Source of the DNA: Peribacillus sp. ACCC06369
GTDB lineage: Bacteria > Bacillota > Bacilli > Bacillales > DSM-1321
DNA length: 64,000 nucleotides
Assembly: GCF_030348945.1 (NCBI RefSeq)
Contig: NZ_JAUCEN010000002.1
Location: 310,001 to 374,000 of the forward strand
Direction of reading: 5' to 3'
Shown: piece after piece, positions 1-64,000 of the stretch
Position numbering within the stretch: the first letter of the stretch is position 1
How the letters are laid out: every line of letters starts with the position of its first letter
Notes under the pieces: model-generated
The model's input: the letters and a program-made list of their open reading frames with translations, nothing else
What the model was told of the DNA's origin: nothing
Database searches by the model: none
Program-made: the position numbers and the translations under genes

Positions 1-206
1 AAGATGTGGATATCCATCGGGATGCTATTACGGATGCATTGGGCAATTTAGCAGTATTTGCTCCGGTACAGTCCTTTAACTCAAGACCAAGCGAACTTGC
101 TTTCATTGGTCTTGAGAAGGACGAAGTGGATGTTCACCAGTTTGTACCGAATTATATTCGCATGGCTGAAGCAGAAGCTAAGTGGCTTGAACAGCAGGGG
201 AAATAA
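1..206 (+). CDS. tsaB: TsaB C-terminal end (partial, 5' cut by window)
   Basis: The window opens inside this gene. The readable 67 residues end in VPNYIRMAEAEAKWLEQQGK, which resembles the conserved C-terminus of TsaB (formerly YdiC/YeaZ). TsaB is the inactive paralogue that supports TsaD in making threonylcarbamoyladenosine at position 37 of tRNAs reading ANN codons. The frame is open from base 3 to the TAA at 204-206. rimI starts 22 bases later and tsaD follows, the usual Bacillus tsaB-rimI-tsaD order. The call rests on the tail signature plus this gene order. Confidence 0.85.
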   Translation, partial: DVDIHRDAITDALGNLAVFAPVQSFNSRPSELAFIGLEKDEVDVHQFVPNYIRMAEAEAKWLEQQGK

Positions 207-228
207 AAAAGGAAAGCGACCGATTATT

Positions 229-681
229 ATGAGTAAAACATTGACGTTCCGAAAGATGAAAACGGAAGATATCGACCAAGTGCTTAACGTGGAAAAGCAG
301 TCCTTTACATTGCCTTGGAGCCGGGAAGCCTTTTTTAATGAATTGAATCATAATCAATATGCTGTGTACATGGTGATAGAGGATGAGGGGAAAATTGCCG
401 GTTATTGCGGTGCGTGGATCGTCATTGATGAATCGCACATTACCAATATTGCTATTTTACCTGAATACCGAGGGCAAAAGCTTGGAGAAGCCTTGCTCAG
501 GAAGATGATTGAAATCTCCATTGCGATGGGTGTGGTGAGGATGACGCTTGAGGTCCGTGTCAGTAATGCAGTCGCCATTTCACTTTACGAAAAACTAGGT
601 TTCCAAATGGGTGGAATCCGGAAAAATTATTATACAGATAATCAAGAAGATGCTTATGTTATGTGGGTGAATTTTTCATGA
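229..681 (+). CDS. rimI: Ribosomal-protein-alanine N-acetyltransferase RimI
   Basis: 150-residue GNAT-family acetyltransferase. The acetyl-CoA loop reads [10 protein letters not shown] at about residues 80-90, and the C-terminal YEKLGF and YY segments are typical of RimI, which acetylates the N-terminal alanine of ribosomal protein S18. I chose ATG 229, preceded by AAGGAAAG; the longer open frame upstream overlaps tsaB and has no family similarity. The stop overlaps the tsaD start as ATGA, so the two are translationally coupled. Being sandwiched between tsaB and tsaD is the standard arrangement in Bacillus. Confidence 0.92.
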
Positions 682-1691
682 AAACAGATCAACTTATATT
701 AGGAATTGAAACCAGCTGCGACGAAACTGCGGCAGCTGTCATAAAAAATGGAACAGAAATACTGAGCAATGTCGTGGCTTCACAAATAGAAAGCCATAAA
801 CGTTTTGGCGGTGTCGTCCCCGAAATAGCTTCCCGTCACCATGTAGAGCAAATTACGATTGTTCTTGAAGAGGCACTGCTCCAGGCAGGTGTGACATATG
901 AAGATTTGGATGCCATTGCCGTTACAGAAGGCCCCGGACTTGTAGGGGCACTATTAATAGGCGTGAATGCAGCTAAGGCTGTAGCTTTCGCACATGGAAT
1001 CCCGATTGTTGGTACGCATCATATTGCAGGCCATATCTATGCAAATAGACTTATTCAGGAAATCCAATATCCTGCCCTTTCTTTAGTCGTTTCGGGAGGT
1101 CATACGGAATTGGTGCTTTTAGAAGAACCGGGTTCTTTCAAGGTGATAGGGGAGACGCGGGATGATGCAGCAGGAGAGGCGTATGATAAAGTGGCTCGAA
1201 CTTTGGGGCTCCCTTATCCTGGTGGACCGCATATAGATAGGCTTGCGCAAGAAGGCTCACCAACTTTGAAACTGCCCCGGGCATGGTTGGATGGCAGCTA
1301 TGACTTTTCTTTCAGCGGGTTGAAATCAGCAGTAATCAACACTTTGCATAATGCAGAACAGCGCGGGGAAGAAATTGAACCTAAAGATTTAGCGGCAAGT
1401 TTCCAAGCAAGCGTGATAGAAGTGCTTGTTATGAAAGCTGTAAAGGCTGCAAAGGAATATAATGTGAAGCAGGTACTGCTTGCTGGAGGAGTTGCGGCAA
1501 ATAAAGGCCTGAGGGAAGCGTTAACGGAAGCTTTTAAGGATTTACCTATGGATATATCGATTCCGCCCCTCTACCTTTGTACGGACAATGCGGCCATGAT
1601 CGGTGCTGCTGGCAGTGTCATGTTTGAAAAAGGAAAGCGCTCTGGATTGGATTTGAACGGAAATCCTGGATTGGATATAGAAGTATTTTGA
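678..1691 (+). CDS. tsaD: tRNA N6-adenosine threonylcarbamoyltransferase TsaD
   Basis: 337-residue Kae1/TsaD ATPase-fold enzyme (old name Gcp/YdiE) that transfers the threonylcarbamoyl group to A37 of tRNA together with TsaB and TsaE. Visible family marks are GIETSCDET at residues 9-17, the metal-binding HHIAGH at about 114-119, the VSGGHTEL motif, and the C-terminal [13 protein letters not shown] and CTDNAAM segments. ATG 678 is preferred over the upstream GTG at 663 because it gives the ATGA overlap with rimI and the normal [15 protein letters not shown] start. A terminator follows within 10 bases. Confidence 0.97.
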
Positions 1692-1700
1692 TTGACGAGA

Positions 1701-1735
1701 AGGCAGGATTCCGAACTTCGGCATCCTGCCTTTTT
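1701..1735 (+). terminator. Rho-independent terminator of tsaB-rimI-tsaD
   Basis: Inverted repeat AGGCAGGAT...ATCCTGCC with an inner CGAA/TTCG pairing, followed by TTTTT. It sits 9 bases after the tsaD stop and ends the operon. Confidence 0.9.
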
Positions 1736-1764
1736 ATCGTGTTTAATAAAAAAATAGAATATTC

Positions 1765-1911
1765 TGTGGATAAAGTTTTTTTGATAATCATACTGGGTGT
1801 GTATAAATGGGTGGTTTTGTGGATAAGTGGATATGTTTCTGTGGATAATGTGTATAACTCAAATTAATGCCTAGTGAACGGTAAGTGATTTGTTAACAAG
1901 TTTGTGGATAA
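1765..1911 (-). promoter_or_regulatory. DnaA-box cluster (four perfect boxes)
   Basis: Four exact copies of TGTGGATAA, the reverse complement of the DnaA box TTATCCACA, occur at 1765-1773, 1818-1826, 1840-1848 and 1903-1911, all in the same orientation, with near-matches between them (GTGGATATG, TGTATAACT). The stretch contains no gene and lies between convergent tsaD and ydiF. In B. subtilis a DnaA-box cluster outside oriC is known in the gcp(tsaD)-ydiF intergenic region, so both position and sequence agree. The role (titration of DnaA / replication control) is inferred from that precedent. Confidence 0.85.
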
Positions 1912-1929
1912 CTTTCTGAACCATTTTAC

Positions 1930-1964
1930 ATGAAAAAGAAAAGACCGAGTCATTTGACTCGGTC
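1930..1964 (-). terminator. Terminator of ydiF
   Basis: Read on the minus strand: GACCGAGTCA-AAT-GACTCGGTC hairpin (plus-strand 1943-1964) followed by TTTTCTTTTT, just beyond the ydiF stop. Confidence 0.85.
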
Positions 1965-1969
1965 AATTG

Positions 1970-3889
1970 TCATTCTTCCAGCTCAGCCCATTCTTCGAGA
2001 AGCCGGTCCAATTTTTCCTGTGCTTTATCAAGCTTTGTTTGGACTTCCATTACTTTCTCATGATCTTGGAAAACATTTGGGTCACAAAGAAGTTCATTAT
2101 ACTCGTTTATTTCGGTTTCAAGAAGCTCCATGGCAGCCTCGATATCCTCAATGCGCCGTTTTCGCTGACGTTCGGCTTTTTTTGCTTCTTTATCGATTTT
2201 ATAATTTGTTTTTTCTACGAATACATCTAAGGTTTTCGCTTGATTCTCCTGTTCAAGTGCTTTGATTTCCGCTTGCTCCTGTTTCTTCTCCACATAGTAA
2301 TCATAATCACCGAGGAATTCTTCGTTGCCGTCTTTGGAGAGCTCGATCACTTTCGTTGCTATCCGATTAATGAAATAACGGTCATGTGAAACGAAAAGAA
2401 TAGTTCCCGGATAATCGATCAATGCGTTTTCAAGCACCAATTTACTATCGAGGTCTAAATGGTTCGTTGGTTCATCAAGAATTAAAAAGTTCCCTTTTTC
2501 CATCATCATTTTGGCTAGAGCAAGCCGTGCCTTTTCGCCGCCGCTTAGTGTGGAAACGGTTTTTAAAACATCGTCCCCGCTAAAAAGGAAATTACCGAGT
2601 ACGGTGCGTATGTCCTTTTCCGGTTTAAGGGGATAGTCATCCCATAATTCATTGAGTACGCGTTTATTGGAAACAAGGTTAGCCTGTTCCTGATCGTAGT
2701 AACTGACTTCGACGTTCGTTCCGAAACGGAAATCCCCGGAAAGTGCAGGCAGTCTAGAGATGATCGTTTTCAATAACGTTGATTTCCCAACGCCATTTGG
2801 GCCAACAAGAGCTATGCTCTCTCCTTTTGTCATCCGGGAATTTATATTTTTTGATACCATTTCCCCTTCGTAGCCGATAGCCAGGTCCTGAAGGTGAAGC
2901 ACTTCATTTCCGCTTTGCTTTTCAATCTGGAATGAAAAATTTGCGGATTTTTCATCACCTTGCGGCTTGTCCAATACATCCATCTTTTCGAGCTGTTTGC
3001 GTCTGCTTTGTGCTCTTTTCGTGGTGGAAGCCCTTGTGATATTGCGTTGGACAAAGTCGCGAAGCTTTTCGATTTCCCCTTGTTGTTTCTCGAAAAGCTT
3101 CATGTCCCGCTCATAATCTTCCGCTTTGCCCTCTAGGTAAGAACTATAATTACCATAGTATTTTTTCATGTTGTTCCGGGAAATTTCATATACCTGGTTT
3201 ACGACTTTATCTAGAAAATAGCGGTCATGGGAAACAATAAGAACAGCTCCTTGGTAGCCTTGTAAATATTGCTCAAGCCAAGAGAGCGTTTCGATATCCA
3301 AATGGTTCGTTGGCTCATCCAGAATCAATATATCCGGTTTCCTTAAAAGCAGTTTCCCTAAAGCAAGTCTAGTTTTTTGCCCACCGCTTAAAGTGGAAAT
3401 TGGGGTAGAATAGTCAAAGTCAGCAAACTGAAGTCCATGCAATACGGAACGGATATCCGCTTCATATTGATAACCGCCCTTTTCCTTGAATGCTACCATC
3501 AAAGTGTCATATTCATTCAACACTTTTTGGTAAATTACTTCGTTTTCAAAGATGTCAGGTCTGGCCATATCGGCCTCAAGGCGACGCAGTTCTTTTTCTT
3601 GCTCTATAAGGTCCTTGAATACTGTCAGCATCTCATCCCAAATGGTAAGTTCCGATTCCAGTCCCGTATCCTGGGCCATATATCCGATGGTGACGCCTTT
3701 TGGTTTGATTATTTCACCGCCATCATGGGAAATCTGCCCGGCTATGATTTTTAGCAGAGTGGATTTCCCGGCGCCGTTACGGCCAACAAGTGCAATTCGA
3801 TCTTTATTTTGAACTTCGAGCTTCATATTTGATAAAATAAGTTCAGCTCCATAATATTTCGATAGTTGATTGATTTGTAATAAAATCAT
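1970..3889 (-). CDS. ydiF: ABC-F family ATPase YdiF
   Basis: About 639 residues with two ABC cassettes and no membrane segment, the ABC-F layout. Walker A motifs are GRNGAGKST in the first cassette and GPNGVGKST in the second. The signatures are LSGGQKTRLAL and LSGGEKARLAL, and ILDEPTNHLD occurs in both halves. An inter-cassette linker rich in R/K and a C-terminal coiled coil follow. ABC-F proteins act on the ribosome, relieving stalled or antibiotic-bound states; the role of YdiF itself is not settled. I chose ATG 3889, which has GAGGTG six bases upstream; a GTG nine bases further out overlaps that ribosome-binding site. Convergent with tsaD and divergent from moaC. Confidence 0.95.
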   Translation of the reverse strand: MILLQINQLSKYYGAELILSNMKLEVQNKDRIALVGRNGAGKSTLLKIIAGQISHDGGEIIKPKGVTIGYMAQDTGLESELTIWDEMLTVFKDLIEQEKELRRLEADMARPDIFENEVIYQKVLNEYDTLMVAFKEKGGYQYEADIRSVLHGLQFADFDYSTPISTLSGGQKTRLALGKLLLRKPDILILDEPTNHLDIETLSWLEQYLQGYQGAVLIVSHDRYFLDKVVNQVYEISRNNMKKYYGNYSSYLEGKAEDYERDMKLFEKQQGEIEKLRDFVQRNITRASTTKRAQSRRKQLEKMDVLDKPQGDEKSANFSFQIEKQSGNEVLHLQDLAIGYEGEMVSKNINSRMTKGESIALVGPNGVGKSTLLKTIISRLPALSGDFRFGTNVEVSYYDQEQANLVSNKRVLNELWDDYPLKPEKDIRTVLGNFLFSGDDVLKTVSTLSGGEKARLALAKMMMEKGNFLILDEPTNHLDLDSKLVLENALIDYPGTILFVSHDRYFINRIATKVIELSKDGNEEFLGDYDYYVEKKQEQAEIKALEQENQAKTLDVFVEKTNYKIDKEAKKAERQRKRRIEDIEAAMELLETEINEYNELLCDPNVFQDHEKVMEVQTKLDKAQEKLDRLLEEWAELEE

Positions 3890-4020
3890 AGATTTCACCT
3901 CAATTGATTATTGTTAGTGTAACGTATTTTAGTTATTATCGGCAACAGCTTGGTTCCAAGCTAAAACAAGCTGTTACATAAAGTGGAATAATAGTGTATG
4001 ATTTAGGAGGGGTTACTTAA

Positions 4021-4527
4021 ATGGGAGACTTAACGCATTTTAATGAGCAAGGCAGGGCCAAAATGGTTGATGTGAGTGCTAAGCCTGAAACAACCCGGAC
4101 GGCTATAGCTCAATCGAGCATTTTATTGAACGATGAAATATATGAATTGGTCACGAACCAGAAATTGAAAAAGGGTGATGTACTGGCTGTTGCACAAGTT
4201 GCAGGAATAATGGCCAGCAAGAATACATCCAATATAATTCCGATGTGCCACCCCATTGCTCTGCAAGGGGTCAATATAGCCTTTGATTGGGAAAAGGAAG
4301 ATCAAGGATATAGGCTTAGGATTGAAACGGAAGCTAAGACAAAAGGGAGTACAGGTGTGGAAATGGAAGCGTTAACAGCTGCATCCGTGACTGCCTTGAC
4401 TGTTTATGACATGTGTAAGGCCATTGATAAGGGAATGGTAATCGGGCCTACATTCTTAGTGGAGAAAACAGGCGGATTTTCTAGCAACGATTATAAAAGA
4501 CAAGTAAAACAAACAGATAGAGATTAA
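4021..4527 (+). CDS. moaC: Cyclic pyranopterin monophosphate synthase MoaC
   Basis: 168 residues. MoaC converts the MoaA product into cyclic pyranopterin monophosphate in molybdenum-cofactor synthesis. Conserved segments are [21 protein letters not shown] and YDMCKAIDK, containing the catalytic Lys/Asp surroundings. The start has AGGAGGGG 8 bases upstream. The gene lies directly before rex, as in B. subtilis (ydiG-ydiH). Confidence 0.96.
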
Positions 4528-4557
4528 GTTGAAAAGCATGTGTGAAGGCGGGGAAGA

Positions 4558-5220
4558 ATGATGAACCATGACCCAAAGATACCGCAGGCAACAGCCAAAA
4601 GGTTGCCATTGTATTATCGATTTTTAAAAAACTTACATTCCTCAGGCAAACAAAGAGTTTCCTCGGCAGAGCTAAGCGAAGCCGTAAAAGTGGATTCTGC
4701 TACCATTCGCCGTGATTTTTCCTACTTTGGCGCGCTTGGGAAAAAAGGCTACGGCTACAATGTCAATTATTTATTATCCTTCTTTAGAAAAACACTAGAT
4801 CAGGATGAATTGACAAAAGTCGCTTTAATCGGGGTAGGAAATTTAGGGACCGCTTTTTTAAATTACAATTTCATGAAAAATAATAATACGAAGATTGAAA
4901 TGGCATTCGAAGTCTCTGAAGATAAGGTCGGCAAGCAAATAGCTGATGTGCCAATCTACCATATGGATCAAATCGATACACTATTGCAGGAAAATAATAT
5001 TACTGCGGCTATTTTGACAGTGCCTGCCCAGGTAGCCCAGACGATAACCGATCGTCTAGTCAAAGCCGATATAAAAGGAATATTGAATTTCACACCTGCA
5101 CGGCTGACAGTACCTCCATCCATAAGGGTTCACCACATTGACCTGGCTGTGGAGCTTCAGTCGCTCATCTATTTTCTGAAACATTATCCTGTAATGGAAG
5201 AAGCTGCATTGGAGGAATGA
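4558..5220 (+). CDS. rex: Redox-sensing transcriptional repressor Rex
   Basis: About 220 residues. There is an N-terminal winged-helix domain ([16 protein letters not shown] through [10 protein letters not shown], including the recognition helix SATIRRDF) and a Rossmann domain with [12 protein letters not shown] (GxGxxG) at about residues 92-103. Rex senses the NADH/NAD+ ratio and represses fermentation and anaerobic-respiration genes under high NAD+. Two ATGs in tandem (4558, 4561) could both serve; GGCGGGG lies upstream. In B. subtilis the next genes are tatAy-tatCy; here rex is followed at once by a terminator. Confidence 0.96.
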
Positions 5221-5221
5221 A

Positions 5222-5248
5222 AAAAACGCTGCATCATAGCAGCGTTTT
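5222..5248. terminator. Bidirectional terminator rex / ydiK
   Basis: AACGCTGC-ATCATA-GCAGCGTT stem with A-run on the left and T-run on the right, so it can terminate both rex (plus) and ydiK (minus), whose stop is 3 bases away. Confidence 0.85.
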
Positions 5249-5461
5249 TTATTTTTTCTTATTTTTTTGGGCGGCTTTAATCTTAAAGTGAAGCATGATC
5301 ATGCGTAATCCCGATCCAAAGTCCAGGGTCGCGATCAGTACAAGTATGTAGGCAAAGATTCCCCATCCTGTAGAACTGACGGTTTGAATCGCGATAGCGG
5401 TAAAAAGAGCTCCTAAGCCTGCATAGATGATGCCCATGAATAATGGTGATTGACGTTTCAT
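5249..5461 (-). CDS. ydiK: YdiK-like small membrane protein (DUF4305 type)
   Basis: 70 residues with two hydrophobic segments (about residues 8-28 and 33-52) and a Lys-rich tail (KAAQKNKKK), matching the size and layout of YdiK. Function unknown. Its ATG overlaps the ydiL stop as ATGA, and GGAGG sits 7 bases upstream, so it is co-translated with ydiL. Position between rex and groES on the minus strand matches B. subtilis ydiK-ydiL. Confidence 0.85.
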   Translation of the reverse strand: MKRQSPLFMGIIYAGLGALFTAIAIQTVSSTGWGIFAYILVLIATLDFGSGLRMIMLHFKIKAAQKNKKK

Positions 5462-6183
5462 AATAAACCTCCGATGAATGCCTGTGCAGTATCTATCATC
5501 TTCTCAATATCTTTCCGATATACCACTTGAAGGATGATAACAAGCGTATTCATCGCAACATGAGCGCTAATGGACACGATGATGCGGCCCGTTTTCGCAT
5601 AAAGGAAAGCAAAGGTGAAGCCCATTGCCGAATATAAAAGAAGATGTTCCAATTCACCATGCGCCAAGCCGAAAATAACTGAACTGAGTAAAGCTGAAAT
5701 AAAGAAGTTAAAGCGTTTATGAAGTGATCCGAAAATGATTTTCCGGAAAATGATTTCTTCCAATATAGGTCCAATTACTGAAGTGACGAAAATGACCATG
5801 GGGACTTGGTAAATGAGTGAAATGAGCTGCTGCGTATTTTCAGATTCAGGCTCCACCCCAAGCATCTGTTCAATGCTCCCGGCAATGCTTTGCGCAAAAA
5901 GAGCCATGAACACTCCTGCTATTGCCCATAATATGGACATGGGAATAGAGTCTTGATTCCTTGTGTCCACCTTTTCCCTCATATCTTTTCTTATTAAAAA
6001 AAGAATCAAGGATAGAGCAACGAGAAAGCTGAATACGATCCAGTATGCTGCAGACTTCACTTGGAGTTCATCAGCAGGCATTCCAGTTGAAGACCCGATC
6101 AGCATGAAAATGGGTACCCCAACGATACTGGATAATTGCATGGCAATGTAAGTGATGATGACGAACCAATATTCTTTTTTCAA
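5458..6183 (-). CDS. ydiL: CPBP-family intramembrane protease/immunity-type protein YdiL
   Basis: 241 residues, several membrane segments. The three CPBP (Abi, CAAX-protease-like) motifs are visible: EEIIFRKIIFG (EExxxR), FGLAHGELEH (FxxxH) and HVAMN. The family are glutamate-type intramembrane peptidases; the substrate of YdiL is unknown. Two-gene unit with ydiK, divergent from groES-groEL. Confidence 0.9.
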   Translation of the reverse strand: MKKEYWFVIITYIAMQLSSIVGVPIFMLIGSSTGMPADELQVKSAAYWIVFSFLVALSLILFLIRKDMREKVDTRNQDSIPMSILWAIAGVFMALFAQSIAGSIEQMLGVEPESENTQQLISLIYQVPMVIFVTSVIGPILEEIIFRKIIFGSLHKRFNFFISALLSSVIFGLAHGELEHLLLYSAMGFTFAFLYAKTGRIIVSISAHVAMNTLVIILQVVYRKDIEKMIDTAQAFIGGLL

Positions 6184-6407
6184 AAATGAAAACTCCTTTT
6201 ATTTTGTCACCCATTTCGCTTAGAACGTTCCAAATATGGGGACAATCAATAAACGCATACTCCAAAATGGTATCAAATATTGAAGCATAACACCACTTAA
6301 AGGTACCCCTAATCAAACATTTCAGTCACTTTGTTAAAAGAATCATTATGCTAAAGTAGTATACCCGTAATTTATCAGAAATTAATAAAAAATTTTCGAT
6401 AAGATAC

Positions 6408-6473
6408 TTGCAAAAAAGGCTCGGTTTATTTAATATTATAAATGTGTTAGCACTCGATGATGAAGAGTGCTAA
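6408..6473 (+). promoter_or_regulatory. groESL promoter with CIRCE operator
   Basis: A -35 TTGCAA (6408-6413) and -10 TAATAT (6431-6436) are 17 bases apart. Immediately downstream, 6447-6473 is a perfect CIRCE element, TTAGCACTC-N9-GAGTGCTAA. CIRCE is the binding site of the heat-shock repressor HrcA, so groESL here is a class I heat-shock operon. Confidence 0.95.
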
Positions 6474-6519
6474 TAATCATGAAACAAATTATCAAGAGAA
6501 TATGAGGAGGTTGTTTCAC

Positions 6520-6804
6520 TTGTTAAAACCATTAGGTGATCGCGTTATTATTGAACTAGTTCAATCTGAAGAAAAAACTGCAAGCGGTATTGTTCTTCCT
6601 GATACTGCAAAAGAAAAGCCACAAGAAGGTAAGGTAGTAGCTGTTGGTACTGGCCGTGTCCTTGAAAATGGCGAACGTGTTGCTTTAGAGGTTGCCCAAG
6701 GCGATCTAATTATCTTCTCAAAATATGCAGGTACTGAAGTTAAATACGAAGATACTGAATACTTAATTTTACGTGAAAGCGACATTCTAGCTGTAATCGG
6801 CTAA
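6520..6804 (+). CDS. groES: Co-chaperonin GroES
   Basis: 94 residues, the usual length; heptameric lid of GroEL. Starts at TTG 6520, giving (M)[11 protein letters not shown], with GAGGAGG 9 bases upstream. The longer frame beginning at 6457 lies inside the CIRCE operator and is not the real N-terminus. The mobile loop ([13 protein letters not shown]) and C-terminal [12 protein letters not shown] are canonical. 58 bases before groEL, same transcript. Confidence 0.97.
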
Positions 6805-6840
6805 TTATACATCATACTTAACTGAACGAAAATTTTCTTA

Positions 6841-8510
<1,670 letters not shown>

Positions 8511-8533
8511 GAACCCTTGTATATAGGGGTTTG
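8511..8533 (+). terminator. Possible groEL terminator (weak)
   Basis: AACCCT-TGTATA-TAGGGGTT hairpin just after the groEL stop, with no long T-run. A similar hairpin follows the second repeat copy at 21759-21782. Confidence 0.45.
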
Positions 8534-8553
8534 TAAGGTGGAGATTAGTGAAA

Positions 8554-8574
8554 TGCTAACTTTTTGCTAACTTT
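8554..8574 (+). repeat. Arm-type integrase site candidate, left end
   Basis: Two direct copies of TGCTAACTTT (8554-8563 and 8565-8574) lie inside the island beside the left repeat. A related pair is found just inside the right end at 21621-21641. Direct repeats of this sort flanking the core are typical binding sites for the arm-binding domain of tyrosine integrases. Confidence 0.5.
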
Positions 8575-8603
8575 CAGTTTTTGAAACAACTTTATTTCAC
8601 CAA

Positions 8604-9783
8604 TTAGAGGAGACCTTTCGTAAGTTCACTGAACTTATGGGAGGTCTTTTCTTCAATATTTTTTGTCATATGAGCGTAAATGTTCATCGTCGTGTTTATA
8701 TCTGAATGCCCTAATCTTTCTTGAATCTATTTTACGCCTGCCTCAGCTTAAATGAGAAGGGATGTATGAGTATGTCTTAAGCTGTGGGGGGTAATATGCT
8801 TGTCTACATCCAAATGCTTCATTAAACGCTGTAAACGCAATACCATTTGCTTCATAACTCTTGGATGCCCGATGTTTTCAGCAAAAATGAAATCTTGATC
8901 CTCATATACTAACCGTTGTTTCATTTTCAATTCCATCTGCTCACGCTTGTGTGCTTTGAATAAGGCGACAAGTCCATCGTCAACCATGATTGTGCGGATT
9001 GACTTTTTTGTTTTTGGGGTTAGGAGTTGATAACCTGTACGTTTGTTATTTGGATTATAGTATGTTTTGGTGATTCTTATAGTTTTCTTAGTAAGGTCCA
9101 GGTCTGTCCATTTTAATGCTAGCATTTCGCCTAAGCGCATACCGGTATATGCCAAAGTAGAAAAAACATAGATAGTCTAGATATAATCCATGTTCTTTTG
9201 TGATACGTAGAAAAGTTTTCAGTTCATTTAACTCAAGAAACTTTTCCTTAACCTCGTCTTCCTCGATATCCTCAACAGTCACATGCTTTTTTGGCATGAC
9301 AAAACCATAGGTTGGATTTGTCTTTATCAAGTCTTGCCTGATAGCATGCTTGAAGATCATGTTTCCCGTCGTATGGATACTGTCAATATAGTTATGGCTA
9401 AATTCCTTATTAAGTTCGTTTATTCGTGATTGATACATGTGCTTTGTAATCTTCTTCAAAGGTGTATTTTGCCACGAAGAGATAAGGTGTTTCAGCGCTA
9501 TCTTGCGCGCTCGAACGCTACTGATTTTTACTTGGTGTCCATAATAGCTTAACCATTCAGTAGCAGATTCTTCAAAGGTTATGTTGCTTTCCTGAAACAC
9601 TCCACCGTTAGCTATAGCATCTTCTACCTTGACCTTGTTAGCAGCAAGTTGAGCCTCTTTTTTTGTTTTAAAGCCGGATTTAGTAATTTGTCTCCGTTTG
9701 CCGGTCACTGGATCTTTTGCGACGTTAACCATGTAACCAATAGTCAAAGGTTTTCGAAAGGTACGGTTCTCGACATGTGCCAC
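8604..9783 (-). pseudogene. Tyrosine-recombinase integrase, decayed
   Basis: Phage/ICE-type integrase read on the minus strand. The N-terminal part (9783 down to about 9140) has an arm-binding domain (DPVTGKRRQITKSGFKTKKE) and the SAM-like core-binding domain. The catalytic part is recognisable as TGMRLGE (Arg I), HSLRHTH (His-x-x-Arg), GHSDINTT (His) and NIYAHMT (nucleophile Tyr). It is broken by a frameshift at about 9130-9155 and by in-frame TAA (8748-8750) and TAG (8727-8729); the frame then stays open to TAA at 8604-8606. Lying next to the left direct repeat, it is presumably the integrase that inserted the island, now inactive. Confidence 0.9.
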
Positions 9784-10066
9784 TGACTTCGTTGAGGCCT
9801 GGATAAGGGGGAATGGGGGCGTTCTTCCTATTCATTCAAAAATTCTGAGATCGACGGTTTGATATCTCTTTTCTAATCGGATCTGACTTTTCTTTTTGTT
9901 GTTGGGCTTCCCTCTTTCATAAGCCCTTTCCCCTTCCAAAAGTGAAATACGTACACTTTACTTATGTACCTGAAATCGTAAGTATTCCGGCAGGGTGAAG
10001 TTATATAAATATTCATAATTGTGGCCATGCTGTAATCATCAAACCATATATAAAGGAGCTGTAATC

Positions 10067-10261
10067 ATGGCTAAACAAGTGGTAAACATGAGAAAGAAAG
10101 AGGGCTTGGAGCTGCTGAAGAAAATAAAAGATCATTTCAGAGAAAAAAGGATATCCAGGAGCAGTGACAAAGACAAAGAAAAAAAGAGCCCGATGATCCC
10201 TCCCCCTATCAAGGGAAGCAACAAAAAGGACCTGAACAATGAACTGCACCCCAATTGTTAG
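10067..10261 (+). CDS. Small basic protein, C-terminus replaced by an insertion element
   Basis: ATG 10067 has AAGGAG 9 bases upstream and opens a Lys/Arg-rich polypeptide (MAKQVVNMRKKEGLELLKK). From base 10240 the frame runs into the end of an IS3-type element, so the last 7 residues (ELHPNC region) and the stop come from the insertion. The native C-terminus is lost. I do not recognise the family. It is probably a truncated island gene. Confidence 0.45.
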   Translation: MAKQVVNMRKKEGLELLKKIKDHFREKRISRSSDKDKEKKSPMIPPPIKGSNKKDLNNELHPNC

Positions 10262-10626
10262 ACACCATCTAACAATTGGAGGTGCAGTTTTTTTGACTAA
10301 ATATACGATGGACGAAAAATCACATGCAGTTTTAGAGTACTTGGAAGGGAAAAAATCCTATTAATCTATTGCACAAGAAAAAAATGTAGGTTTATCCCCT
10401 CTGAAAAGATGGGTCGCTTGCTATCTTGAACATGGGATAGAAGGACTTGCTTCATCCTATACAAATTACACTCTCCCCTTTAAACTAGAGGTACTTAAAT
10501 ATATCCATTACTACAATCATCAACGAATCAAGGTGAAATTAAAAGGCATGAGCCCGGTAGATTACCGGGTTCATGCCCTCAAGGCTGCCTAATTAAATAA
10601 AGTGTCTACTTTTTGGGTTCACTTCA
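10240..10626 (+). mobile_element. Internally deleted IS3-family derivative (MITE-like)
   Basis: 387 bases that keep both ends of the IS found at 34879-36311 (TGAACTGCACCCCAATTGTT at the left, GGGTTCACTTCA at the right) but join the start of orfA directly to the last about 120 bases of orfB. The join falls at ATAT, present in both parent segments, suggesting a microhomology deletion. The orfA part also has an in-frame TAA. It cannot encode a transposase but could be mobilised in trans. No clear target-site duplication is visible. Confidence 0.8.
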
Positions 10627-10679
10627 ATTTCAGCTCTTTTTATCTATTTCTTCAAATAACGGGTGCTTTACTTAATTAC

Positions 10680-11250
10680 CAGGAGCTGATCAATTAGCTA
10701 GGAAATCTGTCGGTGCAAAACAAGCAATTGAAGCGTATAAATTTCATTTGGAACAATTATTAGAGGAGTATGATCTCGCAGTCTTACAACTCGAAAGAGT
10801 GGACCAAGAGGTTAAGGATGTATTAAAACAAATACCTTTTGCCAAGCTGCTTGCCATTAAGGGAATTAGTGAAATTTCTTTAGCCGGAATATTAGGTGAA
10901 GCAGGAGTCTAAGTGGTTTTTCACACGGTAATTCTTTACTTCGGCACGCTGGGTTGCATCTGGCTGAAGCAAGCTCTGGAAAGTGGAAAGGCCAAATTGT
11001 CATCTCTAAGCGAGGGAGATTCAGGCTAAGGCGTTTCCTTTACTTAGCCACCATGAGCCTTGTGATGAATAACACGGAATTTCAGGCCATTCACTCCCAT
11101 AATGTTAAGGTGAAAAAAATGAAGAAAATGAAATCGATTATGAAATTGGTAGGTAAGCTAACCAGGATATTTATTGGAATAGCACGCAGAAACGAGTCTT
11201 ATTGTGCAGATAAAGTTCAACCTATAACTGAACTGGTTGCGTTGTTTTAA
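10680..11250 (+). pseudogene. IS110-family transposase fragment
   Basis: Only the C-terminal half is present. It contains KLLAIKGISEISLAGILGEAG, the helix-hairpin-helix start of the Transposase_20 (IS116/IS110/IS902) domain, followed after a single-base frameshift near 10910 by HAGLHLAEASSGKWKGQIVI and SKRGRFRLRRFLYLATMS. The N-terminal RuvC-like DEDD domain is missing, cut near the deleted IS3 derivative. Confidence 0.85.
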
Positions 11251-12067
11251 AGGGGAGTTTTTAAATTGGGTTCTCAAAGGGAACCTTCAAAAACTAATTT
11301 TCATAGACTTTTTCTTTTTACGAATGTTGGCTTATTCGTAGGGTTTCAAATATGTACGGAGTACCAGATTTCTTGAACAAAAGGGCACTGACCCATCAGG
11401 TTAGCATAACTGGCCTCCACCCCTTGGATAGGCATGACGAAGGAATGGTAGGGCAATTGACCCGTTGAGACATGGGAGGGAAAGCCTCCAGGGGCGACGT
11501 GGAGTGTACATTATATGGTAAAATGTGGAGTCTAGTGCAACTCCTTTATTTCACTATGTCTTCACGAAATCTTCATATCCTGAAATCACTCCATTTAACC
11601 GTGAACTTAAATTCAGGGGTGATGAAATCCTGCGATTAAGCGAGTATTTGTGAGAAAATCGTATTAAACTGAGGGAGTTTAAGAAGCTTTCTCAATATTC
11701 ACGGTTTCCTTAAGTGGTTTCTTACAACTGCAATAATAGTGAAACACAATGAGAAAGGAGCATATGTTTTTACTCCTGAAGTATTAGTTGAAATCACTAA
11801 TTCAATTTACTATCCCAACCAAACCAAAATAGTAAACTACCATTTAAATAAACTTCTTAACTCCGGAAAATGATAATACCAAAGAAGACCCACGGGCGTT
11901 AATTGAATAACGAAAAAGCTGTCTTGAATGACAGCTCCTAATTTCAAAAGTGCTGTGGGAGTGATGCGTTTGGGCGATACCTTCCAAAAGAAAGACATTG
12001 CCAGGCTCAAAAGGTTAAAACCCCATTTAAACAAAAATATTTATATCCCATAGTCCTCTTTTTGATG
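11251..12067. other. Gene-free debris between IS110 remnant and repeat gene
   Basis: The first about 280 bases follow the IS110 fragment and are GC-richer, with possible structure (GGTTC...GAACC near 11270 and a CCTCCACCCC/GGGAGG-rich stretch at 11410-11510). They may be the IS non-coding end. From about 11600 to 11872 two short frames look coding (for instance KGAYVFTPEVLVEI) but are broken by stops and a frameshift. I could not name them. The rest shows nothing I can support. Confidence 0.4.
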
Positions 12068-12889
12068 CTATCTTTTTTTCGGCCCTTTTTTCCCTTTGGC
12101 ACCTTTGCCCTGTTTCACCTCACCGGTTCCCGCTGATTCTTCCCCTTCATGAGAACCTTTATGGCCTTTAGGTTCCGAGAGCTCCTGGGTTTGCACTGAC
12201 TCGGTGGAGGCTGTGCCATCTTTCAATCCTTTTTTCCCTTTGACACCTTTGCCCTGTTTCACCTCACCGGTTCCCGCTGGTTCTTCCCCTTCATGAGAAC
12301 CTTTATGGCCTTTAGGTTCCGAGAGCTCCTGGGTCTGCACTGACTCGGTGGAGGCTGTGCCATCTTTCGATCCTTTTTTCCCCTTGGCACCTTTGTCCTG
12401 TTTCACCTCACCGGTTCCCGTTGATTCTCCTCCTTCATGAGGATCTTTATGGCCTTTAGGTTCCGAGAGCTCCTGGGTTTGCACTGACTCGGTGGAGGCT
12501 GTACTATCTTTCGGTCCTTTTTTCCCTTTGGCACCTTTGCCCTGTTTCACCTCACCGGTTCCCGCTGGTTCTTCCCCTTCATGAGAACCTTTATGGCCTT
12601 TAGGTTCCGAGAGCTCCTGGGTCTGCACTGACTCGGTGGAGGCTGTGCCATCTTTCGATCCTTTTTTTCCCTTGGCACCTTTACCCTGTTTCACCTCACC
12701 GGTTCCCGCTGATTCTCCTCCTTCATGAGGACCTTTATGGCCTTTAGGTTCCGAGAGCTCCTGGGTTTGCACTGACTTGGTGGAGGGCGTATCATCTTTC
12801 GATCCTTTTTTCCCTTTGGTGCCTTTGCCTTCTATTACATCTTGAGTTGCACGCACTGGCTGTTCTTTTTTATTAGATTTTTTCTTCAT
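12068..12889 (-). CDS. CotG-like Lys/Gly-rich tandem-repeat protein
   Basis: 273 residues: a 20-residue basic head, five tandem copies of a 48-residue unit (144 bp each) and a 13-residue stub of a sixth (GKGAKGKKGPKKR). Each unit contains GKGAKGKKG, then STESVQTQELSEPKGHKG, then an acidic HEGEE segment. There is no signal peptide or membrane segment. Composition and modular repeats resemble spore-coat proteins such as CotG; sequence identity to CotG is not claimed. A minus-strand CATAAGTTA element lies 35 bases upstream, matching the sigma-K -10 consensus. The next genes (homospermidine synthase, CotB-like proteins) support a coat role by inference. Repeat number is likely to vary between strains. 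Confidence 0.8.
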   Translation of the reverse strand: MKKKSNKKEQPVRATQDVIEGKGTKGKKGSKDDTPSTKSVQTQELSEPKGHKGPHEGGESAGTGEVKQGKGAKGKKGSKDGTASTESVQTQELSEPKGHKGSHEGEEPAGTGEVKQGKGAKGKKGPKDSTASTESVQTQELSEPKGHKDPHEGGESTGTGEVKQDKGAKGKKGSKDGTASTESVQTQELSEPKGHKGSHEGEEPAGTGEVKQGKGVKGKKGLKDGTASTESVQTQELSEPKGHKGSHEGEESAGTGEVKQGKGAKGKKGPKKR

Positions 12890-12923
12890 TTTTTCACCAT
12901 CTTATTAAATTTTTTTTCTTGTT

Positions 12924-12932
12924 TAACTTATG
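12924..12932 (-). promoter_or_regulatory. Sigma-K-like -10 element before the repeat gene
   Basis: Minus-strand CATAAGTTA fits CATAnnnTA. The same nonamer stands before the hss gene (14310-14318), and the bases further upstream are also alike (an ATTTCG-containing stretch). No convincing -35 AC was found at the usual spacing. Confidence 0.45.
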
Positions 12933-13010
12933 AAAAAAATCCGAAATTTGATTAGACTCCAATACATTTATTTTTGCTAAGATTTTTGATCGATATCTAA
13001 AAGAGTAATT

Positions 13011-14285
13011 TCAGTCGCGAAACTTTCTCATCCTATTTAGCAAACAACCATCTGTATTTTCATTTTCCCCTGTCACAAAATCCGTCATGTAATAAGTCAA
13101 ATATTGAGCATAGTGATTGTTTGTTGTTAACAATAACTCGTCCACATAATACACACCGTTAGGTATTTGGTCTAGCAAAAGTACGGTTAATGAAGCATAG
13201 ATACCGCACGCCACCTGAAAATAGGTCGCATTGGTTTTATATTCTGAAAACACCACATCATTGCTTAATATATTGTACATATATCGCTCCTTGTCTTTAA
13301 ACACAAGAAGCACCCCCACCAAATCTTCCCCTTTCAATGGCGCCTCAAGCGGATCAAGAACCTTCATTTCATGGTTCCATAATTCATCAACGTCATCCAG
13401 ATGGGAACGGATTAACTCGGTGGTATGTTCATTTACTTTATATAAAAAGCCACCTTCCATATCATACAACTGACATAACGTATATACTTCTTCGTGAGGC
13501 ATCAAACAACCATAAAACTGGTTCCCGCCTAAATTCACTTTGAATTCAAGGTTATAAACTTGTTCGTATAAGAAGAGTGGTGTGTGGTGTTGGATAAGCA
13601 TCGGGTAGCTCATAATCGCTTCATCAAGGAAACATTCTGGTGACCAGGTTGTGTAGATGACGTTCTCTTTTGCCAATTTCTTATCCTTAAAAAAAGAAGT
13701 GTCTTGTTCAACAATATAGCAGGCAATTGGTGAATCTTGAGCATATTTGTTGAGAAGCTCTATCGCCATCCATTGAACGACTCCTGGATTCATTCCGGAG
13801 CATACGATAGCGGACGTATTGGTGAAACTTTTTTTGGATTTTTCAAAGTATCTGATTCTCTCAATCAAAGGGAATCCCGCATACAAATCTTCATTTTCGT
13901 CAATCATAGTGTTCTCCAAGGCAGAATTGACATATTTCACACCGAATTCATTACAGCATTTTAGCATTTCCACCGTGTCAGTATAGGAAAGATCAACCAC
14001 AATATCTGTTTTTGTGCTCTCCAGATGTTTTTTAAATGTCATCGTATCCATTAAATCAAATTCGTGTAGCAAAAGCTTATTGACTAAATTAGGGAAAAGA
14101 TTATGATAATACTCTAGTTCTTTTTGTTTCACATCGATTAAGTGTATTTGTTCATTAAAAATGGTATCGTGAATCGGGTCTTTTTTATCGAGTATCGATT
14201 TATTTAATATAGCGAGTAATGACTTTGCCACACCGCCAGCGCTTCCCAGAATGGAGATCACTGTATTTTTGGCCTTCATATTCAT
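13011..14285 (-). CDS. hss: Homospermidine synthase-like enzyme (saccharopine dehydrogenase fold)
   Basis: About 424 residues. Similar in order and motif to bacterial homospermidine synthase, which makes sym-homospermidine from putrescine with NAD+. Marks are a nucleotide-binding loop ISILGSAGGVAKS at the N-terminus, SGMNPGVVQWMA (family CGANPGMVSW), EQDTS, TWSPECFLDEA, YGCLMPHEEV, a DDVDELWNHEMKVLDP region, NATYFQVACGIYASL, and a C-terminal YYVDELL. Start ATG 14285 or 14279; the longer frame upstream has no family similarity and overlaps the promoter element. Divergent from the SpeD-SpeE fusion and upstream of the repeat protein. Homospermidine versus carboxynorspermidine-type activity cannot be told from sequence alone. 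Confidence 0.82.
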   Translation of the reverse strand: MNMKAKNTVISILGSAGGVAKSLLAILNKSILDKKDPIHDTIFNEQIHLIDVKQKELEYYHNLFPNLVNKLLLHEFDLMDTMTFKKHLESTKTDIVVDLSYTDTVEMLKCCNEFGVKYVNSALENTMIDENEDLYAGFPLIERIRYFEKSKKSFTNTSAIVCSGMNPGVVQWMAIELLNKYAQDSPIACYIVEQDTSFFKDKKLAKENVIYTTWSPECFLDEAIMSYPMLIQHHTPLFLYEQVYNLEFKVNLGGNQFYGCLMPHEEVYTLCQLYDMEGGFLYKVNEHTTELIRSHLDDVDELWNHEMKVLDPLEAPLKGEDLVGVLLVFKDKERYMYNILSNDVVFSEYKTNATYFQVACGIYASLTVLLLDQIPNGVYYVDELLLTTNNHYAQYLTYYMTDFVTGENENTDGCLLNRMRKFRD

Positions 14286-14309
14286 ATCTCGTCCAAATCC
14301 TTTTTTATA

Positions 14310-14318
14310 TAACTTATG
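14310..14318 (-). promoter_or_regulatory. Sigma-K-like -10 element before hss
   Basis: Minus-strand CATAAGTTA, 25 bases from the start codon, identical to the element at 12924-12932. Suggests mother-cell expression late in sporulation; the -35 is not clear. Confidence 0.45.
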
Positions 14319-14397
14319 TAAAACCAATACGAAATGATATGGACGGGTTCCACAACACTCCAAAGTAAACAGAAATTATTTTATGGAAAAGGTACAA

Positions 14398-14424
14398 ACC
14401 ATTTATCTTATTGAACATAAAATA
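14398..14424 (+). promoter_or_regulatory. Sigma-K-like promoter of the SpeD-SpeE fusion gene
   Basis: AC (14398-14399), 16 bases, then CATAAAATA (14416-14424): a full fit to the sigma-K consensus AC-N16-CATAnnnTA, about 90 bases before the TTG start. Confidence 0.55.
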
Positions 14425-14514
14425 GTTATACAAGCATGGTAAGGTAACAGTTCCTCTCTATCGTAAACTGTATAACTTCCATAATTGCTATTTACTTAAA
14501 AGGATGTGGAATAG

Positions 14515-15828
14515 TTGGATTCAAATGGACAGCATTTCATTATAGATGCTAAGGAATGCCAGGTGGAAATTCTAAATGATGCGAAGTTGTTGGAAAAATT
14601 ATTAACCAAAGCGGTGTCTGATTTAGGAATGGAGATTTTAAATACTCATTTCCATTCTTTTTTGCCTCACGGGGTAACGGGTGCCATCATTCTCTCAACT
14701 TCGCATTTTTCGATTCATACATGGCCGGAACACCGATATGCAGCTTTAGATTTATATACGTGCGGAAGTCAGGAATTATGGCCAGTATTAGAAGAGCTTC
14801 TTAATGAAATGAAAGCGGGTTCCGCTTTTGTTTATGAACTTTCACGCGGACATGAATCAAAAAACAAACCTGCCATAAAAGATCTTATTTTCACATATGA
14901 TGGCAGTAAAAAGAAAGATAGTGAAAGGACTGTAGAATTACGGGATGACCGCGGAAATGCATATGATAGTATACAGTTAAAAGAACTTGTGGAAGGACAA
15001 CATAATATTCTCTATCATGGATCCAGTCAATTTCAAGATATTACATTAGTTGAGGCCAATGACCTGCGTTTATATTTAGATCAAGAGTTACAGTTTTCTT
15101 CATTGGATGAAAGGCATTATCATGAAGCGTTAGTATTCCCTGCGATGGAGATGGCTTCTGACCATGAACGGGTTCTCATATTAGGAGGTGGAGATGGACT
15201 TGCTTTACGTGAAGTTCTTAAATATCCCAACGTAAAACATGTCGATCTTGTTGATATTGATCCTCAGGTTATTGGGCTTGCAAAGACAAATCCAAAATTA
15301 ATAACTCAAAATAATTGTTCTTTACTGGACGAAAGGGTAAATATTCATTTTGAAGATGCAAAGAAATTTATTTTAAGGGAAATGCAGCCCTACAACGTAA
15401 TAATTATTGATTTTCCAGATCCCGTTGACCCAGTCATTAGCTCATTATATACAATTGAATTGTTCAGTCAAACAGCAAAAATATTATCGAAACAAGGTGC
15501 GTTAGTTTGTCAGTCTAATTCACCAGAAGATACACCAACAGTATTTTGGAGTATTGGTAAAACAATTAATATGGCCGGTCTTAATACACTTGAATACAAT
15601 GTTATAGTCCCCTCTTTCGGCTTATGGGGATTTCATTTAGCATCACATTTCAAGCTTCCAAGAATTATTCCGAGTATTTCTGTCCAACATCAAGCTCTAA
15701 CTTCAGACATGTCGAATTTGTTTACTATTCCTCCGTCAATTAAGGAGGCACGGGAAAAAGCAGTTATGAATAGCCTCAAAAATTTAAAATTACACAAGTT
15801 GTATAAAAACGAAATAGAAAAATGGTGA
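14515..15828 (+). CDS. SpeD-SpeE fusion: AdoMet-decarboxylase-like pyruvoyl domain plus aminopropyltransferase
   Basis: 437 residues in two domains. Residues 1-115 are a bacterial SpeD: STSHFSIHTWPEHRYAALDL places Ser63, His68 and Cys83 exactly where the Thermotoga-type enzyme has its pyruvoyl serine, processing histidine and proton donor. The residue before Ser63 is Thr, not the usual Glu, and position 55 is Thr, not Ser. Residues about 125-400 are a spermidine-synthase-like domain: YHEALVF, VLILGGGDGLALREVL, VDLVDIDP, FEDAKKF and DFPDP. It starts at TTG 14515 with AAGGATGTGG upstream; no in-frame ATG precedes the SpeD motif. Fusion of the two and the altered cleavage site make the substrate uncertain: AdoMet, ornithine or arginine are possible. 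Divergent from hss, so one intergenic region serves both polyamine genes. Confidence 0.87.
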   Translation: MDSNGQHFIIDAKECQVEILNDAKLLEKLLTKAVSDLGMEILNTHFHSFLPHGVTGAIILSTSHFSIHTWPEHRYAALDLYTCGSQELWPVLEELLNEMKAGSAFVYELSRGHESKNKPAIKDLIFTYDGSKKKDSERTVELRDDRGNAYDSIQLKELVEGQHNILYHGSSQFQDITLVEANDLRLYLDQELQFSSLDERHYHEALVFPAMEMASDHERVLILGGGDGLALREVLKYPNVKHVDLVDIDPQVIGLAKTNPKLITQNNCSLLDERVNIHFEDAKKFILREMQPYNVIIIDFPDPVDPVISSLYTIELFSQTAKILSKQGALVCQSNSPEDTPTVFWSIGKTINMAGLNTLEYNVIVPSFGLWGFHLASHFKLPRIIPSISVQHQALTSDMSNLFTIPPSIKEAREKAVMNSLKNLKLHKLYKNEIEKW

Positions 15829-15887
15829 CCAAACATCATGTTTTTTAGAGACCATAAAAAACACTTTTTAGTTTTGCTGCTTAAAAT

Positions 15888-15918
15888 GACTCCGGTAATG
15901 CTCCGGGGTCTTTTTTTT
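15888..15918 (+). terminator. Terminator of the SpeD-SpeE gene
   Basis: GACTCCGG-TAATG-CTCCGGGGTC-type stem followed by eight T, 60 bases after the stop. Confidence 0.85.
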
Positions 15919-16334
15919 GTAACTTTCTGGGTACAATCGTTTTAATAATCCGCTAAACAGCGATCCACTCTTCATTTAAGTTCATTAAAGTTGGACTATC
16001 CATTACTCCAATTCATCTGTTAGATGCTGAGCGAATTTCTCACATGGATTTAGCGCCATCTCTTTACCCCTGCTATTCAATATCCTTCAGCTATTTTAAT
16101 AGGCGTTCTGTGCTTCGAATAATATACTTTTTTTAAACTACCCATTATTCTGGTCAAAGAGTTCATTCAGTAATTTCAGTCATTTAACTTCAGGAGATTC
16201 TAAAGGTTAGTGCATATACACATTTTTGTGAATTTCAGTCTTATTGATAGAAGATGGACACTTAACACGACACAATGTCATTCAGTGACACATATACATA
16301 CAGGGTAAATGATTATATAGGAAGGGGCAACATT
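15919..16334. other. Intergenic stretch before the first CotB-like gene
   Basis: About 415 AT-rich bases without a supportable gene. The region 16255-16310 has CATATACAT and CATACAGGG, which only partly resemble sporulation sigma -10 elements, so I do not call a promoter. Confidence 0.4.
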
Positions 16335-16889
16335 ATGAATAACGAATGGTTAACTAATTTGGTTGGGAAAGTTCTAAAGGTAGATAGAGGAGGGCCGGAA
16401 TCTCGGACAGGATTATTATTAGGCATATACGATGATCACATATCGATTTTAACTGAGCAAGAAGGTGTTATCTACTATAAAACCGACCATATCAAAAGTA
16501 TTACCCAGAATGTAAAGAAGGGGTTCCAATTTCAACTGGAAATCCCCGAAGATTTTACTTTTAAAACAGCTGCAACTTTTAAAGGCTTACTAGATGACCT
16601 CAGAAATCAATGGGTAAATATTAACCGAGGCGGTCCCGAGAAGCTTGAAGGCGTACTTCATGATATTAATGATGAATTCGTATCGTTATTACTAAACGAA
16701 GAAGTTATTCGCCTGGCAATGTTCCATATCCGCAGCATCAGTTACGGGGCAAGAGTTGAGAAACCAAAAGAAGATGAAAAATCAGAAAATAATAAAGACG
16801 ATGGAAAATCAGAAAATAATAAAGATAATAAAGAAGATGGAAATGCGAAAAAAAATGAAGATAATAAAGCAGAAAAAAAAGAAAAATAG
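16335..16889 (+). CDS. CotB-like spore coat protein with two RGGPE modules
   Basis: 184 residues. Two modules of the CotB type each begin with a glycine-rich turn: KVDRGGPESRTGLLLGIYDD at residues 16-35 and NINRGGPEKLEGVLHD about 75 residues later. Each is followed by a beta-rich segment ending in HIKSI or HIRSI. The C-terminus is a Lys/Glu/Asn-rich tail (KSENNKD repeats). CotB is an outer-coat component of Bacillus spores. ATG 16335 has AAGGGG 8 bases upstream; the frame upstream of it is not conserved-looking. First of three related genes in the island. B. subtilis CotB has three such modules and a Ser/Arg/Lys tail, so this is a shorter relative. Confidence 0.8.
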   Translation: MNNEWLTNLVGKVLKVDRGGPESRTGLLLGIYDDHISILTEQEGVIYYKTDHIKSITQNVKKGFQFQLEIPEDFTFKTAATFKGLLDDLRNQWVNINRGGPEKLEGVLHDINDEFVSLLLNEEVIRLAMFHIRSISYGARVEKPKEDEKSENNKDDGKSENNKDNKEDGNAKKNEDNKAEKKEK

Positions 16890-16908
16890 TATATCCCACA
16901 AATGATGT

Positions 16909-16930
16909 GTCGCTTCAGGGCAGAAGCGAC
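16909..16930 (+). other. Hairpin between the two CotB-like genes
   Basis: GTCGCTTC-AGGGCA-GAAGCGAC, an 8-bp perfect stem with no T-run, so not a terminator. It sits 28 bases before the next start codon and might affect mRNA processing or translation. Confidence 0.6.
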
Positions 16931-16958
16931 CATCCAATTAAGAAGGGGGACTCATCAG

Positions 16959-18623
16959 ATGAAAAAACAAAATTTTCACGAGGCACTTAATTCATTGATA
17001 GGTTTTAATATCAGTATTATTTCCGATGATAAAACTGTTCATAATGGGGTGGTACTTGATGTGAAAAGCGACTTTATTGTCATTCAAATGAATCCAAATA
17101 AACAATGTTATTTTAACTTAAATCAGGTTTATGCCTTATCAAAAAACACCAAAGAATTTCAGGGTCAAATACTTGACCACGAACCAATACAGAAACAAAG
17201 TTTTACAGAATTAGTAAATGAACTCAAAGATCATTGGGTGACAGTAAACAGAGATAATAATCTATCCTTTGACGGATTTTTAAGTACCGTAACTAATAAT
17301 TATATCGTTTTATTAAATAACGATAAACAACTTTATGTACAATTTTCAAATATACTCTATATTTTCAAAGGGATAGATAATAAGGAATCATCAGAGAACA
17401 AACAACAGAAAAATAAGGACGAAAAAACTGAAAATAAACAGTCAGAGGCAGATCAATTTAAGGAAAGTGATTCCGTGTTGAAGGAAGACGCTGAAGTTAA
17501 TTCCAAAGGGAAGGAAGAGCCGGTTGAACAGAAACAAGAACAGGACATTTTAACTATTGGAAAAGAAGAACCAGCTTCTGCCCATCCGGAAGTATTATCT
17601 GACGTGAAAGAAGAACCGACTGTTCAATCTACAGTAAATGAAGTGGACAAAGATCAATCCAATGTAAAAGAAAGTACGGATAAATATAAGAATCAAAAAT
17701 CCCCTGAAAAAAAGAAAAAAGAAAGTAAGAAGGAAAAACCTTCAGAAACTAATACTGAAATAAGTGCCCATCCGGAAGTATTATCTGACGTGAAAGAAGA
17801 ACCGACCGTTCAATCTACAGTAAATGAAGTGGACAAAGATCAATCCAATGTAAAAGAAAGTACGGATAAATATAAGAAACAAAAATCCCCTGAAAAAAAG
17901 AAAAAAGAAAGTAAGAAGGAAAAACCTTCAGAAACTAATACTGAAATAAGTGCCCATCCGGAAGTTTTATCTGACGTGAAAGAAGAACCGACCGTTCAAT
18001 CTACAGTAAATGAAGTGGACGAAGATCAATCCAATGTAAAAGAAAGTACGGATAAATATAAGAAACAAAAATCCCCTGAAAAAAAGAAAAAAGAAAGTAA
18101 GAAGGAAAAACCTTCAGAAACTAATACCGAAATAAGTGCCCATCCGGAAGTTTTATCTGACATGAAAGAAGAACCGACTGTTCAATCTACAGTAAATGAA
18201 GTGGACGAAGATCAATCCAATGTAAAAGAAAGTACGGATAAATATAAGAAACAAAAATCCCCTAAAAAAAAGAAAAAAGAAAGTAAGAAGGAAAAACCTA
18301 TAGAAACTAATACTGAAATAAGTGCCCATCCGGAAGTTTTATCTAACGTGAAAGAAGAACCGACTGTTCAATCTACAGTAAATGAAGTGAACAAAGATCA
18401 ATTCAATGTAAAGAAAAGTACGGATAAATATAAGAAACAAAAATCCCCGAAAAAAAAGAAAAAAGAAAGTAAGAAGGAAAAACCTATAGAAACTAATAAA
18501 AAAGATATACAAGAGGCAATCCAAGAAAACCTGACTAAAGAATTTAGGAACTCAGGCCCTCAAGAAATGAACGAACAATCCGCTAAGAAAAAAAAAATAA
18601 AAAAAAAGGAAACTGATAGATAA
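16959..18623 (+). CDS. CotB-like protein with five 62-residue Lys/Glu-rich repeats
   Basis: 554 residues. Residues 1-150 hold two CotB-type beta modules (SLIGFNISIISDDKTVHNG and LKDHWVTVNRDNNLSFDGF) in which the RGGPE turn has been lost. From about residue 207 come five tandem 62-residue repeats (186 bp, 17577-18506), each with AHPEVLSDVKEEPTVQST, STDKYKKQKSP and KKKKESKKEKP. A Lys-rich end follows. ATG 16959 has AAGGGGGA upstream. The Lys blocks resemble CotB/CotG tails that are phosphorylated or cross-linked in the coat; that function is inferred. The DNA repeats are nearly identical, so copy number is probably unstable. Confidence 0.8.
   Translation: MKKQNFHEALNSLIGFNISIISDDKTVHNGVVLDVKSDFIVIQMNPNKQCYFNLNQVYALSKNTKEFQGQILDHEPIQKQSFTELVNELKDHWVTVNRDNNLSFDGFLSTVTNNYIVLLNNDKQLYVQFSNILYIFKGIDNKESSENKQQKNKDEKTENKQSEADQFKESDSVLKEDAEVNSKGKEEPVEQKQEQDILTIGKEEPASAHPEVLSDVKEEPTVQSTVNEVDKDQSNVKESTDKYKNQKSPEKKKKESKKEKPSETNTEISAHPEVLSDVKEEPTVQSTVNEVDKDQSNVKESTDKYKKQKSPEKKKKESKKEKPSETNTEISAHPEVLSDVKEEPTVQSTVNEVDEDQSNVKESTDKYKKQKSPEKKKKESKKEKPSETNTEISAHPEVLSDMKEEPTVQSTVNEVDEDQSNVKESTDKYKKQKSPKKKKKESKKEKPIETNTEISAHPEVLSNVKEEPTVQSTVNEVNKDQFNVKKSTDKYKKQKSPKKKKKESKKEKPIETNKKDIQEAIQENLTKEFRNSGPQEMNEQSAKKKKIKKKETDR
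17577..18506 (+). repeat. Five 186-bp tandem repeats within the CotB-like gene
   Basis: Units begin at about 17577, 17763, 17949, 18135 and 18321, exactly 186 bases apart, and differ at only a few positions. All keep the reading frame. Confidence 0.95.
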
Positions 18624-18639
18624 GAAATGTTACGAATTA

Positions 18640-18780
18640 ATGAAGTCCACTGAAAAAATGTATACAGAAAACGGAAATCAAAAAAACGAATATTATTCAT
18701 TGATGAAATTTGCTGAAAGAATGCATGGGAAATTGAAGGCAAAACGGTTAAGTCTTAATATACAATTCAAGGCTAATTGA
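18640..18780 (+). CDS. Possible 46-residue basic ORF
   Basis: ATG 18640 to TGA 18780 gives MKSTEKMYTENGNQKNEYYS followed by a Lys-rich, aromatic stretch. No good ribosome-binding site is visible. It could be a small coat-associated peptide or a frame-shifted tail of the preceding gene. Kept at low confidence because the next gene starts right after it. Confidence 0.3.
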   Translation: MKSTEKMYTENGNQKNEYYSLMKFAERMHGKLKAKRLSLNIQFKAN

Positions 18781-18794
18781 AAGGAGGACATGGA

Positions 18795-18926
18795 ATGATG
18801 ATTTTGTTTTTTTCTGTAATTGGGGGAGTCTTCTATTCTTTTTTTGTAAAACCTCAAAATCAAACCACTCCTGATACCGTAAAAATTACACCATCCAAAA
18901 ACAAGGCGGCGGAGGTAAATGCTTAG
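18795..18926 (+). CDS. 43-residue single-span membrane peptide coupled to the permease
   Basis: ATG 18795 follows AAAGGAGG by 7 bases, an excellent ribosome-binding site. The peptide has one hydrophobic span (MMILFFSVIGGVFYSFFV) and a hydrophilic tail with KPQNQTTPDTVKITPSKNK. Its stop overlaps the permease ATG by 8 bases (ATGCTTAG), indicating translational coupling. It may be a small subunit of, or leader for, the permease. No family recognised. Confidence 0.65.
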   Translation: MMILFFSVIGGVFYSFFVKPQNQTTPDTVKITPSKNKAAEVNA

Positions 18927-20274
18927 TTCACAAATTGTCTTGATGTCAATAACTTTTACTTTAACAATTATTCTCATGTTATGGAGACCATTTGGGATTA
19001 ATGAAACTATACCTACTACAATAGGGGCCTTGACTGTATTAGTTGCAGGCATTGTTCCTTGGATGGATGTTTTAAATATATTTGATATTATCAGTGGCGC
19101 TTCTTTAACCATATTATCCACCATAATGATGTCTATTGTACTTGAGAGCATTGGTTTTTTTAGGTGGATTGCTTTAAATATCATCATCCGGTCTAAGGGT
19201 TCAGGGGTTAGATTATTCGTTTATACTAATCTCCTATGTTTTTTCATGACAATGTTTTTCAATAACGATGGAAGTATCCTTATCACAACACCTATCATTA
19301 TTCACATTGTAACGTTACTAAAGATTAAACCTCACCAAAAAATCCCCTTTCTAATCTCAGGAGCTCTAATTGCAACGGCAGCGAGTGCCCCAATAGCAGT
19401 AAGCAATATTTCCAATTTGATTGCACTAAAAATTGTAGGACTGAGCCTTAATAGTTATATCAATATGATGTTTGTTCCTTCAATGATAGGGATTTTAACA
19501 ATCGGGTTATTACTTTATCTATATTTTAAGAAGGACCTTCCAAGGAAAATTCCCAGTGTACCTGTAAAATGGGATAAAACCTTTTCACGCTATGTGCAAA
19601 CTCATCCACTCGATGTTAAACAACAATCCGAAGATAATGATTGGGTGTTGTTTAAAATGAGTTTTGCAATCGTCATTTTAACTCGGGCGAGCTTCTTCGC
19701 ACTTACACCTTTTGGGGTTCCCTTGGAATTGATCGGTATGGTGGGAGCGTTCCTTTTGATATTACTGAGATGGTATAAAACCAAAACTGGTCTTAGCGAT
19801 ATTGTAAAGAAAACACCCTGGCATGTTCTTTTATTTGCTTTCAATATGTACGTGCTGGTATATGGTTTGAAGAATGTTGGCTTGAATGATTATTTAGTCA
19901 GCAATTTAAAACCCTTAATTATGGACAGTCCATTCAACGCTACCATGATCATGGGCATATTATTAACTATCCTATCCAATTTATTTAATAATCTTCCTGC
20001 AGTTATGATAGGGACTTTGTCGATAACAGAGATGGGATTGGATCCTCACCTTGTACAAATTGCTTATCTTGCTAACGTGATTGGAAGCGATATAGGTGCT
20101 TTGTTAACGCCTGTTGGTACGCTGGCTACATTAATTTGGATGTATATATTGAAGAAACACTCCATCAATATCTCCTGGGGAAAGTATCTTAAAGTTACCT
20201 TTTTGATAATTCCTATAGGGTTAATCGTAAGTTTAATCTCGCTGTATTTTTGGACCAATTGGTTATTAAAGTAG
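18919..20274 (+). CDS. ArsB/NhaD-superfamily permease
   Basis: 451 residues with about 11-12 membrane spans. The pattern FNNDGSILITTPIIIHIV in the first half and LFNNLPAVMIGTL in the second matches the paired NxD/NxP hairpins of the ArsB / ion-transporter superfamily, as does the GSDIGALLTPVGTLATLIW region. ArsB proteins export arsenite, but no ArsA, ArsR or ArsC is nearby, so the substrate may be another anion. It is read with three CotB-like genes and a coupled micro-ORF, which argues for a sporulation role by context only. GGAGG stands just before ATG 18919. Confidence 0.75.
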   Translation: MLSSQIVLMSITFTLTIILMLWRPFGINETIPTTIGALTVLVAGIVPWMDVLNIFDIISGASLTILSTIMMSIVLESIGFFRWIALNIIIRSKGSGVRLFVYTNLLCFFMTMFFNNDGSILITTPIIIHIVTLLKIKPHQKIPFLISGALIATAASAPIAVSNISNLIALKIVGLSLNSYINMMFVPSMIGILTIGLLLYLYFKKDLPRKIPSVPVKWDKTFSRYVQTHPLDVKQQSEDNDWVLFKMSFAIVILTRASFFALTPFGVPLELIGMVGAFLLILLRWYKTKTGLSDIVKKTPWHVLLFAFNMYVLVYGLKNVGLNDYLVSNLKPLIMDSPFNATMIMGILLTILSNLFNNLPAVMIGTLSITEMGLDPHLVQIAYLANVIGSDIGALLTPVGTLATLIWMYILKKHSINISWGKYLKVTFLIIPIGLIVSLISLYFWTNWLLK

Positions 20275-20289
20275 GAAGTAGGGGTGATT

Positions 20290-20958
20290 ATGAATAAAAT
20301 CTTACAAAATCTCAGAGGAAAAACAATTAAAATAGAAATTTCCGGAAAAAAATTTTTTTTCGGTACACTGGTTGATACTGGTGTTGATGTAGTGGTTATC
20401 TTTAATGGACAGGATTTTGTGTATCTTCCAATAATTCATATTCAAAATTGCAAAGTAAATACTACGGAAAACGAGGAGATTTCCCTTCCTGTAGACTCAC
20501 CTGGAATTGAAGCTGAGGAAGAATTATCACTAAGAAAAACTCTTTTATCCGCGAAAGGGATGTTCACGGAAATATACGTAACTGGTAACCAGCCTTTACA
20601 TGGTTATATAACAAGGGTGATGAATAATTACTTTGAATTCTATTCACCAGTTTATAAGACTATGTATATACCTTTAATTCATTTAAAGTGGATTATCCCA
20701 TACACAGACAATCAAACTCCTTATGGTTTAAGTAACAAGGATCTTCCTGTACATCCATCAAAACTTTCAATGGCAAGATCCTTTGACGTACAATTGGAAA
20801 AACTGGTCGGTAGCTTAATTATTTTAAATATAGGGGAAAATTCCAATTTAATTGGACAAATTAATAAGTTAGAAGATAATTTTGTTGAACTTATTACGGC
20901 AAGGGAGGAACCTGTATATTTAAATCTTCATCATATTAAAACAGTTCACCTACCCTGA
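20290..20958 (+). CDS. Third CotB-like protein, three modules, no repeat tail
   Basis: 222 residues. Three consecutive CotB-type beta modules are visible: LRGKTIKIEISGKKFFFGTL, then KGMFTEIYVTGNQPLHGYI, then LVGSLIILNIGENSNLIGQI, each ending in an LxHI/LIHLK element. The RGGPE turn is degenerate in all three and the charged C-terminal tail is absent. ATG 20290 has AGTAGGGG upstream and lies 15 bases after the permease stop, so it is in the same operon. Probably a coat scaffold protein by family resemblance. Confidence 0.7.
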   Translation: MNKILQNLRGKTIKIEISGKKFFFGTLVDTGVDVVVIFNGQDFVYLPIIHIQNCKVNTTENEEISLPVDSPGIEAEEELSLRKTLLSAKGMFTEIYVTGNQPLHGYITRVMNNYFEFYSPVYKTMYIPLIHLKWIIPYTDNQTPYGLSNKDLPVHPSKLSMARSFDVQLEKLVGSLIILNIGENSNLIGQINKLEDNFVELITAREEPVYLNLHHIKTVHLP

Positions 20959-20961
20959 ATT

Positions 20962-20986
20962 AAAGGCAGCAAATTTGCTGCCTTTT
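20962..20986 (+). terminator. Terminator of the coat operon
   Basis: AAAGGCAGC-AAAT-TTGCTGCCTTTT hairpin just after the stop of the third CotB-like gene. Confidence 0.85.
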
Positions 20987-21158
20987 AGTATTCCTTCTCT
21001 AAAGCGTAAACATACTTTACAGAACCCACTTCTTACATATCTATTAGTTCTATTAGTGAAAAAATAGGGGATTTGTTCAATCGGCTTTACTTTTCCCTCA
21101 TTTGATTATGGCTGGTGGCCTTGTCCATGGAGTGTTCGGAATCAAGGGAGTTTTTGTA

Positions 21159-21302
21159 CTAAAGTAACGGGTGCGTTAACTGAAGATTGGAGCTGTCTTT
21201 AAGGCAGATTTTCCCTCCATTAACACCATCACTCCCACAAGCTGATACAGCAATTACAAGCAATAAAACAAGACAGCCACTAAAAACCTTTTTTAAATTC
21301 AT
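21159..21302 (-). CDS. Short lipoprotein, probably truncated
   Basis: 47 residues from ATG 21302 (AAAGGAG 9 bases upstream) to TAG. It has a classical lipoprotein signal: NLKK head, hydrophobic core FSGCLVLLLVIAV and lipobox VSAC followed by GSDG. After the signal only about 25 residues remain, so the mature part is probably cut short. Family unknown. Confidence 0.5.
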   Translation of the reverse strand: MNLKKVFSGCLVLLLVIAVSACGSDGVNGGKICLKDSSNLQLTHPLL

Positions 21303-21510
21303 TTAACAAACTCCTTTTGTATTTATTGATCATATAAAAACCGCACCTTTTACAGTTTTTTTTTGAAGACACAATTCCGTATAAAATCATGCCTTCATCA
21401 CCATCAATAGTGAAGGCTTCAGTTAAAACACCATCTTTTTCTTCTAACTTCTTTATGTGTTTCTTTAATAACTCAGCTTGAATTGGATTTAAGGGTTTTT
21501 TCATTTTCAT
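21280..21510 (-). CDS. Small hypothetical protein
   Basis: 76 residues with a basic head (MKMKKPLNPIQAELLKKHIK), an acidic middle (IDGDEGMILYGIV) and a CKRC motif near the end. GGAGC stands upstream. Its end overlaps the start of the lipoprotein gene by 23 bases, so the two may be co-expressed, or one call may be wrong. No family recognised. Confidence 0.45.
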   Translation of the reverse strand: MKMKKPLNPIQAELLKKHIKKLEEKDGVLTEAFTIDGDEGMILYGIVSSKKNCKRCGFYMINKYKRSLLNEFKKGF

Positions 21511-21620
21511 GATAGTCGCTCCTTCTGATATTAATAGGTTAAGTTCTAAAATTGCTCTCTAAAAGTGTAAAGGGATTGCCTTTTTTATTGGATTTTTTAC
21601 GTATAGTCACCTAATAGGTT

Positions 21621-21641
21621 TGCTAACTTCTTTTTAACTTT
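21621..21641 (+). repeat. Arm-type integrase site candidate, right end
   Basis: TGCTAACTTC followed by TTTTAACTT resembles the left-end double repeat at 8554-8574 over about 20 positions, in the same orientation and also inside the island. Confidence 0.45.
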
Positions 21642-21730
21642 TCATTCCAACGTATACAATCTCCATTCTTAAAATCCAAGTTACACAAAGGTTTTGCCAG
21701 CCCATAAAAGAGCAAAAAACCACCTCTTAG

Positions 21731-21758
21731 ATGGGCGGCATGATGTAATCATCGCCTA
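21731..21758 (+). repeat. attR-like copy of the groEL 3' end
   Basis: Exact 28-base copy of 8483-8510 including the last six groEL codons and stop. It has no open frame of its own upstream. Marks the right boundary of the island; similarity continues to about 21782. Confidence 0.85.
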
Positions 21759-21832
21759 AATCCCTTGGAATATAGGGGTTTGACGAGGTTTCAGAATGAA
21801 TGCTCACCTAACATGTGAATATCTTTAAAGTT

Positions 21833-21865
21833 GAAGGCCACCCACGGTTTACTGTTGGCCTTTTT
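21833..21865 (+). terminator. Terminator-like hairpin (repeat family, copy 1)
   Basis: AAGGCCA...TGGCCTTTTT with an internal CCCACGGTTTACTG loop. The same hairpin design occurs at 42876-42908 and 49443-49478. Confidence 0.6.
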
Positions 21866-21886
21866 CTTCTTTGTTGAAAGGGAAAC

Positions 21887-22348
21887 TTCATACATCTAAT
21901 TTCAACGAAAGACATACATATAGTTCCGGGTGATGGGGGGGAACAGCAACTACTAGAGTATTTTCGAGTAAAAGGAACTGTTGGTAGTTGGATTGGAAAT
22001 GTTTTTAACTTAGTGAAGGATCATCCAAAGGCGGTTTTCCCTTTATTTGTATCTTTTGCTTCGGTTATTTTGCATGAGTTTGATAGGAAGCCCATAGTTG
22101 TAGATGTATCAGAGGAATCCAGCAGTGGTAAAGTGGTTTACTTCTACTCTGTGCATAAGTATGGGGGAATCCTAAAGTGTATATCGGAACTTTTAACTTA
22201 ACCAAAGTGGCTGTTGAAAGAAGATCTGCATTCCTGAATTCTTATCCTCAGATACTTGATCCATTCAAATGGAGTAAACGACACCCGAATGATTCAAACG
22301 ATGATCTATCAATTTGTGAATAACATAGGTGGGGATAGCTGGTTTTAA
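21887..22348 (+). pseudogene. DUF927-type protein remnant
   Basis: A reading frame with GTVGSWIGNVFNLVKDHPKA, VSFASVILHEF, VVDVSEESSSGK (start of a Walker-A-like TSQGKT segment) and, after frameshifts, TKVAVERRSAFLNSYPQILD and MIQTMIYQFVNN. These match the central part of DUF927 helicase/primase-like proteins of phages and mobile elements. The N- and C-terminal parts are gone and at least two frameshifts are present. It lies directly beyond the right repeat. Confidence 0.6.
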
Positions 22349-22367
22349 AAATATTTAGAAAATCCAG

Positions 22368-22500
22368 TTGACACCCCACCTACTACGTGTTACGATATAC
22401 TTGTATTTAGTCACACTGGATACCTGCACCACTGAATAGTGAGGTTGCAAAATTATTTTTAAGAAAAATAGTTGACAACACTGCTACTCGTTGTTAAAAT
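22368..22500 (+). promoter_or_regulatory. Two candidate promoters before padR
   Basis: TTGACA (22368-22373) with TACGAT (22391-22396), and TTGACA (22472-22477) with TAAAAT (22495-22500), both with 17-base spacers. The second is near consensus and is the likely promoter of padR. Confidence 0.55.
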
Positions 22501-22567
22501 GCACATGTAATAAGCAATACTTAATAGCGTGATTTCCCAAAGGCTATTAAGTAAAACTTTCCTTGGT

Positions 22568-22602
22568 ACTAAGTTATACTGAATATAAGTCAGACAAAAT
22601 AG
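22568..22602 (+). promoter_or_regulatory. Operator-like 35-bp element upstream of padR (copy 1)
   Basis: Contains TTATA-CTGAA-TATAA, an inverted repeat. 30 of 35 bases match the element at 23431-23465 before the ABC transporter genes. Likely PadR target sites; not proven. Confidence 0.5.
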
Positions 22603-22616
22603 GAGAGGTTCTGAAC

Positions 22617-22937
22617 ATGGAAAATTTAACTGAAATGCTGAAGGGTTCGCTGGAAGGCTGCGTGCTGGAAATCATCAGCCGCCATGAAACCTATGGCTAC
22701 GAGATTACTCGCCGCCTGAACGAGCTTGGGTTTACTGAAGTCGTGGAAGGGACGGTCTACACCATCCTCGTGCGATTAGAAAAGAAAAAACTGGTGAATA
22801 TAGAAAAGAAACCGTCAGATATGGGGCCGCCCCGCAAGTTTTACTCACTTAATGAGGCTGGCCGTCAGGAACTTGAATTGTTTTGGAAAAAATGGGATTT
22901 TGTATCATCAAAAATCAACGTCTTAAAGTCAATCTAG
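22617..22937 (+). CDS. PadR-family transcriptional regulator
   Basis: 106 residues: winged-helix PadR domain with LEIISRHETYGYEITRRL, VVEGTVYTILVRLEKK (wing) and GPPRKFYSLNEAGRQEL. ATG 22617 follows AGGAGAGG. PadR proteins usually repress an adjacent efflux pump and dissociate on binding its substrate; here DUF1048 and a two-gene ABC exporter follow. Base composition from here to about 25080 is clearly richer in G+C than the surroundings, suggesting transfer. Confidence 0.92.
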   Translation: MENLTEMLKGSLEGCVLEIISRHETYGYEITRRLNELGFTEVVEGTVYTILVRLEKKKLVNIEKKPSDMGPPRKFYSLNEAGRQELELFWKKWDFVSSKINVLKSI

Positions 22938-23007
22938 CTTCATAAGATATTCCGTACGATATTTTTGGAGTATCTTGTTCAGCTTTATAAAAAGGAGGAA
23001 AAATAAC

Positions 23008-23361
23008 ATGATGGAAATGTTCAAAAAAATGATTGGTGATAAAAAAGAATACAAGATGATGATGGCACGGGTTGAAGCCCTGCCAGAGGACTACCAGTTT
23101 GTATTTAAGAAAATTCAAAACTACATGTGGAATTTCTCAGCGGGCAGCGGGATGGATATGCTGCACATGCAGTATGAATTAATCGAGTTGTTCGAAGCCG
23201 GTGCGGCGGAAGGCAGACAAGTGCTGGAAATCACTGGGGACGACGTGGCGTCCTTTGCCGATGAACTAGTGGCAAACGCTAAAACCTATGTCGCCAAGTA
23301 TCGTGAAGATTTGAATCAGAGTATCATGAAGCGTTTGGGAAAAAATAAATTCAATAGATAA
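23008..23361 (+). CDS. DUF1048-family protein
   Basis: 117 residues, mostly helical (MMEMFKKMIGDKKEYKMMMA; LPEDYQFVFKKIQNYMWNF; DVASFADELVANAKTYVAKY). The family is commonly found beside PadR regulators and ABC exporters in Firmicutes; its role is unknown. AAAGGAGG 10 bases before ATG 23008. Confidence 0.85.
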   Translation: MMEMFKKMIGDKKEYKMMMARVEALPEDYQFVFKKIQNYMWNFSAGSGMDMLHMQYELIELFEAGAAEGRQVLEITGDDVASFADELVANAKTYVAKYREDLNQSIMKRLGKNKFNR

Positions 23362-23367
23362 TACCGA

Positions 23368-23422
23368 CTGAATAGCTGGTTATAAATGTGAATTACCACC
23401 TTCGCTATTCAGTTATATTTTT
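23368..23422 (+). terminator. Hairpin after DUF1048 gene
   Basis: CTGAATAGCTGGT...ACCACC-TTC-GCTATTCAG long stem, then TTATATTTTT. Probable terminator, which would give the ABC genes their own transcript. Confidence 0.65.
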
Positions 23423-23430
23423 AACTCAGT

Positions 23431-23465
23431 AGTAAGTTATACAGATTATCAGTCAGACTAAATAG
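23431..23465 (+). promoter_or_regulatory. Operator-like 35-bp element before the ABC genes (copy 2)
   Basis: 30/35 match to 22568-22602, with the same AAGTTATAC and CAGTCAGAC blocks. Suggests that PadR controls both its own gene and the exporter. Confidence 0.5.
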
Positions 23466-23560
23466 ATGAGTATAGGCAATCTAGCTCCGCAAGGCGCTGA
23501 CCGGATAATTACGGATCTCGCAAGCGACCTTGCTGCGCATTTTATAAGGAGGAAAAAAGT

Positions 23561-24322
23561 ATGAGCAATGCAGCGATTTCTGTAAAAGGGTTAAAAAAAT
23601 CCTTTAAAGACAAGGAAGTCTTAAAGGGGGTGGATTTTGAGGTGCGGCGTGGCGAAATTTTCGCACTGCTGGGCTCAAATGGAGCGGGCAAGACGACGAC
23701 GGTCAACATCCTCTCGACGCTGATGAAGGCTGATGGCGGCGAAGTAGGTATTTGCGGCTTTGACGTCCAGCGTCAACCGGATCATGTTCGCCAGAGCATC
23801 AGCCTGACAGGGCAGTTCGCAGCTTTAGACGGCATGCTCACCGGGCGGGAAAACCTGATGATGATCGCCAAGTTGCGGGGAGTTTCCAATCCCGCTCAAG
23901 TCGCCGACGATCTGCTTGCAAAATTCAGCCTGACCGATGCGGCCAACCGCCGGGCGGACAAATATTCCGGCGGGATGAAGCGCCGGCTTGACATCGCCAT
24001 GAGTCTGATCGGGACGCCAGCAGTCATTTTTCTCGACGAACCGACGACAGGGCTTGACCCCGAAGCGCGGATTGAAGTCTGGGATACCGTCAAGGAGCTT
24101 GCCGACGGAGGCACAACCATCTTGCTGACGACCCAGTACCTGGAGGAAGCCGAACAACTGGCGGATCGTATCGCCATCCTGCATGGCGGAAAAATCATCT
24201 CGACCGGGACCCTTACCGAACTCAAGGAGATGTTCCCGCCAGCGAAAGTGGAGTACATCGAGAAGCAGCCGACATTGGAGGAAATTTTCCTTGCGATCAT
24301 CGGCAAAAAGGAGGAGATGTAA
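23561..24322 (+). CDS. ABC exporter ATP-binding protein (DrrA type)
   Basis: 253 residues. Walker A GSNGAGKTTT, signature YSGGMKRRLD, Walker B VIFLDEPTTGLD, and an H-loop region replaced by LLTTQYLEEAEQLADRI, typical of the daunorubicin-resistance ABC subfamily. The C-terminal KQPTLEEIFLAII tail is also typical. GGAGG precedes ATG 23561. The permease ATG follows the stop directly. GC-rich codon use. Confidence 0.95.
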   Translation: MSNAAISVKGLKKSFKDKEVLKGVDFEVRRGEIFALLGSNGAGKTTTVNILSTLMKADGGEVGICGFDVQRQPDHVRQSISLTGQFAALDGMLTGRENLMMIAKLRGVSNPAQVADDLLAKFSLTDAANRRADKYSGGMKRRLDIAMSLIGTPAVIFLDEPTTGLDPEARIEVWDTVKELADGGTTILLTTQYLEEAEQLADRIAILHGGKIISTGTLTELKEMFPPAKVEYIEKQPTLEEIFLAIIGKKEEM

Positions 24323-25072
24323 ATGAAAAGCAAAACAGGGGTATTACTAGGACGTTTAATGCGCAACATCATGCGCAGCCCGGATACAATTATCACGGTG
24401 GCGATTACGCCGATTATGATGCTGCTGCTGTTTGTCTACGTATTTGGCGGCGCCATAGAGACAGGCACGGACAACTACGTCAATTATTTATTGCCGGGAA
24501 TCTTGCTGATGGCTATCGCATCCGGCGTCGCTTACACTTCCGTGCGGTTGTTTACGGATGTTAAGAGCGGGCTAATGGCGCGTTTCATTACCATGCCCAT
24601 CAAGCGCTCGTCGGTATTGTGGGCTCACGTGTTGACCTCGCTTGTTTCCAATGCGCTTACTGTTGTGGTGGTTATCCTCGTCGCGCTCTTGATGGGCTTC
24701 CGTTCCAGCGCTGGTATCCTGGATTGGCTCGCGGTAGCTGGGATACTCGCGCTGTTTACGCTGGCGCTGACATGGCTGGCGATCATTCCCGGATTGACAG
24801 CGGGGTCTATGGAAGGGGCAACAGCCTACTCGTACCCGCTGATTTTCCTGCCGTTTATCAGTTCGGCCTTTGTCCCCACCGAAACCATGCCTAAAATTGT
24901 CCGTGCGTTCGCTGAGAACCAGCCCGTGACTTCAATCGTGAATGCGATTCGTGCCCTCTTGTATGAAGGGTCTGTTGGCAACGATATCTGGATCGCGCTT
25001 GCCTGGTGCGTCGGCATCATGGTCATCGCTTACTTCTTCGCCAGTAAAGTATTTAAACGCCAGTTAGGGTAA
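24323..25072 (+). CDS. ABC-2 type exporter permease
   Basis: 249 residues, six predicted spans, with the ABC-2 layout and LLPGILLMAIASG, PIKRSSVLWAH and ENQPVTSIVNAIRALL motifs common to DrrB-type permeases. It partners the ATPase immediately upstream in a likely drug or lipid exporter controlled by PadR. Confidence 0.93.
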   Translation: MKSKTGVLLGRLMRNIMRSPDTIITVAITPIMMLLLFVYVFGGAIETGTDNYVNYLLPGILLMAIASGVAYTSVRLFTDVKSGLMARFITMPIKRSSVLWAHVLTSLVSNALTVVVVILVALLMGFRSSAGILDWLAVAGILALFTLALTWLAIIPGLTAGSMEGATAYSYPLIFLPFISSAFVPTETMPKIVRAFAENQPVTSIVNAIRALLYEGSVGNDIWIALAWCVGIMVIAYFFASKVFKRQLG

Positions 25073-25082
25073 GGACACCATT

Positions 25083-25301
25083 ATGGGATTAGCCATATCA
25101 ATAGTCAGCCGCTGCGATGAATGCATTTGCTATCACATGGATGGCTGCTTAAATGCCGGGGTAACCATCGAAGAAATCATGGAAACCCTCAAAATTGGTG
25201 TGATTGGTGGCGGCTCGATCACTTATCCCAACGCGAGGTTTGCCATGCATGCTTTAGAAGAATTTACAGCGGGTAGTGCTCTTTCTCAGGAGAAATTATA
25301 A
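25083..25301 (+). CDS. Carboxymuconolactone-decarboxylase/AhpD-like protein, N-terminally short
   Basis: 72 residues beginning MGLAISIVSRCDECICYHMD, which is the CxxCxxxH core of the AhpD-like fold, then GVTIEEIMETLKIGVIGGG. Relatives usually have about 35 more residues before this core (the KELIALA helix), so the gene is probably truncated at its 5' end. Starts 10 bases after the permease. Confidence 0.65.
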   Translation: MGLAISIVSRCDECICYHMDGCLNAGVTIEEIMETLKIGVIGGGSITYPNARFAMHALEEFTAGSALSQEKL

Positions 25302-25912
25302 TAATAAAGCCCATAGATATAATTGACAGTAAAAGAGTAGATTCCGAGGCAAAATCGCTTTGGTAATCAATGTCATTAACTTAAGGAACTATGGATTACA
25401 TTTCAGTTGGAATGTGATTCATAGTCTTATAGCGATTGTCAGCATTGTAAAAGCCGTAATACCTAAAGTGATTGCAATTGTCCAAAAGTTCCAGTCAGGT
25501 TAACGCTGCTGAATCTCCTTTACTCCTACACCTGCTTCAATTAAAAGGGATGTGTGAGTATATAAGAGGGTTCAATGTATCTTAAGTGAATATACGAAAT
25601 TTGTGCGAGTGTGTAATTTGCAACAAAAAAGGGGGAATCTTAAGGATAAGGCTGGCCAGTTTTCTAAAGGCACGGGACCAAGCGCCAGGCCCAACCAGAT
25701 GTAACATCCACAATGGATAAGGATAGATAGAGGCTATGCAAGAGAAGAAAGGTAAGCGAATAGATGATCTAATCCTATATGGAAACAGAAGAAAGGAAAA
25801 GGAAACCTTATCGCTATCCCTAACGACTTCTGGATAGGCTATACTTATCTAGACAGAAAATTTAAGGTCAGGTAGACTACAGATACAACTAGTAATAGAA
25901 AAGAGGTCCGAT
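25302..25912. other. Gene-free stretch with integrase relic
   Basis: No intact gene. Contains the integrase fragment at 25501-25566 and, beyond it, a G/A-rich leader of about 330 bases before the MerR-like gene. Nothing else supportable. Confidence 0.4.
25501..25566 (-). pseudogene. Second tyrosine-integrase fragment
   Basis: Minus strand reads YTHTSLLIEAGVGVKEIQQR, the segment after the catalytic HSLRHTHTSLL box of phage integrases, then a stop. It resembles the corresponding part of the decayed integrase at 8604-9783. Only about 20 residues remain. Confidence 0.7.
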
Positions 25913-26620
25913 ATGCGACGTGATATACAATTGAATGAAAGAGCTTTCTCTTCCAAGGAAGTGGCAGAAGAAGTGGGGATTGCAACTCCCACTGTTCGAA
26001 AGTATGGTCAAATTTTAGAGCGGAATGGATATGAGTTTTTGAAAGATGGAGATCGACGTATCTTTGTTCAATCTGACATCGGAGCGCTTATAGCGCTACG
26101 CGATACGGACAAGCCCCTAGACGATACAGCTAAAGACCTTGTATATCAACAAAAAGAAAGATTAGAAGGATCCGATGAAACACAGATAGCGATACCCGAT
26201 ACATATGAAAATTTACCCCACGACCCCAATCAATTAAACGAGGTCTTAATGTTTTTAGTCAATGAACTCGCAGCCACACGTGAAATGAATGTCCAACTGA
26301 CAAACGATATGTCACAGCTTAAAACAAAGGTTTCCCGGCTCCAGCAAGATCATCATGTTATAAGTTCTAGTATTGGAAATTCAGCGCAAAGAACTAATGC
26401 TAAAATTGAACAATTAACTGAACAACAAAATACCCATTACGAAACATTGCTGGAACAAGAAAAACAAAAAAGTGAACTCTTACAAAAAGAAATACAAAGT
26501 ATGCGGGACGAACAGAAAAAAGAATGGAGTTCACAAAATGAATTTAATAAACGTTTAGAAGAGTCTATACAAAAACGTTCCGAAAAATGGCGGGGGCTTT
26601 TCTCCATATTCAAAAAATAA
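25913..26620 (+). CDS. MerR-type HTH protein with coiled coil (DUF3967/RacA-like), intact copy
   Basis: 235 residues. The N-terminal helix-turn-helix is of MerR type (FSSKEVAEEVGIATPTVRKY, then NGYEFLKDGDRRIFVQSDI), followed by a linker, a long coiled coil (about residues 110-225, Gln/Glu/Lys-rich), and an aromatic C-terminus (WRGLFSIFKK). Such proteins occur on Bacillus plasmids and resemble RacA/partition-type DNA-binding proteins. Role unknown. The ribosome-binding site is AAAGAGG. Two decayed copies follow in tandem. Confidence 0.8.
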   Translation: MRRDIQLNERAFSSKEVAEEVGIATPTVRKYGQILERNGYEFLKDGDRRIFVQSDIGALIALRDTDKPLDDTAKDLVYQQKERLEGSDETQIAIPDTYENLPHDPNQLNEVLMFLVNELAATREMNVQLTNDMSQLKTKVSRLQQDHHVISSSIGNSAQRTNAKIEQLTEQQNTHYETLLEQEKQKSELLQKEIQSMRDEQKKEWSSQNEFNKRLEESIQKRSEKWRGLFSIFKK

Positions 26621-27092
26621 GGTGACTGTAAAGGTTTTTTGCCTAGCTGTGTATTGATTTGTGGAAGCAAATTATTGATGTAGAAACATTTGATAAATAT
26701 TTTTTGAATAAATAATGATTGATAAAAGCATTGAGATGCGAATCCATAAAACTTTTAAAAAATCATAGTGCCATATATGATTCGCGTAGCTGGAAACACA
26801 GAATTTAGAAAGAATATTTCAACTTTACAGGATTTGGTGCCTGCTATGTAAGAGCTCGGCGATATCACTGTATCAGACGTTCTACCAAAGGCAAATGAAG
26901 GCTCAATTGAAATTCATTGGAGATTTGTTTAAGCGCTATGCATCTAAAACAAAATACACAATTTGAAGCAAGCAAAAAAGGTAGTTTGATAAAATGGGAG
27001 TTGAGGCGGTTGAGAACTTGTATTCAAAAACAAGAGTCATCCTCACTAGAGTTGCTCCAGACAGGGATTGATCGGCTCTTTTTTTGTGTTTC

Positions 27093-27109
27093 ATATCGCT
27101 GAGCGATAT
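27093..27109 (+). repeat. Palindrome upstream of decayed copy 2
   Basis: ATATCGC-TGA-GCGATAT, 70 bases before the ATG of copy 2. A related GTATCGC-TGG-GCGATAT stands at 27634-27650 at the same distance from copy 3. Confidence 0.6.
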
Positions 27110-27162
27110 AACTTGCAAATAAATTCAAAACCTTTAAGTTTAATAGAAAAGCGGCGTTCGAT

Positions 27163-27583
27163 ATGCAAACATGATATACATCCGAATGAACAAGTATTCT
27201 TTTCTAAGGAAGTGGGGATGCAACACCCACTGTTCAAAAGTATGGTCAAAACTGAGAACGAAGCGGATATGAGTTTTTAAGATGGTGGTTGCCTATCATT
27301 ATTCAATCTGACATCGAAGCACACATAGCGTTATGCGATACGGACAAGTCCCTAGAGGGTACAGCTAAAGACCTTGTGTATCTACAAAAAGATAGATTAG
27401 ATGAATCTAATGAATAGCGATACCCGATATATATGACGCTTAACCCATAATTCCAAACAAATAAAAGAGATTTTAATTGTTTTAACCAATAAACTCGCAG
27501 CTACGCTTGAAATGAACGTCCACTGACAAACGATATGTCTCAGCTTAAAACAACGGTTTCCCAGCTCCAGCAAGATCCACGTC
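27163..27583 (+). pseudogene. Decayed copy 2 of the MerR-HTH/coiled-coil gene
   Basis: Aligns along its length with 25913-26350 (HPNEQVFFSKEVG; LCDTDKSLEGTAKDLVYLQK in another frame; NDMSQLKTTVSQLQQD), with frameshifts and in-frame stops. The coiled-coil 3' third is missing. The region starts 541 bases before the corresponding point of copy 3. Confidence 0.85.
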
Positions 27584-27633
27584 CTTAATAGTGTTCCTCA
27601 AGAAAGGGGATTATCGGTTCTTTTTTGTGTTTC

Positions 27634-27650
27634 GTATCGCTGGGCGATAT
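27634..27650 (+). repeat. Palindrome upstream of decayed copy 3
   Basis: GTATCGC-TGG-GCGATAT. Same position relative to the gene as 27093-27109; absent before the intact copy. Confidence 0.55.
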
Positions 27651-27703
27651 AACATGAAAATAAATCCACAGACCTTCATCTTTAATAGAAAGGGAAGTCC
27701 GAT

Positions 27704-28158
27704 ATGCAACAGGATATACATCCGAATGAATGAGCATCCTCTTCCAAGGAAGTGGCAAAAGAAGTGGAGATGCAAAATCAATGTTCGAAAGTATGTTTAA
27801 AACTTAGAGCGAAACGGAAAGTTGTTGTCAATAAATGGAAATAATCATACCTTCGTTCAATCCGACATCGAAACGATTAAAGCGTTACACGATACGGGCA
27901 ACCCCCTAAACGATAGAGCTAAGGACTCTTGTTTCAAGAAAAAGAAAGATTAAAAGGAACCAATGAAACAGAGATAGCGATACCCGATATATATGACAAT
28001 TTAACCCATGTTCTCATTCAATTAAAAGAGAGCTTAATTTTTTAACAAATGTACTCGCAGCTACGCGTCAAATGAACATCCAACTGACAAACGATATGTC
28101 ACAGCTTAAAACTGAACAATAAAAAACCCATTACGAAACATTACTTCAATAAGAAAAA
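27704..28158 (+). pseudogene. Decayed copy 3 of the MerR-HTH/coiled-coil gene
   Basis: Similar to the intact gene from its ATG (SSKEVAKEVEM; DTGNPLNDRAKDSCF; KLKGTNETEIAIPDIYDNLT), but interrupted by a TGA at codon 9 and several frameshifts, with an internal deletion in the coiled-coil part. Confidence 0.85.
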
Positions 28159-28347
28159 GGTTTCATTACCTTTCTTTTAGTCTCTTTTACGATATTGAGG
28201 TGTTAATTTACGTTAATAACAATTTAAACCTAAGGCAATCAAATCAAAAGTAGAAATTCCTTTGTTCCAACTATTCAGAATCACTATTTTCAAATTTCAA
28301 CAATTTCCCGAGAAATATCTACAAATTCTGAGTAGATATCGACAAAA

Positions 28348-28650
28348 TTAGAAGCTTCTAAAAGCCTGAACCCTTTCGATTTTACCGACCAAGAAAATGT
28401 AGGACAGTGCTCCTGCGAAGGTTATACAAGTAATAAAGGTAAGTGCAGGAGCAAAATCACCGCCCTTGGCCAGGAAGCCAATCACAATCGGTATAATAAT
28501 TGATGCTGTACCACCAATAAAATTGAATGTACCTCCAGCAATTCCAATCAGCCGTTTTGGGGCAAGCAATGAAACAAACACCCAGGTGATTGAAGTGAAA
28601 CCGTTTCCAAAAAAGGCGATACACATGAATAAAATAACTAGATTAGATGA
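28348..28650 (-). pseudogene. MFS transporter C-terminal fragment
   Basis: About 90 residues: TWVFVSLLAPKRLIGIAGG, then FNFIGGTASIIIPIVIGFL, then ALSYIFLVGKIERV. This is the last three spans of an anion:cation-symporter type MFS protein (glucarate/galactonate transporter-like). The first three quarters are absent. Confidence 0.75.
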
Positions 28651-28663
28651 GCAGTCTTTCCTA

Positions 28664-28714
28664 CAATTGTATGGGTATTTGTGAGTGTGATTGGTTCAAT
28701 TGAATATATTAAGA
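28664..28714 (+). repeat. 51-bp dispersed repeat, copy A
   Basis: 46 of 51 bases match 42712-42762. In one frame both read as I-V-W-x-F-V-x-x-I-x-S-I-E-Y-I-K, so it may be a relic of a small membrane-protein gene. Confidence 0.6.
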
Positions 28715-28758
28715 GCCTGTTTTGATTAAATCTTATTTTCAAAACAGGCTCTTTCTTT
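28711..28758. terminator. Strong bidirectional hairpin
   Basis: AAGAGCCTGTTTTG...CAAAACAGGCTCTT, a 14-bp perfect stem, T-rich on the right and A-rich on the left. Functions as terminator in either direction. Confidence 0.8.
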
Positions 28759-29615
28759 TGTTCATTTATCAAGGTTATTAGCATTACTTTGATCAAGGTT
28801 CTTTTAAAAACAAGGACATGGATGTGAATTACACAACTATTAATAAAAGAGGTAGGGCTCATAAAGGAATTTTAATCAATAAATATATTATCAAAAAGTT
28901 GAAATTTTACTTCAGCACAAAATTGTTTTACAAGAAGGGTTACGTGAGGATACATAATTTGTATTCTATTGTAACCCTTAAAACTAGGTAAAGTTTCCTT
29001 TAAAAGGGGGAACATGGAAAAGTCAATTAGATTGTATGTGTACTTTTGAATGAAAGCGTATGTGTTTGAGAAGAACACACCTTTCAGGACTAAAGAAATA
29101 TAAAGGGGTGAATGAGGGACACCCTACGATAGTACTGAAGGCAGCTAAATCGCTGCGAGTAGCGACCTGTGCTCGCTCGGACATTACAACAAGACCTACA
29201 AGCAAGTCAAAGAGAACAAGGCTAAGGCCGAAGACAAAGGGAGGTCTCAAGGCCAGGGATATATGTCTCGTGGCGAAGCCAAACCCAAGCAGGTTCATCA
29301 ATGATATCTTTTTTTATAGGTGAATGAGGGCTATCTAAGTAAATTTAGGAAGGCAGGTTGATCCCCGCGAGTAGCAACCTATGCTAGCCGACCAGTAACG
29401 TGCAATCTCTAATAGGTACTAACCTCATCAACTGGCAAAGTCTGCCCAAAATGAGGTTGAATTCATTCGTAAGTTGTTCCGAGTAGCTGATTACTCCCAA
29501 AGTTATCACAATATTACCATTCTATGTTTCTATTTCATTGTTTTTGCACCAGAACCTTCTAAACTCCCAACAAACTTTGACTTATATTAACGAGAACCCA
29601 GTGAATTCAAAAAAC
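28759..29615. other. Gene-poor stretch with two related structured-looking units
   Basis: At about 29100-29190 and 29318-29400 two segments both run GGTGAATGAGGG...AAGGCAG...GCGAGTAGC(A/G)ACCT(G/A)TGCT. In between, one frame reads YNKTYKQVKENKAKAEDKGR and EAKPKQVHQ, which looks coding but has no start. AACCTCAT...ATGAGGTT at 29422-29452 forms a hairpin. No gene can be supported. Confidence 0.35.
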
Positions 29616-29659
29616 TTGCATTATTATTTATTTTTATTATAATACTTGTATACAAGTGT
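29616..29659 (+). promoter_or_regulatory. gnt promoter and GntR operator
   Basis: -35 TTGCAT (29616-29621), 16 bases, -10 TATAAT (29638-29643). Overlapping the -10 and start region is ATACTTGTATACAAGTGT (29642-29659), essentially the B. subtilis GntR operator palindrome. Gluconate relieves repression. Confidence 0.92.
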
Positions 29660-29686
29660 ACTTGAACTCTATAAGAAGGTGAATTT

Positions 29687-30418
29687 ATGGCTGAATCAAA
29701 GGAATTTCTTTATCCTGTAAAATGGCTTTCAAAAGCTTCAGCTGGTGATCGTGTAACATCCGAGCTTAGAATGCGTATTATTTCGGGGATGATTGAAAGC
29801 GGTACCATCTTATCTGAAAATAAATTAGCTGCCGATTTTGGTGTTAGCCGCTCACCAGTTCGTGAAGCGTTAAAAATACTGGCATCTGAAAATATCATCC
29901 GATTAGAAAGAATGGGTGCGGTTGTCATTGGTTTAACAGAAAAAAAATATGCAGAAATATATGATGTACGGATACTCATCGAGACGTTTGTATTTGAACG
30001 TCTAGTAAGGGTGGACACGAATGAATTAGTAATGGAGCTTAGTAAAATCCTGGAAATGATGAAAATTTCCATAAAATACAGAGATGCTGATGAGTTTTCC
30101 TATCAGGATGTCCTATTCCACGAAACGATCATTCGGTCCATCAATCATTCCTATATCCTGATGATTTGGGATAATTTAAAACCTGTGATGGAAAGTTTGA
30201 TTCTTCTATCCATGCGTTGTCGTTTTAAAGAAAAGTATGAAGACTTTACACGGATCATTAATAATCATCAACTTTATATTGATGCGATCAGAACAAAAGA
30301 TCGAGAACTCATGATTAAGTCGTTACATGTAAACTTTGATGATGTTCAAGGGGAAGTTGAAGACTTATGGATGGCCCAACAGATGCTTTCAAAAGGAGTC
30401 GAACAAGAAAATGACTAG
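29687..30418 (+). CDS. gntR: Gluconate operon repressor GntR
   Basis: 243 residues. N-terminal GntR winged helix (VTSELRMRIISGMIESGTIL, then ENKLAADFGVSRSPVREALK) and C-terminal FCD effector domain with the His/Asp metal-ligand pattern (FHETIIRSINHSY). Represses gntRKPZ and is released by gluconate. AAGGTG upstream of ATG 29687. Its 3' end overlaps gntK by 8 bases (ATGACTAG), as in B. subtilis. Confidence 0.95.
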   Translation: MAESKEFLYPVKWLSKASAGDRVTSELRMRIISGMIESGTILSENKLAADFGVSRSPVREALKILASENIIRLERMGAVVIGLTEKKYAEIYDVRILIETFVFERLVRVDTNELVMELSKILEMMKISIKYRDADEFSYQDVLFHETIIRSINHSYILMIWDNLKPVMESLILLSMRCRFKEKYEDFTRIINNHQLYIDAIRTKDRELMIKSLHVNFDDVQGEVEDLWMAQQMLSKGVEQEND

Positions 30419-31955
30419 CTATATGTTAGGTGTAGACATCGGTACAACAAGTACAAAAGCTGTATTATTTACGAAAAAAGGCGATGTCATTCAGCAAGAG
30501 AATGTTGGTTATCCTCTTTACACACCGGATATGACAACAGCGGAACAAGACCCTGAGGAGATTTTCCAGGCCGTTCTGAAAGCCTTTTCAAATATAACGA
30601 AACAGCATCCAGATAAAAAGATATCATTTATTTCATTTAGCAGTGCGATGCATAGTGTTATAGCTATGGATGAAAATGACCAGCCGCTAACCCGTTGTAT
30701 CACTTGGGCAGATAATCGCAGTGAAGCTTGGGCCCATAAAATTAAAGATGAATTAGATGGGCATGAAGTTTACAAACGAACCGGAACACCGATACACCCG
30801 ATGTCTCCATTATCCAAAATCACCTGGATTGTGAATGATCACCCAGAGATCGCAACCAATGTTAAAAAGTATATTGGGATTAAAGAATATATCTTTAAAA
30901 AGTTCTTTGATCAATATGTTGTCGATTATTCCCTTGCTTCATCCATGGGCATGTTGAATCTCAAAAACTTGGATTGGGATGAGGAAGCCTTAAGAATTGC
31001 TGGAATAACGCGTGGTCAATTATCTGAACTCGTACCAACAACAAAGATCTTTAACAACTGTGACCCGGATTTAGCCAAACAGATTGGGATTGATCCACAA
31101 ACCTCTTTTGTTATTGGGGCAAGTGATGGTGTCCTTTCAAATCTAGGTGTAAACGCTATCCGTAAAGGGGAAATTGCTGTCACGATTGGGACAAGCGGTG
31201 CGATTCGGACGATTATTGACGAGCCGAAAACAGACGAAAAGGGAAGAATCTTTTGCTATGCCTTAACGGAAAAGCATTGGGTGATTGGCGGGCCGGTAAA
31301 CAATGGCGGGATGGTCCTTCGCTGGATTCGCGATGAATTTGCTTCTTCCGAGGTAGAAACAGCTAAAAGGCTCGGAATCGACGCTTATGAAGTCTTAACC
31401 AAGATTGCCGAACGTGTAAGACCAGGCGCTGACGGATTGTTATTCCATCCATATCTTGCAGGTGAACGTGCACCATTATGGAATCCGGACGTACGGGGTT
31501 CATTTTTCGGATTAACACTGTCACATAAGAAAGAACATATGATTCGAGCGGCTCTAGAAGGAGTCATTTACAATTTATATACAGTATTTTTAGCCTTAAC
31601 AGAATGTATGGACGGTCCCGTGACCCGAATTCAAGCTACGGGAGGCTTCGCAAGGTCGGCTGTTTGGCGGCAAATGATGTCCGATATCTTCGAATCGGAA
31701 GTCGTGGTTCCGGAAAGCTACGAAAGTTCGTGCCTGGGTGCTTGTATATTGGGGTTATATGCCACTGGGGAAATTGAGTCCTTCGAAGTAGTTTCTGAAA
31801 TGATAGGCAATACCCACAAGCACACACCGAAAGATGATTCTGTAAAAGAATATAGGCAACTACTGCCGATTTTTATTAACCTATCAAGGGTATTGGAAAA
31901 TGAATATACACAGATTGCGAATTATCAAAGAAACTTAATAAATGCTGCAAAGTAA
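30411..31955 (+). CDS. gntK: Gluconokinase
   Basis: 514 residues, FGGY carbohydrate kinase. MLGVDIGTTSTKAVLF is the phosphate-1 motif, SSAMHSVIAMDEN the substrate region, GTSGAIRTI the phosphate-2 motif, and ATGGFARSAVWRQMMSDIF the adenosine motif. Phosphorylates gluconate to 6-phosphogluconate. I chose ATG 30411, overlapping the gntR stop; the longer upstream frame lies inside gntR. Length equals the B. subtilis enzyme within one residue. Confidence 0.96.
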   Translation: MTSYMLGVDIGTTSTKAVLFTKKGDVIQQENVGYPLYTPDMTTAEQDPEEIFQAVLKAFSNITKQHPDKKISFISFSSAMHSVIAMDENDQPLTRCITWADNRSEAWAHKIKDELDGHEVYKRTGTPIHPMSPLSKITWIVNDHPEIATNVKKYIGIKEYIFKKFFDQYVVDYSLASSMGMLNLKNLDWDEEALRIAGITRGQLSELVPTTKIFNNCDPDLAKQIGIDPQTSFVIGASDGVLSNLGVNAIRKGEIAVTIGTSGAIRTIIDEPKTDEKGRIFCYALTEKHWVIGGPVNNGGMVLRWIRDEFASSEVETAKRLGIDAYEVLTKIAERVRPGADGLLFHPYLAGERAPLWNPDVRGSFFGLTLSHKKEHMIRAALEGVIYNLYTVFLALTECMDGPVTRIQATGGFARSAVWRQMMSDIFESEVVVPESYESSCLGACILGLYATGEIESFEVVSEMIGNTHKHTPKDDSVKEYRQLLPIFINLSRVLENEYTQIANYQRNLINAAK

Positions 31956-31973
31956 AGACATGGAGGAATTACA

Positions 31974-33320
31974 ATGCCATTAGTTATTGTCGCTTTAGGA
32001 ATTGTCGCTTTATTAATTTTAATAATGGGCTTAAAATTAAACACCTTTATTTCCTTGATCATTGTTTCGTTTGGAGTGGCTTTAGCACTTGGGATGCCAC
32101 TTGATGGAATTGTCAAAACCATTGAGGCTGGATTAGGCGGAACACTTGGTCACTTAGCGTTAATCTTTGGACTTGGAGCGATGTTGGGTAAGTTAATCGC
32201 AGATTCAGGCGGCGCGCAGCGCATTGCCATGACCCTTGTTAAAAAATTTGGTGAAAAGAATATTCAATGGGCAGTCGTAGCAGCATCATTTATTATCGGT
32301 GTCGCATTATTTTTTGAAGTGGGATTAGTATTATTAATTCCAATCGTATTTGCCATTTCAAGAGAATTAAAAGTTTCGATATTGTATCTTGGTATTCCAA
32401 TGGTAGCATCATTATCCGTAACACACGGTTTCTTACCGCCACACCCAGGACCAACCGTTATCGCTGGTGAATATGGTGCAGACCTTGGTCAGGTTTTACT
32501 TTACGGCTTCATTATTGCAGTTCCAACAGTTATTTTAGCTGGACCAGTATTTACGAAGATAGCTAAAAGATTAGTACCTGCATCATTTACGAAAACAGGC
32601 AGCATTGCCTCTTTAGGAGAACAAAAATCTTTTAAACTTGAAGACACACCTGGATTTGGGATTAGTGTATTTACCGCTTTACTTCCGGTTATATTAATGT
32701 CAATTGCTACGATTATCACTTTGATGCAAAAAACAATCGGATTTGAAGATAATGGTTTACTAGCGGCTATCCGTTTTATCGGCGAAGCCGGTACTTCCAT
32801 GTTGCTTTCCTTATTATTTGCGGTCTATTCAATGGGATTAGCAAGAAAGATTCCAATGAAGGATATTATGGAATCTTGTACATCTGCAATCTTGCATATC
32901 GGAATGATGCTCTTAATCATAGGGGGGGGCGGTGCCTTCAAGCAAGTATTGATCGACGGCGGTGTAGGTGACTATGTAGCTGAATTATTCAAAGGAACAT
33001 CATTATCACCAATCTTGCTTGCCTGGATCATCGCGGCAATCCTGCGTATTTCCTTAGGATCTGCTACCGTTGCTGCCTTAACGACAGCTGGTTTAGTTAT
33101 TCCAATGTTAGGTCAGTCGGACGTTAACCTTGCTCTAGTTGTACTTGCTACAGGAGCGGGAAGTTTAATCGCTTCACACGTTAACGATGCTGGTTTCTGG
33201 ATGTTTAAAGAGTATTTTGGTTTAAGCATGAAAGAAACATTTGCAACATGGACCTTGCTTGAGACGATTATTTCAGTAGCTGGATTAGGATTTATTCTAT
33301 TACTAAGCTTATTTGTATAA
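31974..33320 (+). CDS. gntP: Gluconate permease GntP
   Basis: 448 residues, about 12-14 spans, GntP family of gluconate:H+ symporters. Typical segments are IFGLGAMLGKLIADSGGAQR, HGFLPPHPGPTVIAGEYGAD, RISLGSATVAALTTAGLVIP and SHVNDAGFWMFKEYF. GGAGG lies before ATG 31974. Third gene of the gnt operon. Confidence 0.96.
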   Translation: MPLVIVALGIVALLILIMGLKLNTFISLIIVSFGVALALGMPLDGIVKTIEAGLGGTLGHLALIFGLGAMLGKLIADSGGAQRIAMTLVKKFGEKNIQWAVVAASFIIGVALFFEVGLVLLIPIVFAISRELKVSILYLGIPMVASLSVTHGFLPPHPGPTVIAGEYGADLGQVLLYGFIIAVPTVILAGPVFTKIAKRLVPASFTKTGSIASLGEQKSFKLEDTPGFGISVFTALLPVILMSIATIITLMQKTIGFEDNGLLAAIRFIGEAGTSMLLSLLFAVYSMGLARKIPMKDIMESCTSAILHIGMMLLIIGGGGAFKQVLIDGGVGDYVAELFKGTSLSPILLAWIIAAILRISLGSATVAALTTAGLVIPMLGQSDVNLALVVLATGAGSLIASHVNDAGFWMFKEYFGLSMKETFATWTLLETIISVAGLGFILLLSLFV

Positions 33321-33329
33321 GCTTTTCCC

Positions 33330-33367
33330 GGCAGTAAATCCCTCACTTATGGCAGGGATTTACTGCC
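33330..33367 (+). other. Strong hairpin between gntP and gntZ
   Basis: GGCAGTAAATCCCT...AGGGATTTACTGCC, a 14-bp perfect stem with a 10-base loop, followed by TATTATTCTT rather than a clean T-run. Either an inefficient terminator or an RNA-processing/stability element that lowers gntZ output. Confidence 0.7.
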
Positions 33368-33398
33368 TATTATTCTTACATAAAAGGAGCAGAAATAA

Positions 33399-34802
33399 AT
33401 GTTCAATACAATTGGTGTCATTGGTTTAGGGGTAATGGGCAGTAATATCGCTTTAAATATGGCTAGTAAAGGTGAACGAGTAGCTGTCTATAACTACACA
33501 AGAGATTTAACGGATCAGCTTGTTGCTAACTTGGACAGTCAGTCGCTCCATCCGTATTACGAAATCCAAGACTTTGTTCAGTCACTGGAAACTCCAAGAA
33601 AGATTTTTCTAATGGTGACGGCGGGTAAGGCGATAGACTCGGTGATCAATTCATTACTTCCACATCTTGAATCAGGCGATATTATCATGGACGGGGGCAA
33701 CTCCCATTACGAAGATACTGAACGCAGATATGATGAATTGAAATCTAAAGGAATCAGTTACTTAGGCATCGGTATTTCTGGTGGAGAAGTCGGAGCGTTA
33801 AAAGGACCTTCAATCATGCCAGGTGGAGATAAAGATGCCTATGAAAAAGTAGCTCCGATTCTGACAAAAATCGCAGCCAAAGTAAATGATGACCCTTGCT
33901 GTACCTATATCGGCCCAAAAGGAGCGGGTCATTTTGTGAAAATGGTCCATAACGGGATTGAGTATGCAGATATGCAATTAATCGCCGAAGCCTATACGTT
34001 TTTAAGAGAAAAGTTACATTTGGAAGTTAATGAAATAGCTGACATCTTTGAAACATGGAATCAAGGCGAACTGAAAAGTTATTTAATTGAAATCACAGCC
34101 GAAATTTTAAGGAAAAAAGATGAAGTAACGGGTTCACCCTTGATCGATGTGATTCTTGATAAAGCAGGACAAAAAGGCACAGGTAAATGGACCAGCATGC
34201 AAGCTATTGATAACGGAATCCCGGCATCGATTATTACAGAGTCTTTGTTTGCTCGTTACATTTCTGCTTTAAAAGAGGAAAGGGTCAATGCAGAAAATAT
34301 TCTAACTGGCCCTGAGAACGATCAGCAAAAATTAGATAAAAATGAGTGGATTGACTATATTAGAAAAGCATTATATATGGGAAAAGTTTGTGCGTACGCG
34401 CAAGGTTTTACTCAATATAAGATGACTTCTGAACTTTACGGCTGGAATTTGCCTTTAAAGGATATTGCGCTGATTTTCCGTGGTGGTTGCATCATTCGTG
34501 CAGAATTTTTAAATGTCATTAGCGAAGCCTATCAAGAGCAGCCGAATCTGGCCAATTTATTAATCTCACCATATTTTGCTGAAAAGGTTACAGGTTACCA
34601 GGTAGGATTGCGAAAGGTTGTCTGTGAGGGAATAAATTCTGGTATCTCGTTTCCATGTTTAGGCGCTTCCCTCACTTATTACGATAGTTATCGAACAGGC
34701 ATCTCTAATGCAAACCTTTTGCAAGCACAACGTGATTATTTTGGTGCACATACCTATGAACGACGTGATATAGCAGGATCCTTTCACACAAACTGGCAGT
34801 GA
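33399..34802 (+). CDS. gntZ: 6-phosphogluconate dehydrogenase, decarboxylating
   Basis: 467 residues. NADP(+)-binding GLGVMGSNIALNMASKG at the N-terminus, the signature GISGGEVGALKGPSIMPGG with catalytic MVHNGIEYADMQLI, and the C-terminal tail GAHTYERRD. Converts 6-phosphogluconate to ribulose-5-phosphate and CO2, completing gluconate catabolism. AAAGGAG is 11 bases upstream. Last gene of the gnt operon. Confidence 0.96.
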   Translation: MFNTIGVIGLGVMGSNIALNMASKGERVAVYNYTRDLTDQLVANLDSQSLHPYYEIQDFVQSLETPRKIFLMVTAGKAIDSVINSLLPHLESGDIIMDGGNSHYEDTERRYDELKSKGISYLGIGISGGEVGALKGPSIMPGGDKDAYEKVAPILTKIAAKVNDDPCCTYIGPKGAGHFVKMVHNGIEYADMQLIAEAYTFLREKLHLEVNEIADIFETWNQGELKSYLIEITAEILRKKDEVTGSPLIDVILDKAGQKGTGKWTSMQAIDNGIPASIITESLFARYISALKEERVNAENILTGPENDQQKLDKNEWIDYIRKALYMGKVCAYAQGFTQYKMTSELYGWNLPLKDIALIFRGGCIIRAEFLNVISEAYQEQPNLANLLISPYFAEKVTGYQVGLRKVVCEGINSGISFPCLGASLTYYDSYRTGISNANLLQAQRDYFGAHTYERRDIAGSFHTNWQ

Positions 34803-34913
34803 TAAAAAGAAACAGTCATTTACAATAATCGTTCATGAATTTGAGACAGGTACCTTACTTCAAAAAGAGAGCTGCTTTTGAAGTGAACCCAAAAAGTTTG
34901 ACACTTTATTTAC

Positions 34914-35762
34914 TTAGGCAGCCTTGAGGGCATGAACCCGGTAATCTACCGGGCTCATGCCTTTTAATTTTACCTTGATTCGTTGATGATTGTAGTAATG
35001 GATATAATCTCCTAGTTCTTGTTTGAAATGCTCCATGCTTTCAAATTCTTGAAGATAGAGTAATTCGGATTTTAATAAGCCAAAGAAGTTTTCAATGACC
35101 GCATTATCGAGACAATTTCCTTTGCGGGACATGCTTTGTGTAATGTTATGTTTTTTCAAATCATGCGAGATTGTTTCATCTGATAATGCCAGCCCTGATC
35201 TGAATGGAGAATGGGTGAATCTTTCATTCCAAGCGATCAAAGGCTTTATCCAGCATTTTGGAAACGAGCGGATAAACAGGCCGAGATTCGATATTATAGG
35301 CGATGATTTCTCCATTAAACAGGTCAAGAATGGCTGATAAGTATAGTTTCTCCCCAGCTAGATGGAATTCCGTGACATCTGCCACCCATTTTTCAATGGA
35401 CCTTGCCGCCTTGAAATCACGTGCTAGAATGTTGGGCGCAATCTTACCGATGTTCCCTTTGTACGAACGGTATTTCTTCATGCGAATCAATGACTTTAAT
35501 CCTAGTTCATTCATCAATCGGAGAACTGTTTTATGATTGATGCGAGCACCTCGGTTACGTAATTCTAGGGTAATACGCCGATACCCATAACGCCCTTTAT
35601 GCGTATGGAAAATCTCTTTGATAAGGGATTTAATTTCTGTGTATTTATCCTCACGCCCGAAGGCGTTTACCCAATAATAGTCGTACTCCGTGCCATTTTA
35701 GAAATGGATAGAAGCAGTTTTAAATCAAATTGTTTCCTTAGTTCATGGACTACTTTCGCTTT
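34914..35762 (-). pseudogene. IS3-family transposase orfB, frameshifted
   Basis: Minus-strand segments in different frames: MARSTYYYW, HTHKGRYGYRRITLELRNRG, then [20 protein letters not shown] (first Asp of DDE in an rve domain), then [20 protein letters not shown] (Asp...Glu) and [19 protein letters not shown]. Frameshifts at about 35690 and 35230-35320 break the gene. Confidence 0.88.
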
Positions 35763-36250
35763 TTCTTTCTTTGTAAGGCTTCCTTTTCTTGAACTAAGGC
35801 ATTCAACTTTTTTAGATAGGCATTCTCTGCACGTAAGTATTCTAATTCGGCAAGAAGTGCTTCTTGAGAGCCATTAGCTTGCGATTTTTTATTAGTTTCT
35901 TTTTTCATGGATAGACGCCCCTTTTTCATTGGTTTTAGGGCGTCTATACCTCCTTCCTTAAACTGATTTACCCAATTCAAAAGTGTAGAATCGGAAGGAA
36001 GGTTATAGTGTACAGCGGTCTCGTTGATCGATGCCCCATATTCGTTCATATATTTAAGTACCTCTAGTTTAAAGGGCAGAGTGTAATTTGTATAGGATGG
36101 AACAAGTCCTTCCATCCCATGTTTTAGATAGCGAGAGACCCATCTTTTCAGAGGGGATAAACCTACATTTCTTTCTTGAGCAATGGATTTATCGATTTTT
36201 TCCCTTCTAAGTACTCTAAAACTGCATTTGATTTTTCGTCTATCGTATAT
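35750..36250 (-). pseudogene. IS3-family orfA (HTH), frameshifted near its start
   Basis: The main frame reads LPFKLEVLKYMNEYGASINE, NLPSDSTLLNWVNQF and a Lys-rich coiled coil ending LVQEKEALQRKKKRK. Upstream the protein should continue as ERNVGLSPLKRWVSRYLKHG and further back as a start near 36250, but a one-base deletion at about 36200 shifts the frame. Confidence 0.8.
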
Positions 36251-36335
36251 TTAGTCAAAAAAATACACCTCCAATTGTTAGATGTTGTCTAAGAATTGGG
36301 GTGCAGTTCATCTATCTAATTTTAAAACAAATTTG

Positions 36336-36456
36336 ATTGGAGCGGGTGTACGAGACTCCTACGGAAAAAGCGTGTCCAGGGGAGACCCCGCAGGCGCAAG
36401 GGCGCCGAGGGCGGACCTCCCGCAGAAGGCGAGTTTCTTGAGAGTAGATCAACGTT
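36336..36456 (+). repeat. Degenerate copy of a dispersed Bacillus palindromic repeat
   Basis: GATTGGAGCGGGTGTACGAG...AGGGGAGACCCCGCAGGCGC...GGCGAG is much richer in G+C than its surroundings and contains internal complementary blocks. I recognise the general sequence as a multicopy element of some Bacillus genomes; only one copy is in this window. Confidence 0.6.
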
Positions 36457-36514
36457 CAAATTGTACAAGCTTTTAAAAACTGTAGACTCTAATTAAAGAG
36501 GCTGGAAATTTTAG

Positions 36515-36862
36515 TCATGGCATTTTAATTGGTGTATTTAATTGATAATAATCCCTATATGATCGATAAGATACCATTTTTTTATCCTGATAATCTCCAT
36601 CCAATTGCAAAATTTTGGATTTGTTGGTTTCTAAATAATAATGATACTCTTCTGTTTCTAAACTATAGAAGGCATAGTATATTCCAAGCATTTGTTTCTT
36701 GGTGACTTTTGTATCAGGGTGATGTTGTATAAAATCAGCCAATTGTTGTACAGATGTTGATGGAATGTCTGCGATATTAAATAATGTTTCCTTAATATTA
36801 GTTTTTACTTTATTCCAAGTAGTTTTTGCTTTATGTTTGATTTTGTTGGAATGTCTTGTCAC
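36515..36862 (-). CDS. Hypothetical protein
   Basis: 115 residues from GTG 36862 (TAGGAG 8 bases upstream); a GTG nine bases further out overlaps that site. Basic N-terminal helix (KIKHKAKTTWNKVKTNIKE), then a helical region QQLADFIQHHPDTKVTKKQM and a Tyr-rich end. No membrane span or known motif. Family not recognised. Confidence 0.5.
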   Translation of the reverse strand: MTRHSNKIKHKAKTTWNKVKTNIKETLFNIADIPSTSVQQLADFIQHHPDTKVTKKQMLGIYYAFYSLETEEYHYYLETNKSKILQLDGDYQDKKMVSYRSYRDYYQLNTPIKMP

Positions 36863-37213
36863 AAATATCACTCCTACTCTGATTATAATTAAAAGATTTA
36901 ATTATAGTTAAAAGATTTATTATGTTATTTCCAATCAGCAAACGGAGTAAACAAAAATTTGACCTGGGAGAAAATCTACTAAAAGAAAAAAAACCTTGGT
37001 GAAAAAATTGACGGGCAACGAATAATGTTTTTGGGGGAGGTTTAATACTCAGGTTAAGTGGTATATAAATGGTATCGGTTTGTAGTAGTTGCCCCTGCTT
37101 CCTTTGATGGTAGAGGTTCTTTACGAAAGAGTATCGAATAATGTCGACAGGTAGCACATATTCTTCTTTTGATTATTACTAATTATTTTTGGATAAAAAA
37201 GGAGTGATATATC

Positions 37214-37408
37214 ATGAGGCAAATGTGTATTTACTGTTTTAAATGGGCTGACATGGATACGATGACACCACTTTTTGAACAAGGTAGAGAGTTCGTCAAT
37301 TATTATTGCGAAGATTGTGTTACTGCTGTTATGGATAATTTGTTTAAGCTCCCATACAAACATGGTCGTTCCTATACCGATGTATGCGAACAATCAAGAA
37401 CCCACTAG
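37214..37408 (+). CDS. Small Cys-rich (zinc-ribbon-like) protein
   Basis: 64 residues with CIYC near the N-terminus and CEDC about 30 residues later, plausible metal ligands (C-x2-C...C-x2-C). AAGGAGTG is 9 bases before ATG 37214. Family not recognised; a small regulatory or accessory protein is possible. Confidence 0.55.
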   Translation: MRQMCIYCFKWADMDTMTPLFEQGREFVNYYCEDCVTAVMDNLFKLPYKHGRSYTDVCEQSRTH

Positions 37409-38441
37409 CATCAAGCAATGCGTTTTAAAAGGTAAGCGATTGCTCATAAAATGTATAGCTAAAATCATATTTTTTTCAGAAATCCTTCATTTTTTTCAAT
37501 TACCCAATAGTTAGTTGATCAATACTGCAACTTATAACGTATTGTCACCAGCCGATTCTCTTAAATAATTTAAAGCATTACTAGCAATAGCTCGGATAAT
37601 ATCTCCCACTTATTAGAAAGAGCTTGTTGTTGTCGTTATTGGCTATCGAAATGAATTAAATGAACAGCATAACTAGAGGCCATCTCAAACGAGAAGGGCT
37701 TTTTTTGTTCGCGTTTGTCCTCTTCTTAATCATATCGCATTTAAATTAATCTAGTCGAACTCTTACGGAATATTGATATATAGTCTTTTTTTATCTTATT
37801 ACTTTCTTTTTTATTTAAAGATGAATGGGCGACATGGGCAGGAGGTTTAACCCTAGTTATTCTAACCCACTTAAAACAACATGATCATACCGAATGTTAT
37901 TAAGTAGTGCATATGAGTTAGTATATCGAAGTGAGGAAAAATTAAATAGGATGTACATGATTTAATCCTGCTAATTAATGAATTTCGGATTAGATATAAA
38001 CAAATATTTTTGTATACAACAGATGGGTGACTAAATAAAGTTATAGTAATTTGTCTTTAGCTTTAACAATATAGCTTTTTATTTTTTTGTATCAGATTTT
38101 TATCAAAATAAAAAAATTAAAGAAACCAAAGCATTTAAGGGGAAGATTAACCTGTTAAAGGAATTCTATGTTTGTTATACTCTTGACGCTGATGTTAAGT
38201 GGGAGAAAATAAAAAAAGGTTTGAGTATTAAAAAAGAGGATGTTTTACAAGAAGTCTTAAAAAGGATGGAACACTGTGAGTATTTTATTGTAAAAAGTGA
38301 AAGTAAGCATCATATTATCAATACATCTTTAATACGTTATATACGTATTTTTGATGGAAATAAGTGATCTCACTACTGCTTTCTTAGAATATAAGTTATG
38401 GTTGCATTCTCCTAACAGTCTAACTGGGAGGGGATTTTTCT
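37409..38441. other. Mostly non-coding stretch with a headless frame
   Basis: No intact gene. A frame without start codon runs from about 38052 to the TGA at 38365-38367 and looks coding (LLKEFYVCYTLDADVKWEKI; KKEDVLQEVLKRMEHCEYFI), so it is probably a 5'-truncated gene. CAAACGAGAAGGGCTTTTTTTG at 37687-37709 is T-rich but not a convincing hairpin. Confidence 0.4.
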
Positions 38442-38650
38442 ATGGCAAAAAAGGGTAAGCCTCATATACAGAAGAATTAAAGCGGAAAGTTGCTAAAAGT
38501 GATGCGCAAATAGGAATTAAGTAAAGAAATTCCCAAATAATGAGCCATAGAAGGCCAGCGTTGTATTTGGAACCATAAGAAATTTACTAGTGTTAAAGAA
38601 GAAAATGTTTATCTGAAAGCACAGGTGGACTATATGCAGAGAAGGTAAAT
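38442..38650 (+). pseudogene. Fragment of an IS3-type orfA
   Basis: MAKKGK at the start and VKEENVYLKAQVDYMQRR at the end frame a typical IS3 orfA, but stops and frameshifts break the middle, and no orfB follows. Confidence 0.65.
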
Positions 38651-38725
38651 TTGGACACCCAAAAACAGCAAAACAAGCTTCTGTAGCTATTCAGGGTTGG
38701 TTAACACTTTGAAAGGAGTGTAAAG

Positions 38726-39418
38726 ATGAATAAAGAATTAGATGATGGTTTTATTGGGGCATTAATGGTTTCCCTTCAAGACGAAAGGGTCATTGAAAAG
38801 ATAAAAGAAATAGCAGAAGCGGGCTCTTTGAGTCAAATGGGGGAACCTAAGGAGCTACTGAGAGAAAAAGATAAAGAAATTGCAAAACTCCAACAAGAGA
38901 TTGAGTCGAAAAAAGAGGAAATTATTGAGTACCAAAAAATGATCCACCATCTAAATGAGAAAATGGAATCCTATTTTAATGAATTGCAAAAGAGAAGAGC
39001 AGACTATCGGGAAGCAGAAGAACTTTACGACGCTATTCAACGATTATCCGAAACTACTAAAAGTTCCTTAAAAGGAATCTTCAAGGGCAGTTCGGTTCAG
39101 GAGTTTATTGTCTGTGGTGTGCAATATGAGAACATTTCATCTTTGTGGGATTTTATTAAAAACGAGATTATGGAAGGACGAGAGCAGGAAAGAGAGATTT
39201 TGCTCGCCCTTTTTCTGTATTTCTTTCAAGAGTACAGTAAAACATACGATACCCCTTTATATAAAATACAGCAAGTGAAAATGAATGAGGTCTTCAGAGA
39301 AGACTTGTACATAAGAGCCCTCAATAGCAAAATATCCGGGAACATTACGGACATCCTGCTGCCAGGATATATAAGCATTAATGGTAAAACCATTAAAAAA
39401 TCCGTTGTGAGAATCTAG
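38726..39418 (+). CDS. Coiled-coil protein with GrpE-like C-terminus, partner of the Hsp70-like protein
   Basis: 230 residues. Residues about 45-110 form a long coiled coil (LREKDKEIAKLQQEIESKKE); then comes a helical region. The end, DILLPGYISINGKTIKKSVV, lines up with the GrpE beta-wing tail pattern (EVLQKGY-x4-RVIRPAMV). GrpE is the nucleotide-exchange factor of DnaK. Overall length and coil-helix-beta order are GrpE-like, but the central helices are not clearly homologous. AAAGGAG precedes ATG 38726. The Hsp70-like gene follows 37 bases later. A dedicated exchange factor is inference. Confidence 0.7.
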   Translation: MNKELDDGFIGALMVSLQDERVIEKIKEIAEAGSLSQMGEPKELLREKDKEIAKLQQEIESKKEEIIEYQKMIHHLNEKMESYFNELQKRRADYREAEELYDAIQRLSETTKSSLKGIFKGSSVQEFIVCGVQYENISSLWDFIKNEIMEGREQEREILLALFLYFFQEYSKTYDTPLYKIQQVKMNEVFREDLYIRALNSKISGNITDILLPGYISINGKTIKKSVVRI

Positions 39419-39455
39419 CAGCGAAAAAGAGAATGATAATAAAGGAGAAATAACA

Positions 39456-42400
39456 ATGACATCGATTATTATCCCAGAGATTGAAGAAGGGATTGAAAAA
39501 ATCCTTCTTATGCAATGGTATAAACAGCCAGGAGATTATATTACGGTGGGCGAAAGCTTAGCCAAATTCAGCTGTGAGGGCATCGAATTTGACCTCTTTT
39601 CAGAAAAAGAAGGTACCCTTAAAGAATTGCATGTAGCAGAGGACACTATAGTCAAGATTGGTGATCTGATATGTTATTTGGATTCTGGTGAAGCTCTTTC
39701 AGGAGAATTATTAAAGGAAGTTGAAAAGCAAGAAACGATAGAAGATAAAGAGCCCCTTGAGAACGTAACAAGTTTAGCTGAAAAAAATAATATAGACAGT
39801 TCTATTTATTTAATGAATAAGAACGAAGAGCAGGTTCTATTCTCACCTGATTCCCAAACCGTTCCAGTCTCTGCCATTTCAATGACTTATAAAGAAGTGA
39901 GATCTTTAATCAGCCATTTATATCAGAGTGCAGAAGAAACTTTTTTAAAGGAGGAAGCGAGCTTCTTTCAAGAAATTAAAAAGATGCTCCGTTCCAGATG
40001 GGTTTACATGAATAACGGAAATGTTATTTATGATCACAACATTGCAGCTTTATTTCCTTATAGAAAATACTATGAATTAGTGGACGAAGATTTTGACTAC
40101 AAAAAGCATCTGGACGTTTCCGGTTATATAGGTGATGCCATGACACGGGAAGAAGCTGCCAAAAGTTTCAATACAACTGATCACCCTGTATATAAGAAAA
40201 TAATAGCTTTAGATGATTACTCCACGAGTAAAAATCCTTCCATTTCAAGGATATTTGCCAATCAAACGGCTAACTCTTCTAAATCAATAGCGTTTAAATT
40301 CAACGGGTACGACATTCAAAGTTTCGATGTAGTAAATCAAAAAACTAATTTGCTAGGAAAAGGATTTTTCGTTCCTGTTTTCCGTTTAAATGGGGAAAAT
40401 GCCTTTGAAATCAATGATCAAATGGCTCTCCATCTCTGGCTGGAAAACCGATTAGTACCAAGTGGATTAAGCGCAGAACGCCAGAAGGAGTATGATTATT
40501 TGCTGGCATTGTATCAATTAAAGGGTTCAGATCATGAAAGTTTTCTAAAAGAATTGCCATCAATCGCTATCGATTCCAAGACTTTTTATGAGAAGCTTTT
40601 AAACTCTGAAAAAGTAAGAGCCGATATTGATACATATGATGAAAAGATGTTAATGGATCCAAACAGAGGACATTGGGATTTATGGCCTGTCCACTCTGAT
40701 GAAAAACTTTTAACGATAAAACTGAACGAAGAAATAATGGCCAGAAACCCTAAAATGGATATTAGGGAGGACGGCATAGTTGGCATTGATTTTGGAACGA
40801 AAAGTACAGTGGTCGTTCATCAAGAGGAAAGTGATTTTACTCTTCCCATGCGTATTGGGGTTGGCTACCTTAACACGGAAGTACAAGACTGGCATTATGA
40901 AAATCCAACCGTGATTGAATTTATTGATTTAGAACATTTTCTGGAGCTTTATCAAGAAAAAGAAGGAAGACCAGATACAAGGTGGCAGGATGTGACGGTT
41001 TCCCACAATGCTCTAAACAACTTGATGAATGGAAAGAGTGACCATTATTATTCCATATTGAATAATCTAAAGCAGTGGGCTGGAGAAAAGAAAAACGAAC
41101 TCCGATTAAAAGATAAGAGGGGATATGCCGTTGTACTGCGTTCATTTCTGGATTTAACCGATCAGGAAATCAACCCAATAGAGTTATACGCCTACTACCT
41201 CGGTTTGTATATCAATAACCAGAACAATGGAATTTACCTGGACTACACCTTATCTTTCCCGGTGACGTATGAAAAAGAGGTAAGAGAAAAAATTCTAAAG
41301 TGTTTTGAGCGTGGGTTAAAAAAGACGCTTCCTATGCCGATACAGCAGGATGAAGAATTAATGAAAAAGTTTCGTGTCACAGCTGGTGCGAGTGAACCTG
41401 CTGCCTATGCCGTTTGTGCCTTACAGGAATACGGGTTTGAACCGGAAGAGGATGAAAAAACGTACTACGGTGTGTTTGATTTTGGTGGAGGAACGACAGA
41501 TTTTGATTTTGGTATTTGGCGTGAAGCGGGCTTGAGAGAAAGCAGATATGATTATGTCATTGAGCATTTTGCAGCTGGCGGGGACCGTTATTTAGGTGGA
41601 GAGAACCTGCTAGAGCTTTTGGCGTTCCAAGTGTTTAAAAACAATCAAAGAACAATGCGTGAGTTAAATATTCCTTTTACTCTCCCAGCAGAATGTGTGA
41701 AATTTCCTGGAAGTGAAATGCTGATTAATGAGTCACAAGAATCCTATTTAAATACGAAACAATTGGTAGAAAAATTAAGGCCGCTTTGGGAAAGACATGA
41801 ACGGTATGAAGAACAGTTTGGAAAAGGCATGATCCGAGCAGACTTGTTTGACAAAGCCGGCCACGCAAAACTCAATGTGGAACTTTTGATCGATCAAGAT
41901 GAAATGGAACAACTGATTGAGGAAAGAATTGAAAAAGGCATTAAAAATTTCTTTGAGTCATTAAGGCGCGCCTTTACCGGGTCAGAACCGAGCAAAATTA
42001 GTAAAGTAAATATACTGCTTGCGGGTAATTCAAGTAAATCCCCGATCGTTATGAATCTATTTAATAAATGGATTGAAAGGGAAGTACAGAATACTCAAAA
42101 CTGGGGAGAAATGTCTGATAATCTTTTTGAGATTTTCCCACCACTGGGGACAGAAGGTGCTTATTTAAAGCAAGAAGAGAGAAATAGAGTGGTTAACCGA
42201 GATATTTTAACAGCCCCTACAGGAAAAACAGGCGTTGCCTTTGGACTTGTACAAAGCAGAAAGGGCGGAAGTATAAAAGTTATTGACCGCGATTTGGTGA
42301 ATGGTGAATCAAAGTTCAAGTATTTTCTTGGCATCGGGAGAAAAGGGAAATTAAAAACAGTGATTGATCAAGAAGAAGACTATAACATATGGCATCTTTT

Positions 42401-42641
42401 CATTGATGCGTCAGAAGAAGATTTCGAAATTTATTACACAAGCCTGCCTGAAGCTAGTACCAACCAGCTTGATATTAAGCAGGCACAAAGGAAAAAACTT
42501 CGAATTGAGCATGTAGATGATTCAGCTTTTGTTTATATTCGAACATTAAGCCCGACTGTCATTGAATATGTTGTTGCAGACGAAGACTCGATATTAAATG
42601 GGGTCTATTTAAGTGAAACTACTAAAGTGGAATTAAGCTAA
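39456..42641 (+). CDS. Hsp70-like ATPase with N-terminal lipoyl-type domain
   Basis: 1061 residues. Residues 1-80 resemble a lipoyl/biotinyl domain (EEGIEKILLMQWYKQPGDYI; GTLKELHVAEDTIVKIGDLI), but the hairpin that should carry the modified lysine reads SCEGIEF and has none. Residues about 130-430 are unassigned. The actin/Hsp70 ATPase follows: phosphate-1 GIVGIDFGTKSTVVV (about 438), phosphate-2 VFDFGGGTTDFDFG (about 671), adenosine motif ILLAGNSSKSPIV (about 853). A C-terminal beta-rich part replaces a normal substrate domain. AAAGGAG is upstream. Not a DnaK orthologue; most likely a specialised accessory chaperone in a two-gene unit. Confidence 0.85.
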   Translation: MTSIIIPEIEEGIEKILLMQWYKQPGDYITVGESLAKFSCEGIEFDLFSEKEGTLKELHVAEDTIVKIGDLICYLDSGEALSGELLKEVEKQETIEDKEPLENVTSLAEKNNIDSSIYLMNKNEEQVLFSPDSQTVPVSAISMTYKEVRSLISHLYQSAEETFLKEEASFFQEIKKMLRSRWVYMNNGNVIYDHNIAALFPYRKYYELVDEDFDYKKHLDVSGYIGDAMTREEAAKSFNTTDHPVYKKIIALDDYSTSKNPSISRIFANQTANSSKSIAFKFNGYDIQSFDVVNQKTNLLGKGFFVPVFRLNGENAFEINDQMALHLWLENRLVPSGLSAERQKEYDYLLALYQLKGSDHESFLKELPSIAIDSKTFYEKLLNSEKVRADIDTYDEKMLMDPNRGHWDLWPVHSDEKLLTIKLNEEIMARNPKMDIREDGIVGIDFGTKSTVVVHQEESDFTLPMRIGVGYLNTEVQDWHYENPTVIEFIDLEHFLELYQEKEGRPDTRWQDVTVSHNALNNLMNGKSDHYYSILNNLKQWAGEKKNELRLKDKRGYAVVLRSFLDLTDQEINPIELYAYYLGLYINNQNNGIYLDYTLSFPVTYEKEVREKILKCFERGLKKTLPMPIQQDEELMKKFRVTAGASEPAAYAVCALQEYGFEPEEDEKTYYGVFDFGGGTTDFDFGIWREAGLRESRYDYVIEHFAAGGDRYLGGENLLELLAFQVFKNNQRTMRELNIPFTLPAECVKFPGSEMLINESQESYLNTKQLVEKLRPLWERHERYEEQFGKGMIRADLFDKAGHAKLNVELLIDQDEMEQLIEERIEKGIKNFFESLRRAFTGSEPSKISKVNILLAGNSSKSPIVMNLFNKWIEREVQNTQNWGEMSDNLFEIFPPLGTEGAYLKQEERNRVVNRDILTAPTGKTGVAFGLVQSRKGGSIKVIDRDLVNGESKFKYFLGIGRKGKLKTVIDQEEDYNIWHLFIDASEEDFEIYYTSLPEASTNQLDIKQAQRKKLRIEHVDDSAFVYIRTLSPTVIEYVVADEDSILNGVYLSETTKVELS

Positions 42642-42711
42642 TCTTTCGGTTGTGGAATTTAGAAATATATATTAAAAGAAAATTTTTTTTGTGAACACAC
42701 AACAGATTATT

Positions 42712-42762
42712 CAATTGTATGGGCATTTGTGGGTTTGATTGATTCAATTGAATATATCAAGA
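42712..42762 (+). repeat. 51-bp dispersed repeat, copy B
   Basis: Matches 28664-28714 at 46 of 51 positions; mismatches mostly preserve the hydrophobic reading I-V-W-A-F-V-G-L-I-D-S-I-E-Y-I-K. Confidence 0.6.
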
Positions 42763-42875
42763 TGATGCTATGTTTTATTTGAGTGGTATATAAATAGAAG
42801 ATGTCTTCACCTGGTGCATCGGTTAAGGTTTTATGAAAAAAGCCTTGAGTGGAAAATAACTCACTTTTAAGTTAT

Positions 42876-42908
42876 AGGCCTCCCACAGTTTACTGTGGGA
42901 GGCCTTTT
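42876..42908 (+). terminator. Terminator hairpin (repeat family, copy 2)
   Basis: AGGCCTCCCACAGT-TT-ACTGTGGGAGGCCTTTT, a 14-bp perfect stem. Same design as 21833-21865 and 49443-49478. Confidence 0.85.
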
Positions 42909-43039
42909 CATGCTATCGTTATTGTATTTTCATGGTCACCGTTTAATAGCTTCCCGTGGTACTTTAAAATGTTTAAGAAAAAGTTTCATTCCCAACATTT
43001 AATGCTAGAAGCTCATTTGTGTTTTTTTATCCTGAATGT

Positions 43040-44254
43040 TCACTCCTTTGATCCTCCTGATGTTCCATAATCGTTAATGGTTAAGTTTACATCATAGTTT
43101 ATAGTAGTTTCACTAAATCTTTGATCCCAATCTTTTTTGACCTTCTTCCATACTTTGGGGTTCTCGATTCTCAATCGATTTCCGAAGCCAGCAACGTCCA
43201 CTTGGTATTCTTTTTGCATTTTTTCTAATACATTCCCCACCAAGCGTTTCACTTCTTTTTCAGATGATTTTTCTGCTTTTTTTAGAAATTCATTTTTAAA
43301 AGAATCTCCTGAAACTACCCAGTTTTCAGACAGTCTTCCCACTGATTCAATGTTTACATCAAAAGAGATGTTGTCTCCTTTAACTCTAGGTACGATACTG
43401 CTTTTCATGGACTCTATCTCATACACAATCAGCTGACCGGTTTCTTTATCAAAGCTTTTCACTACACCGCCTTTTCCCTTACCTGTTATCCATGTTACGC
43501 CCTCCAGTTCTTCCTCATTCAAAGTACCAGTCATTTTGTGTGTCTTTCCATCGATCACGGCAGCTCCGGCAAATTTGACTTGCCCGTTCACTGATAGTAC
43601 TTTTTGCATCAGAAAACTAGATCCTGATTTGATCTTGCTTTCTACTTTAATATGCGACATAGGAGGCAAAATCCTTGTTGTTCGATATGCATTTTCTACA
43701 ATGCCAGCCAGACGGAACGCTGGAATTTCTCCTGCTTTCTTTGTTTCCAGTGTCTTGCTTGCTCTTCCTTTACTGATGAGCACAAGACAGCTTGGTCTAA
43801 GCTCGCTTTCTCGAAAATTTTGATCAAGTAATTGTTCCAACCTAAACGATCTTGCAAGACCTTCACCGATAACAACCACTTTCATATGGTGAGCGGTTAC
43901 GGGTTGTTCACTTCTCAATGATAATTCACGAACCATTTGATGGAGGGAATCTCCCGTTTCAGAAACATTAACATAAGATTTTTGTTGTGGTCCGGATTGT
44001 TTCGTTGTTGAACTTGCTACTAGTGGAGTGATAAATTGATAGGTTGCAGTAATCAGGTCCTTTTTTGAATAACCCTCCCCTTGTTCGTTTAACTTTTTCT
44101 CGATGGAGGACTGCTTGCCTTTATCGAATGCCAAACCTATACCTAAACTTTGCTCTTCAATTTCATGACTGCTCCAGCATCCTGTAAGGGTTAAGAACAA
44201 AAGAACGGAGAGGGAAATGAAGAGGGGACGTATATTGTTATGTGATTGTTTCAT
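43040..44254 (-). CDS. gerC: Germinant receptor C subunit (Ger(x)C lipoprotein)
   Basis: 404 residues. Lipoprotein signal FISLSVLLFLTLTGC with the lipobox Cys, then SSHEIEEQSLGIGLAFDKG typical of GerAC-family N-termini, and the C-terminal spore-germination domain with FGNRLRIENPKVWKKV and TINYDVNLTINDYGT. Attached to the spore inner membrane as part of a nutrient receptor. Its start overlaps gerB by 17 bases. The specificity (A, B, K or other type) cannot be deduced. Confidence 0.93.
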   Translation of the reverse strand: MKQSHNNIRPLFISLSVLLFLTLTGCWSSHEIEEQSLGIGLAFDKGKQSSIEKKLNEQGEGYSKKDLITATYQFITPLVASSTTKQSGPQQKSYVNVSETGDSLHQMVRELSLRSEQPVTAHHMKVVVIGEGLARSFRLEQLLDQNFRESELRPSCLVLISKGRASKTLETKKAGEIPAFRLAGIVENAYRTTRILPPMSHIKVESKIKSGSSFLMQKVLSVNGQVKFAGAAVIDGKTHKMTGTLNEEELEGVTWITGKGKGGVVKSFDKETGQLIVYEIESMKSSIVPRVKGDNISFDVNIESVGRLSENWVVSGDSFKNEFLKKAEKSSEKEVKRLVGNVLEKMQKEYQVDVAGFGNRLRIENPKVWKKVKKDWDQRFSETTINYDVNLTINDYGTSGGSKE

Positions 44255-45341
44255 ATTTTCCTCCCTTTATTCTTGAGATGATAAGCAGGAGAAGCGGGAG
44301 TAAACCAAATAAAAACAATGCGATATTGCCGACGAAATCTCCTTGTTTAAATAGGTCATTGATATTTTTCGGAATCATAGCAATGATGTAGAGAATTGGA
44401 AGCAAGCCATACATAAATGGGTGAATGCTCTTTTTTGAAAGTTGAGCCAGTCCTAGAGCAGCTGCATAGAATGTTATGGTAAATGTCGCAAATATTTGCA
44501 TGATCCATACCACGAGCAATAAAGATTCAAACCGTTCAAAGATCAAACCGGAGATTTCAAAACTTCGTATAAGATCAAGAGTTGGCCATGTTCTCATGAC
44601 CACTCCATCAATAGATAATGCTCCGACAACCATGACGACCGTTATCACGTAAAAAATTAATGGAATGGAAACTCCAACAAGCATGGCTTTTACTGCTTTT
44701 TTTGGCTGATTCATAAACGGAAGAAGCAGTAACATGATTTCAGGACCTGAAAAAGCGAGAGCCGTTGTTTTTACTCCTTTTAGTACAGGGATGATTCCTT
44801 CTCCTAATACCGGACGCAGATTATCGATCTCAAATATTTTGATGCTCATAAAGGCAACTACCAAAAAAAGGATAACTGTCAAAGGTAATATAATTTCAAA
44901 AAGACGGGCGATCGAGTTAATGCCGCCCAGGATCAGATAAAGACCCACCCACATGAAAATCATGGTAATTGCCCATGTAGGGGTACCCTCCAGAAGTAAA
45001 TACTTTATAACTTCAGCCATTGCACGGAGCTGAAATCCGGAAGTTGTGAGAAAATAACATATTATAACTAAACTGAGTAAACTCCCCACCCATTTTCCTA
45101 CAATTTCATTTATGTATTGATAAAAGGTCTTATCGGGAAACTGTTGGCTTAATTTGACCATGATCACCCCTGCGATTATGGCGATGAACCCGCCTATAAT
45201 AACGCTTATCCATACATCTGGTGTATGTACCTTTTCCGTAGATGATCGGGGTAGGGTGAGTAATCCTGTACCAAGTATAAAGCTGCTGATAATCACAGCT
45301 GTTTGAGGAGTCGTGATTTGATCTTTCGGATTGAGAATCAT
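44238..45341 (-). CDS. gerB: Germinant receptor B subunit (GerAB-type permease)
   Basis: 367 residues, about 10 spans, APC-superfamily spore permease. N-terminus QITTPQTAVIISSFILGTGL, with FSGPEIMLLLLPFMNQP in the middle of the protein. Believed to bind the nutrient germinant. Lies 26 bases downstream of gerA and overlaps gerC. Confidence 0.93.
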   Translation of the reverse strand: MILNPKDQITTPQTAVIISSFILGTGLLTLPRSSTEKVHTPDVWISVIIGGFIAIIAGVIMVKLSQQFPDKTFYQYINEIVGKWVGSLLSLVIICYFLTTSGFQLRAMAEVIKYLLLEGTPTWAITMIFMWVGLYLILGGINSIARLFEIILPLTVILFLVVAFMSIKIFEIDNLRPVLGEGIIPVLKGVKTTALAFSGPEIMLLLLPFMNQPKKAVKAMLVGVSIPLIFYVITVVMVVGALSIDGVVMRTWPTLDLIRSFEISGLIFERFESLLLVVWIMQIFATFTITFYAAALGLAQLSKKSIHPFMYGLLPILYIIAMIPKNINDLFKQGDFVGNIALFLFGLLPLLLLIISRIKGGKYETIT

Positions 45342-45367
45342 TCTTTAACCACCCTTTCACCGATGAG

Positions 45368-46942
45368 TTATCCTTTACGTATGGGGTTTTTTGTATGCAT
45401 CATCTTTGGACGGCGTTTCATCATCATAAGTGGCATGCGAACCATCAGGTCTTTCCATTCACTTAAGCGATAAGGAACGGCTGGACTCATATAAGGTACA
45501 CCAAAGCTTTTTAATTTAACTAAATGGCTGGTCATTAAAAGAAAAAAGAGAATGACCCCGTATAATCCAAATGTAGCAGCACATAGCATTGCGGGAAAAC
45601 GAAGAATCCGTAATGTAATCCCAATACTATAGTGCGGAATTGAAAATGATGAAATAGCAGTTAACGCTACTACAATGACCAAAACAGGGCTAACGATCCC
45701 TGCCTGTACAGCAGCTTCCCCAATGATTAAACCGCCGACAATTCCCATTGCCGGACCGATTGGCTTAGGTAAGCGCAGTCCTGCTTCCCTCAAAATTTCG
45801 ATGGCTATTTCCATGAATAATGCTTCGATTAGTGCCGGAAACGGAACCCCGGACCTGGTTCCGATAATGGATATGGCCAGTTTGGTCGGAATCATCCCTG
45901 AATGAAATGAGATAAAAGCTATATACAAAGACGGTGTAAAAAGAGCCAGAATAGCTGCTAGGTAACGAAGCATACGGATGAATGTGCCAGGAATCCATCT
46001 TTCATAATAATCTTCCGGTGACTGCAACATCATGCTTAAGGTAACCGGAACGATCAAAGCGAATGGCGTCCCATCCAATAAGATGGCCACTCGACCTTCC
46101 ATCAAAGCAGCGATCACTCGATCAGGACGCTCTGTATTCTGTACCTGCGGAAAAGGACTAAGGTAATTATCCTCAATAAGTTGCTCTACATAACCTGATT
46201 CCGGCACACTATCAATATCAATTTTCTTAATTCGGTTTTCTACCTCTTGAACTAATTCGGGATCAACAATATCTTTTATGTAAGCGACAACTAAGTCCTT
46301 TTTTGAACGCTTTCCTACTTGGAATTTTACTAACGATAAATTCTCAATTTCACCACTACCCCTTAAAAAAGATGTATTATCACTCAATGATTCAGTGAAA
46401 CCGACCCGTGGACCTCTGACTAATGCCTCTGATACCGGCTCTTCAATCGTCCTTGTTTTAAGTTTTGTCGTTCCGAGGATTAGGGCATCCACTGATCCCT
46501 CAATTAAAAGAGCGGTAGAACCTGTTAATACTTTTGAAGCTAAATCTTTAATGGAACCAACCTCTTCTATTCCACTAATAGATAACACTTCATTTTTTAT
46601 GAATTCTTTTGAAATGCTTCCTTTGGTGTAAGGAAGGTTCTGTTTATATTCTGCTGAAAAATCAACCATCAATGATGGCATAATATGTTTATCAATGAGG
46701 TCTTTATCCGATAGTCCATCCACAAAAATGATAATTGACCGAATATCGGTTCGCCCTATATTAAATTCTCGAAAATGCACATCCCAATTATGGCCAATTT
46801 CTTGCCTAACCATTTCTAGATTTAAATTAAAATTATCAGTAAACTGACCAGTTGAATCTTGGGAGGTATTTGCTTCTTGATTGTCTTTATCGGTAACTTT
46901 CCCTTTTTTACTAATCTTTGATATCCACTCTTTCATTTTCAT
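45368..46942 (-). CDS. gerA: Germinant receptor A subunit (GerAA family)
   Basis: 524 residues: soluble N-terminal half, then a membrane half with about 5-6 spans. The conserved GerA core is visible ([33 protein letters not shown]; then [20 protein letters not shown] and [20 protein letters not shown]). ATG 46942 follows AAAGGATGAG; it overlaps the stop of the small upstream ORF (TGATG). A subunit of the receptor that triggers spore germination. Confidence 0.94.
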
Positions 46943-47067
46943 CACTCATCCTTTGAGTTACGAAGCCTATAAAATAATTTGGCAATCAAAAACGGAATAA
47001 AAAACACTATAAAAGCTTGTATAAAAACCTGCCATTCTGGAAGGTAGGAAACAATCGTTTTCCACAT
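46942..47067 (-). CDS. Small membrane protein leading the ger operon
   Basis: 41 residues from ATG 47067 (43 from the ATG at 47073) to a TGA overlapping the gerA start. It reads [20 protein letters not shown] then [15 protein letters not shown], mostly membrane, with a charged tail RNSKDE. AGGGTG lies 6 bases before ATG 47067. Some ger operons carry a small D subunit with two spans; this is shorter, so kinship is uncertain. Confidence 0.65.
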
Positions 47068-47144
47068 TTTCATCACCCTATACTTGCCTAATATCAGCAG
47101 CTAAAATCTGTGAAATCTTCTGCAAAATTCCTTTATTTCTCAAA

Positions 47145-47174
47145 TAGTATTATTATCTTCTACGTTTCTTATGC
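47145..47174 (-). promoter_or_regulatory. Sigma-G-like promoter of the ger operon
   Basis: On the minus strand GCATA (-35, plus 47170-47174), 18 bases, then AATACTA (-10, plus 47145-47151). This fits the sigma-G consensus gyATR-N18-cATACtA closely. It stands about 75 bases before the small ORF and implies forespore expression, as for other ger operons. Confidence 0.7.
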
Positions 47175-47916
47175 AATGAAGTTAAAAGCAATTGTCCATC
47201 ACTATATATGTGTATTAGCTATACAGCACAATAAATGTCATCCAACAATCTCTTACATAACAGTGCAAATGATCCCAAGCTAATGTTCATGGGGAAAGAG
47301 CGGTCATAAAAGTCTTCGATAGTGAAAATACGTAAGTAGAATAATACTAAGAGAAGCAAAAGGAACAGAAATACTTTGATTTAGTTGAGGAGAGAACGAG
47401 GGAAAATCAATATCATCTGGAACTTAATTAACGATGAATGAAGGCGGAATCCCCATATATTAAAGTGAGAATCGAATGATTTTATTTTTCAATAATTGAC
47501 TTTTCCTCATACAATGAAATTGAGAGGGTTTATGCTAATAATTGAAATATAATTTTGAAAATATAGATATCAAATTGAAATTATGTTTGAAGTGATATAT
47601 ACTGAAAATTGAGAATAATTAGTAATCATTATCCATTTTTGGAAAAATATTTGCTTTTATCAACGGTTGACTTGGTGAAAAAAGAATTGATAAATTAGCT
47701 CTTCAAAAGTTATCCCAATCGCTACTACTTTTCTCCCCGGAACGGATACACGGTTCTCGCTTTATAGGATTGTGAAGCCTGGTGTATATAAGAGTGAAAG
47801 GGAAGAATTTCGTCCGAATGAATGAGAATATGAGAGTATTCTATTGATTTGACAATTGGTTAAAAGGTAAAGTTGTTCGTTTCTTGTTTTCTAAAGTACG
47901 ATTTCATAGGGGGAAA
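47175..47916. other. Gene-free intergenic stretch
   Basis: About 740 AT-rich bases between the divergent ger operon and the serine-hydrolase gene. No open frame, repeat or strong hairpin that I can support. Confidence 0.4.
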
Positions 47917-49290
47917 ATGATGAATATATGGACAAGCTGCACACTAAGTTCAATTCTGACTCTCTCATTACTTGTTTCTCCTGTATCTTACGCTAAAGCA
48001 AATGCAAATCAGGAAGTTACTGAGAGTAAGGAGGCTAGCCAGTACCCCGTGTTAACGAAGGCTAAAAAACCGGAAGAAGCGGGCTTTTCATCTGAAAAAC
48101 TGGAAAAGGTGGATCAGCTTATTGAAATGGAAGTGGCTGCCGGTTTTCCTGGTGCTGCCCTGATTGTCATAAAGGATGGAAAGATCGTTAAAAGTGAAAG
48201 CTACGGGTACAAACAGAAATTTAATGAACATATACCTCTTAAGAAGTTTCGTAAAATGGAAAAAGACACTTTATTTGACCTTGCTTCAAATACGAAGATG
48301 TATGCAACTAATTTTGCCATTCAAAAATTAGTCAGTGAAGGCAAGCTTGATATCCATGCAAGAGTTCAGCAATATATTCCTGAATTCAAAGACACGGAGT
48401 CGGATTTGATCAAAGGGAAGGATAACCTGAGGATAATCGATGTTCTTCATCATACAGCAGGGTTTAAACCAGATCCGCAATACCATAATCCAAAGGTTTC
48501 GAAAGACCTTTATTCACAGGATCGGGATAAGACCATTGAGTTCATATCCAAAACACCGCTGACATATGTACCTGGAACACAGAATGTATACAGTGATGTC
48601 GACTATATGCTGCTCGGTGCCATTGTTGAAAAAATCACGGGTCAGCAGCTTGACGCCTATGTTGAAAATAAATTGTACAAGCCGCTTAATTTGAAAGATA
48701 CAAAGTTCAATCCTCTGCAAAAGGGCTTTAAGCCAAAGGATATTGCGGCAACTGAACTGCTTGGGAACACTCGGGATGGCGTGATAGATTTCCCTAATAT
48801 TCGCAAATACACGCTTCAAGGGGAAGTTCATGATGAAAAAGCCTTTTATTCGATGGGAGGCGTATCAGGTCATGCAGGTCTTTTCTCGACTACCAGCGAT
48901 CTAGCTGTCCTTCTGCAGGTAATGCTGAATGGCGGGGGATACGGTAAACATATGTTGTTTGATAAAGACACAATCGATGAATTCGTCGCACCCTCCGAGA
49001 TGAACCCTACCTATGGACTCGGATGGAGACGATATGGTGATGCCAGCATGAAGTGGATGTTCAGTCCTTATGCGAGCGACAGTGCATACGGACATACTGG
49101 ATGGACTGGGACGGTCACGATCATTGATCCTGAAATAGACTTAGGGATTGTTTTACTTACAAATAAAAAGCATTCCCCGCTAGTTAACCCAGTAGCCAAT
49201 TCGAATCAGTTTTTTGGCGATCTCTTCAAAACAGGGAGCTATGGAAGTGTTGTAACTGCGATATATGAAGCATTGGAAACGAATGAATAA
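47917..49290 (+). CDS. amiE: Secreted beta-lactamase-fold serine hydrolase, AmiE/YbbE-like
   Basis: About 457 residues. Signal peptide (ILTLSLLVSPVSYAKANA, cleavage after an Ala of the YA or NA type). Serine-hydrolase motifs: SNTK (Ser-x-x-Lys) within FDLASNTKMYATN, YSDVDY (Tyr motif) and HTG within YGHTGWTGTVTI. The segments GFPGAALIVIKDGKIVK, DVLHHTAGFKPDPQYHNP and SPLVNP agree with my memory of B. subtilis YbbE/AmiE, an exo-acting N-acetylmuramoyl-L-alanine amidase in cell-wall recycling. No murQRP genes are adjacent. Start at 47917 or 47920 (AGGGGG upstream). Confidence 0.85.
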   Translation: MMNIWTSCTLSSILTLSLLVSPVSYAKANANQEVTESKEASQYPVLTKAKKPEEAGFSSEKLEKVDQLIEMEVAAGFPGAALIVIKDGKIVKSESYGYKQKFNEHIPLKKFRKMEKDTLFDLASNTKMYATNFAIQKLVSEGKLDIHARVQQYIPEFKDTESDLIKGKDNLRIIDVLHHTAGFKPDPQYHNPKVSKDLYSQDRDKTIEFISKTPLTYVPGTQNVYSDVDYMLLGAIVEKITGQQLDAYVENKLYKPLNLKDTKFNPLQKGFKPKDIAATELLGNTRDGVIDFPNIRKYTLQGEVHDEKAFYSMGGVSGHAGLFSTTSDLAVLLQVMLNGGGYGKHMLFDKDTIDEFVAPSEMNPTYGLGWRRYGDASMKWMFSPYASDSAYGHTGWTGTVTIIDPEIDLGIVLLTNKKHSPLVNPVANSNQFFGDLFKTGSYGSVVTAIYEALETNE

Positions 49291-49442
49291 GAGGAAAAGA
49301 ATAAATTGATTAACAGCGGATGAAGCCGAAGTGCTAAATCAAAAAAGTTTGTAAAGTTCTGCTGAGGGAGAATGGTTAATTACTGATAGGGCGATAACCT
49401 TATGAATTCCGTTAGTGATTTATTTATATCTCTATAAAGCTG

Positions 49443-49478
49443 AAGGCCTCCCATCGTTTATTTTGGGAGGCCGTTTTT
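49443..49478 (+). terminator. Terminator hairpin (repeat family, copy 3)
   Basis: AAGGCCTCCCATCGTTTA...TTTTGGGAGGCCGTTTTT. Third copy of the shared hairpin; about 150 bases after the serine hydrolase. Confidence 0.75.
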
Positions 49479-49539
49479 CTTGTTATCGGTTTTGGCAGGG
49501 TGCCTTGACCGTTGTAGGATTTCTTTTATACAAAGTGAA

Positions 49540-49912
49540 TTATACTGTTTGGGCAAGAATCAGATTTTTATATGCTCCGTCTTGATGGAGTAAATTATCA
49601 TGGGCACCTTGTTCGATGATTTCCCCATTTTGGACAACGATGATGCGATCGGCATGTTTAATTGTCGCTAATCTATGTGCAATGACAAGTGTAGTCCGAT
49701 TAATCGAAAGTCGTTCCAATGCTTTTTGAACGGCCTGTTCGGTCTCGGTGTCCAGAGCGGAGGTCGCTTCATCCAGTATTAATATAGGAGGATTCTTCAG
49801 GAATATACGAGCAATCGAGACACGCTGTTTTTGCCCTCCTGATAATTTCACTCCGCGTTCTCCAATCAACGTATCCAAGCCTTCGGGCAGCTGTTCGCTA
49901 CCACTGACTGCA
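49540..49912 (-). pseudogene. 3' fragment of an MsbA-type ABC transporter
   Basis: Only the last about 120 residues remain: [20 protein letters not shown] (signature), [14 protein letters not shown] (Walker B) and [15 protein letters not shown] (H-loop). Membrane domain and Walker A are missing; the sequence stops matching at about 49912. Confidence 0.85.
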
Positions 49913-49914
49913 AT

Positions 49915-50049
49915 CTTAGGTTCATTATGCTGTTATCCGCCGATACATTAGGACGAGTTATCATGGCCCCAATGGAATTGCCAGTGGGAATTATCGTTTC
50001 GATTTTAGGAGCGCCGTATTTTATCTACTTACTCGTGAAAAACATTTAA
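49915..50049 (+). pseudogene. 3' fragment of an iron-siderophore permease (FecCD family)
   Basis: Reads [20 protein letters not shown] and GIIVSILGAPYFIYLLVKN then stop, the C-terminal end of FecCD permeases. It abuts the opposite-strand ABC fragment, so the join is a deletion or recombination junction. Confidence 0.8.
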
Positions 50050-50086
50050 TATATGTGAAGAAGTTCAGGAGAGGTAAAGAAAAGTT

Positions 50087-50133
50087 TAGAAAAAGCACAT
50101 TTTCCAGCTTGACGGAGGATGGGCTTTTTTTGC
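50087..50133 (+). terminator. Terminator after the FecCD fragment
   Basis: AAAGCACATTTTCC...GGAGGATGGGCTTTTTTT, imperfect stem with good T-run; the original permease terminator. Confidence 0.65.
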
Positions 50134-50261
50134 AATCAGGGGAATATGCCTTTTTGAGAATCTTTGATGATTTTCAAAGGATATTCATGACCATGTACGA
50201 TGGATAGGCTGGAAGTGGGGGTGATAAGTCATCCTCTAAAAGAAGTATTTTAAAAAATATG

Positions 50262-50291
50262 TTGACCGAATGGCTTGTATCCGCTTACAAT
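50262..50291 (+). promoter_or_regulatory. hut promoter with overlapping cre site
   Basis: -35 TTGACC (50262-50267), 18 bases, -10 TACAAT (50286-50291). TGTATCCGCTTACA (50276-50289) differs at one position from the CcpA cre consensus TGWAANCGNTNWCA and overlaps the -10, fitting carbon-catabolite repression of hut. Confidence 0.75.
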
Positions 50292-50339
50292 GATACTTAG
50301 TTATTAGTGTATTTAGAAAATTGTAAAAGAGGTACTTGC

Positions 50340-50789
50340 ATGACAAAGGAATTCGACAGAAGAATCGGACGCCATGCAATCATGTACGCGTTTGCGGAAG
50401 AAGAGGAAGAAGTCATATTAACGACTGATCTAAAGCGGATGAATTGGCTTTATGGAAAAGGTAAAGTCGGTTCAATGGAGCTGCAGAAAATAGTTGCGGC
50501 CATTGAGACATCAGCGAAAAGGCTGGGATTGGTCAATCCCGACATTTATCGTGAAATGCATGCGCTGTATCATGCAATCATCGAAGCACTCCAAGGAGTG
50601 ACACGCGGCCAAGTCGAGCTTGGCGGTCTTTTGAGGACGGCAGGCCTTCGGTTTGCAATCGTTCGGGGCAGGCCGTTTAAAAACGGGGACGAAGGTGAAT
50701 GGATTGCTGTCGCCGTGTATGGAACGATTGGAGCACCGGTTCGGGGATTTGAACATGAAGCGGTTGGATTGGGAATTAACCACATTTAA
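50340..50789 (+). CDS. hutP: HutP, histidine-responsive antiterminator
   Basis: 149 residues. Matches HutP throughout: [60 protein letters not shown], then [12 protein letters not shown] and [20 protein letters not shown]. Binds RNA in the presence of histidine and Mg2+ and prevents termination before hutH. ATG 50340 follows AAGAGGTA. Confidence 0.95.
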
Positions 50790-50800
50790 ATAATTAAAAG

Positions 50801-50880
50801 CCTATAGTTATTTAGTGAAATAGGGGGCTGTATTGGAAGACTGGATAAGTCTGTCAATATGGCCTCCTTTTGTTTGTTTA
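50801..50880 (+). promoter_or_regulatory. HutP-binding region and terminator in the hutP-hutH leader
   Basis: Three UAG triplets spaced 8 bases apart (50805, 50813, 50821) precede a long hairpin GGGGGC-TGT-ATTG...CAAT-ATG-GCCTCC with an inner GACT/AGTC stem, ending TTTTGTTTGTTT. This is the expected HutP antitermination site, although the B. subtilis spacing between NAG triplets is 7 bases. Confidence 0.8.
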
Positions 50881-50902
50881 AAAAAGAATAGGGGTGCAGG
50901 AA

Positions 50903-52420
50903 ATGATTATGTTAACGGGCCAAACTTTAACGATTGAAGAAGCGAAAAAAGTATTGTATGGGGAAGCATTTGTCACGGCTTCAGCCGAGAGTGTTAAGAA
51001 AGTGGAAAAAAGCCGGGAAGCGGTTGAAAATATCGTGAAACAAAAGAAGGTCGTTTATGGCATTACAACAGGTTTTGGAAAGTTCAGCGATGTTTTGATT
51101 GATGCAGAGGATGCAGAGCAGCTACAGTGGAATTTGATTCATTCCCATGCATGCGGAGTGGGGGAACCGTTTCCTGAGGTGGTTTCAAGAGCTATGGTCC
51201 TTCTCCGTGCCAATGCTCTATTAAAAGGGTTTTCCGGCGTCCGTCCTGTTGTCATTGAACGTTTGATCGATCTTTTGAATGCCCATATCCATCCGGTCAT
51301 TCCTCAGCAAGGTTCTCTTGGGGCAAGTGGGGACTTGGCGCCGCTTTCCCATTTGGCGCTAGTATTGATGGGAGAAGGGGAAGTGTTTTATAAAGGAGAG
51401 CGAATGGAGGCCATCGTAGCTTTATCGAAGGAAGGCATTCTTCCAGTGACACTTAAAGCAAAAGAAGGTCTTGCATTAATTAACGGTACACAGGCCATGA
51501 CGGGGATGGGCCTCGTAAATTACATTGAAGCTGAACAGCTGGCCCATCAAACTGAAGCGATTGCTTCCCTGACGTTGGAAGGGTTACGCGGCATTGAAGA
51601 TGCCTTTGATGCGGATGTTCATCTAGCACGCGGTTACCGCCAGCAAACAGAGGTCGCGGAACGGATCCGTCGAATGATCAATGGCAGCCAGCTAATCACC
51701 AAGCAAGGAGAACTGCGGGTACAGGATGCTTATTCGCTCCGCTGCATCCCGCAAGTACATGGTGCATCATGGCAAACTCTTGATTATGTTAAAGAAAAAT
51801 TGGAAATCGAAATGAATGCAGCGACGGATAATCCGCTAATCTTTGATGATGGGGAAAAGGTTATTTCAGGGGGGAACTTCCATGGCCAGCCGATTGCTTT
51901 TGCAATGGATTTCATGAAAATCGCTGTTGCCGAGCTTGCGAACATTTCAGAACGCCGGATTGAGCGACTCGTCAATCCACAGCTGAATGATTTACCGCCA
52001 TTCTTAAGTCCGTCACCTGGCTTGCAGTCGGGAGCGATGATCATGCAATATTGTGCAGCTTCACTCGTCTCTGAGAATAAAACACTCGCACATCCTGCAA
52101 GTGTTGATTCCATTCCATCTTCAGCGAACCAGGAAGATCATGTAAGCATGGGAACGATCGGGTCCCGCCACGCCCATCAAATCATTCAAAACGTTCGCCG
52201 CGTTTTGGCAATTGAGCTCATTTGTGCCTTACAGGCGGTGGAATACCGTGGAACAGAAAAAATGGCTCCATTTACAAAAGAGTTTTATACGGAAGCAAGA
52301 AAACTCATTCCAAGCATCACCCAAGATCGTATATTCTCAAAAGATATTGAAGCAACGGCAAGCTGGTTACATCAAATTGATTGGAATTCATTTATTCACA
52401 GGAGTTTACCTACGACATAA
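50903..52420 (+). CDS. hutH: Histidine ammonia-lyase HutH
   Basis: 505 residues. [12 protein letters not shown] near the N-terminus and [16 protein letters not shown], whose Ala-Ser-Gly at about 142-144 forms the MIO prosthetic group; also [20 protein letters not shown] and QEDHVSMG. Deaminates histidine to urocanate. The rest of the usual hut operon (hutU, hutI, hutG) is not here; the next gene is a permease with a 230-base gap. ATG 50903 is preferred for its spacing from AGGGGTG. Confidence 0.96.
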
Positions 52421-52651
52421 ATCCCGGTGATTCTTTTTCAATAAACGTTAGGCTTATAGCCCTTTCACTTGGGTTTTTAAGCCTAACATAGTTGCGTAAA
52501 TGCTACATAGATCCCTGAAATCCAAAAAAGGTCTCAGCATAGAGAAAATGACCTTGAAATAGTAATAAGTGCAGGAAATAACTATTGATGGAATGATCGA
52601 CTTTACTTATTCGTGCTAGATTAAATATGAATTTTTGGAGGGGAATCCAAT

Positions 52652-54142
52652 TTGGAAAATCGGCAATTGCAACTGCCTGTTAAAAATGAACAGAACCAGC
52701 CGTCAAATACTTTACAAAGAAAGCTAAAGGCGCGCCACCTTACGATGATTTCGTTGGGCGGTGCAATTGGAACAGGGCTTTTCCTCGGAAGCGGGCCAGC
52801 CATTCACTCTGCAGGACCTGGCGGGGCTTTGGTCGCTTACACCGTAATTGGTATAATGGTTTATTTTATTATGACAAGTCTCGGAGAACTTGCATCATTC
52901 ATGCCAGTCAGCGGGGCTTTCAGTACCTATGCTACGCGTTTCATCGATCCAGCTCTAGGGTTTGCACTTGGTTGGAACTATTGGTTCACGTGGGCGATGA
53001 CTCTTGCCGCGGAACTATCCGCCGCAACAATGGTAATGAAGTTTTGGTTTCCTAACAGTCCGTCATTTTTATGGAGTTCTTTGTTTTTAGTTTTGATATT
53101 CTTATTGAATTACGTATCTGTTAAAGGGTATGGAGAAGGGGAATATTGGTTTTCACTCATTAAAGTGGCGACCATCATCATTTTTATCGTCGTCGGTATT
53201 TTGATGATATTCGGGATTATGAACGGAGAGGCGATTGGTTTTAAAAATTTCACAGTTGGTGAAGCTCCTTTTGCCGGTGGTTTTTTGGCAACATTGGGTA
53301 TTTTCATTGCTGCTGGTTTTTCTTTTCAAGGTACGGAAATAGTAGGTGTGGCAGCCGGTGAAAGTGAAGACCCGGCAAAAAATGTACCTCGTGCAGTTCG
53401 CAGTATCTTTTGGAGGATTTTCCTTTTTTACATCCTGGCGATACTTGTTATTGGATTGATCGTTCCTTATACGAATGGCAGTCTGCAGGGACACACGATC
53501 ATGGTCAGCCCATTTACGATGGTGTTTGAAAAAGTGGGACTGGCATTTGCTGCTTCCGTGATGAATGCTATCATTTTAACGGCCGTATTATCCGCTGGTA
53601 ATTCGAGCCTTTACGTGACAAGCCGAATGTTGTACTCAATGGCACACGAAGGATTGGCACCGCGTATTTTTGGAAAGCTCAACAAGCGCGGCGTTCCCAT
53701 TTGGGGACTGGTTGTGACCTCACTTGTAGGGATGTTGGCATTTTTTGCTTCCATTTTCGGTGATGGGGTCATTTATATTTGGCTGATGAATGCAGTTGGA
53801 GTCACTGGATTTATATTTTGGTTGGGAATAGCGGCAAGCCATTACCGGTTTAGAAAAGCCTATATTGCTCAAGGGTATTCACTGGACGATCTTCCCTATA
53901 AGTCAAAATGGTTTCCTTTCGGACCGATATTTTCCTTTGCTCTTTGTTTTTTCGTTTTATTGGCGCAAAACTATCAGGCCTTTATTGGCGATGACATTAA
54001 CTGGGCTAGTGTGTTCGCAGCCTATCTTGGCATCCCATTCTTTCTGGTAATGTGGCTTGGATATAAGTTCATTAAGAAAACAAAAGTAACTCCGCTAGAG
54101 GAATGTCAAATTGATTTTGATGAACATAGGAATGCCAATTAG
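52652..54142 (+). CDS. Amino-acid permease, AAT (LysP/RocE/HutM) family
   Basis: 496 residues, 12 spans. LKARHLTMISLGGAIGTGLF at the N-terminus and the AAT signature FSFQGTEIVGVAAGESEDP, SAGNSSLYVTSRMLYSMAHE, then GVPIWGLVV. Proton-coupled uptake of a (probably basic) amino acid; because it follows hutH it may carry histidine. TTG 52652 start with GGAGGGGAA 9 bases before it. Confidence 0.9.
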   Translation: MENRQLQLPVKNEQNQPSNTLQRKLKARHLTMISLGGAIGTGLFLGSGPAIHSAGPGGALVAYTVIGIMVYFIMTSLGELASFMPVSGAFSTYATRFIDPALGFALGWNYWFTWAMTLAAELSAATMVMKFWFPNSPSFLWSSLFLVLIFLLNYVSVKGYGEGEYWFSLIKVATIIIFIVVGILMIFGIMNGEAIGFKNFTVGEAPFAGGFLATLGIFIAAGFSFQGTEIVGVAAGESEDPAKNVPRAVRSIFWRIFLFYILAILVIGLIVPYTNGSLQGHTIMVSPFTMVFEKVGLAFAASVMNAIILTAVLSAGNSSLYVTSRMLYSMAHEGLAPRIFGKLNKRGVPIWGLVVTSLVGMLAFFASIFGDGVIYIWLMNAVGVTGFIFWLGIAASHYRFRKAYIAQGYSLDDLPYKSKWFPFGPIFSFALCFFVLLAQNYQAFIGDDINWASVFAAYLGIPFFLVMWLGYKFIKKTKVTPLEECQIDFDEHRNAN

Positions 54143-54163
54143 TATGTATCGATAATATGCATT

Positions 54164-54200
54164 AACCTTGAAATGAGTTAGTTGTTTCAAGGTTTTTTTT
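54164..54200 (+). terminator. Terminator of the permease gene
   Basis: AACCTTGAAA...TTTCAAGGTTTTTTTT. Confidence 0.9.
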
Positions 54201-54529
54201 CTGTATATGTGACACATTTCCATGTATGTCTGCATAAAACATAACCTATAAAAAAAGTGTAAAATTCCAATCTTGCCAGATCCGGAACCGCTTAAATTTA
54301 CCCGTTATTTATGACAGAAAATCGCTTTTTCCGTTTTTTGGATCATTTTGGATTATAAAAAAACTGAAAAAAATTTGTGGCTGATGATGGGCGTTTATGA
54401 TTATAGGAAGCCAAAGTGTTGGTATATCAAGGTTTTTAGAGTCTTCAGGAACCTTAAGAATTGATGGCGTAAATGGGCTTTTTAGGCAAGAATTCCGTCC
54501 CACATCATTTGAACTTATATTCATTCTTT

Positions 54530-54671
54530 GTTAAGGTAATGAAGTACTTTAGGGATTGAGGTTCAGTCCGTATGTTGAGACTGAACAAAACTCTAAAATA
54601 AAAAACCATTATATTTCAGTTGGTATATGCTGTGCCTGTTAGTTTCCTCAGTTGTATTGCACCTCTTTTCC
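54530..54671 (+). ncRNA. Structured RNA candidate, unit 1
   Basis: Begins GTTAAGGTAATGAAGTACTT, carries a hairpin GTTCAGTC...GACTGAAC (54561-54586) enclosed by TTTAGGG/CTCTAAA, and then conserved CAGTTGGTATATG, TGTGCCTG, TAGTTTCCTCAGTTGT and TTGCACCTCTTTT. The same order of blocks recurs 233 bases downstream with a different but still complementary hairpin. Known riboswitch classes that I can recall do not match. Confidence 0.5.
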
Positions 54672-54763
54672 CTGCAAAGCTCAAATTAGACACATTGGGA
54701 ATCCCATAATCATATTTCTATGCGTTTTGGTGTTATACTGCACTGCAAGTATCATTCCACCTG

Positions 54764-54898
54764 GTTAAGGAAATGAAGTACTTTAGAGGGTAGTCGTAAG
54801 TCCACCATCTGGACAAAACTCTAAGTGGAAATCGTTTATATTACAGTTGGTATATGTTGTGCCTGCTAGTTTCCTCAGTTGTGATTGCACCTCTTTTT
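54764..54898 (+). ncRNA. Structured RNA candidate, unit 2
   Basis: GTTAAGGAAATGAAGTACTT, hairpin GTCCA-CCATC-TGGAC (54800-54814) enclosed by ACTTTAGAG/CTCTAAGT, then the same conserved blocks as unit 1. About 280 bases upstream of opuAA. Confidence 0.5.
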
Positions 54899-55178
54899 TC
54901 CTACTTGAAATGCTCAATTTATCACACAAAAATAATCCAAGTAAAGAAATGCTTCTTGGGAATAATAAATATAGATTATTTTTCTATGCACGTTATGCCC
55001 TGTGCCACTGAATAAGTGTCACTTCCGCTTTTTTGAAGAAAAAGTAATGGGGTAGAATAGCTTTGTTAATGTCGGTTATTTCAAGATACTTGTGGATTAA
55101 TAATCATCACTCGCATAAAACGGGGGAATTCAGCAAAACTGAATATCATATGGGCAACTATTAGAATGAGGTGACTTG

Positions 55179-56384
55179 ATGAAGCCGTATGTAGAAGTCA
55201 GAAATGTCTCGAAAATTTTTGGCAAATCTCCAAAAGCAGCAACAGACTTATTGAAGCAAGGCAAGACGAAAAAAGAAATCTTGAAAGAAACGGGACAAAC
55301 GGTCGGAGTGAATAATGTTAATTTCGAGATTTATCCCGGCGAGATTTTTGTCATCATGGGCCTATCAGGAAGCGGGAAATCCACTTTGATCCGCATGTTC
55401 AATCGTTTGATCGATCCCACTTTGGGTGAAATCTTAATTGATGATGAAGATATCGTGAAGATGAACGCTGCCCGGTTAAGGGAAGTCAGACAAAAGAAAA
55501 TAAGCATGGTCTTTCAGAACTTTGCTTTATTTCCGCATAAAACGATATTGGAAAACGCTGAATTTGGGCTCGAAATTCAAAAAGTGGATCCAGCAAAACG
55601 TCATGAAAATGCGATGAAGGCTCTTGAGGCTGTTGGATTAAAAGGCTACGAAAATCAGCTGCCATCACAGCTTAGTGGTGGTATGCAGCAAAGGGTTGGG
55701 TTAGCCCGGGCACTCGCAAGTGATACGGATATCCTATTGATGGATGAAGCCTTCAGTGCCCTTGATCCATTGATTCGTAAGGATATGCAGGATGAACTGA
55801 TTCAAATCCAAGATCAGTACAAAAAAACGATCATTTTCATTACCCATGATCTTGATGAAGCATTAAGAATCGGGGATAGAATTGCCCTTATGAAAGATGG
55901 AAGTGTCATTCAATTGGGAACTCCTGAACAAATCATGATGAATCCAGCCAATGAATTCGTCGAGAAGTTTGTGGAAGATGTTGATCTATCAAAAGTTTTG
56001 ACAGCATCTCATGTGATGATACGCCCAGAGAAGATCGCGGTGGACAGAGGTCCGAGGGTTGCCTTGGAAATCATGCGCAAACAAGGGTATTCCAGCATTT
56101 TTGTTGTGGATAGAAAGCAGAAGTTATTGGGGGCCGTGACCGCTGAACAGGCTCGTCAGGCAATGAGCAATAACCAATCGATATCTGAAGTGATGTCAAC
56201 CGATATCCCCACTGTAAAAGAGGATGAATTACTTGGAAACCTCATGGATGTGATGGCGACTTCAAGTTTGCCAATCTCAGTCATTGATGATCAGAATAGA
56301 ATTAAAGGAATTCTGCTTCGCGGTGCCGTTATCGGCGCTTTGGCCGGAAATAAAGATTCCTTGAATGAAATGGAGAGTGAATAA
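55179..56384 (+). CDS. opuAA: Glycine betaine ABC transporter ATPase OpuAA/ProV
   Basis: 401 residues. Walker A GLSGSGKSTL, Q-loop VFQNFALFPH, signature LSGGMQQRVGLARAL, Walker B ILLMDEAFSALDPL and H-loop THDLDEA. Two CBS domains lie in the last about 130 residues (GYSSIFVVDRKQKLLGAVTA; SEVMSTDIPTVKEDELLGNL), typical ionic-strength sensors in this family. ATG 55179 with GAGGTG upstream. Energises osmoprotectant uptake with the fused permease downstream. Confidence 0.94.
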   Translation: MKPYVEVRNVSKIFGKSPKAATDLLKQGKTKKEILKETGQTVGVNNVNFEIYPGEIFVIMGLSGSGKSTLIRMFNRLIDPTLGEILIDDEDIVKMNAARLREVRQKKISMVFQNFALFPHKTILENAEFGLEIQKVDPAKRHENAMKALEAVGLKGYENQLPSQLSGGMQQRVGLARALASDTDILLMDEAFSALDPLIRKDMQDELIQIQDQYKKTIIFITHDLDEALRIGDRIALMKDGSVIQLGTPEQIMMNPANEFVEKFVEDVDLSKVLTASHVMIRPEKIAVDRGPRVALEIMRKQGYSSIFVVDRKQKLLGAVTAEQARQAMSNNQSISEVMSTDIPTVKEDELLGNLMDVMATSSLPISVIDDQNRIKGILLRGAVIGALAGNKDSLNEMESE

Positions 56385-56388
56385 TTCA

Positions 56389-58116
56389 ATGAATATGCCG
56401 AAAATCCCACTAGGAGCTTGGGTTGATTCTTTAGTGGATTGGATAACTATTGTATTTGCTGGATTATTTACACTTATTACGAATGTGATCGAGGGACTAC
56501 TGGATATCCTGGTCGATGTAATGAGTGCTGGACCTTCCATCTTGTTAATTATAGTCCTTACCCTTCTGGTTACCTATACAAGCAGATGGCCCTTAGGGAT
56601 ATTTACATTCATTAGCTTACTATTGATTGATAATCTTGGTTATTGGGAATCAAGCATCCAAACACTGGCAATCGTTATATTGTCAGGAGTCTTAACGATA
56701 GTGATCGGGATACCGATCGGAATATGGTGTGCCCAAAATAACACGGTGCGTAAGATCGTTACCCCGATCTTGGACTTCATGCAAACAATGCCTGCATTCG
56801 TTTATTTGATTCCTTCGATCTTATTCTTTGGAATAGGGGTAGTACCGGGAATCATTGCGTCATTTATTTTCGCAATCGCACCGACAATCCGTATGACCAA
56901 TCTTGGGATTCAAGAAGTGCCTAATGATCTGATCGAAGCATCGGATGCTTTTGGTTCAACCAGCAGCCAAAAGTTATTCAAGGTACAAATACCATTGGCT
57001 ACTCCAACGATTATGGCAGGAGTTAACCAAAGCATCATGCTGGCGCTATCCATGGTAGTTACAGCTTCATTGGTTGGAGCACCCGGACTTGGGGCGGATG
57101 TCTACCGGGCTGTCAGCCAAATAAATGTTGGGCAAGGATTTGAAGCAGGTTTATCCATCGTAATCATTGCAATCATTCTCGATCGTATCACGCAAAACCT
57201 ACGTAAGCCAGCTTACGAGCATATCATTAGCAGAAAAATCATTTTTACAATATTGGCGTTACTCGTTGTAGGTACTGCACTATTCAGTGCTTTTACAAAA
57301 GATACGGCTGTGAACGGGGATAAAAATAGTTTTGCTGCCAAAACCGATTATGAAATCATCGGAATTGAACCTGGAGCAGGATTGATGAAGTTGACTAAAA
57401 CGGCTATAGATGATTATAAGCTGGATGATTGGAAGTTGGTTGAAGGGTCTTCGGCGGCAATGGTTGCTGAATTGAAAAAAGCGATTGATAAAAAAGAACC
57501 AATCGTCGTTACAGGATGGTCACCGCATTGGATGTTCTCGAAATATGACTTGAAATATCTCGAAGATCCGAATGAATCCTTTGGCGGGGCTGAAAATATT
57601 AATTCGATTGCCAGAAAAGGCCTTGAACAGGATGCCCCTGGCGCTTATAAAATCCTTGATCAATTCTTCTGGGATACTAAAGATATGGAAAATGTAATGG
57701 TCCAAGTTGCTGAAGGGATGTCTCCTTCAGAAGCAGCAGAAAAATGGATAAAGGAAAATCAGGACAAAGTATCCAAATGGACCAAAGGTGCTGAATCAGG
57801 AAATGGTGAAAAAATCAAACTGGTTTATGTTGCATGGGACACTGAAATTGCCAGCACAAATGTGATTGGCAAGGTTCTGGAGCAGAATGGTTATGATGTA
57901 ACATTAAGTCAGGTTGAAGTGGGACCAATGTTTGCCGGCGTTGCAAACGGAAGTGCGGACGCCATGGTGGCCGCATGGCTCCCGGGAACACATCTTGAAT
58001 ACTATAATAAGTATAAAGCTGAAATGGTTGACCTTGGACCAAACTTAAAAGGAACAAAGAATGGTCTGGTCGTACCGGATTACGTCGATATTGATTCGGT
58101 TGAAGACTTAAAATAA
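56389..58116 (+). CDS. opuAB-AC: OpuA permease fused to substrate-binding protein
   Basis: 575 residues. Residues 1-280: permease with the ProW/OpuAB motif IPLATPTIMAGVNQSIMLAL (EAA-like region) and SLVGAPGLGADVYRA. After a membrane anchor at about 285-305 comes an OpuAC-type binding domain: EIIGIEPGAGLMKLTKTAID, VVTGWSPHWMFSKYDLKYL, YVAWDTEIASTNVIGKVLEQ and VAAWLPGTHLEYY. The three Trp (GWSPHW, YVAW, AAWLP) match the betaine-binding Trp cage. In B. subtilis AB and AC are separate genes; the Lactococcus OpuABC is fused like this one. Starts 4 bases after opuAA. Confidence 0.92.
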   Translation: MNMPKIPLGAWVDSLVDWITIVFAGLFTLITNVIEGLLDILVDVMSAGPSILLIIVLTLLVTYTSRWPLGIFTFISLLLIDNLGYWESSIQTLAIVILSGVLTIVIGIPIGIWCAQNNTVRKIVTPILDFMQTMPAFVYLIPSILFFGIGVVPGIIASFIFAIAPTIRMTNLGIQEVPNDLIEASDAFGSTSSQKLFKVQIPLATPTIMAGVNQSIMLALSMVVTASLVGAPGLGADVYRAVSQINVGQGFEAGLSIVIIAIILDRITQNLRKPAYEHIISRKIIFTILALLVVGTALFSAFTKDTAVNGDKNSFAAKTDYEIIGIEPGAGLMKLTKTAIDDYKLDDWKLVEGSSAAMVAELKKAIDKKEPIVVTGWSPHWMFSKYDLKYLEDPNESFGGAENINSIARKGLEQDAPGAYKILDQFFWDTKDMENVMVQVAEGMSPSEAAEKWIKENQDKVSKWTKGAESGNGEKIKLVYVAWDTEIASTNVIGKVLEQNGYDVTLSQVEVGPMFAGVANGSADAMVAAWLPGTHLEYYNKYKAEMVDLGPNLKGTKNGLVVPDYVDIDSVEDLK

Positions 58117-58160
58117 GAAAAACGCGGGAATTTCAGAAATGAAATTCCCGCGTTTTTTCA
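58117..58160 (+). terminator. Terminator of the opuA operon
   Basis: AAAACGCGGGAATTTC-AGAAAT-GAAATTCCCGCGTTTTTT, a very strong 16-bp stem. Confidence 0.95.
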
Positions 58161-58195
58161 GTTATATTGGACAGCTGGGGTTTTAAAACTGAGGA

Positions 58196-58378
58196 TCAAT
58201 GTATGGAAACGAACTTACTCCTCAATTCCTCTTCCGTTACTTCGATCTTTCCTTTCAAATCTTCAGCTAGTAATACATAACTTTTCACACCTATGAATTC
58301 TGAATGTGATATTAAAAAGAATTTTGTTCCCTTTTTATACGCAGAAGGATCATCTACAATCAACTTAAACATTTTCAT
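58196..58378 (-). CDS. Small hypothetical protein
   Basis: About 60 residues from ATG 58378 (alternative ATG 58372), reading MKMFKLIVDDPSAYKKGTKF, SHSEFIGVKSYVLLAEDLKG and EVTEEELRSKFVSIH. Soluble, mixed alpha/beta character. AAGGTGG upstream. Family not recognised. Confidence 0.5.
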   Translation of the reverse strand: MKMFKLIVDDPSAYKKGTKFFLISHSEFIGVKSYVLLAEDLKGKIEVTEEELRSKFVSIH

Positions 58379-58739
58379 CCTTTTTCCACCTTGGATATCA
58401 TAAATTCGTAACGCATGCATTCATAACTACCTTTGGAGTAGACGTAATAGCATTGAACAAGTTGAAAAGGAATTAGGGCGCTACTAAGATACAACTTCTT
58501 CTTTTCACTTTTTATATCATTGATATTTATGAGTGGTCAACTATTTTTACTGGTAGATACAAGAACCAGCGGGCATTGTCATTTGTTTGCAAATTATGAG
58601 TATTCCTAACTTTCTGTGGAAGTGCCTATAATTGAATGTTAAAATTCAGTTGGAAAACAGTGTTTCATGATACATAAGAAAAAGAAAAGAGAGGCATTGA
58701 AAGAGCTCTCGAAAAGTGATTTTGGAAGGTGTGGAAATA

Positions 58740-59654
58740 TTGAAACCAATCATATTCGATGTTGATACTGGAATTGATGATGCCATGGCGATGGCGTATG
58801 CTTTAAATTCCCCAGAATTGGAAGTGCTCGGATTCACGACTTGCTTTGGTAACGTGCCCGTTGTTGAATCGACCCGCAATACACTTGCCGTTTTGGAGAA
58901 ATTAAATAGGCGCATTCCGGTTTTTGAAGGTGCTGACCAAACTTTGGTGCGCGGAAGGAAGAAGAAATATCCGAAGCATGTTCATGGGGAAGACGGGTTA
59001 GGAAATACCCTTCAGTTTGAACCAAGTATCAAAGCTTCACAAGGAAATGCAGTAGATTTCATTATCGATCAAGTGAAGAGCCGACCGCATGAAATTACAA
59101 TTATTGCAGTTGGTCCACTGACTAACATCGCATTGGCGATTAAAAAAGCCCCAACGATCATGACCTTGGTAAAAGAGGTCGTTATTATGGGCGGTGCCGT
59201 ATACGTACCAGGAAATGTAACGCCCTATGCTGAAGCGAACATAATATCAGATCCTGAGGCAGCTGATCAGGTATTTGCTTCAGGGCTGCCAATCACCCTA
59301 GTGGGGCTTGATGTGACACTGCAAACATACCTACTGAAATCGAAGCTTGATGATTGGCGTGCCACTGGAAAGGAAAGCGCCAAATTTTTAGCGGAAATGA
59401 CCGATTATTATATGAAAGCATATGAAAACTCCCATCCAGGTTTGGGCGGTTGTGCACTTCATGATCCTCTTGCTGTCGGGGTTGCGATTGATTCAAGTTT
59501 TGTGAGTACGGAATGGATGAACGTCAAGGTGATGACCGAAGGTGAAGAAACAGGCAGGACAATCGGTCAACAAGATAGCGAACCTGGAATCCGTGTCTGT
59601 ACGAAAGTGGAAGCGGATCGGTTTGTGAAACACTTTTTGGAACGGGTTATATGA
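58740..59654 (+). CDS. Inosine-uridine-type nucleoside hydrolase
   Basis: 304 residues. The calcium-binding signature PIIFDVDTGIDDAMAMAYAL at the N-terminus; also GFTTCFGNVPV, HGEDGLGN, IIAVGPLTNIALAIKKAP and VVIMGGAVYVPGN (E.AxN nearby as YAEANI), with HDPLAV. Splits N-glycosidic bonds of nucleosides for base salvage. TTG 58740 is the likely start because AAGGTGTGG lies 5 bases upstream and the motif begins right after. Substrate range not predictable. Confidence 0.93.
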   Translation: MKPIIFDVDTGIDDAMAMAYALNSPELEVLGFTTCFGNVPVVESTRNTLAVLEKLNRRIPVFEGADQTLVRGRKKKYPKHVHGEDGLGNTLQFEPSIKASQGNAVDFIIDQVKSRPHEITIIAVGPLTNIALAIKKAPTIMTLVKEVVIMGGAVYVPGNVTPYAEANIISDPEAADQVFASGLPITLVGLDVTLQTYLLKSKLDDWRATGKESAKFLAEMTDYYMKAYENSHPGLGGCALHDPLAVGVAIDSSFVSTEWMNVKVMTEGEETGRTIGQQDSEPGIRVCTKVEADRFVKHFLERVI

Positions 59655-60266
59655 GGGCTTGATCAGGATTTCCATTAACTAAACAACGGAGTTGAAATCC
59701 ATGTATTTGGTATAAATGCTATCACTTTTCCAAAAACCTTTGGGAAGAGACAGACTGTTTCCTTTGAATTCGATTCTGGCAATATGACGTACTCCTGCTG
59801 CGGAAGCATAGCTGAAGTAAGTAGGAGGTAGGCGGAAAAAAGCCGGGTCAGGCCAAAAAAAGACCTCCGTCCATTCGGATGTCCCTTTTGAATGGTTTGG
59901 AAAATATTTCGATTATAAAGACAAACTGTATGGAAACGCTGGATATTTCGAAAATTAATCAAACGTTTGATTAATGTTTAATGGAAAAGATTCTAAAGTC
60001 ACCGATGAAAATCAGTTGTTTGAGTAATGGATCAGGAAAATTGGGTATAAAGAACTTTTTTTCCATGAAAAGTAAAATATTTAAAATTAATTCAAAAAAA
60101 GGTTTAATTACTTGGGAAAACAGGTACATAGACTTTCATAATGCCATATATAGGTTTTTTTACATAATCATAATTTCCCATTTTTCGACTTTGCACTTAT
60201 TTATATGGCAGAAAATGTATGGTTCCATTAAAATGTACTATATAAGATATAAGGAGGAGTTTTTCT
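59655..60266. other. Intergenic region before the type VII genes
   Basis: About 610 AT-rich bases. Contains the perfect palindrome at 59954-59975. No supportable gene. AAGGAGGAG at 60251-60259 is the esxA ribosome-binding site. Confidence 0.5.
59954..59975. promoter_or_regulatory. 22-bp perfect palindrome (operator-like)
   Basis: ATTAATCAAAC-GTTTGATTAAT. Length and symmetry are like TetR- or MarR-family operators, yet no such regulator gene adjoins it in this window; the nearest gene downstream is esxA at 60267. Confidence 0.55.
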
Positions 60267-60557
60267 ATGTCACAAATTCGCGTAACACCTTCAGAACTGA
60301 AAGATGTAGCTAGGCAATATGATAATGAAAGCCAACAGGTAACGGATATGATTGGTCGTTTAGATAGAATGAGAGATCATTTAACTGGTATTTGGGAAGG
60401 TTCTTCCAGTGAGGCTTTCGTCGGGCAGTACGAAGAATTGAAGCCTTCATTCATGGACATGGCTCGTTTGTTGAATGAAGTTTCTCAACAATTGAATAAA
60501 TCAGCTCAAATCCTTGAAGACACAGATAATCAGATTGCTAGTCAAATTCGCGGATAA
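60267..60557 (+). CDS. esxA: WXG100 secreted protein EsxA/YukE
   Basis: 96 residues, two helices joined by the WEG turn at residues 43-45 (TGIWEGSSSEAF), the standard WXG100 hairpin. Substrate and structural partner of the type VII (ESX/Ess) secretion machine. The export signal of the YxxxD/E type is not obvious at the C-terminus. AAGGAGGAG 7 bases before the ATG. First gene of yukEDCB-type order. Confidence 0.95.
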   Translation: MSQIRVTPSELKDVARQYDNESQQVTDMIGRLDRMRDHLTGIWEGSSSEAFVGQYEELKPSFMDMARLLNEVSQQLNKSAQILEDTDNQIASQIRG

Positions 60558-60590
60558 TCAATAGTCAAAGAGATAAAGAATTTTCTAGGA

Positions 60591-60630
60591 AAAAGCGCCG
60601 CGACTCTTAATGAAGATCGTGGTGCTTTTT
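60591..60630 (+). terminator. Attenuator/partial terminator between esxA and esaB
   Basis: AAAAGCGCCGCGA...TCGTGGTGCTTTT, a 13-bp stem with two G-U pairs, followed by T and GCTTTT. It would favour esxA transcript over the downstream genes. Confidence 0.75.
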
Positions 60631-60651
60631 GCTTTTAAAGAGGTGGTTTCC

Positions 60652-60891
60652 ATATATATTCAACTTACGATCGATTTAAACAGGTACACAGGGGAAGTAT
60701 TTGACTTGCAAGTGTCGAATTACCGCTCCATCAAGAAGGTTGTGGAAATTGTATGGCAGGTAAAGGATATTGCCAGTGCACCTAAAGATGGCTATTGGGT
60801 GCGGGTCCAGAATAAGGAGTTTGTATGTTCAGGTTATGATACCCTGCTTGATAGCGGAATTACGACGGGGGACCGCCTTGAGATCCTCTAA
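60652..60891 (+). CDS. esaB: Ubiquitin-like EsaB/YukD, apparently from an AUA start
   Basis: Starting at ATA 60652 the product is 79 residues, as in B. subtilis YukD, and aligns with it from the first residue (xYIQLTIDLNRYTGEVFDLQ; ending GITTGDRLEIL). AAGAGGTGG lies 5 bases upstream of ATA, the right place. There is no in-frame ATG except one inside the terminator stem at 60610; a GTG at 60643 overlaps the ribosome-binding site. So either AUA is the start or the base is an error. The ubiquitin fold protein is a cytosolic accessory of type VII secretion. Confidence 0.85.
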   Translation: MYIQLTIDLNRYTGEVFDLQVSNYRSIKKVVEIVWQVKDIASAPKDGYWVRVQNKEFVCSGYDTLLDSGITTGDRLEIL

Positions 60892-60961
60892 TGGATTAAG
60901 TGTGGGCTCGTTATAGGAATAAAGTCTAAAGCCCTTTAGCAGGGGTAAAGGAGTACATAGA

Positions 60962-62305
60962 ATGGATGAGAAAAAATCTTCATATCTGGAGAAAAAAACA
61001 GAAGCTGCAATTGTGAAGGGTGATAATGGGTATTCGTTCGATTTCCAACGGGCAAAACTGTCGATGCAAGATCCATTGGAATTACAGCTTATTCATGAAG
61101 CCGATGATGCTCTCCAGAAACATATAGAAGTGACAGAGGACGAGGTGCAGATCAGAGTAAATCCACCAGCCTCTTTTTTTGTTTTTTCCAAAGCTAAAGA
61201 TAAAAATCTGATAGGTCGATGGGTATCGTCCTATCAAATCGTGAAGAAAATCAGAAATCATGAATTGACTCGGCTGCAACTAGTCGTCTGTCCAGAAAAT
61301 ATCGTTTTTGATTCAAGCTTGGCCCCATATTTCCTGCATTATGGTGTAAAAGACAGTTTGCCTCCTTATGAACATAATCAAGATGAGCTATTTAAAGAAA
61401 CGAAGGCAACGATTTCTGCACTTGTGGATGGGCAGTATACATTCGAAGAGTATTTGCTTTACCATAAAACACTAAAACTATCGAACGAATCACAAAGTAT
61501 ACTGGCATCGGGGACTTGGGATGAACTTTCCAAGGTCATTCAAAATCGGATAGAAGCATTAGAGAAGGAAGAAAAAGCATTTGTACATATCCCTGAAAAG
61601 AAATGGAAAACGGGCCGTTATACACTTTGGGGTACGATGATCGTTCTAGTGCCACTGCTGTTGTTTACGATTTACACACTATTCTTCTCCCAACCTAGGC
61701 AGGAGGCATATGTAGAAAGCGGTGAAAGCTTCTTAAAACAAAAATACAGTGAAGTCATTGACCGTTTGGAAAACTACGATCCAAAAAATATGCCGTATGT
61801 CGTTCAATATGAACTGGCTATGGCCTATGTCACTTATGAGCCGTTAGATGATGTCAGGAAGAAGAATGTAGAAAATGCAATCACTTTGCAAACGGATAGT
61901 CAGTATCTTCTATATTGGATTTATATAGGCAGGGGCATGAACGAGGACGCGATCGATTTGGCGAGAATCATGGAGGATCGCGAATTGATTACATATGGTC
62001 TGTTAAATCAGAAAGAACAGATTAAGCTAGACGATAACCTTTCAGGGGAAGAAAAGGAAACGCAAATTAAAGAAATCGATACAGAGTTGTCCCAATATGA
62101 AAAGGAAATAAAGGAATTGCAAAAGCAAATGGAGGAACAGCAAGATCAAAACCAGCCTGCAACAGAGTCCAATGATCAAGGTGAAGCTGAAGCAAAACCT
62201 GCTGTAAAAGAAGTAGAGGAAAAGGAGCCTGCTTCTGGAGAAAAAGAAGAAAGTAAGGATTCCTCGAAAAAATCATCTGAAGAAAAAGAGAAAAGCAAAG
62301 AGTGA
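60962..62305 (+). CDS. essB: EssB/YukC, type VII secretion membrane component
   Basis: 447 residues: an N-terminal pseudokinase-like cytosolic domain (1-215), one membrane span at about 220-242 (TMIVLVPLLLFTIYTLFF), an extracytosolic helical domain, and a long Lys/Glu/Gln coiled and low-complexity tail. ATG 60962 preceded by AAAGGAG. Essential EssB/YukC subunit contacting EssC. Longer charged tail than usual. Confidence 0.93.
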   Translation: MDEKKSSYLEKKTEAAIVKGDNGYSFDFQRAKLSMQDPLELQLIHEADDALQKHIEVTEDEVQIRVNPPASFFVFSKAKDKNLIGRWVSSYQIVKKIRNHELTRLQLVVCPENIVFDSSLAPYFLHYGVKDSLPPYEHNQDELFKETKATISALVDGQYTFEEYLLYHKTLKLSNESQSILASGTWDELSKVIQNRIEALEKEEKAFVHIPEKKWKTGRYTLWGTMIVLVPLLLFTIYTLFFSQPRQEAYVESGESFLKQKYSEVIDRLENYDPKNMPYVVQYELAMAYVTYEPLDDVRKKNVENAITLQTDSQYLLYWIYIGRGMNEDAIDLARIMEDRELITYGLLNQKEQIKLDDNLSGEEKETQIKEIDTELSQYEKEIKELQKQMEEQQDQNQPATESNDQGEAEAKPAVKEVEEKEPASGEKEESKDSSKKSSEEKEKSKE

Positions 62306-62335
62306 GCATTTGGCCTTTTGCGGAGGTGAGATTTA

Positions 62336-64000
62336 ATGAGTTTATTATGGATTTATTCTAAGGGGACCTATCAGTCCTTCACGATCAAGGATGATCATAA
62401 AGGTCCGATCACGATTGGCCCATCAAAGCAGGATACGATCACCGTCTATTCCGTTCCCTTTGAACATGGACCTATCAAGCTGAGAAAGCAAAATGGGCTT
62501 GATGAGTTTGAGGTGTTTAGAGAGGAAAAGAAGCTTGGCGATGTAAAGCCGTTTCAAAGCTTCACCTTTCATGAAGGAGAAGAAACGATCGAGATTTTTT
62601 ATACGGCAGGGGAATTGGAAGAAAGCCTCTATTATATTGGCAATTTGAAAGAAATCACTATATCAGCCAAGCTGGGAGCGACTTTCCGTAAAGAAGGACC
62701 CGTTTCCGGCAATGGCTTTTCCTTTGTGCTTCATAAAGGGCAATGGCTTCTCGTGCCAAAGGAAAATAGCGGGATTTTCCTGAATGGTGAAAAGGTAACG
62801 AAGGCTGTTCCCGTTCAAAATGGCGATCTGATTTGCTGGCCAAATATGGTGCTGAGGTTGATTGAAGGCGACTTATTGATGATTCATAGTGCCGAGAGTT
62901 ATGAAACATCTTTATCTAAAATGAAGAAGCCAATCTCTGAAATGAAGAAAAGCTATCCACAATATCGCCGTACACCAAGGATGATCTATGAATTGCCGGA
63001 TGAGAAAGTGACGATATCATTTCCGAGCCAAGAATCGGAAGATAATAATAGAGGGTTATGGCTAATCCTTATGCCACCGTTAATGATGCTTATTGTCATG
63101 GGGGTCATCACGATCATTCAACCTCGGGGCATTTTCATCATCATATCGATCGTGATGTTCACAACGACTTTAGTTACCTCGACGGTACAATACTTTAAAG
63201 ACAAAAAGAAGCAAAAATTCAGAGAAGAAAAACGTCAACGCGTTTATACCAGGTATCTAGAGCAGAAGAGGGAAGAACTGCAAGAGCTGTCTGAAAGGCA
63301 AAAGAATGTGCTGTTGTATCATTACCCTTCTTTTGAAAGGATGAAGCATCTGACCGATAGTATCAGCGACCGTATTTGGGAGCGAACAGTGGATAGTGAA
63401 GACGCTCTCCACTTTAAGATAGGAACGGCGGCCATACCCTCAAGTTATGAGGTGTCGGTTAATAGTAACGATATGTCCAATCGTGATATAGATGATTTAC
63501 TTGAGCAGTCGCAGGAACTTGTGGAGGTATACAAAAACCTGGATGATCTTCCGTTATCCATTGATTTATCAAGCGGATCGATGGGTCTGGTTGGAAAGGA
63601 ATCGATTGTTAAACGTGAGTTGCAACAATTGATTGGGCAACTGGCCTTTTTTCATAGTTATCATGATGTACGATTTGTGGCCATTTTTCCGGAAAAGGAT
63701 TACCAAGAATGGGAATGGATGAAATGGCTCCCTCATTTTCAATTGCCGCATGCCTATGCAAAAGGCCTTATATACAATGAGCAATCACGCGACCAGCTAC
63801 TTACTTCGATTTATCAGCTATTGAGGGAAAGAGATTTGGATGAGAACAAAGGGAAAGTAAGATTCACTCCCCATTTTGTCTTTATTGTCACGGATCGCAA
63901 TTTAATTGCAGAGCATGTCATATTGGAATATTTAGAGGGTAAAACAGAAGATTTAGGTATCTCGACGATTTTTGCTGCGGATGCAAAAGAGAGTTTGACG
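62336..64000 (+). CDS. essC: EssC/YukB type VII ATPase, N-terminal part (cut by window)
   Basis: Open for 555 codons to the window edge. Residues 1-180 contain two FHA-like domains (LWIYSKGTYQSFTI; GDLICWPNMVLRLI), then a pair of membrane spans at about 240-283 (GLWLILMPPLMMLIVMGVIT; IFIIISIVMFTTTLV), a coiled coil, and the start of the cytosolic region before the first FtsK/SpoIIIE ATPase domain. GGAGGTGAG is 5 bases before ATG 62336. The motor of the secretion system. Confidence 0.93.
   Translation, partial: MSLLWIYSKGTYQSFTIKDDHKGPITIGPSKQDTITVYSVPFEHGPIKLRKQNGLDEFEVFREEKKLGDVKPFQSFTFHEGEETIEIFYTAGELEESLYYIGNLKEITISAKLGATFRKEGPVSGNGFSFVLHKGQWLLVPKENSGIFLNGEKVTKAVPVQNGDLICWPNMVLRLIEGDLLMIHSAESYETSLSKMKKPISEMKKSYPQYRRTPRMIYELPDEKVTISFPSQESEDNNRGLWLILMPPLMMLIVMGVITIIQPRGIFIIISIVMFTTTLVTSTVQYFKDKKKQKFREEKRQRVYTRYLEQKREELQELSERQKNVLLYHYPSFERMKHLTDSISDRIWERTVDSEDALHFKIGTAAIPSSYEVSVNSNDMSNRDIDDLLEQSQELVEVYKNLDDLPLSIDLSSGSMGLVGKESIVKRELQQLIGQLAFFHSYHDVRFVAIFPEKDYQEWEWMKWLPHFQLPHAYAKGLIYNEQSRDQLLTSIYQLLRERDLDENKGKVRFTPHFVFIVTDRNLIAEHVILEYLEGKTEDLGISTIFAADAKESLT

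What the first reader, a model, noticed from the sequence alone, without database searches (positions are those of the whole stretch)
12068..20958. Mobile spore-coat plus polyamine module
Inside the island stand a CotG-like repeat protein, a homospermidine synthase, a SpeD-SpeE fusion, three CotB-like proteins and an ArsB-type permease, with sigma-K-like elements before at least three genes. Co-location of polyamine-making enzymes with coat proteins suggests that polyamines are made in the mother cell and used in coat assembly or cross-linking (polyamines and Lys-rich chains are good substrates of spore transglutaminase). I know of no described system with this combination.
Basis: partly seen in the sequence, partly recalled or inferred. 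Interest (0 to 1): 0.85.

Follow-up and report, generated by a model that had tools for sequence, protein, structure and literature searches.

The report
Mobile spore-coat, permease and polyamine cassette
A mobile island in a soil Bacillus relative carries spore-coat proteins with charge-balanced tails, a membrane permease that nearly always accompanies them in related genomes, and enzymes that make polyamines, a set that resembles the parts diatoms use to build glass shells and may silicify the spore coat.

Summary
Between 12068 and 20958, inside a 13 kb integrase island at the groEL 3' end, stand a Lys-rich repeat protein (not demonstrably CotG), an enzyme of the homospermidine-synthase/carboxyspermidine-dehydrogenase fold, a SpeD-SpeE fusion, two CotB-like proteins with charge-balanced tails, an ArsB-superfamily permease and a third, tail-less CotB-like protein of three small barrels.

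The core is the permease plus the tail-less CotB: across 397 genomes of the order 104 have both, 5 only the CotB, 4 only the permease. The permease forms a deep clade apart from ArsR-linked ArsB. Other genomes' loci recurrently hold CotH, CotZ and CotO coat genes; the pair also occurs on plasmids and in other orders. SpeDE joins it, in rearranged order, in 11 of 29 genomes (0.15 expected) and sigma-K-like sites precede 17 of 37 SpeD/SpeE-family genes. HSS joins rarely.

I read it as a spore-coat biosilicification cassette: silicate permease, silaffin-like CotBs and long-chain polyamine synthesis. Coat module: about 0.9. Silica: about 0.5. No silica or polyamine was measured, and no Bacillus cereus-group genome could be identified for comparison.

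The parts
8483..8510 (.). left attachment repeat of the island, at the groEL 3' end (exact core; imperfect similarity runs to about 8560)
   Evidence: alignment; control: score 92 vs at most 39 in 2000 other windows and 35 in 1000 reverse-strand windows
8748..9783 (-). tyrosine integrase in two overlapping ORF fragments (8748-9155 and 9088-9783)
   Evidence: PF00589 E 2e-15; PF14657 E 1e-13 and PF14659
12068..12889 (-).
   Evidence: 144-nt unit, 5.2 copies; no family; composition
13011..14285 (-). HSS-like NAD(P)-dependent polyamine enzyme, 424 aa from the likely ATG (ORF extends to 14363)
   Evidence: PDB profile: HSS 1e-6; model pLDDT 91.8; Foldseek: HSS and carboxyspermidine dehydrogenase, TM 0.66-0.77
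14394..14424 (+). sigma-K-like promoter element upstream of SpeDE (ACAAACC ... CATAAAATA; core 14416-14424, -99 from the TTG start)
   Evidence: sequence; similar element in relatives
14515..15828 (+). SpeD-SpeE fusion (S-adenosylmethionine decarboxylase and aminopropyltransferase), 437 aa
   Evidence: SpeD and SpeE landmark motifs kept
16335..16889 (+). CotBa: CotB-like protein with Sm-like units and a charge-balanced tail (14 K/R, 15 D/E in 48 aa); ORF opens at 16275, the start matching relative L023 is 16335
16959..18623 (+). CotBb: CotB-like protein with a 393-aa tail that includes 62-aa repeats and holds 88 K/R and 88 D/E; ORF opens at 16902
18795..18926 (+). unannotated 43-aa small membrane-like protein overlapping the permease start by 8 nt
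   Evidence: alike, judged by eye, in 14 of 18 loci on this side of the permease tree and 0 of 24 of the other clade
18919..20274 (+). coat-linked permease of the ArsB/CitMHS superfamily, 451 aa
20290..20958 (+). CotBc: tail-less CotB-like protein of three helix-plus-five-strand barrels, 222 aa; ORF opens at 20284
21731..21758 (.). right attachment repeat (copy of the groEL 3' end)

Best explanation
This is a mobile spore-coat cassette whose likely job is to build a mineralised, most likely silicified, outer coat in the mother cell. Shown by sequence: a permease family and a tail-less triple-barrel CotB protein travel together across the order and into other orders; they are joined by CotB proteins whose tails are rich in charged and polar residues (in the window with nearly equal numbers of positive and negative ones), by CotH/CotZ/CotO coat genes in other genomes, and in a minority of genomes by a SpeD-SpeE fusion or an HSS-like enzyme, the polyamine genes with sigma-K-like sites. 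Inferred: late in sporulation the SpeD domain makes decarboxylated SAM and the SpeE domain adds aminopropyl groups repeatedly, the HSS-like enzyme adds aminobutyl groups, giving long-chain polyamines; the permease concentrates a small inorganic acid, best guess silicic acid, in the mother cell; polyamines and the charge-balanced CotB tails (and the Lys-rich repeat protein) condense it on a scaffold made by the CotB barrels, as CotB1 and long-chain polyamines do on Bacillus cereus spores and silaffins and long-chain polyamines do in diatoms.
For: Permease and CotBc: 104 genomes with both, 5 and 4 with one, 284 with neither of 397, p 9e-84; present in 46 genera each, 44 shared, p 1e-30; permease within 1 kb of a listed CotBc in 86 of 125 copies; in other orders of the class 20 of 33 CotBc loci hold it; the pair also sits on three Priestia plasmids. 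Permease clade separated from three ArsR-linked ArsB by a 100/100 branch. CotB tails: 28 of 43 have at least 70% D,E,K,R,S,N,Q,G,T in the last 60 residues against 7 of 567 neighbouring genes; window tails 14 K/R to 15 D/E and 88 to 88. Coat genes nearby: CotH in 16, CotZ in 7, CotO in 6 of 96 module loci (1.77 Mb), none in 35 control loci (0.67 Mb) (Pfam). SpeDE: CotBc within 10 kb in 11 of 29 genomes (expected 0.15), in rearranged gene order at 31-64% protein identity; sigma-K-like core 17 of 37 against 97 of 866. HSS beside SpeD/SpeE in G000, G142, G289 and G010; HSS 1.5 kb from the permease in L198, with CotH between. Literature passages: CotB1's zwitterionic C terminus is essential for B. 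cereus biosilicification (PMC11818168); long-chain polyamines were found in silicified B. cereus spores (PMC12206195); diatoms carry SpeD-aminopropyltransferase fusions that potentially make them (PMC12029483); the silicon effluxer Lsi2 groups with prokaryotic ArsB (PMC5100055).
Against: No silica, polyamine or transport was measured. The permease's substrate and direction are unknown; plant Lsi2 exports, whereas a coat needs import into the mother cell. No genome of the B. cereus group, the proven silicifier, could be identified among the genomes searched (0 of 110 over the cut-off of a SpeE model that I recall to be B. cereus-derived), so the permease is not tied to a known silicifying species. 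Pieces of the CotB1 C-terminal peptide were not found in the 25 loci checked. Three in four genomes with CotBc lack this SpeDE type (27 of 108 have it), so polyamine enzymes are optional. HSS is near CotBc in only 2 of 27 genomes of the order. No sigma-K-like core stands before CotBa, CotBb, permease or CotBc in the window, nor in excess in relatives for CotBa or CotBc. CotH, CotZ and CotO are not in the window's island; this genome's two CotH genes lie elsewhere. The p-values ignore relatedness. Many cationic peptides precipitate silica (recalled), so charge alone is weak evidence.
Confidence: 0.5

Rival explanations
1. Coat cross-linking: polyamines made in the mother cell are used by spore transglutaminase to cross-link Lys-rich coat proteins; the permease is incidental.
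For: Tgl is present in this genome; Lys-rich repeat proteins and polyamine enzymes share the island.
Against: The permease is the most faithful CotBc partner of those tested and gets no role; most CotBc genomes lack this SpeDE type (81 of 108); the window tails carry as many acidic as basic residues.
Confidence: 0.15
2. A coat-linked uptake or efflux system for another small anion or metalloid (phosphate, borate, arsenite, citrate-metal), with the CotB proteins binding that ion; silica is not involved.
For: The permease belongs to the ArsB/CitMHS superfamily, whose members carry several anions (recalled); its substrate cannot be read from sequence.
Against: By eye, no ArsR or ArsC stands by the permeases of the clade in the gene lists, unlike the three ArsB loci L151, L152 and L162; the charge-balanced CotB tails and the polyamine link both point to silica.
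Confidence: 0.2
3. Polyamines serve the spore in another way (stabilising DNA, membranes or germination) and the SpeDE/HSS genes ride with coat genes only because both are spore genes.
For: SpeDE is not within 10 kb of CotBc in 18 of 29 genomes and HSS in 25 of 27, while SpeDE keeps sigma-K-like cores also where it stands apart (L024, L027, L063).
Against: Repeated close linkage in rearranged order in diverged lineages exceeds chance by far (relatedness ignored).
Confidence: 0.1
4. Chance cargo of a mobile island with no common function.
For: The island has an integrase and attachment repeats.
Against: Same partners in other families and orders, in other gene order.
Confidence: 0.03

Closest known systems
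CotB1-CotB2 of Bacillus cereus (spore-coat biosilicification; Motomura 2016, not held, known here from PMC11818168 passages and recall)
   Same: CotB-like coat proteins, one with a zwitterionic tail, and (recalled) a tail-less partner; L025 and L026 tails end in an Arg-rich stretch after an Asn/acidic stretch
   Different: Here a permease, a small membrane protein and polyamine enzymes are linked; pieces of the CotB1 tag peptide were not found in 25 loci; no B. cereus gene was compared
Diatom silica machinery: silaffins, long-chain polyamines, SpeD-aminopropyltransferase fusions, Lsi2-like transporter
   Same: The same list of parts by kind: charge-balanced Lys-rich proteins, a SpeD-SpeE fusion, an ArsB-superfamily transporter
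   Different: No homology shown for the structural proteins; the setting is a spore coat in a cytoplasm, not a membrane vesicle; no N-methyltransferase domain on the fusion
ArsB arsenite/antimonite efflux pumps
   Same: Superfamily (PF02040 E 3e-75; PDB 10tp 1e-65)
   Different: About 35% identity to plasmid pumps, deep separate clade, no ArsR/ArsC seen, bound to CotBc; below NCBIfam ArsB cut-offs
Bacterial homospermidine synthase and carboxyspermidine dehydrogenase
   Same: Same two-domain NAD(P) fold
   Different: 13-18% identity in the structural matches; its own family of 53-71% identity within Bacillales
Bacterial AdoMetDC-aminopropyltransferase fusions shown to act (PMC12803844 passages)
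   Same: Same two domains in one protein; landmark motifs kept here
   Different: Those tested come from other phyla and were tested for AdoMetDC and spermine synthase activity; product here unknown

Membership tests
ArsB arsenite efflux pump | NCBIfam curated score | tested here: not met
   342 of 457, 303 of 415 and 280 of 760 bits
ArsB arsenite efflux pump | Operon with ArsR or ArsC | tested here: not met
   Read by eye: absent beside the window permease and among up to three genes either side of L153-L161; ArsR and ArsC beside L151 and L152, annotated ArsR beside L162
ArsB arsenite efflux pump | Transport of As(III) | not testable with these tools
   needs an assay
Lsi2-like silicon transporter | ArsB/CitMHS superfamily | tested here: met
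   PF02040 and PF03600; Lsi2 groups with prokaryotic ArsB according to PMC5100055
Lsi2-like silicon transporter | Clade with plant Lsi2 | not tested
   no Lsi2 sequence was on hand
Lsi2-like silicon transporter | Silicic acid transport | not testable with these tools
   needs an assay
B. cereus CotB1-type silica protein | CotB-like domain with zwitterionic C terminus | tested here: met
   tails 14 K/R: 15 D/E and 88: 88; charged/polar tails in 28 of 43 relatives against 7 of 567 genes
B. cereus CotB1-type silica protein | Sequence relation to CotB1 itself | tested here: inconclusive
   CotB1 sequence not held; pieces of its C-terminal peptide not seen in 25 loci
B. cereus CotB1-type silica protein | Required for coat silica | not testable with these tools
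   needs spores
CotG | Match to a coat family or to the CotG repeat | tested here: not met
   0 families; 48-aa repeat; the CotG repeat length is recalled and no CotG sequence was compared
Homospermidine synthase | Sequence profile and fold | tested here: inconclusive
   by profile HSS 1e-6, 8h4z (carboxyspermidine dehydrogenase) 0.009; folds about equally close
Homospermidine synthase | Catalytic Trp and Glu of B. viridis HSS | not tested
   no residue-level structural alignment was made
SpeD-SpeE fusion | Both domains in one frame with catalytic landmarks | tested here: met
   STSHFSIHTWPE, DLYTCG, GGGDG, IDFPDP kept
Long-chain polyamine synthase | Product longer than spermine | not testable with these tools
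   needs an assay
Integrative island | Integrase and flanking attachment repeats | tested here: met
   the integrase is in two fragments

The most novel reading that the evidence does not exclude
Spore-forming bacteria own a dedicated, mobile biosilica toolkit that parallels the diatom one part by part: a silicate permease with a small coupled membrane protein, silaffin-like coat proteins that CotH may phosphorylate, and enzymes for long-chain polyamines, assembled in the mother cell under sigma-K and passed on by islands and plasmids.
Probability: 0.42. Interest if true: 0.93.

Novelty: new variant of a known kind. Interest (0 to 1): 0.8.

Why it matters
How bacteria take up silicon and deposit it on spores, and which genes make the long-chain polyamines found in that silica, are to my knowledge open questions. 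This cassette names candidate genes for each step and makes them testable by gene removal. A permease annotated as an arsenic transporter (as on the Priestia plasmids) that nearly always keeps company with a coat-type protein would also correct many genome annotations, and a mobile coat cassette would show that spore armour is exchanged between species.

Tried and rejected
Sequence-family naming of the repeat protein failed. A protein-pattern scan of named genomes found one remote hit only. Search for a B. cereus-group genome by the SpeE model NF002435 gave none over the cut-off (0 of 110), and the genus with up to four CotBc copies (f23 g26) seems a relative only: its FabI is similar but, by eye, only about 80% identical to the best solved FabI chains (that these are from the B. 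cereus group is recalled). A protein search with its CotBa gave six hits, none named by species. Foldseek of CotBc gave only weak Tudor/KOW-type barrel matches (TM mostly 0.2-0.3), read as a small-barrel fold and nothing more. Sigma-E-like patterns were at or near background (1 of 19 HSS, 27 of 1256 other genes). I rejected chance cargo (conserved elsewhere) and ordinary arsenic resistance (clade, context). The first att control wrongly included the right repeat itself; it was redone without it. In one search the CotBc list was cut at 150 rows (108 genomes); one search used the full table of 109. Near-identical upstream stretches were removed before the sigma-K counts, L122 was dropped as a copy of L072, and plasmid loci L125 and L126 were not in that count; its query sequences for CotH, CotZ and CotO came from module loci, which count by construction, and several loci are from one genus or genome. 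Paper searches for this combination; none of the listings described it. Most subscription papers are not held.
Full report
WHAT IS THERE. The window lies in a 5.6 Mb genome most likely of Peribacillus: its nearest named CotBc relatives are Peribacillus sp. and P. frigoritolerans at 95%, and family members match contigs of P. acanthi and P. alkalitolerans by length and protein name. The region 8483-21758 is an integrative island: a copy of the groEL 3' end recurs at 21731 (score 92 against at most 39 in 2000 other windows), a tyrosine integrase in two fragments lies at 8748-9783, and G+C is 36.5% against 41.8% and 39.6% in the flanks. The genome has further SpeD matches (3895353 and 2772128 on contig 2) and SpeE matches (5287027, 2029696 and a short one at 2684780), so the island set seems extra to the housekeeping pathway.

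THE POLYAMINE PAIR. SpeDE (14515-15828) has both domains and the landmark motifs of each. Fusions of this type occur in many Bacillales. The neighbouring divergent gene is HSS-like: a 16-member alignment (53-71% identity to the window) matches solved HSS at 1e-6 and entry 8h4z, named saccharopine dehydrogenase there and carboxyspermidine dehydrogenase, at 0.009. Its model (pLDDT 91.8) is about equally close to both. The exact product is therefore open. HSS stands within 1 kb of SpeD/SpeE genes in three of the 27 genomes of the order that have it (G000, G142, G289) and in G010 (L029), in different arrangements.

THE COTB PROTEINS. CotBa and CotBb have Sm-like units followed by tails with 14 K/R to 15 D/E and 88 K/R to 88 D/E. 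Among 43 non-redundant relatives, 28 have at least 70% of D, E, K, R, S, N, Q, G, T in the last 60 residues, against 7 of 567 other genes of the same loci. CotBc has no such tail (medians equal to those of other genes) and is predicted as three helix-plus-five-strand barrels (pLDDT 85.4).

THE PERMEASE. It matches ArsB and CitMHS models below all NCBIfam ArsB cut-offs. In a tree of 40 proteins, 37 permeases of this kind are separated from three ArsR-linked ArsB by a 100/100 branch; the plasmid arsenic pumps listed share about 35% identity. It is bound to CotBc: 104 genomes with both, 5 with CotBc only, 4 with the permease only, 284 with neither of 397 (p 9e-84); by genus 46 each, 44 shared, 87 of 135 with neither (p 1e-30). 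These p-values ignore relatedness; but in the window's genus the nine sampled genomes with CotBc are the nine with the permease and the four without are the same four. Of the four permease-only genomes, G411 is an ArsR/ArsC-linked ArsB and G044 has a CotB-like gene next door (L151, L154). 86 of 125 permease copies lie within 1 kb of a listed CotBc. In other orders of the class 20 of 33 CotBc loci from 28 genomes hold the permease; 13 do not. The pair occurs on three Priestia megaterium plasmids, one 9.5 kb with a MobQ relaxase, one beside sporulation genes, and a second copy in the window genome lies beside another integrase remnant (L085, read by eye). A 43-58 aa membrane-like protein overlaps or abuts the permease start in 14 of 18 loci on the window's side of the tree (some placed by identity rather than in the tree; L154 branches at its base), and was not seen in 24 of the other clade (motif judged by eye).

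COAT CONTEXT. In 96 module loci (CotBc and/or permease; 1.77 Mb) CotH kinase genes occur in 16, CotZ in 7 and CotO in 6; in 35 control loci (SpeDE, HSS or ArsB loci without the pair; 0.67 Mb) none of the three occurs (Pfam). The queries came from module loci. In L128 CotBa and CotBc sit between CotZ/CotO and fabI; in L133 and L146 they are next to CotZ and CotO. None of these coat genes is in the window's island; this genome's two CotH genes lie elsewhere. That CotH phosphorylates CotB and CotG is recalled, not taken from a call. Some tails are Gly/Lys/Ser/Asn/Arg repeats (L193, L195).

LINK OF POLYAMINES TO THE COAT MODULE. SpeDE-type genes (E at most 1e-60) occur in 29 of 397 genomes; 27 have CotBc and 27 the permease. 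CotBc is within 10 kb in 11 of 29 against 0.15 expected, P about 1e-18 (relatedness ignored; the window and its close relatives G008 and G029 are among the 11), the permease in 7 of 29. Gene order differs. Against this, SpeDE is not within 10 kb in 18 of 29, and 81 of 108 CotBc genomes lack it. HSS is within 10 kb of CotBc in 2 of 27 genomes of the order, G000 and G239, and shares the permease-CotBc-CotH locus in L198 of another order. So the permease-CotB module is the core and polyamine synthesis is an optional, recurrent addition.

TIMING. A sigma-K-like -10 core (recalled consensus CATAnnnTA) lies within 150 nt of 17 of 37 non-redundant SpeD/SpeE-family genes against 97 of 866 other genes (p 3e-7), 4 of 11 HSS (p 0.03), 8 of 36 permeases (p 0.05), 4 of 33 CotBa and 1 of 19 CotBc (both at background). 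In the window the SpeDE element is ACAAACC...CATAAAATA, alike in L027 and L059. This supports mother-cell timing for the polyamine genes only.

MECHANISM. Shown: the gene set, its conservation, the coat context, the tails. Inferred: the substrate of the permease, the chain length of the amines, the mineral. The silica reading rests on four points of outside knowledge: CotB1's zwitterionic tail is essential for B. cereus spore silica (passage, PMC11818168); long-chain polyamines are embedded in that silica (passages, PMC12206195); diatom genomes carry SpeD-aminopropyltransferase fusions that may make such amines (passages, PMC12029483); the silicon effluxer Lsi2 is an ArsB relative (passages, PMC5100055 and PMC8550040). 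The two key primary papers (Motomura 2016; Ikeda 2024) are not held. Weak points: direction of transport, no B. cereus genome for comparison, no measurement.

VERDICT. Real, conserved and not described in the listings of the paper searches I ran. I hold the coat-module claim at about 0.9 and the silica claim at about 0.5.

Noticed in passing
window 18795-18926: A 43-aa membrane-like protein overlaps the permease start by 8 nt; counterparts, judged by eye, in 14 of 18 loci on this side of the permease tree and 0 of 24 of the other, and a 70-aa one in L182 of another order.
   Followed up: partly
L131, L134, L138, L141, L142 (and L031): A SET-domain gene stands next to or near the HSS-like gene in 5 of the 19 HSS loci listed (Pfam confirmed for L131, L138 and L142; the rest by similarity), and one lies in SpeD/SpeE locus L031. 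Diatom polyamine fusions are said in some cases to carry a histone-methyltransferase domain that methylates the amines (PMC12029483).
   Followed up: partly
L198 5149-7086: HSS-like enzyme with a 220-aa N-terminal extension that holds APAEKAL-type repeats, about 240 bp from a CotH gene and in the same locus as permease and CotBc.
   Followed up: partly
L085 6891-8039 (window genome C2 near 155-157 kb): The second CotBc-permease pair of this genome lies beside what looks, by eye, like another tyrosine-integrase remnant downstream of ribosomal protein genes.
   Followed up: no
G068 contig 1, 55286-57100 and several entries: Proteins of 590-700 aa with an aminopropyltransferase domain matching the query; in G068 two matches to that domain lie in one 675-aa frame.
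   Followed up: no
L033 (G029): A decayed copy of the cassette: SpeDE reduced to a fragment, permease in pieces, while CotBa, CotBb and CotBc look intact.
   Followed up: no
window 10954-11250: IS110-type transposase remnant inside the island (PF02371).
   Followed up: no
L023 17224-18639: Collagen-repeat protein, like those of spore surfaces, 1.5 kb from CotBc in a close relative.
   Followed up: no
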